This document shows, piece by piece, positions 1 to 39,035 of a stretch of 39,035 bases of DNA (position 1 is the first letter of the stretch; each line of letters opens with the position of its first letter). Location of the stretch: the NCBI RefSeq assembly GCF_001436215.1, contig NZ_AYYP01000063.1, forward strand, positions 8,170 through 47,204, read 5' to 3'. The notes beneath the pieces are model-generated. The model searched no databases, was not told the DNA's origin, and was given only the letters and a program-made list of their open reading frames with translations. The translations under genes and the position numbers were made by a program. This DNA is from Ligilactobacillus agilis DSM 20509 (GTDB lineage: Bacteria; Bacillota; Bacilli; Lactobacillales; Lactobacillaceae).

Positions 1-21
1 CCAACACCAGTATTCCCATAT

Positions 22-39
22 CCCAACTTGGGGATAATG
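22..39 (-). repeat. Hairpin in the right end of the decayed tnpB element
   Basis: A short palindrome (TATCCC, loop, GGGATA) lies downstream of the tnpB stop. It resembles the subterminal hairpins of IS200/IS605-type right ends. Together with the structured bases at 60-90 it probably marks the remains of the element's end and omega-RNA scaffold. The rest of 1-88 holds no gene. Confidence 0.4.
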
Positions 40-88
40 ACAGTGACTGACTCTTGTAGCTTAAGGGTGTAGCCCACCCCATTTATTT

Positions 89-1232
89 TTACAGTAAAGC
101 AAGTAAGTTTCTCACGGCATTTTCGTCTCGCTCCATAATTGTCCCGCACTCATAACAAACATACTCGTTATGTTTTGTTCAGTGTTTCTTGTTGCCGTCA
201 AGCCCGACTTTATCTGCACCAATCTTAACATGACCACACTGAGAACAGCACTGGGTACTCGGATAGTAACGGTCCGCTAAGATTAACTCATTGCCATACC
301 CATTCTTATATTTTAAAACATGCTTGAAATAGCCAAACATTGACCGGTGTAAGCCTTTAGACGTGACTCATCTACATCTGTTTGACTGCTAAATCTTCAA
401 TGACAATGCGGTCATAATTATTGACTAGCATAGTTGGTAAACTTTTGAACAATATCGTGTTGAATACTAACGACTTTGCAATAATTACGTTGCAACTTTG
501 CTCTCGTCTTAATGTAATTATTTGCTTGGGTCGCTTTTTTCCGTTTGCCACTCGTTTCCTAGCTAAGAGGCGTTGGTAATGCTTAATGCGCTTATACAAA
601 GCCTTTAGATTATTGGGCAAAGTCTTGACTTGACCTTCAGGATAGTCAAGGTGGCCGACATTAACATCAACAGCTGTCTTTTGCCCGGTTTTAGTTTTCT
701 TCGTCACCTTAACTTCAAAGGGTAAGCACGCCCAGTACTTACCATTTTCACGGTAAATCGAAACGACTTTTAATTCACCGTTTAAATCATTAGCACCTTT
801 AAAACTAATATCAGCCCAGGCTTTAACCCCATACGGTTTATCCAACCGTAACTTACCATTAACAATCTGAGCCCGGTCCGTTTTAAAACCCTGGCGGGCT
901 GTTTTTTTAGACTTAAACTTTGTCTTGCCCCAATCCGGTAATGACTTCTTAAAGAAGTTTTGCCAAGCTTTACCTAAGTCAGAAATAGCTAGCTGTAAAC
1001 ACCGGGCCGACAGTTGGTACTGCTAATCTTCCTTGTTGGCAACTAACTCATCACGAACCTTACGTTCACTTGGACGCAACTTCTTATTTTCTAAAACTAA
1101 GGAAGCATCATACATGTCATTCCATAAAGCTAAGCCTTGATTCCAACAATAACGCCTATAATCGCATAAATCATCAAGCACTTGTTTCATGGTTTCGTTA
1201 GGATCCAGTCTAACTTTTTGTACACGTAGCAT
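89..1232 (-). pseudogene. tnpB: Decayed tnpB (IS200/IS605-IS607 accessory RNA-guided nuclease)
   Basis: Remnant of a TnpB endonuclease. The N-terminus begins MLRVQKVRLDPNETMKQ from the ATG at 1232, 8 nt after GGAGG; the GTG at 1241 is too close to that site. The C-terminus keeps the zinc ribbon (CCSQCG, then CYECG) and the final RuvC aspartate region (ERDENAVRNLLALL), with stop at 89-91. The frame is destroyed by a TAG at 1023-1025 and a TGA at 179-181, which replaces an expected glycine codon. Frameshifts lie near 540, 437, 376 and 355; the stretch from about 540 to 437 reads as normal TnpB (KLQRNYCKVVSIQHDI) only in another frame. No tnpA is present. Certainly non-functional as read. It lies head-to-head with a truncated transporter, so its insertion may have caused that truncation. 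Confidence 0.9.
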
Positions 1233-1334
1233 TAAACTCACCTCCTATTACAGAGATGATAGCACTTTCTCAACTAACATTCAAAACATAAGTTCTAAAA
1301 TAACAATTAATCCTACATTTTTAGCAACAGTTAA

Positions 1335-1592
1335 TCTCCTCCCTCTAACTCCGTTAACCTAGCAACGACTATCGTCTTAGTCTTGGTTAACGTTGGCTGT
1401 GCACTTTCGCCTAGTTTGCTAGCCCTAATTGCCACCCCACTTGGGTTAAATCACCCACGCGGAATAATGTTAATTTCGACCTGTGCTTTCTTAGTCATCG
1501 CTATTTATGCTACCATCCATTATTTAGGCGTTCACAAGGCTAATGTTGCTAAAGAAACAGTCCACTCGAAAGAACCGCATAATGCACATTAA
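1335..1592 (+). pseudogene. C-terminal remnant of a multi-span membrane transporter (MFS-like)
   Basis: The open frame runs from just after a TAA at 1332-1334 to 1592, with no ribosome site and only a TTG (1383) as a possible start. The translation has two strongly hydrophobic stretches (around NLATTIVLVLVNVGCALSP and MLISTCAFLVIAIYATIHYL) followed by a polar tail rich in H, K and E. This is typical of the last two helices and cytoplasmic tail of a 12-helix major-facilitator-type carrier, but the family assignment is inference from hydropathy. The 5' part is missing and the tnpB remnant starts about 100 bp upstream, so a transposon-associated truncation is the likely history. It could instead be a small two-helix protein starting at the TTG, but the absence of a Shine-Dalgarno argues against that. 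Confidence 0.5.
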
Positions 1593-1608
1593 CTTACTCA
1601 AACATTGC

Positions 1609-1654
1609 AAAAGTCGCCCCTTATGCTGAACGATTCAACATAAGGAGCGACTTT
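1609..1654. terminator. Bidirectional hairpin between the transporter remnant and the nucleoside hydrolase
   Basis: Long inverted repeat (AAAGTCGC..CCTTATG, apex CGAT, CATAAGG..GCGACTTT) with a few bulges. On the minus strand it is followed by TTTT, so it should end the hydrolase/ribokinase transcript. On the plus strand the T-run is within the stem. Confidence 0.7.
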
Positions 1655-1670
1655 GTGATATTTAGACTTA

Positions 1671-2576
1671 CTACATATTGTCCTTAACTTTGTTAACAAA
1701 CCACTCATTAAATGAGTCTGTATCAATGTCTAAGCAAACCTTGACGTTGGTTTCTTGGTGATAGGCTGCTCTAACATCCGCAACGGTTGCGCCTAGGGCT
1801 GGGCCCTCAGTTACAACATCTACCCAGTAATCTTTGGTTGTAAAAGCCTCTGGATGTTGGAGGTAAAAGACAGTTTGGAGATCATGGATGGCCGTACCAG
1901 CTTCCGTCTTATCACCATCAGCACTGATAATACCATCAAGCATTTGCCCTGCTGGCCCACACTTAGCAATGGCTTGGTGACTGGCTTCAGTAATTCGACC
2001 TTTTAAGGTGACGTCTAAGCCGACCATTACTAAATCAAGGCCTGACTTAAAGACAATTTCAGCCGCTTGGGGATCGCTATAAACATTAAATTCAGCCACA
2101 CTGGACATATTGCCTCGTGAAAGGGTCCCGCCCATTAAGATGACTTGCTTAATCTTCGCCTTGTCTTCGGGATATTGCGCCAGTAAGAGGGCCAAGTTAG
2201 TGTAAGCACCCGTGGCTAAAATCGTCAGTGGTTCCGGACTAGCTTGAAGTAATTCGTGCATAGCTACCACTGCATCTTTGGCCACCACCGTCCGCTGAGG
2301 TTCAGGAAAATCATAGCCATCCATCCCCGATTGGCCATGGATATGACTGGCATCTTCGTATTGCTTGATTAATGGCTTCTTAGCCCCCGCAGCTACGGGG
2401 ACTTCCTTGTTAAAAAATTCGACTAATTTCAAGGCGTTCTTGCTCGTTTTGTCAACGGTTACATTTCCAGCAACAGTTGTAATCAATTCGAGTTTAAGCG
2501 CTGGGTCTGTTAGAGCTACTGCTAGTGCAACCCCATCGTCAATACCTGGATCACAATCAAAAATTATCTTGGTCAT
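1671..2576 (-). CDS. Ribonucleoside hydrolase (inosine/uridine-preferring family)
   Basis: 301-residue cytosolic enzyme predicted to cleave the N-glycosidic bond of ribonucleosides, giving ribose and a free base. The N-terminus DCDPGIDDGVALAVAL matches the family's calcium-binding DxDPGxDD signature, and the downstream ILATGAYTNLALLL and VILMGGTLSRGN blocks are the usual conserved segments. Length is normal for the family (about 300-320). The ATG at 2576 follows AAGG at good spacing. It lies downstream of ribokinase on the same strand with a gap of about 95 nt, so ribose released here would be phosphorylated by its partner. Substrate preference (RihA, RihB or RihC type) cannot be decided by eye, so no symbol is given. 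Confidence 0.9.
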   Translation of the reverse strand: MTKIIFDCDPGIDDGVALAVALTDPALKLELITTVAGNVTVDKTSKNALKLVEFFNKEVPVAAGAKKPLIKQYEDASHIHGQSGMDGYDFPEPQRTVVAKDAVVAMHELLQASPEPLTILATGAYTNLALLLAQYPEDKAKIKQVILMGGTLSRGNMSSVAEFNVYSDPQAAEIVFKSGLDLVMVGLDVTLKGRITEASHQAIAKCGPAGQMLDGIISADGDKTEAGTAIHDLQTVFYLQHPEAFTTKDYWVDVVTEGPALGATVADVRAAYHQETNVKVCLDIDTDSFNEWFVNKVKDNM

Positions 2577-2672
2577 ACTAACTACCTTCTTTGTTTAATA
2601 TTAATCTCATTATATTAAAATAGTTCAATTTATACTAGTAAGTTTTGAGAAAATTAATTATTTTACTATAAA

Positions 2673-3593
2673 TCACCTTGTTAAAGCCGTCTTAATCTCC
2701 TCTGCACTAGGAATCGACGAAGCCGCCCCCATCTTTTGCACAGCCAAACTAGAGGCCTTTTGGGCATAAGTTAAGGCAGGAACAATATTACTCAAGTCTT
2801 TGCTTAGTTGGGATGCTAATGCCCCGATAAAAGTGTCACCGGCCGCGGTCGTGTCGAGTGCTTGCACCTTGAAAGCTGGAACTAAGCCTTGAGAACTTGG
2901 GGTAGAGTAATAAACACCCTTTGAGCCCAGCGTAATTAAAAGCGTACCTACCCCCATTTCTTTAAAGGCGTTCGCAGCTGCCTGCATACTTGCCTCATCC
3001 GTAATTTCACTTCCTGTTAGTGCTTGGCACTCAGTTTCGTTAGGAATAATGATATCGGTGTATTCCAAAAGAGCCGGCATAATTTTACCTGCTGGCGCTG
3101 GGTTAAAAATAGTTGTCACTCCTAGACTCTTAGCTAATTTAAAAGCCGCTAGCGTTACTTCTTGGGGAGTTTCATTTTGTGCTAGCAAAAAGTCGACTTG
3201 TGCCAGCACTGCCTCACTTCCGGTTAAAACCTCGGTAGTCATTGCTTGGTTGGCCCCACCGTAAACCATGATGTCATTTTGTCCGGCTGAGTTTAAAGTA
3301 ACTAGGGCCGTCCCGGTACCAATTTCTTTATTTTGGCTGATTAAATCAGTATTGATTCCCTCTTCTGCTAAATTTTCTAGCATAAATTTGCCCTCATCGT
3401 CAGTTCCGACCATCCCAATGAAATAGGTCTGCGCTTCTGAGCGAGCAGCAGCTACTGCTTGGTTATTGCCCTTGCCTCCACCGGTTGAACTCTTACTTAG
3501 AGCTTGAATAGTTTGCCCTGGTTTAGGAAATTCGTTAACCCGGTAAGTGGTATCAATATTAATACTGCCTAAAACTGCAATCTTGTTAGCCAT
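2673..3593 (-). CDS. rbsK: Ribokinase
   Basis: PfkB-family sugar kinase of 306 residues that converts ribose plus ATP to ribose 5-phosphate in the cytosol. Visible signatures: the substrate-binding TGGGKGNNQAVAAA block about 40 residues in, an NPAPA motif, and the C-terminal TTAAGDTFIGAL motif carrying the anion hole and catalytic aspartate. I chose the ATG at 3593 (MANKIAVLGSINIDTT) over the upstream in-frame GTG at 3602, because family members start with this strand and the purine-rich site is better spaced. It is the first gene of a two-gene salvage operon with the nucleoside hydrolase. A consensus cre site upstream predicts CcpA-mediated glucose repression. The general PfkB assignment is very secure; the ribose specificity rests on motifs and the neighbour. 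Confidence 0.92.
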   Translation of the reverse strand: MANKIAVLGSINIDTTYRVNEFPKPGQTIQALSKSSTGGGKGNNQAVAAARSEAQTYFIGMVGTDDEGKFMLENLAEEGINTDLISQNKEIGTGTALVTLNSAGQNDIMVYGGANQAMTTEVLTGSEAVLAQVDFLLAQNETPQEVTLAAFKLAKSLGVTTIFNPAPAGKIMPALLEYTDIIIPNETECQALTGSEITDEASMQAAANAFKEMGVGTLLITLGSKGVYYSTPSSQGLVPAFKVQALDTTAAGDTFIGALASQLSKDLSNIVPALTYAQKASSLAVQKMGAASSIPSAEEIKTALTR

Positions 3594-3653
3594 TCTAATC
3601 ACTACTTTCTACTTAATAAAACTACGTAAAACCTTTTAATTATTACAAATTAA

Positions 3654-3667
3654 TGGTAACGCTTTCT
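3654..3667 (-). promoter_or_regulatory. cre (catabolite-responsive element) upstream of rbsK
   Basis: The minus strand reads AGAAAGCGTTACCA, which fits the cre consensus WGNAAGCGNTWNCA at every defined position. It lies 61 bp upstream of the rbsK start, in the likely promoter region (a possible -35 TTGCGT lies just upstream on the minus strand). CcpA-HPr(Ser-P) repression of ribose/nucleoside salvage is the expected role. A ribose repressor of the LacI family would use a similar half-palindrome, so RbsR is an alternative. Confidence 0.7.
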
Positions 3668-3852
3668 TGAGATAAACGCAAGTCTTTTTCGGGATTATAA
3701 TTAAAAAGACTTTGTCTAAAACGCTGGGGCTGTATTTTCAAAGGACTCTACGAAATCAGCGTGCCTTTCTAGGATCTTTTTGCTAACTTTGAATCTAAAA
3801 ATCTAAAAATCTTTCTTTTAGAAAAATTCTCACAAAAAAACGGGTCTCCACA

Positions 3853-3888
3853 AAACTCTGGGTGTGAACGATTTCGCACCCAGAGTTT
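3853..3888. terminator. 12-bp perfect hairpin with T-run ahead of the ISL3 transposase
   Basis: AAACTCTGGGTG pairs exactly with CACCCAGAGTTT around a 12-nt loop, followed by more T on the plus strand. It lies about 100 bp upstream of the transposase start. This placement suggests an IS-borne terminator that shields the transposase from readthrough of outside transcription. Confidence 0.7.
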
Positions 3889-3987
3889 TTCATTCTTTAT
3901 GAGAAAAAATATTAAAAAAAAGCCCATTTTGAGATTTCTCCATTTATAATATAAGCGACCAAACAAATATTAAAGGGGATGCACAAA

Positions 3988-5425
3988 ATGAACTCCAAAA
4001 ATTATTATAACACACTTTCATCACACCAGGACGAAATCAACCAAATTAATCATCTCTACTTAAATATAACTTCTAAAGGACTAATCATGGATGAAATGCC
4101 ACATGTTGAGCCTTATAAAAAGTTTGATAGAGCCTTATTTGTTCCGGCTAAACTTAAATTTCCCCAAAGACCTACTTGTATTTTTTGCGGCTCTAAAGCC
4201 GTTGAATATCACGGTTACACCCCTTCTACCTTGAAACATATTGCCGCTGACCCTAGTTTCCCTGTTTTTATTGAACTAAAGAAGCATCGAGCTAAGTGTC
4301 TTACCTGTGGCCACTGTTTTCAAGCTGAAGATGCTGATTTGGCTCCTAAATATGCTCAAAAAAACTAATCAGGTTACTCAAAAAATCATTAGTGAGCTCC
4401 TAACTCTCACTACCATGAAAGATATTGCTAATCACAATAACGTTAGTCCTTCTACCATTGTGAACGTCCTTAATGAGTCAGTTACACTCTCTAGCTTCAC
4501 CCTCCATGATTCACTACCCGAACATCTATGTTTTGATGAGGTTAGAACTAACGACAACCAACTGTCTTTTATCTGTATTGATGCTGTGAAACATACCTTA
4601 GTGGCACTGTTTCCTAGAAAGTCTAGCTATGATATCGAAAAATTTTTTAACGGCTTTTCTCTAGCCCAAAGGGCTAGGGTTAAAACGGTCACTACCGATT
4701 TAAATGCTTATTATGCTAGTGTTGCCGAGCGTCTCTTTCCTAATACTGAAATTATCATAGATCGTTTCCATATCATCAAAATGATTAACCCAGCTTTTAA
4801 TCATGAACGCGTTAAGAAGATGAAACTCTTTGCCAAACCTTCGGTTGAATATAACCTGTTCAAATGTCATTGGCGTCTTTTACTTCTTGACCCTGCCAAG
4901 CTTGACAATGAGCACCCACATTACCGCAGACAGCTTAAATGTTCAATGACTGATGCGCAAATTGTTAGTGAAGCTCTTGAATTATCAGAAGAATTACTAC
5001 TATCACACAATGTTATTCATAAACTTCATCGTGCCATTATCTGTAATGATGTCCTTACTTTAGCTCGCTGCCTTCGTGCCTTTAAACAAAGTTTTAAGCA
5101 AGTTAGCGTTCAAAAGGCTCAATGGACTAAGAAACACGGGGATGCTTATCCTAAAAACATTAAGAATATCGACAATAATCACTTAATTCAAACCTTAAAT
5201 ACCTTAACAACAGATAAAAATCTCGCCCACGTTTTGAATGCCGCTAATCCTAAATTTGCTAAATATTCAAATGGCCCGATTGAAGGAATCAACCGTAAAA
5301 TCAAGTTACTTAGACGCCTTAATTTTGGCATGCCAAATTTCATCAACATGAAGAAACGCATCATTCTTTGGTTGAATTTCAAGTCAAAGAAAAAGAATTC
5401 TAAGAAAATCGCGCTGATTTCTTAG
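3988..5425 (+). pseudogene. ISL3-family transposase, split by a +1 base in an A7 run
   Basis: Two overlapping frames make one transposase. The first (3988-4368) carries the N-terminal zinc finger (CIFCG, later CLTCGHCF). The second, open by 4307 and ending at 5425, carries a helix-turn-helix (MKDIANHNNVSPSTIVNVL) and the DDE catalytic core: FDEVR, TTDLNAYY, DRFHIIKM and GPIEGINRKIKLLRR. They separate at 4355-4361, where seven A's follow GCTC; with six A's the chain reads LAPKYAQKTNQVTQKI without a break and gives about 478 residues. Start ATG 3988 lies 9 nt after AAGGGG; the ATG at 3979 abuts that site. Either a one-base insertion killed the gene, or slippage on A7 rescues some product. All catalytic residues are otherwise intact. 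Confidence 0.85.
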
Positions 5426-5435
5426 AATTCTTTGA
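5396..5435. repeat. Perfect inverted repeat across the transposase stop codon
   Basis: AGAATTCTAAGAAA at the end of the reading frame is repeated inverted (TTTCTTAGAATTCT) after a loop of about 10 bases, so the TAG stop lies in the hairpin. The second arm is part of the element's right terminal repeat. It may act as a terminator or limit translation, or be a by-product of the terminal repeat. Confidence 0.6.
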
Positions 5436-5466
5436 AAATGATGCACACAAAGTTTTGGGTAGAGCC

Positions 5467-5497
5467 CAAAAATGAGCCACCCTCAAGGATGACTCAT
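5467..5497 (-). terminator. argS terminator
   Basis: On the minus strand ATGAGTCATCC pairs with GGGTGGCTCAT (11 bp including G-T pairs) around a TTGA loop, followed by TTTTTGGG. It begins 11 nt after the argS stop. The right end of the ISL3 element abuts the T-run. Confidence 0.75.
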
Positions 5498-5507
5498 ACT
5501 TACTAGT

Positions 5508-7205
5508 TTACATTTCGTCAGGAGCACCGACACCTAAAAGACGAAGGGCTTCCTTCAAGACAGTCGCCACGGCGGCAACCATTGCCAACCGTGCTTGCTT
5601 TTGCTCATCATCGGCTAAAATCCGTGAGTGAGCATAGTACTTGTTGAAGGCCTTGGCTAAATGAATTGCGTACTTAGCCACAACAGATGGTTCATATTCT
5701 GTCACCGCCCGTTTAACGATTGCTGGGAAGTCCCCTAATAAGCGGAGTGTTTCCCATGCCTCAGGGTCATTTAAATCATATGAACCTGTTACGGCATCAG
5801 CATCCACCCCTGCTTTTCTTAAAATACTCATTGCCCGTGCGCGTGAGTATTGAACGTAAGGACCGGTTTCCCCTTCAAAGCGCACAACTTCTTCCAAATC
5901 AAAGTCAAAGTTATTCAAGCGTTCATTCTTAAGGTCGTGGAAGACAACCGCTCCGACCCCAACTTGGTGGGCAACTTCAGCCTTGTTAGCCAAAGTAGGG
6001 TTCTTTTCTTCAATTTGCTTAGTAGCCAAGTTAACCGCATCGTTAAGCACTTCTTGCAGTAAGATTACCCGTCCAGCCCGAGTCGACAACTTCTTCCCAC
6101 CAGAAGTAATCAAACCAAATGGAATGTGGTGGATATCATCGGACCAATTATAACCCATTTCCTTTAAAACTGCCTTTAATTGCTTAAAGTGGTTAGTTTG
6201 TTCATTCCCTACTACGTAAAGAGATTGTGCAAAGTCATAAGTCCGTTTCCGGTATAAGGCAGCTGCTAAGTCCCGGGTGATATAAAGGGTCGCACCATCA
6301 GACCGCTTAATTAAAGCTGGGTTCAAGTTGTACTTGTCTAAATCAACAATTTGTGCCCCTTGACTTTCTTTAAGTAGATGCTTTTCTTCTAACAACTCAA
6401 CGATTTCATCCATCTTGTCGTTGTAGAAGGCTTCCCCATTGTAAGAATCAAAGCTGATTTCTAATTCGTCGTAAACTTCCATGAATTCCTTGAGGGATTC
6501 TTCCCTAAACCACTTCCATAGGCGGGTAGCTTCTGCGTCCCCATCTTCTAGTCGCTTAAACCAATGACGTGCTTGGTCATTTAATTCAGGCTTAGCTTCT
6601 GCTTCCTCGTGGAAACGAACGTAGTATTTAAGTAAGGTTGCAATCGGGTCAGCCTTAATTTCAGCTTCGCTTCCCCACATTTCGTAAGCACACATTAACT
6701 TACCAAATTGGGTCCCCCAGTCACCTAAGTGATTAATTTTAACTGGCTTGTAGTTAACCTTAGCCATCAAGTTAGCAATTGAGTTACCAATTACAGTTGA
6801 ACGTAAGTGCCCCATTGACATTGGCTTAGCAATGTTAGGAGAAGACATATCAATTGGAACTTGCCGACCGGCCCCTAGGTCTTGGTTACCAAAGTTTTCT
6901 TTAGCAGCTAAAACTTCTGCCAAGATTGCCTTAGCGTAAGCTTGCTTGTCTAAAAAGAAGTTGACATAAGGACCAACCGCTTCAATTTTTTCAAAGCCAG
7001 TTTGATCGATTTTTTCTACCAATTCAGCTGCGATTGCTTGAGGTGCCTTTCTTAATACCTTAGATAAGACAAAGGCTGGGAAGGCATAGTCACCCAAATT
7101 CAATGCCTTAGGAATTTCAATTTTACTTAAAATTTCATCCTGACTTAATTGACTGTCAATGGCTGCGCTAATTGCATTAGCTACTTGTAACTTATAATCT
7201 TGCAT
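5508..7205 (-). CDS. argS: Arginyl-tRNA synthetase
   Basis: Class I aminoacyl-tRNA synthetase, 565 residues, charging tRNA-Arg in the cytosol. The class I signature region is [20 protein letters not shown] (about residues 120-140) and the KMSKS-equivalent is [13 protein letters not shown] (about 370). The end is the usual DALR anticodon-binding domain, finishing in [10 protein letters not shown], close to the family's typical tail. ATG 7205 is preceded by AAGGAGG at 7 nt. The frame is open 32 codons further upstream, but that stretch lies inside the leader's antitermination hairpins and is not coding. A T-box leader with an Arg specifier precedes it, so transcription should rise when uncharged tRNA-Arg accumulates. 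Confidence 0.97.
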
Positions 7206-7230
7206 AAAATCCTCCTTAAAAAATTGACCA

Positions 7231-7415
7231 TAAAAAACGCCCCTCACGTTAAACGTAAGAGACGAGAATTTCCCGCGGTACCACTCTACTTGATTTAGCA
7301 ATCCACTTTCATTATCTACTTGTAATTCTAAGAAGCGCGCTTGGCCCAGTTGGCTTATCTGGCTTCCACCCTCCCAGATTCGCTAAGAAGTTACCTAGGT
7401 TACTCTTCTTCTATC
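7231..7415 (-). promoter_or_regulatory. T-box riboswitch leader, arginine (CGC specifier)
   Basis: Hallmarks in order on the minus strand: a Stem I base pairing AAGAAG (7410-7405) with CTTCTT (7335-7330); an AGTA loop-E-type element; the distal GGGAGGGTGGAAGCC region; and, on the 3' side of the Stem I internal loop, CGC (7339-7337) followed by a purine, which is the position of the specifier codon. CGC is an arginine codon and fits the downstream gene. The antiterminator T-box GTGGTACCGCGG is at 7285-7274. The competing terminator CGTCTCTTACG/CGTGAGGGGCG with six T's ends near 7232. The fold was traced by eye, not computed. Confidence 0.9.
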
Positions 7416-7428
7416 ATCGAATTGTTAA

Positions 7429-7457
7429 TAAAAAACACCCCCGCAAAACGGAGATGT
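7429..7457 (-). terminator. Terminator after tRNA-Gly
   Basis: On the minus strand ACATCTCCG pairs with CGGGGGTGT (two G-T pairs) around TTTTG and is followed by TTTTTT. It lies 7 nt beyond the tRNA 3' end and 14 nt before the T-box leader, leaving almost no space for a separate argS promoter. Confidence 0.7.
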
Positions 7458-7463
7458 CAGTTA

Positions 7464-7534
7464 AGCGGGTGACGAGAATCGAACTCGCGACATCAGCTTG
7501 GGAAGCTGGGATTTTACCACTAAACTACACCCGC
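7464..7534 (-). tRNA. tRNA-Gly (anticodon CCC)
   Basis: 71-nt cloverleaf. The acceptor arms GCGGGTG and CACCCGC pair fully; the D arm contains TAGTTTAGTGGTAAAA; the anticodon loop is TTCCCAA, giving CCC, closed by CAGC/GCTG; the T loop is GTTCGATTC. No CCA is encoded. The CCC anticodon reads GGG. The commoner Gly isoacceptor has a CTTCCAA loop, so this is a minor isoacceptor. Confidence 0.93.
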
Positions 7535-7547
7535 ATCAACAAGAATA

Positions 7548-7576
7548 ACTATAGCATAGATTCTTGTTAATGTCAC
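7548..7576 (-). promoter_or_regulatory. Promoter of tRNA-Gly (and possibly argS)
   Basis: Minus-strand GTGACA, 17-bp spacer, TATAGT with an extended TGC just before the -10. It is placed about 13 bp upstream of the tRNA 5' end. Because no other good promoter is visible before the T-box, argS may partly depend on readthrough from here. Confidence 0.65.
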
Positions 7577-7589
7577 GTTTTTTTTTAAA

Positions 7590-7799
7590 TTAAGCAGAAA
7601 TTTTTTTCATGCAGTCAAAACGGACAACTGCTCGGTTATGAAAATCAGTTACGGCTACGTTATCTTCGTTATCATGTTCCAAGATTGCGACTACGGCTGA
7701 ATTTTCATATTTCTTTTCGACTGAGCCAATGAAATCATGCTTTAGCGAACCAAATTTTTTGCATTTGACCTTATCGCCAACTTCAATCTTTGTTTCCAT
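7590..7799 (-). CDS. DUF2187-type small protein
   Basis: 69-residue protein with the pattern of DUF2187 proteins: an N-terminal IEVGDKVKCKKFG strand, then GSVEKKYENSAVVAIL, and a C-terminal TDFHNRAVVRFDCMKKI. These look like small SH3-like beta-barrels of unknown function in Bacilli. AGGTGACATAATG gives a clear ribosome site and ATG start. It appears monocistronic, between the LysR gene and tRNA-Gly on the same strand. No catalytic motif is visible. Confidence 0.7.
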   Translation of the reverse strand: METKIEVGDKVKCKKFGSLKHDFIGSVEKKYENSAVVAILEHDNEDNVAVTDFHNRAVVRFDCMKKISA

Positions 7800-7871
7800 T
7801 ATGTCACCTCGCGTTCAACAATTTCCCATGAATATTAACAAATTTCTTTTCCAGATGCAAGTAAAAAACGG

Positions 7872-7914
7872 GCTAACTAAGGAAAAATTTAAAAATAACA
7901 GTAAATTAGTTAGC
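7872..7914 (-). terminator. Possible terminator of the LysR gene
   Basis: GCTAACTAA and TTAGTTAGC are exact inverted repeats separated by a 25-nt AT-rich loop. On the minus strand the hairpin is followed by CCGTTTTTT. The long loop makes it less certain. Confidence 0.45.
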
Positions 7915-7916
7915 TA

Positions 7917-8795
7917 TTAAGCATACCGTTGCTTAATATACTCTTGAACCGTCTTGATGAAGGCCTTGGTCGAAGGAGTTTGTTGACTTTTGGTATGGGC
8001 CACTAAACAGATTGTCCGGTAAAACTCCTTAGAAAAAGGATAGGTCTGCACCTTACCAGCTAAATTTTGCAAGGCTAAGTCAGGTAAGATTCCCAGGCCC
8101 AAACCACTTTCGACCATGGCAATGATAGAAGCGTCATCGATACTGTACTGAATCGAGTTGACGGAGACGTTGTAGGCATCCAGCGCCCTCTTGGTATCAC
8201 GGTCGTAGTCAATTTGTTGGAGAATAAATTCTTCGTTAACTACGTCTTCTTGGGTAATCGTTTTGCCATTGCGGGGCTTAAAACCGACTGGAGCAATGCA
8301 GTAGATTGGATCTTGGTGCAAGGCTATCACTTCTAAATTCTCCTTAATAGGTAAGGCACTAAAACCAAGGTCAAGCGTCCCCAAGCGGACTTGTTCAACC
8401 ACCTCGTTAAAAGTCCCTTGGCGGACACTGATTTCAATTTCAGGGTAGGTTTGCTTGAAGCTATTGATAATATCGGGTAACCAGTTGATGCAGACACTAC
8501 TGAAGGCCCCAATCCTAATTTGCCCTTGGTTAAGTCCATTTATTCGGGCCGCTTCTTCGGCTAACTTAGCCTCCGTATTTAATAGCTCTTGAACAATCGG
8601 TAAAATTTTAGCCCCATCGGGTGTTAGCTTAACCCCGTTACGGTTGCGTACAAATAAGGGAAAGCCTAATTGTTTTTCAAAGCCCGCCAAGGAGTGACTA
8701 ACCGCCGACGGCGTCACCTGTAATTGTTTGGCCGCAGCCACTAACGTTTTTTGCTTAGCTACTTCACTAAAGACCTGGTAGGTAAAATCTGCCAT
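7917..8795 (-). CDS. LysR-family transcriptional regulator
   Basis: 292-residue LTTR. The N-terminal winged helix-turn-helix is clear (residues about 4-60: LVAAAKQLQVTPSAVSHSLAGFEKQLGFPLFVRNRNGVKLTPDG), followed by the co-inducer-binding domain beginning QIRIGAFSSVCINWLPDII. Length is typical. It is transcribed divergently from an aldo/keto reductase across a 140-bp gap, the usual LTTR arrangement in which the regulator controls its neighbour and itself; that target is inference. An extended -10 (TGCTATAAT, 8832-8837 on the minus strand) precedes it, and GAGGG is the ribosome site. The ligand cannot be predicted. Confidence 0.93.
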   Translation of the reverse strand: MADFTYQVFSEVAKQKTLVAAAKQLQVTPSAVSHSLAGFEKQLGFPLFVRNRNGVKLTPDGAKILPIVQELLNTEAKLAEEAARINGLNQGQIRIGAFSSVCINWLPDIINSFKQTYPEIEISVRQGTFNEVVEQVRLGTLDLGFSALPIKENLEVIALHQDPIYCIAPVGFKPRNGKTITQEDVVNEEFILQQIDYDRDTKRALDAYNVSVNSIQYSIDDASIIAMVESGLGLGILPDLALQNLAGKVQTYPFSKEFYRTICLVAHTKSQQTPSTKAFIKTVQEYIKQRYA

Positions 8796-8831
8796 TGTTG
8801 TCCCTCTTTTCTTTGTCTAAGTTACACCTAA

Positions 8832-8840
8832 ATTATAGCA
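8832..8840 (-). promoter_or_regulatory. Extended -10 of the LysR gene
   Basis: Minus-strand TGCTATAAT, 37 bp before the start codon, with no good -35 element. It faces the aldo/keto reductase promoter 46 bp away, so one LysR dimer pair could act on both. Confidence 0.5.
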
Positions 8841-8859
8841 AAAATAGCAGGGGCTTAAG

Positions 8860-8888
8860 CATGTCATTTTTGCTAGCGGTGGTATAAT
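8860..8888 (+). promoter_or_regulatory. Promoter of the aldo/keto reductase
   Basis: Extended -10 TGGTATAAT ending at 8888. The -35 position (8860-8865) is poor, consistent with an activator-dependent promoter. Confidence 0.5.
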
Positions 8889-8935
8889 TAAGACATGAAA
8901 ACATTTGCACAATATTATTATGGGGAGTGATTAAT

Positions 8936-9775
8936 TTGACTAAAATTCCTACTAAGACCTTAAATGACGGCAACCAAATCCCCGTACTTGGGTTTGGAAC
9001 CTACAAACTAAACGGAGCTCAAGGTGTCAACGCTATTAATAGCGCCTTAAGCAACGGCTATACCTTACTGGATTCAGCCTTTAATTATGAAAATGAGGGG
9101 ACCGTGGGGGAAGCCATCAGACGTTCTAGCATTAAACGTGAAGACATCTTCGTAACCTCTAAACTGCCGGGCAGACACCAAACATACGATCAAGCCATCC
9201 CCACCATTCAGGAATCCCTTTACCGGGCCGGACTAGATTATTATGACCTCTACCTAATTCACTGGCCTAACCCTAAAGAAGACCACTATGTCGAAGCCTG
9301 GCAAGCCTTAATTGATGCTCAAAAATTTGGCCTCGTTCGTTCAATCGGGGTCTGCAACTTTTTACCTGAACACTTGGAACGTTTGGTAGCTGAAACTGGC
9401 GTTACCCCGGCTGTCAACCAAATCGAATTGCACCCATACTGGTCCCAAGCTAGCCAACGGGCATATGATCAAGCCCACAGAATTTTCACTCAAGCGTGGA
9501 GTCCCTTAGGGCGGGCCAGTTCTGTTTTACAAGAACCTGGCATTAACGCTATTGCTGACAAACACCATAAATCTGCTGCCCAAGTTATTTTACGCTGGGA
9601 ATTCCAACTAGGGGTAGGGATTATTCCTAAAGCTAACTCCACCAGCCACCAATTGGCCAACCTAGATATTTTCGACTTTGAGTTAACCCCTGAAGAACTG
9701 GCAGCCATTACTGAGCTAGACAAACCTAACGGTCGACTTAAAAACCAAGACCCTGCTGTTTACCAAGAATTTTAG
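8936..9775 (+). CDS. Aldo/keto reductase (2,5-diketogluconate reductase-like)
   Basis: Cytosolic NADPH-dependent carbonyl reductase of 279 residues with a TIM-barrel. Catalytic tetrad positions are visible: Asp in LLDSAFNYENE, Tyr in the same block, Lys in FVTSKLPG, His in LYLIHWPNP. The SIGVCNF and cofactor-binding IIPKANS motifs also match the family. I chose TTG 8936 (8 nt after GGGGAG) over GTG 8927, which overlaps that site; proteins of this group begin with the TKIPTKTLNDGNQIPVLGFGTY-type strand. It is divergent from a LysR regulator that may control it. The physiological substrate is unknown. Confidence 0.92.
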   Translation: MTKIPTKTLNDGNQIPVLGFGTYKLNGAQGVNAINSALSNGYTLLDSAFNYENEGTVGEAIRRSSIKREDIFVTSKLPGRHQTYDQAIPTIQESLYRAGLDYYDLYLIHWPNPKEDHYVEAWQALIDAQKFGLVRSIGVCNFLPEHLERLVAETGVTPAVNQIELHPYWSQASQRAYDQAHRIFTQAWSPLGRASSVLQEPGINAIADKHHKSAAQVILRWEFQLGVGIIPKANSTSHQLANLDIFDFELTPEELAAITELDKPNGRLKNQDPAVYQEF

Positions 9776-9782
9776 ATTTCCA

Positions 9783-9828
9783 AAAAACTCCTCCGACTGG
9801 AATGTAGATTCGCACCGGAGGAGTTTTT
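9783..9828. terminator. Bidirectional terminator between the aldo/keto reductase and purD
   Basis: AAAAACTCCTCCG and CGGAGGAGTTTTT are exact 13-bp inverted repeats around a 20-nt loop, giving T-runs on both strands. It closes the convergent reductase gene and the purine operon. Confidence 0.88.
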
Positions 9829-9846
9829 ACACTATCTTAAGTTGTT

Positions 9847-11112
9847 TTAAAATGAAGCCTTAGTCGCCCTAAAGCCAATATCCTTACGGTAGAATGTTTC
9901 CGCTTGAACTTGACTATTGAGGCATTCGTAAACTTTCAATTGAGCTTCTGCTAGCGAAGGCGCACTTGCAAGCACGGTCAAAATCCGTCCCCCAGCCCCT
10001 TTCAAATCGTCTAGACTGCCAGTCACGTTAGCATAGTCGATGTCTAAGCTTTCGTCAGCCAACTGTAAGGAAATTGCTTGGCCTTTAAGGGGCGCTTGCG
10101 GATAGCCTGCCGCTGCCAAAACAACCCCTAAACAAGCGTTAGGTTTAACCTTAACCTCTGGAAGATTAGCTTCAGTTACAAAAGCATTAATTAACTCAGC
10201 AAAATCAGTGGCTAAGCGGGGTAAGACCACCTGGGTTTCCGGATCACCTAACCGGACGTTATACTCAATCACCTTAGGCCCTTGGGCGGTTAGAATCATC
10301 CCGATGTAGAGCACCCCTTGATAATTAAGGTTAGCTTGCTTCAAACCAGCAATCGTTGGTTCGACCACCTCTGTTAACATCCGCTGGTAATCTACTTTTG
10401 CTAGTTGTGGTACCGGACTATAAGCACCCATCCCACCGGTATTAGGTCCCTTATCTTGATCAAAGGCCCGCTTGTGGTCTTGAGCCATTGGTAAAATCCG
10501 GTAGCCAGATTTGCCAATTAATAGAAAAAGTGAGTACTCATCCCCTGCTAAGAATTCTTCTAAGACAATTTGCTTTTGGCCTTTTTTAAACATCAACCTA
10601 ATCTCAGCTTCAGCTTCGTCCTTGCTAGGAGCAATCACTACCCCTTTACCAGCAGCTAAGCCATCAGCCTTAATTACGATTGGTTCACTAAAATCCTTAA
10701 GACCTGCAATGGCAGCTTCTGAAGATTGGTAGGTTGCAAATTTAGCCGTTGGAATTTGGTATTGGTCCATGAAACGCATGGCGTAATCTTTAGAGCCTTC
10801 AAGTTGGGCTGCTTCTTTATTAGGGCCAAAAATCTTTAAGCCATCAGCTTCAAAGGAATCTACGATTCCAGCTACCAAAGCATTTTCCGGCCCGACAAAA
10901 GTCCAGTCAATTTGTTCTTCTGCTACTAAACCCTTTAAGGCGTCAAATTCTAACTCACCAATATTGACAACCTCAATCTTGTCACTAGCCATCCCCACGT
11001 TACCAGGAGCGCAGAAAACTTTTTCTACCAATGAACTTTGTGCTAAGCTTTTAGCGATTGCATGTTCACGTCCGCCAGCACCTACTACTAATAAGCGTAA
11101 TTTTTTGGTCAT
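9847..11112 (-). CDS. purD: Phosphoribosylamine-glycine ligase (GARS)
   Basis: 421-residue ATP-grasp enzyme making glycinamide ribonucleotide from phosphoribosylamine, glycine and ATP (step 2 of purine synthesis). It begins LLVVGAGGREHAIAKSL, has the ATP-grasp core EPIVIKADGLAAGKGVVIA, and carries the family signature around VIEYNVRLGDPETQVVLPR. Length is standard. It is the last gene of the nine-gene operon, 12 nt after purH, and is followed by the operon terminator. Confidence 0.97.
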   Translation of the reverse strand: MTKKLRLLVVGAGGREHAIAKSLAQSSLVEKVFCAPGNVGMASDKIEVVNIGELEFDALKGLVAEEQIDWTFVGPENALVAGIVDSFEADGLKIFGPNKEAAQLEGSKDYAMRFMDQYQIPTAKFATYQSSEAAIAGLKDFSEPIVIKADGLAAGKGVVIAPSKDEAEAEIRLMFKKGQKQIVLEEFLAGDEYSLFLLIGKSGYRILPMAQDHKRAFDQDKGPNTGGMGAYSPVPQLAKVDYQRMLTEVVEPTIAGLKQANLNYQGVLYIGMILTAQGPKVIEYNVRLGDPETQVVLPRLATDFAELINAFVTEANLPEVKVKPNACLGVVLAAAGYPQAPLKGQAISLQLADESLDIDYANVTGSLDDLKGAGGRILTVLASAPSLAEAQLKVYECLNSQVQAETFYRKDIGFRATKASF

Positions 11113-11124
11113 CTTCCTACCTCA

Positions 11125-12663
11125 TTAATGTCTAAAGTGACGGACACCCGTTGTTACCATGGTAATTCCATACTTGTCGGCCATCTCGATTGAATCTTGA
11201 TCACGAATTGAACCACCAGGTTGAACGATTGCCTTAATTCCATGCTTAGCAGCGTATTCAACGCAATCATCCATTGGGAAGAAGGCATCACTAGCTAACA
11301 CAGCATGTTCGTCTAAAGAAGCCCCCGCATGCTTGATGGCAATCTTGGTTGAATCAATCCGGTTAGGCTGACCTGCCCCAATTCCTAGTGTCCGTTCACC
11401 GTTAGCAACCACAATCGCATTGGACTTAGTGTGCTTAACTGCCTTCCAAGCAAACATTAAGCTAGCTAATTGTTCCTCAGTTGGAGCCACCTTAGTGACC
11501 ACCTTCCAATCCTTAACGTCTTCTGCTAGAACGTCTTGGTCTTGGACTAATAAACCACCTAAAACAGAAACCACCTCTGGCTTTTGGGCAGTATCTTTTT
11601 GGTCAAAGTCTAATTGAAGTAAGCGTAAGTTCTTTTTCTTAGCTAAAACTTCAAAGGCATCTTGGTCAAAGCCTGGGGCAATAATAATTTCCAAGAAGAG
11701 CTTGTGCATCTTTTCAGCAGTGGCCAAGTCAACTTGACGGTTGAGGACAATTACGCCCCCAAAGATTGAAATTGGGTCAGCTTCATAGGCTAAATCCCAG
11801 GCTTGCTCTAGGTTATCAGCCTGGCCAATCCCACATGGATTCATATGCTTCAAAGCCACCACAGTTGGTTGACTGAATTCTCTAGCAATCCTAATGGCTG
11901 CGTCAGCGTCCTTAATATTATTGTAAGATAATTGCTTACCATGAAGTTGTTTAGCTTGGGCAATGGAGTAAGCTTCTGGTAAGGTATCTTCATAGAAGTA
12001 AGCTTTTTGGTGACTATTTTCGCCGTAACGCATTTCTTCTTTCAAGTCGTAAGTTAAAGTCAACTTTTCGGGTGCACTAATTCCCGCTTGCTTAGTGAGG
12101 TAGTCAGCAATCAAGGCATCATAGGCGGCTGTATGCCGGAATGCTTTGGCCGCTAATTTTTGACGGGTTTCCAAAGTTGTATCCCCGTTAGCTGCAATTT
12201 CTTCAGCAACTTGCTTGTAGTCAGCTGCATCTACCACGATTGTTACGGCTTGGTAGTTTTTAGCTGCGGACCGAACCATGCTTGGACCACCAATATCAAT
12301 GTTTTCAATCGCATCAGCTAAGGTCACGCCTGGTTTTTGAATTGTTTCTTTAAATGGATAAAGGTTAACGCAAACCAAATCAATCGGCTTGATCTTTAAC
12401 TCAGCCATTTTTTCTAAGTGAGCTGGCAAATCACGCCGGCCTAACAAGCCCCCGTGAATATATGGGTTCAAGGTTTTTACCCGGCCGTCTAAAATTTCGG
12501 GAAAACCAGTTACGTCTTCGACCGAGATGGTTTTAAGACCGGCTTCGTCTAACACCTTCTTAGTCCCACCAGTTGAGATAATTTCATAGTCATTGGCAAC
12601 TAAGGTCTTAACAAAATCTACTAAGTTACTCTTATCAGATACGCTAACTAATGCTCGTTTCAT
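11125..12663 (-). CDS. purH: Bifunctional AICAR transformylase / IMP cyclohydrolase
   Basis: 512-residue enzyme catalysing the last two steps to IMP. The N-terminal IMP cyclohydrolase domain (about residues 1-190) has the MGS-like fold, with [23 protein letters not shown] and NLYPFKETI. The C-terminal AICAR transformylase domain has the KHMNPCGIG motif, which carries the catalytic Lys-His, plus SDAFFPMDD and [14 protein letters not shown]. Both domains are complete. It lies 14 nt after purN and 12 nt before purD. Confidence 0.97.
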
Positions 12664-12677
12664 TTTTTATAACCCCT

Positions 12678-13253
12678 TTAGTTATTGGCTTGATTTGCTA
12701 AAATTGTTTGTAGAACTTGCGGATATAAGCGGTGCTCACAGGCATGAATCCGCTCTTCTAGACTGGCTAGACTATCAGTTGGAAGAATAGCTACGTGTTC
12801 TTGGGCAATAATTGGGCCCGAATCTAGCCCGGAATCAATATAATGAACTGTTACCCCAGTTTGCTTTTTCTTATCGGCAAAAGCCCGTTCAATCGAGTGG
12901 AGTCCAGGGTATTCTGGCAAGTAAGCCGGGTGAAGGTTGATAATTCTTCCTTCATAATCGGCTAAAATAGTAAGCCCAATTACCCGCATATAACCAGCCA
13001 AAGCGATAAAGTCGACGTGATAATCCTTTAAAACCTGTAAAATTCGCTCTTCATAAGCTTGCTTTCCCCCACAAGCTTTAACCGTAAATGTTTCTACTGG
13101 AACTTGGAACTTCTCAGCCCTTTTTACTACATAGGCATCAGGATGGTCACAAAATAATAGTACCAATTCACCAGCCATTTGGCCTTGTTGAAATTTTTGT
13201 GCCAGCACTTCAAAATTGGAACCATTTCCCGATGCAAAAATTGCCACCCGCAT
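12678..13253 (-). CDS. purN: Phosphoribosylglycinamide formyltransferase
   Basis: 191-residue formyl-THF-dependent GAR transformylase (step 3). It begins MRVAIFASGNGSNFEVL. The formyl-transfer site is seen in FIALAGYMRVIG, INLHPAYLPEYPG and GVTVHYIDSGLDSGPII, which contain the expected Asn-His-Asp residues. I chose ATG 13253, 6 nt after AGGTAGG; an upstream in-frame ATG (13292) would overlap purM and add a non-conserved extension. It starts 4 nt after the purM stop, so translation is probably coupled. Confidence 0.95.
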   Translation of the reverse strand: MRVAIFASGNGSNFEVLAQKFQQGQMAGELVLLFCDHPDAYVVKRAEKFQVPVETFTVKACGGKQAYEERILQVLKDYHVDFIALAGYMRVIGLTILADYEGRIINLHPAYLPEYPGLHSIERAFADKKKQTGVTVHYIDSGLDSGPIIAQEHVAILPTDSLASLEERIHACEHRLYPQVLQTILANQANN

Positions 13254-13257
13254 AATC

Positions 13258-14304
13258 CTACCTCGATTTCTCAATTGAAATTTTGTCTTCATCAGCCTGC
13301 CGTTCGACTAGCTGCCCGATTTGATAGTGAGCTTCACCAGCTTGACTTAGGGCTTGGCTTACCTTAGGATAATCTGCTTGTGAAACGGCCAAGACTAAAC
13401 CAATTCCCATATTAAAAGTTTCATAACAATCTTGCTCACTAAGCTGACCTAACTTTTGCAAGTAGGTGAAAATTGGTAGCTTAGGCCAGCTAGTCGCATC
13501 CACTTTCGCCTTGAGATCATCACCATACATCCGCGGCAGGTTTTCAATCAACCCACCCCCGGTAACATGGCTGATGCCCTTAACTAAGCCCGCTTTAACT
13601 AAAGGTAAAATTGCCTTAACATAAATTCTAGTTGGCTCGAGTAACACTTCACCTAAGGTCTTGCCTGAAAGCTCTGCTGGCTTAGCAGTTAAAGCTAAAC
13701 CGGCATCTTTAAAGATGATTTGTCTTACTAGCGAGTAACCGTTGGAGTGCAGGCCCGAAGATGGTAAGCCCACTAAAATATCGCCTGCTTGGGGCAAAGC
13801 GGCCGTTAAAAGCTGACTTTTTTCGGCCACCCCAGTTGAATAGCCCGCTAAATCATACTCATCTTCAGCGTACATATCAGGCATTTCGGCAGTTTCTCCC
13901 CCGATTAAAGCACAGTTTGCTTGCCGACACCCTTCGGCTACCCCCGCTACAATCGCCGCCATTTTTTCGGGGTCATTATGCCCGGTAGCGATGTAATCTA
14001 AGAAATACAAGGGTTCTGCCCCTTGCGCTAAAATGTCATTGACACACATAGCCACACAGTCAATTCCGATTGTATCGTGCTTAGCTAGCATTTGAGCTAT
14101 CATCAGTTTAGTACCAACGCCATCTGTCCCCGAAACTAAGACCGGTTCCTTGACGTTAAGGCTACTAAGATCAAACATCCCCCCAAAGCTACCCACAGTC
14201 CCCATGACTCCTAAACGGGCGGTAGACTTTACATCCGCTTTAATCTTTCTGACTAATTCATACCCGGCGTTAACATCAACGCCAGCTTCTTGATAACGAC
14301 TCAT
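13258..14304 (-). CDS. purM: Phosphoribosylformylglycinamidine cyclo-ligase (AIR synthetase)
   Basis: 348-residue ATP-dependent enzyme closing the imidazole ring (step 5). It begins [21 protein letters not shown]. Family motifs include [15 protein letters not shown], the metal/ATP-binding [35 protein letters not shown] and [14 protein letters not shown]. Full length. It lies 13 nt after purF. Confidence 0.97.
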
Positions 14305-14317
14305 TTTTTACACCCTT

Positions 14318-15754
14318 TCAGCCTTGTCTTAGCGACTTTAGGTAATCTTCCTCATAGTCATATAGAGGCGTTGGATAATTACCATCAAAATATGCAACCG
14401 TTAAGCCACCATTAGGGGCGTCACCTGCATCCGGTAGGTCAATTGCTTTAATCAAACTCGGAATCGAGAGGAAGCCTAGACTGTCAGCCCCGATAATTTG
14501 GCGCATTTCTTCAACACTGTGATTAGCCGCCATTAATTCCGCCCGGGTCGACATATCAATCCCATAAAAACATGGAAACTTCAAAGGAGGTGAAGCAATC
14601 CGCATATGAACTTCCTTGGCACCGGCATCCCGAATCAATTTCACTAACTGTTTTGAGGTTGTTCCCCGCACAATCGAATCATCGACCACCACTACGCTCT
14701 TACCTTCAACTACCCCGCGCACAGCCGAGAGTTTCATCTTAACTCCCCGCTCACGTAATTCTTGAGTTGGTTGAATAAAGGTCCGGGCAATATATTGATT
14801 TTTGATTAGACCCATTTCATACGGCAAGCCTGCTTCTTCTGCGTAACCCGAAGCCGCGGATAAGGAAGAATTAGGCACCCCGATAACCATGTCAGCTTGC
14901 ACTGTTGGCTGTTCTTTAGCTAACAAGCGGCCCATTTTCTTTCGGGCGTTGTGAACAGTTACTCCGTGAATAATTGAATCTGGACGGGCAAAGTAGATAT
15001 ACTCCATTGAACAAATTGCTAACTGGGTGTCTTTAGTATAGTGATCAATCTTTAAGCCATCCTTGTCGATAATGATTAACTCACCTGGAAGGACGTCGCG
15101 GACGAACTTGGCCCCAATAACATCTAAAGCACAGGTTTCACTAACGACCACGTAAGCTCCATTTTCTAACTGGCCAATACTCAAAGGACGAAAACCATTG
15201 GGGTCTAAGGCAGCCACTAAGCAGTCCTTCTTTAACAATAAGAACGCAAAGCCGCCCTTGACTTCATTTAAACTCGCCTTTAATGCATCTATAAAGCCTA
15301 ATTCCCGTTTTTGCCGGATAAGGTGAATTAAAATTTCTGTATCAGAAGTTGATTGGAAAACGGCCCCTTGGTCTTCTAACTGATACTTCAATGACTTAGC
15401 GTTAGTCAGGTTGCCGTTATGGGCCAAGGCAATATCACCATCATGGAATCTAAATAAGAAGGGTTGGATGTTAGCAACTGAATTATTACCACTGGTTCCA
15501 TACCGAACATGGCCAATTGCGGATTGGCCCACTAAGCGGTCAAGATCTTTTTGATCCGCAAAAACTTCCGCCAATAAACCCCGGTTGCGGTATTGGTGCA
15601 AACGCTCCCCGTCACTGGAGACAATCCCGGCACCTTCCTGACCGCGGTGCTGTAAACTGTGCAGGCCAAAGTAGGTTAAGGCACTGGCATTGGGAGTTCC
15701 AAAAACGCCAAAGATTCCACACTCTTCGTTTAAGCCTTTGATTTCATAAGACAT
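14318..15754 (-). CDS. purF: Amidophosphoribosyltransferase
   Basis: 478-residue first enzyme of the pathway: PRPP plus glutamine to phosphoribosylamine. It has a short propeptide ([11 protein letters not shown]) before the N-terminal nucleophile Cys12, then the class II glutamine amidotransferase domain ([18 protein letters not shown]). The C-terminal phosphoribosyltransferase domain has the PRPP motif [14 protein letters not shown] chose ATG 15754, 7 nt after GGAGGAGG, over the upstream in-frame start at 15772. It overlaps the purL end by 25 nt, indicating translational coupling. PurF is normally feedback-inhibited by purine nucleotides. Confidence 0.97.
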
Positions 15755-17952
15755 GGAATGGCCTCCTCCCAAATTTTTTGGCCCGCAGCTAAATCAAGTT
15801 GCAACTGACCATCACTTAACTTAGCCACTAGCTTGTGCTCTGCTGTAACTTGTCCTACTAAGCTAGCTGCTTGTCCCAACAATTCTTCAAAGGCTGCTTG
15901 TTTTTCCTTGGCAACTGTTACTACCAACCGACCAGCAGTTTCACTAAATAATTGTGCCTTAGTTAAGGCTAAGTCTAAGTCTAGGCCTAAGTCAGTCTTA
16001 AAGGCTGTTTCGGCTAAGGCTACACCTAACCCACCTTCGCTAAGGTCATGGCTACTCTTAACCAGTCCTGTTTCCATTGCTTGCAGCAACTTCTTAAGGT
16101 AAGCGTTAATCTCAGTCAAATCAAGGTCAGCTAATGGACCACTAATCTTACCAGTCAATAACTTTTGTAATTCTGACCCGGCATAATCATCACCTGTTTG
16201 ACCCACTAAGTAAACCAAGTCACCCGCAGTCTGAACAAAGGATGGAATTACGTAATTAACATCCTTAATCAAACCAACCATTCCGACCATTGGTGTTGGG
16301 TAAATGGCTTCCCCATTGTTTTCGTTATAAAGGGAAACGTTCCCAGAAATAACAGGGGTATCTAAAGCTAAGCAAGCATCAGCCATCCCTTGAACTGATT
16401 GGTGTAACTCATAGTAAATTTCTGGATCGTTAGGATCGCCATAATTCAAGCAGTCAGTCATTGCTAGGGGTAAGGCCCCACTTGAGATAACGTTAGTAGC
16501 TGCTTCAACAACCGCCATCTTACCACCAACCTTAGGGTCAAGGTAGACAAAGCGCCCATTACCATCGGTTGTCATCGCTAGGGCCTTTTTAGTTCCCCGA
16601 ATCCGGATAACCCCAGCATCACTACCAGGTCCTACCACCGTACTAGTCCGCACTTGGGAGTCATAGGTTTGAGTAAACATCTCTTTAGAGGCAATAGTTG
16701 GTTGAGCCAATAATTTTTTCAAAGTTTCACTTGCATCGCTAATTTCTGGTTGCCACTTTTCAGTGTCTGCGTTTGCTAATCGTGCGGGTACCCGTTCTTG
16801 GCTAGGTTCTTCCAAAACATCATCAGTCAAGGTTGAAACTGGGATGTTAGTCACCACTTGCCCTTGGTGCTTTAACACGTAATCATGTCCAGCTGTTACC
16901 CGGCCGATTACAACTGCTTCCAAATCATAATTCTTAAAGATAGCTTGAACGTCTTCTTCATGTCCCTTTTTAACACAAAGAAGCATCCGTTCTTGAGACT
17001 CACTCAACATAATTTCGTAAGCTGACATGTTAGCTTCACGTTGGGGCACGTAATCTAGGTTTAATTCGAGGCCACTATTAGCCTTAGAAGCCATTTCACA
17101 AGACGAAGACACAATCCCGGCCGCCCCCATATCTTGAATACCAACTAACCAGTCAGCGTGTTGGCTAGTTAATTCTAAGCAAGCTTCCATCAAAAGTTTT
17201 TCCATAAACGGATCGCCCACTTGAACAGCGGACCGTTGTGTTTCCTTATCGTCAGCAAAATCAGCGGACGCAAAGGTGGCCCCGTGAATGCCATCACGAC
17301 CAGTCTTAGCCCCAACGTACATTACGGCGTTGCCAACCCCAGTTGCCCGGCCTTTTTGCATATCCTTTTGGTCCATCAACCCAACACTCATCGCGTTTAC
17401 TAACGGATTGCCAGTGTAACATTCATCAAAAGTCATTTCCCCAGCAACGGTTGGAATCCCCATACAGTTACCGTAGCCACCAATCCCAGCGACCACTTCG
17501 TTAATTAAATATTTAGTTCGGGGTCGGTCAATTTCTCCGAAGTGCAGAGAATCTAGGGACGCGATCGGACGGGCCCCCATACTAAAGATGTCACGTAAAA
17601 TCCCCCCAACACCAGTAGCAGCTCCTTCATAAGGTTCAACTGCAGAAGGGTGGTTATGACTTTCAGCTTTGAAAACAACTGCTTGGCCATCACCGATGTC
17701 GACAATCCCTGCACCTTCACCAGGCCCTTGTAATACGCGTTCATTCTTATTAGGGAACAACCGTAAGACCGGCTTGGATTTTTTATAAGAGCAGTGTTCA
17801 CTCCACATTACCGCAAACAAGCCAGTTTCAGTGTAGTTAGGTAAGCGTCCTAACAATTCAGTAGCAATATAGTCGTATTCCTTTTCTGTTAAACCCCATT
17901 CTAAGTAAGGCTTTTGATCTTTAATTTCTTGGGGTGTTAATTCTTTAGCCAT
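15730..17952 (-). CDS. purL: Phosphoribosylformylglycinamidine synthase subunit PurL (small type)
   Basis: 740-residue synthetase subunit of FGAM synthase (step 4), acting with PurS and PurQ, which are encoded just upstream. Motifs: the catalytic-His region [38 protein letters not shown], and the second-half [11 protein letters not shown] and [13 protein letters not shown]. It is the short Gram-positive form rather than the 1300-residue fused form. Its ATG overlaps the purQ stop by 8 nt, and the purF start lies inside its 3' end. Confidence 0.97.
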
Positions 17953-18631
17953 TTACTACTTCCTCCGTTTGGTGCCCATGTTTTAAAATTGATTTAAAAA
18001 GGCGTAGTCCGTCTTCGTTACCTAGTAGAGCTTCCACTGCCCGTTCTGGGTGAGGCATCATCCCTAAAACGTTACCCTGCTCATTTACAATTCCAGCAAT
18101 ATCATGCAAGCTACCGTTAGGATTTTCGCCATGATAGCGGAAGGCGATTTGATTGTTAGCTTCTAGCTTAGCTAGAGTTTCTTCATCAGCATAGTATGAA
18201 CCATCAGCGTGCGCGATTGGTAACTTAATCACTTCGTTGTCATTATACTCAGAGGTAAACATCGTTTGGTTATTCACCTCTAAGGCGACCGTCTTGCAAA
18301 CAAATTTCAAGCTGTCATTTTGCTTCAAGGCCCCAGGTAAAAGCCCAGCTTCCGTTAAAATTTGGAACCCATTGCAAGTTCCAAACACGGGCTTACCCGC
18401 CTTAGCAAATTCAATCAACGCCGGCATGATATTAGCAAACCGTGCAATTGCCCCGCATCTAAGGTAGTCTCCATAAGAGAAGCCTCCTGGAACCATCACC
18501 GCATCAAACCCATCCAAACTAGTTTCTTTGTGGGAAACATATTCAACTTCGGCATGACAAACCGTCTTTAAGGCTTCATATAAATCAATATCACAGTTAG
18601 AACCTGGAAAAACAATGACTGCAAATTTCAT
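17945..18631 (-). CDS. purQ: Phosphoribosylformylglycinamidine synthase subunit PurQ
   Basis: 228-residue class I glutamine amidotransferase subunit that feeds ammonia to PurL. Features: [14 protein letters not shown] at the N-terminus, [17 protein letters not shown], the nucleophile Cys in [17 protein letters not shown], and the His-Glu pair in [10 protein letters not shown]. Its ATG overlaps the purS stop (TAATG), and its own end overlaps purL by 8 nt, so the three FGAM synthase subunits are translationally coupled. Confidence 0.97.
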
Positions 18632-18879
18632 TAAGCTTCCTCCATCACTTCGTAACGGTATGTTTCAAGGTTAAAGTTAACCAACAATTGTTCCGAGATT
18701 TCCTTAACAGCCTGATCAATATCCTTCTTACTTGGGTCAAGGGTCACATCAAAAAACTTACCAACTTTCACTTTTTGAACTTCATCATGTCCGAGCGCAT
18801 GAATTGCGTCAGTAATGGTTTCACCTTGGGGATCAAACACTGATTGCTTATATGTAACGTAAATTCTAACTTCAACCAT
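18631..18879 (-). CDS. purS: Phosphoribosylformylglycinamidine synthase subunit PurS
   Basis: 82-residue bridging subunit of the PurSQL complex. It begins [18 protein letters not shown] and contains the QVLDPSKK-like [13 protein letters not shown] segment and a final [11 protein letters not shown] strand. Length is normal (about 80). AAGGAGG sits at the end of purC and supplies its ribosome site; the two genes are 2 nt apart. Confidence 0.95.
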
Positions 18880-18881
18880 TT

Positions 18882-19604
18882 TTAGTTAGCCTCCTTAGCT
18901 AAAACTTCTTCTAACCGAGTTAACACTTCTTCATAAACAGGAGTCAAATCGCCTAAATCACGACGGTAGACATCTTTATCCATGTGGGCTTTAGTGGTTA
19001 AATCCCACAAGCGACAATTATCTGGTGAAAATTCGTCCGCCAAAACAATCGTCCCGTCAGCCAAGCGCCCAAATTCTAATTTAAAGTCGACCAACTGTAA
19101 ATTTGCCTTTGCAAACAAAGGAATGAGTAACTGGTCAACCTTCCGAGACAATTCCCACATGTAATCAAGTTCTGCCTTAGTGGCAATTCCTAAGGCCAAG
19201 GCCTGTGATTCATTCATAAAAGGATCGTCTAACTCATCACTCTTATAGTATGTTTCTTCGACTGGTTGCTTGAAAGGTGTTCCTTCTTTAACACCAAACC
19301 GGCTTGCAAAGTGACCAGCGGCAATATTTCTAGTTACAAATTCTAGGGGAACGATAGTCACTTTTTTGACCAGCTCTTCTGTTTCAGAAAGCTTCTTTAT
19401 AAAGTGAGTTGGAATTCCCTTAGCCTTTAGGTAATTAAAGATTAAGGTAGAAATCTGGTTATTAACTTGTCCCTTACCTTTAATTTGATCTTTCTTCTTA
19501 CCATTCAAGGCTGTAGCTTGATCCATATAAACAACTCGTAAAACATCTTCATCTTCTGTGGTCCACATTTGTTTGGCTTTGCCAGTATAAATCAATTCAG
19601 ACAT
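18882..19604 (-). CDS. purC: SAICAR synthetase
   Basis: 240-residue ATP-dependent ligase joining CAIR and aspartate (step 8). Motifs: YTGKAKQMW at the start, EFVTRNIAAGHFASR, LVDFKLEFGRL, and the signature DEFSPDNCRLWD. It is the first gene of the purCSQLFMNHD operon and lies downstream of a near-consensus promoter and a PurBox-like site. Its substrate CAIR comes from the separately encoded PurE/PurK. Confidence 0.97.
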   Translation of the reverse strand: MSELIYTGKAKQMWTTEDEDVLRVVYMDQATALNGKKKDQIKGKGQVNNQISTLIFNYLKAKGIPTHFIKKLSETEELVKKVTIVPLEFVTRNIAAGHFASRFGVKEGTPFKQPVEETYYKSDELDDPFMNESQALALGIATKAELDYMWELSRKVDQLLIPLFAKANLQLVDFKLEFGRLADGTIVLADEFSPDNCRLWDLTTKAHMDKDVYRRDLGDLTPVYEEVLTRLEEVLAKEAN

Positions 19605-19681
19605 GATTTTTCAGCGACTCCTTTGTTCAAAAAGCGAATTTTAAATCTTTAACGAAAGTAAACCTTCGTCATTTCTTCCTA

Positions 19682-19710
19682 AGATTATCAATTTTAAAGC
19701 CCGCCGTCAA
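19682..19710 (-). promoter_or_regulatory. Promoter of the purC operon
   Basis: Minus-strand TTGACG (19710-19705), 17-bp spacer, TAATCT (19687-19682). It leaves a leader of about 70 nt with no riboswitch-like structure that I can see. Confidence 0.82.
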
Positions 19711-19715
19711 GAACA

Positions 19716-19728
19716 AAACACGAATATT
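19716..19728. promoter_or_regulatory. PurBox-like PurR operator at purC
   Basis: Plus-strand AAACACGAATATT agrees with the PurBox AWWWCCGAACWWT at 10 of 13 positions and lies 5 bp upstream of the -35 box. The AAACACGAA core recurs, inverted, upstream of purE. In Gram-positive bacteria PurR with PRPP uses such sites; activator or repressor action cannot be told here. Confidence 0.5.
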
Positions 19729-19806
19729 GAAAACTTTTTTGTGGTTTTCAAACGCTTTTAACTAAAAAATAATAATTTTACACAATCCAAACCGCTATAT
19801 CAACCT

Positions 19807-19844
19807 ATAAAAAAGGAACAATCGCCAAAAACGATTGTTCCTTT
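19807..19844 (-). terminator. Terminator after the PLD-NTPase gene
   Basis: Perfect 13-bp stem (AAAGGAACAATCG with CGATTGTTCCTTT) around a 7-nt loop, with a T-run on the minus strand. It closes the ktrB-ktrA-PLD transcription unit, 5 nt after the stop codon. Confidence 0.88.
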
Positions 19845-19849
19845 ATGCT

Positions 19850-22180
19850 TTATTTGATAAACTTATCTACTAACCTAAACCATGGATTTTTCTGCCGCCG
19901 TTCTAGCTTTTCTTTTTGTTTCTGTTCAGCCTGATACTTAACGGTGTACATGGCTTGAAATTCCGATTGACGCTCAATTTTTTCTAGCTCTTCCCGGCGC
20001 TTTTTAACCCCCGTTTCTTCATCATGATGTTCCCTAAGCAAATTAACCCCCAGCCACTTATCCATGTTATCGATGTTGACGGTTAACCCAACAGATACAT
20101 AGCTAGCACAAATTTCTAATTTGGGCGGTAAGTAATCAAAGAACCGCTTAATGTCGTTCCGATTTGGAAATACCCCCACCGGAATTAAACACTGGTCGTC
20201 ACCTGCAGTCACTGAGATTTGCTCAATAACTTGCTTGTCGCTCAATAAGGTCCGCCAATTGCGGCGTCCTTTATCGAAATTAATATCGTAATTATCTTCA
20301 CCAAAATAAGTTTCTAAATCACTAACATCCAATTCATAATCTTCAGTTAACCTACGCAAATTAGCCTTAACTGGAGAAAGAAAGTCCTTCGTCAACATTT
20401 GATAATCTTCTAAGCTTAAATTATCTAATTGCCGGTCAATCGCTTGGCTAAGGTATAGAAAAACATTATTATTAACCATCCGCCCTTGGCGACTTTTAAT
20501 TCCTTCTAAAAAATCTAAAAACTCTTCGTCTTGTACCGTAAATTCTTTAAACTGGTTTTCCTGTCCAATCGCATAGGCTCGCTTACCAACCTGACTTGAA
20601 ATTGAAACCTTACCACCATCTTTGTCATTCAGTCCAAATAAAACAACCGGGTGTACACTGCCATGATAACGGTTAGCTAGGTACTTTAAAGTTGCCTCAG
20701 CACTAGCACCAAACAAGGAAATATCGGGGTCATCAATGCACATCGGGGTGACTGAACTTTTAGTTTCCATATATTCCTGAGTAAAAGACCAAACGTTTCT
20801 ATTAATATCCTTTTTACTTTCCATTAAGGGGTTAGTCTTGCCTAGCTCTTCCGGAGATTTACCCGCAGCTAGGGCATCTTTGACCTTCTTTTTGATTCGA
20901 AACATCGCATCCGTTCCATCAACAATATTATTGGTATTTCCAATAGTCAGATTTGAGGCAATCTTTAACAGGGTGGTCTTGCCAGTATTTCCCTGGCCAA
21001 TTAAGCCAGCTACCACTGGAATTTGATCGACATTTCCTTTATGCTCGCTAATGATTTTACGGATTTTCCAGATATTAGCTGATTGTAAGACGTACATCAA
21101 AAAAGAAAAGGCAGCTTGTGATTCATCACTTTGCTTGCGGTCCCGATAAAAGCGGACGATTTCTAAGATGTCTGTTATTTCTTCTTTAGTTGGTTTCTGG
21201 GCTATGACAGGTTCTTGCAACGACGACCCGAAGCTAGGTGCCTTTAGTAAACTAGTTTGATCTTCATCGTAAACATATAAGGGTTTAGGATAAAATTCGT
21301 GGGCTTGTCTATTTAGAAAGTCAAAATTCGCCTTACTCTCTTGCTCGTGATAGATTACTTTAAAAATCTGTTTACGCTTAACCTCGTCAGTTAACAGGTT
21401 GAGCTTTTCTTTAACCTTACCACTTTTATTAAAAATCAAGTTAACAACCTGCTCTTTAGCCTTTTGCTCACGCTTAATTGCCGCAACATCAATTACTTGC
21501 CGCGTTTCTTGTTTAATCTTAGTGATATCCTCTGAAGCAAAGGTCGGTTTATTCTTAGCAGCTGCCAGGTTTTCAACCGTTTGGTCAAATAAGTAAATCT
21601 TTTGTTTTTCTGTATTTTCCTGGCCAAAAAAGCCCGTCACAATTTTACGGTTTAAAAACTCAGCTGCAGTTTGATAAATATCTTGGTAAACGGCTTGATA
21701 GATTTCTTGGTAAGCTAAATCCTCGGTTTTACCATGATCACACAATAGAACTTCTTTATTACGTTTTAAGGCTTGTTCACTTAGATTCATCGAACCTAAG
21801 TAGGCCCGATAATCATCACCATTAGGGTTAGTCAATATGTAGACTTTTGAGTGAACTAAGGCTTCCTTAGAAAACTTCAATTCTAGACTACCGTCTTCAA
21901 AACGTTGCCTTAATTCCGAGTCTAGACTGGTTAACAATTTAAATTGCTCATTACTAGCATAAAGATAATTTTCTAATGCCGTATTGGCTTTGGTATCACT
22001 CAAACCAATCACTAGCTCTATTTTCTCAAACCTTGGTAACAAATACTTTTTTATAAAAGAAAGGCTGGTGTTATAAACCGCACCGCGAAAGGTCGTTAAC
22101 CCCTTAGCATTTTGGTCAATATCTCTAAAAAAATCCGTCCCTAAATCTTGAATGACAGTTCTATCTTTGATTACTACCAT
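19850..22180 (-). CDS. PLD-nuclease / P-loop NTPase fusion, uncharacterised
   Basis: 776 residues, no signal peptide or membrane segment. The N-terminal domain (about 1-180) is phospholipase-D-like with one HKD half-site: H110-S-K112 and GSMN at 129-132, the pattern of helicase-associated PLD nucleases, which dimerise to complete the site. A charged linker (about 185-330) follows. The second domain has a Walker A GQGNTGKT (395-402), a Walker-B-like MCIDD (480-484), a sensor-1-type Asn in VVLFGLND (518) and a candidate arginine finger in GKRAYAIG (534); this order suggests an AAA+ or SF3-helicase-like ATPase. The tail (about 720-765) is a basic coiled coil. The ATG directly follows the ktrA TAA, with GGGGGA as ribosome site, so it is translationally coupled to ktrA. 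It may process or sense nucleic acid, possibly as defence; this is inference only. Confidence 0.7.
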   Translation of the reverse strand: MVVIKDRTVIQDLGTDFFRDIDQNAKGLTTFRGAVYNTSLSFIKKYLLPRFEKIELVIGLSDTKANTALENYLYASNEQFKLLTSLDSELRQRFEDGSLELKFSKEALVHSKVYILTNPNGDDYRAYLGSMNLSEQALKRNKEVLLCDHGKTEDLAYQEIYQAVYQDIYQTAAEFLNRKIVTGFFGQENTEKQKIYLFDQTVENLAAAKNKPTFASEDITKIKQETRQVIDVAAIKREQKAKEQVVNLIFNKSGKVKEKLNLLTDEVKRKQIFKVIYHEQESKANFDFLNRQAHEFYPKPLYVYDEDQTSLLKAPSFGSSLQEPVIAQKPTKEEITDILEIVRFYRDRKQSDESQAAFSFLMYVLQSANIWKIRKIISEHKGNVDQIPVVAGLIGQGNTGKTTLLKIASNLTIGNTNNIVDGTDAMFRIKKKVKDALAAGKSPEELGKTNPLMESKKDINRNVWSFTQEYMETKSSVTPMCIDDPDISLFGASAEATLKYLANRYHGSVHPVVLFGLNDKDGGKVSISSQVGKRAYAIGQENQFKEFTVQDEEFLDFLEGIKSRQGRMVNNNVFLYLSQAIDRQLDNLSLEDYQMLTKDFLSPVKANLRRLTEDYELDVSDLETYFGEDNYDINFDKGRRNWRTLLSDKQVIEQISVTAGDDQCLIPVGVFPNRNDIKRFFDYLPPKLEICASYVSVGLTVNIDNMDKWLGVNLLREHHDEETGVKKRREELEKIERQSEFQAMYTVKYQAEQKQKEKLERRQKNPWFRLVDKFIK

Positions 22181-22831
22181 TTATTTCCCCCGTTCCAATC
22201 CTAAATCCTGCTTATCCGTTACCACTAAAATGGTATCTCCCATGATGAAGGTAGCATCGGGGCCAATATCCGTCAACAATTCTCCATCACGTCGGACGGC
22301 AATAACGTTTAAGCCGTAACGCGAGCGGAGGTTTAAGTCAGCTAAGCGCTGGTTAAGCCATTCTCGTTTGACGTTAATTTCAACAATCGAAATTTTATCC
22401 GACAGTTCAATGTAGTCCAAGAAATTCTTGGCTAATAGGTTACGTGCAGCCCTAACGGCTCCGTCACGTTCTGGAATCACGACGCGGTTAGCGCCAACCT
22501 TTTGAAAAATTGTTCGTTGGGTATCATCCGAAGCCTTGGCAATGACCAAAGGCACCCCGGCATCCTTAGCGGCCATAATCGCCATAATCGAAGCCCCGAG
22601 GTTACCAGACATCGAAACAACCACGCCGTCCATATTATTAAGCCCTAATTTTTCATAGGCCATTTCATTTAAACAATCAATTGCCACGGCCATCGTAACG
22701 TCATCTGCAATCGCAGTTGTTTGCGCTTCGTTTCTATCAACTGCTAAGACATCGGCGCCTAGTTCCATTAACTCGTGGCAAACACTCCGTCCAAATTCTC
22801 CTAAACCAAAAACCGCATATGATCTATCCAT
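22181..22831 (-). CDS. ktrA: Ktr/Trk potassium uptake regulatory subunit (RCK protein)
   Basis: 216-residue cytosolic gating subunit. The N-terminal Rossmann (RCK/TrkA-N) domain begins YAVFGLGEFGRSVCHELMELG, the GxGxFG nucleotide-binding loop, with an acidic residue after strand 2 (VLAVDRNE). The C-terminal TrkA-C domain (about 135-210) ends in MGDTILVVTDKQDL. In this family ATP/ADP or NAD(H) binding, and often c-di-AMP at the C-domain, gates the pore subunit. It lies 23 nt after ktrB, and its stop codon abuts the start of the PLD-NTPase gene. Confidence 0.93.
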   Translation of the reverse strand: MDRSYAVFGLGEFGRSVCHELMELGADVLAVDRNEAQTTAIADDVTMAVAIDCLNEMAYEKLGLNNMDGVVVSMSGNLGASIMAIMAAKDAGVPLVIAKASDDTQRTIFQKVGANRVVIPERDGAVRAARNLLAKNFLDYIELSDKISIVEINVKREWLNQRLADLNLRSRYGLNVIAVRRDGELLTDIGPDATFIMGDTILVVTDKQDLGLERGK

Positions 22832-22854
22832 CTACTCTATCCTTCTTTCTATCT

Positions 22855-24243
22855 TTAGCCTACCCGAATATTTCCGGCTGCATACTTAATGTCAGCTTGG
22901 TGTTCCCGTTTAGTTAGCGCCAGTAAAATTGAGGCCGGACCAACCCGTCCTAAATACATACAAGCAATGATTAAATATTTAGCAGCGGTCGTCAAATCTG
23001 GGGTTAAGTCGCGACTAATCCCGACCGTTCCCAGAGCACTATAAACTTCAAAAATATTGTCGGTCATATCACCAGGCTGGATGAAATACATTAATAAAAC
23101 CGCCATCACACTAACAATCACACTAATAACGGTAATTGCAATTGCCTTTCTAATTGTTTGGCGTCCAATCCGGCGTCTAAAGCAAATCACATCTTCTTCA
23201 CCCTTAATGATTGCCTTGACTTCTAACATAATTACTGCCAAGGTGGTCGTCTTCACCCCACCGGCGGTCCCCGTTGGCGAGCCCCCAATAAACATCAAAA
23301 AGACGGTCAACATTACTGAAGGAATCGTTAAATCAGCTTGGGAGATTGTTACAAACCCAGCCGTCCTAGTAGTTACTGACTGGAATAAAGCTTCTAACAT
23401 CGCCTGAGCGGTCCCAACTTTACCTAAAGTTGCTGGATTATTGTGCTCGAATAGGTAGTACAAAACAGCCCCACCCAAAATTAAGATAGCAGTCGTTAAT
23501 AAAACTACCTTACTATGTTGAGAGAGAGTTGTTTTTAACCTTTTTCCCCGACCTTTTTTTCGATAACGATATTGGTTTACCAAACCATGGCCTAATTCAT
23601 TCCAAACAGTAAAGCCTAAGCCACCACAAATGATTAAAAACATCGTCACAAAGTTTAACCACCAGTTACCAGCATAGTTTATTAAACTATTAGGGGCTAG
23701 TAGGTCGATGCCAGCGTTACAAAAGGCCGAAATCGAGTGAAAAATAGCATACCAGCTTCCTCTCCCCAAACCAAAATGGGGAACAAAATAACAGGCATAA
23801 GCTAAAGCCCCAATTGCCTCAACTATTAAAGAATCACGAATGACGTGAATGACAAAGCGCACAATACCTTGGTTGTTATCCAAATTAAAGGCATCAGCCA
23901 TCAGCAAGCGATTTTGCAACGAAATTCGCCGCCCGGTTGCAAAAAAGGCTAGTGACATCAAGGTAATCGTCCCTAGACCACCTAGCTGAATTAACAATAA
24001 AATCACTAAATGTCCCAGTTCTGACCAATGACTTGCAGTCGTGACCGTCACCAAGCCCGTCACACAAACACTGGTTGTGGCCGTAAACATCGCGTCAACA
24101 AAAGGGGTCGCCTTGCCAGTCACACTCATCATGGGAAGCATCAATAAGCCGGTTCCGATTAAGATTGCTACTAAAAAGCTAAGCGTGATGACCTGTACCC
24201 GCGAAAAAATATGCTTTTGTTTCGTTTTTCTTCTTGAATACAT
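22855..24243 (-). CDS. ktrB: Ktr potassium transporter membrane subunit
   Basis: 462-residue K+-translocating protein of the Trk/Ktr/HKT superfamily. The four membrane-pore-membrane repeats show their filter segments: TTSVCVTGLV, HSISAFCNAGI, QSVTTRTAGF and YSALGTVGIS, each with the key glycine. It starts with a short basic cytoplasmic tail (MYSRRKTKQKH). It is the first gene of ktrB-ktrA-PLD. An extended -10 promoter lies about 40 bp upstream, and the start is preceded by an AGGAAGATAG-type ribosome site. Confidence 0.93.
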   Translation of the reverse strand: MYSRRKTKQKHIFSRVQVITLSFLVAILIGTGLLMLPMMSVTGKATPFVDAMFTATTSVCVTGLVTVTTASHWSELGHLVILLLIQLGGLGTITLMSLAFFATGRRISLQNRLLMADAFNLDNNQGIVRFVIHVIRDSLIVEAIGALAYACYFVPHFGLGRGSWYAIFHSISAFCNAGIDLLAPNSLINYAGNWWLNFVTMFLIICGGLGFTVWNELGHGLVNQYRYRKKGRGKRLKTTLSQHSKVVLLTTAILILGGAVLYYLFEHNNPATLGKVGTAQAMLEALFQSVTTRTAGFVTISQADLTIPSVMLTVFLMFIGGSPTGTAGGVKTTTLAVIMLEVKAIIKGEEDVICFRRRIGRQTIRKAIAITVISVIVSVMAVLLMYFIQPGDMTDNIFEVYSALGTVGISRDLTPDLTTAAKYLIIACMYLGRVGPASILLALTKREHQADIKYAAGNIRVG

Positions 24244-24280
24244 GCTATCTTCCTATCTTCAAAATATCTTCAGTATTAAC

Positions 24281-24289
24281 ATTATAACA
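24281..24289 (-). promoter_or_regulatory. Extended -10 of ktrB
   Basis: Minus-strand TGTTATAAT about 40 bp upstream of the ktrB start, without a good -35. The short leader has no recognisable c-di-AMP riboswitch. Confidence 0.5.
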
Positions 24290-24330
24290 AATACCGCCCC
24301 TAAAGTTTGGGTTACGGCTTGCGAATCAAT

Positions 24331-24367
24331 AAAAAAAGCACCTAGCAGCTTTATGCCACTAGGTGCT
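24331..24367 (-). terminator. Terminator of the esterase gene
   Basis: AGCACCTAG pairs with CTAGGTGCT across a 12-nt loop and is followed by seven T's on the minus strand, 7 nt after the stop codon. Confidence 0.85.
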
Positions 24368-24373
24368 GGGTAG

Positions 24374-25255
24374 TTATTCGCGATTATCTGGGTATAAGTG
24401 GATTGTTGCAGGCTCATCTTGAACTAGCCAAACTCTGGCCAATTCAACCCAAGCCGCTAGGTTAGGCTGAATATCACTAGCAAAGACTGCACTGGTCCGG
24501 TCGGCCAAAGCTAAGCCGTGACCACCCGTTGCAAAGAGATGGTATTCACAGGCAACCCCAGCCTCTTGAAGTTTCACCACAAATTTACTCGTTTCAAGTG
24601 GGCTGACCGCTAAATCTTCGTTACCTTGCCAGATGAAAGTCCGGGGCATTTGCGCATTAACCTGGGTCACTAAGTCCAACTGTGCTAAACTTTCTTTTGC
24701 CATCAGCTCGTCGAAGTGCGCCTGTTCTTTAACGTGCACCGCGTTTGCAGACAACATTGGGTAAGATAATAACAAGCCACGAATTTTAAAAGTTATTTTT
24801 AATTGAGCTTCCCGGCGCCACTGCTTATCCAAGTATCGTTCCGCCAAACTCGTTACTAAGTGAGAACCAGCCGAAAAACCAAGTAGATAAACACGACTAG
24901 TATCAATAAACCACTCCGCAGCATGCTGTTCAACTAAATTCAAGCTAGTAACTAAATCTAGTAAGGAATCTTTTACACGATAATCCTCATTAATAATTGC
25001 GGGCTGACTTTCATCCGGTCTTTGCTTGAAGTAAACAGAATAATTAACCAATGCTACGTTAAAGCCTAACCCTAAAAAGCGGGCTACCACTGGCTCACTT
25101 TCCTTGTGTGCTAACGACAGGTAGCCTCCCCCTGGACAAATAACCATTAACGGGCGGTTACGGTGTTTTTTATGGGTAATTTCTTCGTCAAGCAGATATA
25201 GTTTCATCCCAGCTTGCGGGTTGTCCGAACGTAAATTGATTTCGTGATAATACAT
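24374..25255 (-). CDS. Alpha/beta-hydrolase esterase (BD-FAE/acetyl-xylan-esterase-like)
   Basis: 293-residue cytosolic serine hydrolase. The oxyanion-hole motif is CPGGGYLSLAHKESEPV (near residue 45-60), the nucleophile is Ser in LLGFSAGSHLV, the acid is likely Asp in WQGNEDLAVSP and the base is His in TGGHGLAL. These fit the esterase/lipase group that deacetylates sugars or small esters. ATG 25255 follows GGGGG at 7 nt; the open frame further upstream runs into the purB terminator and is not coding. It is alone between two terminators, though readthrough from purB is possible. Substrate unknown. Confidence 0.85.
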   Translation of the reverse strand: MYYHEINLRSDNPQAGMKLYLLDEEITHKKHRNRPLMVICPGGGYLSLAHKESEPVVARFLGLGFNVALVNYSVYFKQRPDESQPAIINEDYRVKDSLLDLVTSLNLVEQHAAEWFIDTSRVYLLGFSAGSHLVTSLAERYLDKQWRREAQLKITFKIRGLLLSYPMLSANAVHVKEQAHFDELMAKESLAQLDLVTQVNAQMPRTFIWQGNEDLAVSPLETSKFVVKLQEAGVACEYHLFATGGHGLALADRTSAVFASDIQPNLAAWVELARVWLVQDEPATIHLYPDNRE

Positions 25256-25296
25256 TAAAAAGCCCCCTTTAGATTTTATTTTCATCATAAAATAAA

Positions 25297-25329
25297 ACAT
25301 ATCGCTTAACAAGCCGTTAAGCGATATGT
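25297..25329 (-). terminator. Terminator of the purEKB operon
   Basis: Perfect 14-bp stem (ACATATCGCTTAAC with GTTAAGCGATATGT), 5-nt loop, then TTTATTTTAT on the minus strand, 8 nt after the purB stop. Confidence 0.9.
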
Positions 25330-25337
25330 GTAAATAG

Positions 25338-26633
25338 CTATTCTAGTCCTACTCGTTTGAAGATATCATCAACATGCTTTAAGTGCCAGTGATAATCAAA
25401 GGCATCGTCTAAATCTTCCTTGGAAAGACGACCAGTGATTTCTGGGTCTGCTTCTAATAACGGCCTAAATGGACGTTGTTCATCCCAAGCTTGCGCGGTC
25501 TTAGGTTGAATCAAATCATAGGCGGCTTCCCGACTCATTCCTGTGTCAATTAATTTAAGTAAGACCCGGCCACTGTAAATCAAACCAAAGGTCCGGTCCA
25601 TGTTGCGCTTCATATTTTCTGGAAAGACGGTTAAGTTCTTAACGATATTTCCAAACCGGTGCAGCATGTAGTCAATCAGGATGGTTGTATCTGGTAAGAT
25701 AATCCGTTCTGCTGATGAATGAGAAATGTCACGTTCGTGCCATAAAGCAACGTCTTCATAAGCTGTTACCATGTGGCCTCTGACTACCCTAGCAAGACCA
25801 CAGATGTTTTCGGACCCGATTGGGTTGCGCTTATGTGGCATAGCTGAGGAACCCTTTTGTCCCTTAGCAAAGTGTTCTTCCACTTCACGTGTCTCTGATT
25901 TTTGCAAGCCACGAATTTCGGTTGCAAATTCTTCTAGGCTAGTTGCAATCAATGCCAAAGCTGCAAGGTATTCAGCATGTAAGTCACGTGGAAGGACTTG
26001 ACTTGAAATTTCTTGTGGACGAATCCCTAACTTCTTGCAAACATATTCTTCGATAAAGGGATCGATGTTGGCGAAGGTTCCGACGGCACCACTAATTTTA
26101 CCAGCTTCCACTCCGGCAGCCGCATGTTCAAACCGTTCAATATCCCGCTTGATTTCTGAGTACCACCGGGCTAACTTCAAGCCAAAAGTGGTTGGTTCTG
26201 CGTGCACCCCGTGAGTTCTCCCCATGCAAACTGTGTTCTTGTACTTTCTTGCTTGGTTAGCAATAATTTCCTTAAATTCTGCTAAGTCTTTACGGAGGTG
26301 GTCATTAACCTGTTTTAGTTGGTAACCGTAGGCCGTATCAACCACGTCGGTACTTGTTAGGCCGTAGTGAACCCACTTCTTTTCATCACCTAAAGATTCA
26401 GATACTGTCCTAGTAAAGGCAATTACATCGTGCTTAGTGACAGCCTCAATTTCTGCAATGCGGTTAATATCAAACTTGGCATTCTTTCGTAGCTTTTCAA
26501 CATCTTCAGCCGGAATGTGACCTAATTTGGACCAAGCTTCATCAGCAGCTAACTCCACTTCTAACCAACATTCATACTTCTTTTCATCTGTCCATAAGGC
26601 TGCCATCTCTGGGCGGGTATATCTTGAAATCAT
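25338..26633 (-). CDS. purB: Adenylosuccinate lyase
   Basis: 431-residue fumarase/aspartase-superfamily enzyme that cleaves SAICAR in IMP synthesis and adenylosuccinate in AMP synthesis. Motifs: [19 protein letters not shown] at the start, HDVIAF with [25 protein letters not shown], and the signature loop [16 protein letters not shown]. Full length. It is the last gene of purE-purK-purB, 9 nt after purK. Confidence 0.97.
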
Positions 26634-26642
26634 TATGTTCTC

Positions 26643-27779
26643 CTATTCTTTATCCCAAATTTTAGTTGCTTTAATCTCAGCTAGGGTTGCTTCCAGGTCA
26701 TCAGTCAAAATAGTAATGTGACCCATCTTACGATCAACCCTGCTTTCGGCTTTACCATAATCATGGAAATGCCAAGCTGGCTTTTGCTTAATTAACTGCC
26801 GGCTAGACTCTAAGTGTTGTCCCAAAACATTAACCATCACTACCGGCTTTAATAATTTGACCTGTGGCAACGGCCAATTACAAATGGCCCGGTTATGAAT
26901 TGCAAATTGTGAAAAATCACAGGCTTCAATCGAATAGTGGCCTGAGTTATGTGGTCGGGGCGCCAGTTCATTTACATACAGTTGACCATCTTGACCAACA
27001 AACAGCTCTACTCCTAAAATTCCACACAAATTCAGTCCCTTAGCAATCGTTACCGCCATCTTTTGCGCTTGTTCTTGAAGGGTAGTGCTAATTCTAGCGG
27101 GGACAATGCTTTCATGAAGGATTTGGTTACGGTGAATATTTTCGCTAACCGGAAAAACTGTCACCTGGCCTAACAGATTGCGTCCAACCATTACAGAGCA
27201 CTCTTTTTCAAAGGCAACCCATCCTTCTAAGATACACTGCCCTTTTTGTAAAAGTTCCTGTGCTTGGGCATAATCGGCTTCAGTTCTTAATACAACTTGA
27301 GCCTTGCCATCATAACCACCCTGACATGTTTTCAACACACTTGGATAGCCAATGGCTGCCAAAGCTTGTTTTAAATCAGTTTCAGTAGCAACACTTCTGA
27401 AGGGAGCTACCTTAAGCCCATGCTCCTTCAAGAAGGTCTTTTCCCGCAATCGATCCTTGGTAATCCGTAAAAGCTCCGTCCCTTGGGGGATTGATACCTT
27501 ATCTGCCACATCTTCTAGGGCGTTTAAATCAACATTTTCGAATTCATAGGTCAAAACATCGGCCAATTCAGCTAGCTTTTCAATGGCGGCAATGTCATCG
27601 TAAGCAGCCACAATCTGCTTATCACAAGCTTGCCCGGTAGGACAGGTTTCGTCTGGATCTAAAACAATTACCTTCATTCCAGCTTGCTTAGCATCAAAAG
27701 CTAGCATCTGACCTAACTGGCCACCACCTATAATACCGATGGTTTGTCCTTGCTCAATATAATTAGACAAGTTGGTCAC
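26643..27779 (-). CDS. purK: 5-(Carboxyamino)imidazole ribonucleotide synthase
   Basis: ATP-grasp enzyme of about 378 residues converting AIR and bicarbonate to N5-CAIR. It contains the [21 protein letters not shown] nucleotide-fold start, the ATP-grasp block [16 protein letters not shown], and [17 protein letters not shown]. No ATG fits. I placed the start at GTG 27779; TTG 27770 (after GGTGA) is equally possible. Either overlaps the purE end by 8-17 nt. The ATG at 27848 would overlap purE heavily and add non-homologous residues. Works directly with PurE. Confidence 0.93.
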
Positions 27780-28251
27780 CACTTTCTTGAGCTTGATCGT
27801 GCATTTCTTGGCGGTAGTTATTAATTTGTGCTTGAACTGCGGAATCACTAATCCCTAGAATTTGTAGGGCTAGTAAGGCCGCATTTTTAGCACCGGCTAC
27901 CCCAATAGCAGTTGTAGCTACTGGGATGCCAGCCGGCATTTGCACGATTGATAACAGCGAATCTAAACCGTTTAAAGCGCGGGACTGAACCGGCACCCCA
28001 ATTACTGGTAAGGGCGTGTTAGCAGCTACCATCCCCGGTAAGTGCGCAGCTCCACCAGCACCTGCAATGATAACCTTAACTCCGGCAGCCACTGCTCCTT
28101 GCGCAAAAGCAAACATTTCCTTAGGCATTCTGTGTGCGGAAATAACTTGTTTGTCGTAACTAACATTAAACTGATCTAAAATTTTGGCAGCTTCTTTCAT
28201 GGTCGCCCAATCAGAAGAACTTCCCATAACAATTGCGATTTGTGCTGACAC
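27763..28251 (-). CDS. purE: N5-CAIR mutase
   Basis: 162-residue class I PurE that rearranges N5-CAIR to CAIR. It begins [21 protein letters not shown], then has VISAHRMP with the conserved His, [21 protein letters not shown], and [11 protein letters not shown] chose GTG 28251, 6 nt after TAGGAGGG; an upstream in-frame start would lie inside the promoter region. It is the first gene of purEKB with its own promoter and PurBox. Confidence 0.95.
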
Positions 28252-28274
28252 AACAATCCCTCCTACTCGTCTTA

Positions 28275-28303
28275 AGAATAACAAAGCCCAACTTAATTGT
28301 CAA
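28275..28303 (-). promoter_or_regulatory. Promoter of purEKB
   Basis: Minus-strand TTGACA (28303-28298), 17-bp spacer, TATTCT (28280-28275), followed by an AT-poor discriminator and a 24-nt path to the purE GTG. It is the strongest -35 in the window. Confidence 0.85.
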
Positions 28304-28306
28304 AGA

Positions 28307-28319
28307 AAATTCGAACTAT
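28307..28319. promoter_or_regulatory. PurBox-type PurR operator at purE
   Basis: Plus-strand AAATTCGAACTAT matches AWWWCCGAACWWT at 12 of 13 positions and lies 3 bp upstream of the purE -35 box. This is nearly the same position relative to the promoter as at purC. Confidence 0.65.
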
Positions 28320-28353
28320 TTTAATTTAATTTTTATATTCGTACGTGATTTGT

Positions 28354-28373
28354 CTTAACGAACGTTCGTGTTT
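28354..28373. promoter_or_regulatory. Second PurBox-like palindrome between purE and dgk
   Basis: CGAACGTTCG (28359-28368) is a perfect palindrome embedded in CTTAACGAACGTT/AACGTTCGTGTTT, each matching the PurBox at 10 of 13 positions. It contains the AAACACGAA core shared with purC. It lies about 50 bp from the purE promoter and about 60 bp from the kinase promoter, so it could serve either. Confidence 0.45.
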
Positions 28374-28434
28374 GGTTTGTTCATGCCAATAAGTGCGAAC
28401 TTTACCACAGATAATAAATATTTAATTAGATGGC

Positions 28435-28463
28435 TTGTATTTAACACTTAAGCTCTGTAAAAT
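28435..28463 (+). promoter_or_regulatory. Promoter of the deoxynucleoside kinase
   Basis: TTGTAT (28435-28440), 17-bp spacer, TAAAAT (28458-28463), about 30 bp before the start codon. Confidence 0.65.
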
Positions 28464-28495
28464 TACTGTTAGTATGTCTTTAAGGAGGCTTTTTT

Positions 28496-29221
28496 GTGAT
28501 TACCTTAGCCGGAATTATCGGATCAGGCAAATCAAGTTTGACCGAACTACTCGCCCAAGAACTAGGAAGTCGGGCCTTTTTTGAACCAGTTAGCGACAAT
28601 CCCGTCTTACCCCTTTTTTACAAAGGAAATGAGTTAGCTGCTAAAAAAAGACAGGCTGGCCAAAAGGATGCAACTAATCCTTACGCTTACCTACTTCAAA
28701 CATTCTTTTTAAATCGTCGTTTTAAAATGATGAAGGAAGCCCGTGCTAGTCATAACGCTATTTTAGACCGTTCCATTTATGAGGACGCCATGTTTATGAA
28801 GATGAACACTGATATGGGCAACGCTACTGCCATTGAATACGAAATTTACCAAGAATTGTTGGCCAATATGTTAGCCGAACTAGAACAGGTCAGCCAAGAA
28901 GAGGCTAGTGATTTAACCGTTTTTATCAAGGTTTCCTACAAAACAATGATTAAGCGGATTGAAAAACGTGGACGTGAATACGAACAGATTTCTAGTGACC
29001 CTTCTCTCGTCGATTATTACCAACGACTACTCAAGTATTATGCTAAGTGGGAACAGGATTTTAAGGGATCTCCACTTTTAATTATCGATGGCGATAAATA
29101 CGATTTTGTTGAAAATCAGTCAGACCGCAACTATGTCTTAAATTTAATTGAAACTAAGCTAGTTGAACTAGGACAATTAAGCGAGTCTGAATTTGCACGC
29201 CTAAAAACGGCCCGCGCTTAG
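28496..29221 (+). CDS. Deoxyadenosine/deoxyguanosine kinase
   Basis: 241-residue deoxynucleoside kinase that phosphorylates salvaged purine deoxynucleosides. P-loop GIIGSGKSS at residues 6-14, the substrate-binding ERS/DRS motif LDRSIYEDAMF, and the LID region KRIEKRGREYEQ are all present. The GTG start at 28496 follows AAGGAGG at good distance. It is divergent from purE across a region holding PurBox-like sites, so co-regulation with purine synthesis is plausible. Lactobacilli often carry paired dAK/dGK genes; only one is seen here, and its base preference is unresolved. Confidence 0.92.
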   Translation: MITLAGIIGSGKSSLTELLAQELGSRAFFEPVSDNPVLPLFYKGNELAAKKRQAGQKDATNPYAYLLQTFFLNRRFKMMKEARASHNAILDRSIYEDAMFMKMNTDMGNATAIEYEIYQELLANMLAELEQVSQEEASDLTVFIKVSYKTMIKRIEKRGREYEQISSDPSLVDYYQRLLKYYAKWEQDFKGSPLLIIDGDKYDFVENQSDRNYVLNLIETKLVELGQLSESEFARLKTARA

Positions 29222-29226
29222 CAATA

Positions 29227-29267
29227 CAAAAGCGGATTTCATGTCAAAAACATGGAATCCGCTTTTT
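29227..29267. terminator. Bidirectional terminator between dNK and LicD genes
   Basis: AAAAGCGGATTTCATG and CATGGAATCCGCTTTTT form a long stem (one mismatch) around a 7-nt loop, with T-runs both ways. Its end overlaps the stop codon of the convergent LicD gene. Confidence 0.88.
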
Positions 29268-30069
29268 AGCGTTCTTTAATATTACTAAGGTGCTTACTTG
29301 TCCGTTGTTCTAGTGGTGGTAATTTCTGATAATTGCCATACATTTGAGTTAAAATGGCAGCGTAACTTTGCGGGGCTTTAAGCTTTAAGCCTTCAAAGTC
29401 GAGTAACACTAGTTTTCTTAATTCCGCTTTAGCAAAAACTTCCTTTTCATAGCTATACTGAGAAGCTAGATTCTTTACTTCTGGCAACAAGTCGTCAACA
29501 TTGTACTGGCGCATAAGCTCTTCTCGTTTAGCCTTTAGTTGCTCAATTTCATCTAGTTTACTAATAACCTTTTCCTTAGCCGAATTAACCATTCGCTCTG
29601 GCATCGGAATTAGACTGTAATTGAGTTTTAACAATAATTGATCATTGGCCACCTTAAAGTTAACCATCTGTAAGCTTCGCTCGACTTTTCCCATCGGAAT
29701 AGTATCAAAGGGAAAAATATCAATAAATAAACCACTTCTCGCATTATTATAGTTAAACCGTTCTTGAATGATAAACCGTTCATCTAGTAATTTGGCGTAA
29801 CTTAAAGCGTAGTGATGATCAGACCATGGTGTTTGCAAAAAATAGTAATCTTTACTCAGTTGCTGGGGCAAAATTTTAAGTAGCTTATCATAATCACTCC
29901 GTAACATCCCAATGTCAACGTCGTCATCCCAAGGAATAAACCCTTGATGCCTAACTGCCCCCAATAAAGTTCCCCCAATTAAAAAGTAGTTAAGCTTATT
30001 TTGATCACATATGCGTTTAAACTCTGCCAACAAAGCCAACTCGACTTCGTGCACCGCTGCAATTTCCAC
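29266..30069 (-). CDS. LicD-family phosphotransferase-like protein
   Basis: 267 residues, soluble. The N-terminus has the LicD/nucleotidyltransferase-fold core [27 protein letters not shown], with the metal-binding Asp cluster, followed by a [13 protein letters not shown] block. Family members such as LicD and Fukutin-like proteins transfer phosphocholine or related groups to cell-surface glycopolymers. The C-terminal half (about 130-267) is charged and helical and less conserved. Start GTG 30069 follows AAAGGA. It is followed by a terminator and preceded by a UspA gene on the same strand, with no glycan-synthesis genes nearby; the acceptor is therefore unknown. Confidence 0.85.
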
Positions 30070-30091
30070 CTAACAACATCCTTTCATTTGC

Positions 30092-30553
30092 CTAAGCTTG
30101 ACTAGTAACTACCAGCGTATCCCGCTTGGAGGCCCTAACCACATAACTTGCGGTTGACCCAATCATGACTTGTTCAACCCGATTTAAGCCGGTGGCCCCG
30201 ACAATGATTAAATCAGCTTGATATTGCTGTGCCAAATTCTTTGCTAATTCTTCTTTAGGTGAACCAATCACTACCACCGTCTCAGCAGTTACCCCTGCTT
30301 GGCTAGCCTCCTTTGCATACTTTTGTAGCATCTCTTCCCGATGCTTTCGCTCTTCATTAGTCATTTGATCATCTGAATTAGAGTCAACTTCTAAGCCAGG
30401 ACCACCAAACCCAACAGAAACATAAGGTTTTATGACCGAAGCTAACACCAACTTAGCATCAGAATATTTAGCTAGTTCAAGCGCCTTGTTAACTGCTTCC
30501 TTGGCATTCTTTGAGCCATCAACTCCGACTAAGATAACTTGATATTTTTTCAT
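30092..30553 (-). CDS. Universal stress protein (UspA family)
   Basis: 153-residue single-domain USP. It begins YQVILVGVDGSKNAKEAVNKAL and ends with the ATP-binding pattern GATGLNRVEQVMIGSTASYVVRASKRDTLVV (G-x2-G-x9-G-S). It has a loop insertion rich in G, D and N at about 50-65. An extended -10 lies upstream at 30612-30620. It is on the same strand as the LicD gene 22 nt downstream, so they are probably co-transcribed. A second, divergent UspA gene lies at 35924. Confidence 0.93.
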   Translation of the reverse strand: MKKYQVILVGVDGSKNAKEAVNKALELAKYSDAKLVLASVIKPYVSVGFGGPGLEVDSNSDDQMTNEERKHREEMLQKYAKEASQAGVTAETVVVIGSPKEELAKNLAQQYQADLIIVGATGLNRVEQVMIGSTASYVVRASKRDTLVVTSQA

Positions 30554-30611
30554 AAAGACCGCTCCCTTTACAAATTAGTTACCTTACTAACCAGTTCTGT
30601 TTCTCACTTGT

Positions 30612-30620
30612 ATTATAACA
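30612..30620 (-). promoter_or_regulatory. Extended -10 of the UspA gene
   Basis: Minus-strand TGTTATAAT about 60 bp before the start, identical to the ktrB extended -10; no clear -35. Confidence 0.45.
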
Positions 30621-30660
30621 TAAAATTAGTTCGATACAGCTTTTCTAAGTACGCTCTAAC

Positions 30661-30706
30661 TAAAAACCTTCAAGCATCTAACTTTTCACTCTAGATACTT
30701 GAAGGT
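30661..30706 (-). terminator. ackA terminator
   Basis: ACCTTCAAG-ATCTA pairs with TAGAT-CTTGAAGGT (one internal mismatch) around an 11-nt loop, followed by TTTTTA on the minus strand. Confidence 0.85.
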
Positions 30707-30717
30707 CAAAATAATAG

Positions 30718-31911
30718 CTACCTAGCTAACGCTTGCACATCCCTTGCAATTACTAATTCCTCGTCTGTCATAATCCGCATCACCTTCACCTTAGAATCGG
30801 GAGTAGAAACAAAGGTATTTTTACCAAAGGTTGCATTCGCTACTACATCCTCTTTAATCCCGAGGTAAGCCAAACGCTTCATTACCAAAGAACGAACTGG
30901 TTGCGAATTTTCTCCAATTCCAGCCGTGAAAACAATCCCGTCAACGCCTTGCATTTCAGCGATATACTGGCCAATATATTTAACAATGTTCTTAACAAAA
31001 ATATCCACTGCTAATTGCGCCCGGTGGTTACTAGGAGCCGCAGCTAATACGTCCCTCATATCCGAAGAAACTCCTGAAATGCCTAGTAAACTAGCGTCAT
31101 GATTAAGACGGTCAATCATCTCGCTCATGTCAGCTATCTCAGGGTCCTTTTCAATCAAATACGATAATAAAGATGGATCCACATCTCCAGAACGCGTAGC
31201 CATTGTTACCCCTGATAGGGGGGTAAAGCCCATTGACGTATCAAAAGACTTACCATCCTTAATGGCTGTAAGCGACGCCCCCGCGCCCAAATGACAGGTA
31301 ATCAATTTTAAATCTGCGAGTGGCTTTCCCATTAACTTAGCCGCTTCTTGCGCAACATAGCGATGACTTGTGCCATGGGCCCCATAACGACGAGCATTAT
31401 ATTTTTGGTACCATTCGTAAGGCAAACTGTAGATAAAGTTTTCTTCTGGCATAGTTTGGTGAAAGGCGGTGTCAAAGACGCCAACCTCTAAAGCTTGGGG
31501 TAATTTTTTCTTAAAAGCCCTAATTCCCACCAAGTGAGCGGGGTTATGCAAAGGAGCGAGCGGAATTAGCTGCTCAATTTTAGCTTCCGCTTCGTCATCA
31601 ATGATTGTTGATTCCTTAAAGTACTCACCGCCAGCCACAATCCTGTGACCAATTCCAGTAATTTCACCGTAATCTTCAATAATCTTAAACTCAATTAATA
31701 AATCCATTAAAAGGTCAACCGCCACACGGTGATCACTTACCTTTCTAGTCTCGGTATATACCTGACCAGCTCCGTATTTAAGGGTCACGCCCCCATCCTT
31801 AAACCCAATTCTCTCAATTAAACCCGCTGCTAGAACTTTTTCCGCAGGCATCTCAAATAATTTAAATTTTAAACTAGAACTTCCAGAGTTGATTGCTAGA
31901 ATTTTTTTCAC
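30718..31911 (-). CDS. ackA: Acetate kinase
   Basis: 397-residue ASKHA-fold kinase interconverting acetyl phosphate and acetate and yielding ATP. It begins KKILAINSGSSSLKFKLFEMP (first acetate-kinase signature). It contains FDTAFHQTMPE, the second signature ITCHLGAGASLTAI, and the C-terminal FTAGIGENS loop. Start GTG 31911 follows GGAGGAG. It is monocistronic with its own terminator. In lactobacilli this enzyme ends the phosphoketolase and pyruvate-oxidase routes. I see no cre site in its 258-bp upstream region. Confidence 0.97.
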   Translation of the reverse strand: MKKILAINSGSSSLKFKLFEMPAEKVLAAGLIERIGFKDGGVTLKYGAGQVYTETRKVSDHRVAVDLLMDLLIEFKIIEDYGEITGIGHRIVAGGEYFKESTIIDDEAEAKIEQLIPLAPLHNPAHLVGIRAFKKKLPQALEVGVFDTAFHQTMPEENFIYSLPYEWYQKYNARRYGAHGTSHRYVAQEAAKLMGKPLADLKLITCHLGAGASLTAIKDGKSFDTSMGFTPLSGVTMATRSGDVDPSLLSYLIEKDPEIADMSEMIDRLNHDASLLGISGVSSDMRDVLAAAPSNHRAQLAVDIFVKNIVKYIGQYIAEMQGVDGIVFTAGIGENSQPVRSLVMKRLAYLGIKEDVVANATFGKNTFVSTPDSKVKVMRIMTDEELVIARDVQALAR

Positions 31912-32170
31912 ATATACTCCTCCAAAATAGTAGCACCTTTATAAAAATTACGATTCTATCTAAAGTGCTAACCCATTTTACATAGTTTTAATATAGCAAA
32001 ATTTGCTCAGCTTTGCACGTTTTTTATCAATATCCTTCCCTTTAGTTATCGTTAAGATAAGCATTATTTGTTGATTGTTAATTATTTTCAGAAAATCATG
32101 TTACTGAATTTCAAAAATGCCACAATAAAGGGTAAGAGACGACAGAAATAGAAGGGAATTATCTTCACTA

Positions 32171-32728
32171 ATGAAATATCAAGAACAACTAGAGCAATTA
32201 CTTATCAATAACCCTGAAATTAACGAAATTTTTGCAATCCTCCGCAAGTTTCACCTAGGGCAAGCTTATCTCTGTGCAGGCTCTGTCAGGACTTTGGTTT
32301 GGAATTCACTGATTCAACGAGAAACTAATTTAAAATTAGGTAATTTAGACATTTTTTATAACGCTCAATTTGAAAGTGCAGAAGAACACCAAGTACTGAC
32401 TACCCGCTTAAACCAAACCTATTCAAAATATCTTTGGAGCCTAAACAATCTCAGTCAAATCAATCCGCACGCAGGTCATCACCAAAATGGGCAGGCCCTC
32501 CCAGACGTGATTGCTGCTTTTCCCGAGACTGCTTCAGCCGTTGGGGTCAACCTTGATTTTCAAGGTAAAGTTAGCATCATTGCTCCTTATGGTCTCAACG
32601 ATTTGTTCGAGTTTAAACTAGTTGCTAGTCCTAATTTCTTAACCGACTCAACTAAGCTAGCTCAATTTCATAAACGGGTCGAACGTAAAAACTGGCTAAC
32701 TATTTGGCCACAACTTACCCTCGCATAA
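32171..32728 (+). CDS. Nucleotidyltransferase-fold protein (DUF925/COG3575-like)
   Basis: 185-residue soluble protein. AYLCAGSVRTLVWNSLIQ followed by LGNLDIFYN matches the GAGWxRxxVW and DIDVxYFD blocks of the nucleotidyltransferase group formerly DUF925; the second metal-binding Asp is replaced by Asn (GNLD), so activity is doubtful. It ends in FHKRVERKNWLTIWPQL, also typical of the group. GGAA precedes the ATG. The upstream 258 bp (31912-32170) hold the ackA leader and no other gene. Function is unknown; family assignment is from memory of the motifs. Confidence 0.7.
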   Translation: MKYQEQLEQLLINNPEINEIFAILRKFHLGQAYLCAGSVRTLVWNSLIQRETNLKLGNLDIFYNAQFESAEEHQVLTTRLNQTYSKYLWSLNNLSQINPHAGHHQNGQALPDVIAAFPETASAVGVNLDFQGKVSIIAPYGLNDLFEFKLVASPNFLTDSTKLAQFHKRVERKNWLTIWPQLTLA

Positions 32729-32740
32729 AACTAACCCACT

Positions 32741-32788
32741 AAAAAAGCTACGTCTTCGTCAAGAATCACGAAGTACGTAGCTTTTTTT
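32741..32788. terminator. Bidirectional terminator between 32171 gene and the permease
   Basis: AAAAAGCTACG and CGTAGCTTTTTTT form the base of a stem extended by TTCGT/ACGAA, with T-runs on both strands. Confidence 0.88.
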
Positions 32789-32800
32789 ACCAAGTTTTAA

Positions 32801-34234
32801 TTACTTTTTCTTAGCTAGGATTGAATGTGACATCCCATAACTAAAGTAGATAATCACACCCAAAATGAACCAATAACCAGCGTATTCCTTAGCTTCAATA
32901 TCCAAGCCCCAAAAAACTGCTAACGCTCCTAGAAAAGCAACTGCAGGTAAAACTGGGTAAAATGGCATCTTAAAGCCTGGCATCTGTAAGTCTTTTCCTT
33001 CACGGGGCCGAATTGCGTAAATTCCTAACGAAACAAACATGAAGGCAATTAAAGTCCCGGCAGAAACCAACTGAGATAAAGTTTCAAATGGAAAGACCGC
33101 CCCTAAGATAACCGTAACTACAGTTAAGGTCAATAGGGCATTATTAGGTAATTGGTTTTTATTTAACTTGCCTAACCAACTAGGTAACATTCCATCACGT
33201 CCAAAGGAATAAAGTAACCGGGAACCAGCTAACATCATCCCGATTAAGGCAGTAAACATCCCTAAAACGGCGATAGATGAAACAACTGTCGCTACCACCG
33301 GATGACCCGCATTACGTAAAGCCCAACCAACCGGTTCAGCGTTATCAGCAAAGTTAGTATACTTATACATTCCTACCAAAACTAGGGAAACAGACACGAA
33401 TAATAACACTGCAATTAATAAGGAACCTAAAATCCCCCGTGGCATCGTCTTAGACGGGTTCTTAGCTTCTGCAGCATTAGCAGCGATTGAATCAAACCCA
33501 ATGTAAGCCAAGAAGATGGAAGATACCCCTGCATAAATACCTTGCCAACCCCCAAATGGTGTTCCATCTGGGTTAGTGTGGTGGGCTGGAATAAATGGTG
33601 TATAGTTACTAAACTTGATTGCAGTTGCACCAACAACGATAAATAATAAAATAGCTAAAACTTTCAAAATAACTAGTGCATTTTGAACCCGGGCCGCTTC
33701 AGAAACACCCCGTGAAATCAAAGACGCAATCAGTAATAACACTACCACCGCAATAATATCAATTACCCCACCATTACTACCAAATGGGTTGGACAAGGCG
33801 GCAGGTAACTTAAAGCCTAACGGTTCAATTAAACCTCTAAAGTTAGCCGACAGCCCTGAACCAACGAAGGCAACCGCAATAAAATACTCGGCCAACAAAG
33901 CCCAGCCAGCTACCCAACCAAAAAATTCTCCAAAAACAACGTTAATCCAAGAGTAAGCAGAACCAGCAAAAGGCATGGTTGAAGCCATTTCGGCGTAAGC
34001 AAAAGCCACTAAAGCGGCGACGACGGCAGCTGCTAGGAAGGATAAAGCAACAGCTGGACCAGCATACTTAGCCGCTACTACCCCAGGTAAAGTGAAGATG
34101 GCAGTACTGACAATTGTTCCGACCCCTAAAGCTAAGAAATCCTTAGTGGTCAATACTTGTAGCAAGTGAGCATCCTTGGCTTTATAAACCGACGGATCCT
34201 CCTTAGCCATCATACGTTTCCAAATATTTTTCAT
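32801..34234 (-). CDS. APC-superfamily amino-acid permease (cationic amino acid transporter type)
   Basis: 477-residue integral membrane protein with about 12-13 hydrophobic helices. Helix 1 carries FLALGVGTIVSTAIFTLPG, the broken-helix substrate site of APC carriers; helix 6 carries FLAYIGFDSIAANAAEAKNP. Both resemble the CAT/YfnA group that moves basic or branched amino acids. I chose ATG 34234 (10 nt from AAGGGA) over TTG 34243. It has its own near-consensus promoter and a terminator shared with the convergent gene. Substrate is unproven. Confidence 0.9.
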   Translation of the reverse strand: MKNIWKRMMAKEDPSVYKAKDAHLLQVLTTKDFLALGVGTIVSTAIFTLPGVVAAKYAGPAVALSFLAAAVVAALVAFAYAEMASTMPFAGSAYSWINVVFGEFFGWVAGWALLAEYFIAVAFVGSGLSANFRGLIEPLGFKLPAALSNPFGSNGGVIDIIAVVVLLLIASLISRGVSEAARVQNALVILKVLAILLFIVVGATAIKFSNYTPFIPAHHTNPDGTPFGGWQGIYAGVSSIFLAYIGFDSIAANAAEAKNPSKTMPRGILGSLLIAVLLFVSVSLVLVGMYKYTNFADNAEPVGWALRNAGHPVVATVVSSIAVLGMFTALIGMMLAGSRLLYSFGRDGMLPSWLGKLNKNQLPNNALLTLTVVTVILGAVFPFETLSQLVSAGTLIAFMFVSLGIYAIRPREGKDLQMPGFKMPFYPVLPAVAFLGALAVFWGLDIEAKEYAGYWFILGVIIYFSYGMSHSILAKKK

Positions 34235-34286
34235 TTCAATCAAGTCCCTTCCATAATTTAAAACTAACTTGTAAATTTATTAAGTT

Positions 34287-34315
34287 ATTATAGCAAGTTA
34301 AATAAAATGAGTCAA
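34287..34315 (-). promoter_or_regulatory. Promoter of the APC permease
   Basis: Minus-strand TTGACT (34315-34310), exactly 17 bp, TATAAT (34292-34287), the best match to the sigma-A consensus in the window. The remaining 34316-34462 is AT-rich and holds no gene I can support. Confidence 0.85.
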
Positions 34316-34462
34316 CGGTTAAAAGTTTCAGTTTTTTTCTTATAATTATATATTTTTCAAAACTAAAACCCTTACTTTAGTAGTCATAACCCTTCTAGGA
34401 AGCTCTAATTTTTCTTTGATTTACAAACTAGATTGAAATTCAGTCCGAAATACCTGTTACCT

Positions 34463-35044
34463 TTATCTTTGGGAAACATCCTGCCACTTATTGGCTTGGT
34501 GATACTCGAAGTTTTTGGCTGCCGCTAAACCCGCCATAACCTCTTCAACCACAATCAAGGCATCTAGGTTGGCTTGGGGCATAAATCCCTGTTTGACACC
34601 ATCTTTTAAGAAGGCTAATAGTTTATCATAGTATCCCCCAATGTTAACTAAAACGATTGGTTTAGTCACCAAGCCCAATTGAGCCCAGGAGTAAACCTGA
34701 AAGAATTCTTCCATTGTTCCTAACCCACCCGGAAAAACAACGAATACATCCGCTAACTCAACGAACTTCTGCTTGCGTTCACTCATATCTTTAACGTGAA
34801 TTAGGCTTGTATTTTTATCCGCTACCACTGCGTGTTTTTCTAAAACTTTAGGAATAACCCCTATCACTTTTCCACCAGCAGTGACTACATCTTGATATAG
34901 GGCTCCCATTAAACCTAGTCTTCCACCGCCATAGACTAAAGTTTTCCTATGTTCAACCAAATAAGTCGCTAATTGCTTTAGCTGCTGTTCAAATTCGGCA
35001 AGTTTACCTAGATTAGAACCACAAAAAACACAAATATTATCCAT
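34463..35044 (-). CDS. LOG-family protein (nucleotide 5'-monophosphate phosphoribohydrolase)
   Basis: 193-residue cytosolic Rossmann-like enzyme. It begins NICVFCGSNLG, has LVYGGGRLGLMGAL, and carries the signature PGGLGTMEEFFQ with its catalytic Glu and Arg region (SERKQKF). LOG proteins split N6-modified AMP (and probably other nucleoside monophosphates) to base and ribose 5-phosphate. Its ATG overlaps the stop of the upstream membrane protein (TAATG), so it is translationally coupled. In bacteria the true substrate is mostly undefined. Confidence 0.92.
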   Translation of the reverse strand: MDNICVFCGSNLGKLAEFEQQLKQLATYLVEHRKTLVYGGGRLGLMGALYQDVVTAGGKVIGVIPKVLEKHAVVADKNTSLIHVKDMSERKQKFVELADVFVVFPGGLGTMEEFFQVYSWAQLGLVTKPIVLVNIGGYYDKLLAFLKDGVKQGFMPQANLDALIVVEEVMAGLAAAKNFEYHQANKWQDVSQR

Positions 35045-35442
35045 TAGAATTCACCAACTTCGTTTGAAAATAATAAACCATAGATAAATAAGCCTGGAGC
35101 CACTAGTAACAATAAGAGGTGCTTACCAAAGGCTAACACCCAACTGCTTAAAATCTCGCTAGCCTTATCGCCAGCAATCCTATCATCATGGCTTCTTCGT
35201 AACCCTTCTGGTGCCGGCTTGCTTTTGCTCCGTCTTAGCGGTTGTTCTGCCGGTTGCTCATTTTCAAGTTGCTTAGCTTGATTTAAATTATATGGATAGA
35301 AGGTTAGATAATTACAAATCACATAATAATTTAAGAGATACTGCCAGTTACTTGCATTTATTAAATTAACTAACGCAATTGCCACCACTAAAGGTAATAA
35401 TCCCTTAGCCAGCGCAATACCATAATCCTTTAAACTTAACAT
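35044..35442 (-). CDS. Small membrane protein, unknown
   Basis: 132 residues from ATG 35442. Hydrophobic stretches lie at about 10-30 (GLLPLVVAIALVNLI), 35-52 (a Tyr-rich YLLNYYVICNYLTFY) and 105-128 (LLLLLVAPGLFIYGLLF). Between the second and third is a basic, Pro/Ser/Arg-rich cytoplasmic loop. No family recognised. It overlaps the LOG gene at TAATG and follows another small membrane protein by 36 nt, so the three form an operon. An in-frame start 3 codons upstream is possible. Confidence 0.65.
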   Translation of the reverse strand: MLSLKDYGIALAKGLLPLVVAIALVNLINASNWQYLLNYYVICNYLTFYPYNLNQAKQLENEQPAEQPLRRSKSKPAPEGLRRSHDDRIAGDKASEILSSWVLAFGKHLLLLLVAPGLFIYGLLFSNEVGEF

Positions 35443-35478
35443 CTTTCTCACCTAATTATTTTTTTAGTTTGATTATAC

Positions 35479-35820
35479 CTAATCTTTAAGAGCTAAAATC
35501 CTAAAAATTTGATAAGTTAGCTTGTTAGTTACGATGGAGGCAACCGTATATAAATCTATAAAAAAGGCTACTTCTATTTGTTTACCCTTAAACGCCATAA
35601 AGATGGCTATCAAAAATAAAGTCTGTTCTAGCAATGACCACTTTCGTTTAGTCTTACTTAGTTCAGCTATCATTTGTGTTTCCATTTGCGACAATTCTTC
35701 TACTGAGCGAACTAAACTCCTGCGTTTAAACTTTGTCATCTCCACGCTTAAATAAATATTATAGCTCAACAAAACTACTAATAAAACATAAATTATCCAT
35801 TTGATAACTTCGCCTAACAT
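35479..35820 (-). CDS. Small membrane protein with coiled-coil segment, unknown
   Basis: 113 residues. An N-terminal helix (about 5-27: VIKWIIYVLLVVLLSYNIYLSV) is followed by a charged amphipathic segment (about 30-60) that could form a coiled coil, then a second hydrophobic region (about 63-95). TAGGTGAGATAATG gives a clear start. It is the first gene of the membrane-membrane-LOG operon, just after a terminator. No homologous family recognised. Confidence 0.65.
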   Translation of the reverse strand: MLGEVIKWIIYVLLVVLLSYNIYLSVEMTKFKRRSLVRSVEELSQMETQMIAELSKTKRKWSLLEQTLFLIAIFMAFKGKQIEVAFFIDLYTVASIVTNKLTYQIFRILALKD

Positions 35821-35877
35821 TATCTCACCTACTACGACAATTTTTCATATTTAATGTTACCACATTTAACCTAAAAA

Positions 35878-35910
35878 ATAAGGATAGGCACCATAAATGC
35901 CTATCCTTAT
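35878..35910 (-). terminator. Terminator of the second UspA gene
   Basis: Perfect 13-bp stem (ATAAGGATAGGCA with TGCCTATCCTTAT), 7-nt loop, then TATTTTTTAG on the minus strand. Confidence 0.88.
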
Positions 35911-35923
35911 CCTAACTAAGTAA

Positions 35924-36373
35924 TTAGCGTGCAATCATAACGTCACAAGCAGCTGTCCTAATGACATAATCACTAACTGCTCCCACCAACACTCTTTCGA
36001 CTGGATTAAGACCAGTTGGCCCCATCACAATCAAATCTGTCTCATGATCATTAGGGAAATCACGTGCAATCACATTTCTTGGTGAGCCAAAGCGAACGTG
36101 GATAGCAACATCCGTCACGCCTTGTTCCTCCACATGCTTCTTTAAACCTTCAAGATATTTTTCTACATCCTCAAATGATTGGTAAACAACGTCCCCGTTA
36201 GCATCAATCATGCCCCCAAAACTAACAGAGAATTGCTTTAAGTCAATAACATTTAAGATATCGAGGTGGGCATTATTTCTTTTTGCAATTTCGGTTCCCG
36301 TAACCAGCGCCTTCTCTGCAATTGCAGACCCATCTACAGGAACTAGAATGGTTTTATATTCTTGTCTTAACAT
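35924..36373 (-). CDS. Universal stress protein (UspA family), second copy
   Basis: 149-residue USP. It begins YKTILVPVDGSAIAEKALVTG and ends with GPTGLNPVERVLVGAVSDYVIRTAACDVMIA, the same ATP-binding layout as the copy at 30092, except that the usual final Gly-Ser is Gly-Ala here, which may weaken phosphate contact. The strong site AAAGGGGG lies 7 nt before the ATG. It is monocistronic between a terminator and a divergent gene pair. The two copies differ widely, so this is not a recent duplication. Confidence 0.92.
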   Translation of the reverse strand: MLRQEYKTILVPVDGSAIAEKALVTGTEIAKRNNAHLDILNVIDLKQFSVSFGGMIDANGDVVYQSFEDVEKYLEGLKKHVEEQGVTDVAIHVRFGSPRNVIARDFPNDHETDLIVMGPTGLNPVERVLVGAVSDYVIRTAACDVMIAR

Positions 36374-36439
36374 AATGTAAGCCCCCTTTATTTAATTAAC
36401 TGTCTACACCTATAGTATATCATTAATTAATTTAAATAT

Positions 36440-36730
36440 CTAAGCATAACTATCAATAAATTTTTGACAAGCCGTTCTAATATAAGTTAACTCTAACACT
36501 AGCTCTAGCTGTTTTTGACTATAAGTCTGAATGGCTTCCAGTAGCTCATAATAAGCGCTTATCTCCGTCGATAAATTTGCCAACTCAGCTGTTACCGACC
36601 GCAATAACGTCTTTTTGATGATTTCAGCCCGTTCGTATTCATCTAACGTTGTGCAAGTAATTGCTCGTTGCGCTTCATCTCTATATATTTTTGCTCTTTG
36701 GACATAGTAATGTAAGAAATCCTTGGCCAT
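36440..36730 (-). CDS. Small hypothetical helical protein
   Basis: 96 residues, no membrane segment, almost entirely predicted helix with heptad-like spacing (KDFLHYYVQRAKIYRDEAQ ... ELANLSTEISAYYELLEAIQ). It is rich in Tyr, Glu and Leu. AGGGGTGG precedes the ATG. It is divergent from the gene at 36916 and has no recognised family. It may be a small regulatory or scaffolding protein, but nothing in the sequence decides this. Confidence 0.6.
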   Translation of the reverse strand: MAKDFLHYYVQRAKIYRDEAQRAITCTTLDEYERAEIIKKTLLRSVTAELANLSTEISAYYELLEAIQTYSQKQLELVLELTYIRTACQKFIDSYA

Positions 36731-36798
36731 AATACTCCACCCCTCGTGTTTACGCTTTCATTTTAACTTAATTTTATGCTATTAATTCTAAAAAATCA

Positions 36799-36826
36799 AT
36801 AATAGCCCTCATAAATCTATTATTTT
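36799..36826. repeat. AT-rich palindrome in a divergent promoter region
   Basis: AATAATAG and CTATTATT are inverted repeats across an 11-nt spacer between the divergent genes at 36730 and 36916. This could be an operator or a weak terminator; the T-run after it leaves both options. Confidence 0.35.
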
Positions 36827-36915
36827 TTATATTATTTACCAAGATTAGGCTTGTAAGATATCCTAAATTCTATTAAAATTTAACTTAAGGTATTTTTAAA
36901 GAATGGAGGGTGTTT

Positions 36916-37200
36916 ATGTTTCTGACCACCGGGGGAATTAATCGGACTTATGCCATCAAAGGAATTGTAAACGCTACAATCAAGAAAACTTTGCTCGCTG
37001 AAGAAATTGACAAGGTTGATCAATACGATGAACTCTACGAAGAAATTAAACGACGCTTGGCCAAACGAGCCACCGCTTTAAATGGGGATGCCGTTATCGA
37101 AGTGCGCTTTATCCCCGAGATTGTCCGCGTTTCAGTTGGACCAAAATACATGTTGCTTCATGGATACGGTACCGTTATTAGTTTTCCACGCAAAAAATAA
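36916..37200 (+). CDS. Small protein resembling YbjQ/UPF0145-type domains
   Basis: 94 residues from ATG 36916, 5 nt after GGAGGG; the GTG at 36910 overlaps that site. The order TTGGINRTYAIKGIVNATI, then a helix YEEIKRRLAKRATALNGDAVIEVRF, then a GYGTVISF strand resembles the small alpha/beta pentamer fold of UPF0145 (YbjQ) proteins. The match is weak: the usual conserved NxxSGR motif is missing. Soluble, function unknown. Confidence 0.55.
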   Translation: MFLTTGGINRTYAIKGIVNATIKKTLLAEEIDKVDQYDELYEEIKRRLAKRATALNGDAVIEVRFIPEIVRVSVGPKYMLLHGYGTVISFPRKK

Positions 37201-37271
37201 CTTAGGACCCTTTTCTTTTGTTTAGCTTTGTAGTATATTAAGTAGGTAGTCTTTTTAGACGCTTGCATTTT

Positions 37272-37356
37272 GCCACTGTGGCGGAATTGGCAGACGCGCA
37301 ACGTTCAGGTCGTTGTTCGGTTTATCCGAGTACAGGTTCGACTCCTGCCAGTGGCA
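37272..37356 (+). tRNA. tRNA-Leu (anticodon CAG)
   Basis: 85-nt class II tRNA. Acceptor GCCACTG/CAGTGGC; D arm GGCGGAATTGGCAGACGC; anticodon stem CAACG/CGTTG with loop TTCAGGT, giving CAG; long variable arm; T loop GTTCGACTC. Discriminator A, no encoded CCA. It is followed by accessory-type small genes, so it may have served as an integration site. Confidence 0.95.
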
Positions 37357-37420
37357 TAATATTATGCGATATAATAGGCTTTTGAGCTGTATTATGTCAC
37401 CAAATTGTCACTAACACGTT

Positions 37421-37470
37421 AAAAAACACCTTTTTCTACCATTATGAATAGATTTAAGGTGTTTTTATTT
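37421..37470. terminator. Terminator after tRNA-Leu / small gene
   Basis: AAAAACACCTT and AAGGTGTTTTT are inverted repeats across a loop of about 22 nt with A/T runs at both ends. It can serve the tRNA (plus strand) and the convergent small gene ending at 37470. The bases between the tRNA and this hairpin (37357-37420) contain a repeated TGTCAC word and no gene. Confidence 0.65.
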
Positions 37471-37640
37471 TATTCACTCATCTTTTCTTCAATCATCTTT
37501 TTTAATTCTGCTAAATCATCCTGGGTCGCAAATTCATTAATGAATTTCTTGGCTTGAGAACGATAACGATAAATCTTTTGCTTCTCTTTATTCGCTGCTT
37601 TCCATTTTTCGTTAGCTCGTTTTTGTGCTTCTGATACCAT
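37470..37640 (-). CDS. Small conserved mobile-element-type protein (56 aa)
   Basis: 56 residues from ATG 37640 (MVSEAQKRANEKWKAANKEK), highly charged, with the look of a ribbon-helix-helix-like or helical basic N-terminus and an acidic end (LAELKKMIEEKMSE). Short proteins beginning with this SEAQKxANEKWK pattern are common on Gram-positive plasmids and phages. I recognise the pattern but know of no function. GGTGG is 10 nt upstream, and the ATG overlaps the stop of a 29-codon reading frame (TAATG), so translation may be coupled. Confidence 0.6.
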   Translation of the reverse strand: MVSEAQKRANEKWKAANKEKQKIYRYRSQAKKFINEFATQDDLAELKKMIEEKMSE

Positions 37641-37729
37641 TAAAAGAATACCACCTTTATCAAACTTAAAATTGCCGTTGCCACAATGGCTCCGATTATC
37701 CACTTAAAATATTTTTCTTCTTCCTTCAT
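37640..37729 (-). CDS. Putative 29-aa membrane peptide
   Basis: MKEEEKYFKWIIGAIVATAI and then LSLIKVVFF: a charged N-terminus and one hydrophobic helix. It ends in TAATG shared with the next gene. The ribosome site is poor, so this rests on the overlap and the clean single-helix pattern. Alternatively it is only a leader for the downstream gene. Confidence 0.4.
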   Translation of the reverse strand: MKEEEKYFKWIIGAIVATAILSLIKVVFF

Positions 37730-37746
37730 CTATGTTAGGATATAGG

Positions 37747-37780
37747 CAAAGGGGTAAAGCTCTTTGAACTTTACCCTTTA
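37747..37780 (-). terminator. Hairpin after the 43-aa gene
   Basis: AAAGGGGTAAAG pairs with CTTTACCCTTT (one bulge) around a 9-nt loop, 3 nt after the stop codon. The T-run is weak, so partial readthrough into the next small genes is possible. Confidence 0.6.
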
Positions 37781-37782
37781 GG

Positions 37783-37914
37783 TTATTTAGTAAGAGTTTC
37801 GATAAGTGACTTGATGATTTCAAGCAGTACAGTTACAGGAGCGGCCCATGCTCCAATTGCTGTATACTTGACAATTTTCACTTTGTCGGACTCTTTTTTA
37901 TTTTTCTTTGCCAA
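37783..37914 (-). CDS. Putative 43-aa cationic/hydrophobic peptide
   Basis: Starts at TTG 37914, 7 nt after a perfect AGGAGG-type site. The first 17 residues are lysine-rich (MAKKNKKESDKVKIVKY). The rest is one hydrophobic, possibly amphipathic helix (TAIGAWAAPVTVLLEIIKSL then IETLTK). A promoter with correct spacing is just upstream and a hairpin just downstream, so it is a complete transcription unit. The layout recalls small membrane toxins, holin-like peptides or leaderless bacteriocins. No immunity gene or antisense RNA is evident, so none of these is proven. Confidence 0.6.
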   Translation of the reverse strand: MAKKNKKESDKVKIVKYTAIGAWAAPVTVLLEIIKSLIETLTK

Positions 37915-37939
37915 ATCCTTTCCTCCTTTCTATATTTAG

Positions 37940-37968
37940 ATTATACCTCTTAACCTATATAATTACAA
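37940..37968 (-). promoter_or_regulatory. Promoter of the 43-aa gene
   Basis: Minus-strand TTGTAA (37968-37963), 17-bp spacer, TATAAT (37945-37940), 26 nt upstream of the TTG. It lies just outside the right end of the tnpB element. Confidence 0.75.
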
Positions 37969-37976
37969 TACTTTTG

Positions 37977-38111
37977 TCAACTACCCCTCACTAAAGTGAG
38001 AGGCTTGTAGCTCACGACCTTACGGTCAGTGGTCATAACGCAATTAATTGCTTCCACACTATACGTGGCTACATCATTGGGTGGTTGACAGCACCCACTT
38101 AACTAACACGT
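37977..38111 (-). ncRNA. tnpB right end / probable omega-RNA scaffold
   Basis: The 130 bases after the tnpB stop are densely folded on the minus strand: GGGTG/CACCC, CCAC/GTGG, GCAATTAATTGC, GACC-GTAA-GGTC, a long-range GTAGC/GCTAC pair, and an 8-bp tip hairpin CCTCTCAC-TTTA-GTGAGGGG (ending about 37982). In IS200/IS605 elements the tnpB 3' end plus right end gives the omega-RNA, whose guide is copied from the flank just outside. Here the guide would start near 37977. Boundaries are estimates. Confidence 0.6.
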
Positions 38112-39035
38112 TTACGCGTTAGTCGTTAATTCAAATTTAGGTTGTTCTTGCCCACTAATATATTGCATACCCAATAACTGGATATTCATTGCACCTAAGC
38201 GGTCATCATTAGAGCGATAATCACAATTAGTGCAATGATACTCGTGTAAGTCGTGATTACGGTTAGATTTTTTAATTGTTCCGCATTTAGGACAACGTTG
38301 GGAAGTATATTGAGCTGAAACTTCAATTACCTCACTATTATTTAAGTGAGCTTTGTAAGTCAAGAATTGTGCTAATTGGTAAAAAGCCCAGGATTTATTT
38401 TGATTACGTAAGGCTTTAGGTAAATCAGTGCGTTCAAAAGAAACACCTGTTAAATCTTCTAAAACAAATAAGGTGTTGGAACCAAATTTTTGGACCAGTG
38501 TCTTAGACAGCCGATGGTTAACATCGGTCATCCAACGGTTCTCTCGTCCGGATAATTTCTTTAAACGCCGTTTAGCTGATTTAGTGCCTTTAGCTTGTAA
38601 TTTTGCCCGTAACTTTTGATACTTAGCGCGTTTACGCATCACAGCTTTGCCGTCAAAAAAGACGGTTTTACCTTGCTCGTCATAAGTAGTAGCTAAAAAA
38701 CGTAAACCACGGTCAATGCCAACCACGTGTTTTACAGTTTGGTTATCAAAATCAGCTACAGTTTTAGTAGCTGAAATATGCAAATACCACTTACCACTAG
38801 TTTTGAGTAATTTAGCTAAGCCAAACTTCCAAGTGCCATCGAAGTATTGGTCAAAGCCGTGACAAACAGGGGTAACTTTAACTCGACCGTCAAGGGTGTT
38901 AATTGATAATTGACCGCTACTTAAATAAGACCAATCACGATTACGTTGTAAATCTACTTGAGGTCGGTTAAAGATAATGGGTTTTTGTAACCAAGTTAAA
39001 TCTCGAATTTCACGATACCATTCACCAGTATTAAT
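38112..39035 (-). CDS. tnpB: TnpB-family RNA-guided nuclease, 5' end outside window
   Basis: 307 codons are visible and the frame is open to the window edge, so the N-terminus is missing. The RuvC core is complete: Asp in VVGIDRGLRFLAT, Glu in FVLEDLTG, zinc ribbon CPKCG with CTNCDY, and the final Asp in DDRLGAMNI. The basic bridge region (KAVMRKRAKYQKLRAKLQAKGTKSAKRRLKKL) is also normal. It belongs to a different TnpB lineage from the decayed copy at the other end of the window (final motif DDRLGAMN instead of ERDENAV). TnpB cuts DNA next to a transposon-associated motif under omega-RNA guidance and helps the element persist. No tnpA is visible. Confidence 0.93.
   Translation of the reverse strand: MNTGEWYREIRDLTWLQKPIIFNRPQVDLQRNRDWSYLSSGQLSINTLDGRVKVTPVCHGFDQYFDGTWKFGLAKLLKTSGKWYLHISATKTVADFDNQTVKHVVGIDRGLRFLATTYDEQGKTVFFDGKAVMRKRAKYQKLRAKLQAKGTKSAKRRLKKLSGRENRWMTDVNHRLSKTLVQKFGSNTLFVLEDLTGVSFERTDLPKALRNQNKSWAFYQLAQFLTYKAHLNNSEVIEVSAQYTSQRCPKCGTIKKSNRNHDLHEYHCTNCDYRSNDDRLGAMNIQLLGMQYISGQEQPKFELTTNA

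Follow-up and report, generated by a model that had tools for sequence, protein, structure and literature searches.

A family of single-chain PLD nuclease–AAA+ proteins without a name, with an accessory form in Ligilactobacillus agilis and a Limosilactobacillus core form whose nuclease lysine is mostly missing

The window, a stretch of 39,035 nucleotides from Ligilactobacillus agilis DSM 20509, carries on its reverse strand a gene whose product is predicted to join a PLD nuclease domain to an AAA+ NTPase in one chain. Judged by its sequences, this protein belongs to a real family that has no name, and the family is split between copies whose PLD site is intact and a single core Limosilactobacillus clade in which it is mostly degenerate. 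Our preferred interpretation, which we regard as plausible if not quite probable from sequence and models, is that the protein may be a membrane-tethered AAA+ motor handling DNA, with an N-terminal PLD nuclease. A preliminary description had proposed the fusion of nuclease and NTPase, which is now supported by Pfam for the PLD part and by AF2 modeling, Foldseek, and conserved residues for the NTPase. The gene and its parts are:

19850–22180, reverse strand: whole PLD–AAA+ gene, 776 amino acids, ATG start (open reading frame list and family alignments)
21665–22180, reverse strand: PLD nuclease half-site domain, residues 1–172 (Pfam RE_NgoFVII; Foldseek on the full-length AF2 model)
21845–21853, reverse strand: H110-S-K112, PLD catalytic HxK, intact in most non-core members (translation)
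21785–21796, reverse strand: GSMN, residues 129–132, PLD motif (translation and family alignments)
21191–21664, reverse strand: linker, residues 173–330, variable, partly helical and partly low-confidence (pLDDT and pairwise identity)
20501–21190, reverse strand: predicted AAA+ NTPase core, residues 331–560, boundaries approximate (AF2 model and Foldseek)
20975–20998, reverse strand: Walker A GQGNTGKT, residues 395–402 (translation and family alignment)
20729–20743, reverse strand: Walker B-like MCIDD, residues 480–484 (translation and family alignment)
20627–20629, reverse strand: N518, putative sensor Asn position (conservation)
20579–20581, reverse strand: R534, candidate arginine finger (conservation)
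20045–20500, reverse strand: helical bundle and small mixed domain, residues 561–712 (secondary structure of the AF2 model)
19853–19900, reverse strand: residues 761–776, RRQKNPWFRLVDKFIK, basic-aromatic tail, candidate membrane-targeting helix (tail statistics and AF2)

The open reading frame and all the motifs previously named in it are present as described, and most of those residues are invariant across the family. Recomputed on the translation, the motifs begin at residues 110 (HSK), 129 (GSMN), 395 (GQGNTGKT), and 480 (MCIDD), with FGLND at 515 placing N518 and KRAYAIG at 533 placing R534. The HKD half-site needed amendment: HxK and GSMN stand, but the acidic residue closing HxK(x4)D/E is absent, and since HSKVYILT carries T at that position, the site is HxK...GSxN without the D. 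In an 11-member alignment, the invariant columns were G59, H110, G129, S130, N132, E143, R374, P388, G400, K401, P479, D483, N518, R534, and D599, and K112 and M131 varied. The larger family set comprised 93 unique sequences (109 full-length by a profile rule minus 16 duplicates, with 10 further partial ones dropped), 46 from the core Limosilactobacillus clade and 47 non-core; one row, L135:18602-19465, has no PLD part. The tree was a quick build with a long-branch warning among remote members, and L189 (G636), one of the partial members, is absent from it. G400 and K401 are present in 93/93 sequences and D483, N518, and R534 in 92/93, one row being gapped there. Chance motifs are ruled out by columns conserved across divergent family members.

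By profile and by modeled fold, the nearest relatives of the PLD part are PLD restriction enzymes that cut DNA. In the window protein, Pfam RE_NgoFVII matches residues 18–174 at 6.5e-9, above its gathering score, and PLDc_2 matches residues 90–152 at 1e-5, just below its score; the full-length AF2 model retrieved SauUSI (7clg, 1.7e-6) and the NgoAVII R protein (4rct, 1.9e-4) from the PDB by Foldseek. Together with HxK and GSxN, these matches place the domain with the NgoFVII/SauUSI type. The linker behind it has pLDDT <50 at residues 176–239 and 271–291 and a mean pairwise identity of 20% among non-core members.

The NTPase half of the window protein has zero Pfam matches, and a phmmer search of the PDB with the window protein found none. 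An NTPase fold is supported by the AF2 model of residues 325–722 (mean pLDDT 86.2, pTM 0.85), whose best PDB matches by Foldseek are AAA+ proteins. They include the replication proteins SCCmec Cch (5dgk, ranking third and second among the matches of the two models) and ORC, as well as FtsH, TRIP13, and p97; the full-length model also retrieved dynein and FtsH chains, and among viral models the NTPase part matched phage primase/helicases. TM-scores are low (0.33/0.27 for Cch, and 0.2–0.4 for fold matches including primases and parvoviral NS1), and helicase activity and a DNA substrate are therefore predicted only. Walker A, the Walker B-like motif, a putative polar sensor residue, and a candidate arginine finger are all conserved, and the Foldseek rows listed are AAA+, at low TM. 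The AAA+ fold of the model bears a remote resemblance to SCCmec Cch and further AAA+ proteins of replication. SF3 or primase C-terminal families were found nowhere in the window protein; TIGR01613 primase_Cterm appeared in 3 of 25 members (best 0.0018) and the PHROG 1156 DNA primase in 1 of 25 (5.5e-6). The small mixed domain of the model, within residues 561–712, is possibly a winged helix.

No named system matches, as had been anticipated. For the window protein, matches from Pfam, PADLOC, and NCBIfam are confined to the PLD part except for an insignificant PADLOC hit to AriA over Walker A (residues 390–411, E 4.9), and PHROGs gave nothing at 0.1. A PADLOC match over most of the window protein was not found, the only ones being ZacB (residues 98–212), DrmC (90–146), and AriA. 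Weak PADLOC matches to ZacB (18/25 members), DISARM DrmC models (up to 7/25), and Dpd DpdK (4/25) extend to the family, but in the window protein the match does not reach beyond the PLD part and the residues just behind it, and the scanned neighbors of its gene are purine, Trk, and other metabolic genes. SauUSI, the top Foldseek match of the whole model, is a single chain of PLD nuclease, SF2 helicase-like ATPase, and target-recognition domain (excerpt of PMC7913695), and it shares the order of N-terminal PLD half-site followed by ATPase; the window protein differs from this Type IV pattern in that its ATPase is modeled as AAA+, Pfam finds neither SRA nor SF2, and it bears a membrane-type tail. 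NgoAVII, CglI, and BfiI share the PLD domain (Pfam RE_NgoFVII; 4rct), but NgoAVII and CglI have their ATPase as a separate SF2 subunit and a B3 recognition domain in the R subunit (same excerpt), neither of which was found for the window protein. SCCmec Cch/Cch2 and phage or plasmid primase-helicases share an AAA+ core (PMC7581432), but at low TM-scores and 12–13% identity, and the family has a fused PLD domain instead of a primase. A literature search found no paper on the PLD plus AAA+ (plus tail) architecture, judging by titles and abstract openings.

The C-terminal tail went unnoticed in the preliminary description. It looks like MinD's membrane-targeting helix, which makes it a candidate for membrane binding: after a linker, many family members carry K-K-G-[FW]-hydrophobic-x-R-L-F at the C terminus, and a Streptococcus member ending KKGFLKRLFNK contains KGFLKRLF, an exact eight-residue match to the MinD tag (quoted as KGFLKRLFGG in an excerpt of PMC5471200). 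However, the resemblance to MinD is confined to the tail, and the window protein's own tail is a loose version. AF2 places a helix at residues 767–775 with low confidence. A rule chosen after inspecting the tails (within the final 14 residues, a net charge of +3 or more and two or more F/W) is satisfied by 45/46 core and 37/47 other members, versus 19/799 control ORFs, and failed by 10/47 non-core members. By a plain hydrophobic-moment test, family tails and control ORFs could not be told apart: the mean was 0.38 for core members, 0.49 for other members, and 0.47 for the control (p = 0.40 for other versus control), although the tail of the window protein itself ranks at the 99.4th percentile of the control.

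The window-type copy is accessory. It occurs in at least 5 of the 26 genomes of the window's genus, which agrees with the patchy distribution looked for in the preliminary description, and it sits in a purine operon at a variable site: in the relative L115, the purB–purC gap is 396 bp and holds no such insert, and no conserved neighbor common to the window and 20 relatives' loci was found. The family gene is present in 18 plasmid records, and among nine L. salivarius megaplasmid records listed, an IS3 element splits it in four (H5, H6, H7, and H13) and it is shortened in others. Decay of the gene was rejected as an explanation for the family, dN/dS being far below 1 in both the PLD and NTPase parts, as estimated from few pairs (32/1,035 core and 22/1,081 other pairs with 0.05<dS<1.2). 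A phage origin was likewise rejected, since tblastn of 50,697 phage records gave no match; a pattern scan of viral contigs with the window protein, which reaches close relatives only, and a single-protein scan of genome contigs (37 stretches) found no relative. Upstream in the window lie:

22181–22831, reverse strand: trkA-like gene, directly upstream, its stop codon abutting the ATG of the PLD–AAA+ gene
22855–24243, reverse strand: trkH-like gene in the same gene run (TIGR00933, 8.6e-98, just below cut-off)
24337–24367, reverse strand: terminator-like hairpin between an upstream esterase gene and trkH–trkA–PLD/AAA+ (consensus scan; weak, as 8 such sites were found versus 5.9 expected)

A trkH–trkA–PLD/AAA+ system was rejected: a close trkA relative occurs in 2 of 26 genus genomes at 1e-40, the window's own included, L. 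salivarius has it on a different contig from the family gene, and none lies next to the family gene in 20 family loci.

The preliminary description had put defence forward as a hypothesis, to be backed by homologues in defence islands, and this context did not emerge. We compared the 116 nearest with 116 far neighbors of accessory copies at 29 of 30 loci (L151 was dropped, having no member at threshold). PADLOC families at 1e-20 numbered 48 near versus 33 far, but families rather than proteins were counted and many are redundant models of one protein, so there is no clear excess of defence genes; among the best 25 rows listed for each set, 7 system names appeared near versus 16 or so far.

The core clade behaves differently from the accessory copies. 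Of 50 Limosilactobacillus genomes, 49 carry it; the remaining one, 82% complete, yielded an accessory-type copy only. The core sequences form one clade (SH-aLRT 100). The PLD lysine is missing in 42/46 core sequences, and all five NTPase residues are kept in 46/46; in 45/47 non-core members, H110, K112, and N132 are intact together. Mean pairwise identity within the core clade is 84% in the NTPase region versus 58% in the PLD part, and the median dN/dS of its NTPase region is about 0. In several Limosilactobacillus species (e.g., L. ingluviei), the cell also has a second family gene whose PLD site is intact. As the core clade shows, the function under the strongest conservation in the family does not require the nuclease, and a purely defensive nuclease does not cover the whole family. 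Universal vertical conservation in the genus together with a known housekeeping role had been named as grounds for abandoning defence; the core clade comes near to this, though its genus is a different one and no housekeeping role is known for it.

In the mechanism we favor, two PLD half-sites from adjacent subunits would form one nuclease center, as in BfiI, and the AAA+ part would form a ring moving along or opening DNA, with R534 acting in trans. The basic tail would anchor this ring at the inner membrane face, the entry point of phage, conjugative, and transforming DNA. In the accessory form found in the window, engaging incoming DNA at the cost of ATP would lead to cleavage, making a single-gene barrier; with its intact HxK and GSMN, this form probably degrades such DNA. 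The Limosilactobacillus form is most likely domesticated and nuclease-dead: it would have kept motor and tail and probably lost cleavage, in which case the motor has to serve the cell in a way that does not involve the nuclease. The fuller reading, that the family's membrane-tethered motors comprise a nuclease-armed accessory form attacking DNA as it crosses the membrane and a core form, kept by nearly all sampled Limosilactobacillus species, whose nuclease lysine disappeared in a single event at the clade's base, is more speculative, and we offer it as a possibility.

A DNA-maintenance or DNA-uptake motor of the cell, membrane-bound and unconnected with defence, whose nuclease is a losable processing activity, is also a possible though doubtful explanation. 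The near-complete presence of the core clade in Limosilactobacillus, its single grouping, and its strongly conserved NTPase region all favor such a motor, as does a gene labeled DNA/RNA non-specific endonuclease within two ORFs of the family gene in 12 of 13 core loci (L135 is the exception; the label was carried over from L013 by BLAST, and the 13 are the loci not ending at a contig end on that side), but synteny inside one genus is vertical and hence weak evidence. Outside Limosilactobacillus, moreover, the gene is rare: at 1e-100, about 287 Lactobacillaceae genomes gave 12 matches, one of them the window's own (assuming that 14 matching Limosilactobacillus genomes are the whole genus in the sample), and it is thus not a general housekeeping gene. 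It is improbable that the family is a plasmid maintenance or replication protein strayed into chromosomes. The four L. salivarius megaplasmid records inspected do have replication initiator genes about 2 kb or less from the family gene, an Arcobacter plasmid has it beside parAB, and the AAA+ part resembles SCCmec Cch, but the split and shortened megaplasmid copies mean that those plasmids do without an intact gene, the window copy sits in a purine operon, and core copies occupy a conserved neighborhood in which no replication gene is labeled, though most genes there have no label.

The remaining alternatives concern the substrate. A membrane-bound phospholipase, released by an NTPase sensor to act on membrane lipid and harm the infected cell, would suit the membrane-type tail, the family profile's top PDB sequence match (mitochondrial cardiolipin hydrolase, 5.4e-5), and weak nSTAND_NTPase5 profile matches in 7/25 members (best 0.0034). 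Yet Pfam and Foldseek group the PLD part with restriction endonucleases, and the cardiolipin hydrolase family is not exclusive to lipids, some of its members being nucleases; we think a phospholipase unlikely. An RNA-directed nuclease-ATPase seems to us just as hard to credit: weak RNA helicase profiles point to it (Viral_helicase1 in 8/25 members, best 0.0071; RNA_helicase in 2/25, best 0.026), but a Walker motif alone can yield such matches, ABC_tran also being found in 8/25 members, and the closest PLD relatives are DNA cutters.

If the accessory form of the membrane-tethered motor does block DNA at the membrane, it would be a single gene keeping phages, plasmids, and transforming DNA out of gut and probiotic lactobacilli, one that carries no name in the defence library searched. 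The Limosilactobacillus clade, with a genus-wide gene, invariant motor residues, and a mostly replaced nuclease lysine, allows a direct test. If the accessory and core forms do have the separate roles proposed above, the family would show, in bacteria, an immunity-type ATPase turned core cell component.

The single 776-residue chain at 19850-22180, encoded on the minus strand, carries every motif that the preliminary description had named, each at its original position when the positions were recomputed. Its N-terminal part is a PLD domain, as had been proposed, with a match to Pfam RE_NgoFVII (6.5e-9). A full-length AF2 model (pLDDT 73.4, pTM 0.56) matched SauUSI, Cch, NgoAVII R, FtsH, parvoviral NS1, a dynein-containing assembly and TRIP13 at E<0.001. 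A confident model of residues 325-722 (pLDDT 86.2, pTM 0.85) had ORC, SCCmec Cch, FtsH, TRIP13 and other AAA+ proteins as its best PDB matches, upholding the predicted NTPase fold, and its viral matches include phage primase/helicase proteins. The modeling supports an AAA+ assignment for this part (the motor), which stays at class level rather than finer (SF3, Cch-like) because query-normalized TM-scores were at most 0.38 among the matches listed. SauUSI is a known PLD nuclease fused to an ATPase. The window protein differs from such fusions in that its ATPase is AAA+ instead of SF2, it contains no recognized target-recognition domain, and its family features a basic-aromatic C-terminal tail.

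This tail, present in many members behind a linker of variable length, reads KKKGFWARLFG in Limosilactobacillus, KKKGFFGKIFGGK in L. salivarius, KKGFLKRLFNK in a Streptococcus member and KNLGFFKKIFY in an Arcobacter member. The membrane-targeting tag of MinD is KGFLKRLFGG in PMC5471200, and MinD binds membranes via an amphipathic helix according to PMC13246001. Under rules set after the tails had been inspected, a net charge of at least +3 with at least two F/W in the last 14 residues was found in 45/46 core-clade sequences, 37/47 other members and 19/799 control ORFs (non-family neighborhood ORFs of at least 100 codons); a looser pattern gave 46/46, 39/47 and 42/799, and a stricter one 33/46, 20/47 and 10/799. 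A hydrophobic-moment test did not separate core, other and control tails. Because the rules were post hoc and this test gave no separation, we call the element a candidate membrane-targeting tail.

All 50 Limosilactobacillus genomes had a family match at 1e-30. The best copies from 48 of them are core type, 47 ending exactly in ARLFG and one (G636) in ARLFG plus two residues, and in G639 the gene is split across two contig ends, each ∼96% identical to core members; thus, 49 of the 50 have a core copy, the exception being G647 (82% complete), whose single match is of accessory type (L204). The 46 unique core sequences group as a single clade (SH-aLRT 100) when the stretch that follows the PLD domain is used for a quick tree. 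On this tree HxK requires three changes, and in the simplest reading it was lost at the base of the core clade, regained once (four sequences with HxK) and lost once more outside that clade (L150). N132 requires eight changes. K112 is replaced in 42/46 core sequences; by PLD enzyme chemistry, an HxR site is expected to be inactive. All three of H110, K112 and N132 are retained in 1/46 core sequences and 45/47 other members, and all five NTPase residues (G400, K401, D483, N518 and R534) in 46/46 and 46/47. Mean pairwise identity is 84% (NTPase region) and 58% (PLD) within the core clade and 32% and 34% among other members; median dN/dS, from few close pairs, is ∼0 and 0.035 for core pairs and 0.012 and 0.081 for the others. 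From these motif counts, identities and dN/dS values, the core-clade PLD domain seems to be preserved structurally, though mostly without its enzymatic function, and the motor is under very strong constraint. This domesticated clade would be the part surprising to a specialist.

In addition to the core copy, a number of Limosilactobacillus genomes carry a second, accessory copy of GSMN type; in five (G638, G641, G651, G652 and G663), a PLD-intact second copy lies 11-16 kb from the core copy, start to start (locus pairs L180/L193, L182/L192, L184/L197, L156/L194 and L157/L195). In some genomes (G299, G092, G270 and G285), fragments alone were detected. The patchy distribution anticipated for the window protein was found in its own genus, where at least 5 of 26 genomes carry a family gene (G000, G006, G020, G007 and G017, the last missed by profile A5 alone). 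A first search at E 0.001 matched 7 of 60 genomes, its own included, some in the PLD part only. With the family profile at 0.001, at least 57 of 301 Lactobacillaceae genomes matched, many via PLD only to proteins of ∼960 residues, and at E<1e-100 at least 26, of which 14 were Limosilactobacillus; these are lower bounds, as three candidates were scored per genome. Across a phylum sample, 20/299 genomes matched at 0.001, 9 of them (window included) in both PLD and NTPase parts. A scan of named genomes gave 14 loci, including Ligilactobacillus ruminis (47% identity), L. salivarius, Streptococcus saliviloxodontae, Lactobacillus taiwanensis and several Limosilactobacillus.

No match occurred among 50,697 phage records. 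Eighteen plasmid records matched (Ligilactobacillus 9, Arcobacter 3, Komagataeibacter 3, Lactobacillus 1, Athalassotoga 1 and Limosilactobacillus 1), and IS3 features lie inside the match in 4 of the 9 L. salivarius records among the matches listed (H5, H6, H7 and H13). In the four L. salivarius megaplasmids examined, the family gene is near replication initiator genes. At two L. salivarius megaplasmid loci (L210 and L209), the gene is IS3-split or shortened near replication genes, on plasmids that have genes for resistance to tetracycline or lincosamides as well.

The window copy sits in the purine operon.

Features of the window around the PLD/AAA+ gene and at its edge
19605-25337: purC-purB interval, containing esterase-like gene, trkH, trkA and PLD/AAA+
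22181-24243: trkH-trkA pair
1-56, minus strand: Rfam Transposase-1 RNA match (RF03014), at the extreme window edge

A terminator-like hairpin precedes trkH-trkA-PLD/AAA+, and the ATG of the last abuts the stop codon of the trkA-like gene. G+C is 38.2% for the PLD/AAA+ gene versus 43-46% for purB, K, E, L and F, with purC at 39.1%. For comparison, seven further purC regions from the genus were inspected, with genes labeled by eye from translations. The purB-purC interval is empty in L115 (396 bp), holds a ROK-kinase-like gene in L114 and large surface/pilus-like ORFs in L116 and L120; such ORFs lie upstream of purC in L121, and purB is not near purC in L117 and L118. The site is therefore variable, and the boundary looks like a cargo hotspot in the genus. 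At 1e-40, a pair closely related to trkH-trkA (83% for TrkA) occurs in only one other of the 26 genus genomes (L. salivarius, L119), on a contig other than that of the PLD/AAA+ gene.

No neighbor was common to the window and 20 relatives' loci; related Lactobacillus copies share a neighborhood with one another, as do core copies. At 29 loci, 48 PADLOC families at 1e-20 were found among the four nearest ORFs versus 33 among four far ORFs; since these models are redundant and the count is not per protein, there is no clear excess of defense genes near the family gene, though one may exist. Near neighbors include Fic (3/116) and McrBC (2/116) domains. A gene labeled DNA/RNA non-specific endonuclease lies within two ORFs of the core copy at L013, L123, L124, L127-L134 and L138, which points tentatively to DNA uptake or turnover.

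In a literature search that covered a minority of subscription journals, we recognized no paper on a PLD-AAA+-tail protein. The main rival reading for the window protein is a role in cell maintenance or DNA uptake, which we consider somewhat less likely than our preferred one. Our best single guess, held tentatively and with every mechanistic step inferred, is degradation of incoming DNA, favored because the PLD site is intact, the distribution accessory and the PLD domain of restriction type. A motor that is invariant and carries a tail, combined with a nuclease that is optional, speaks for the motor as the part that does the work common to the family, probably at the membrane.
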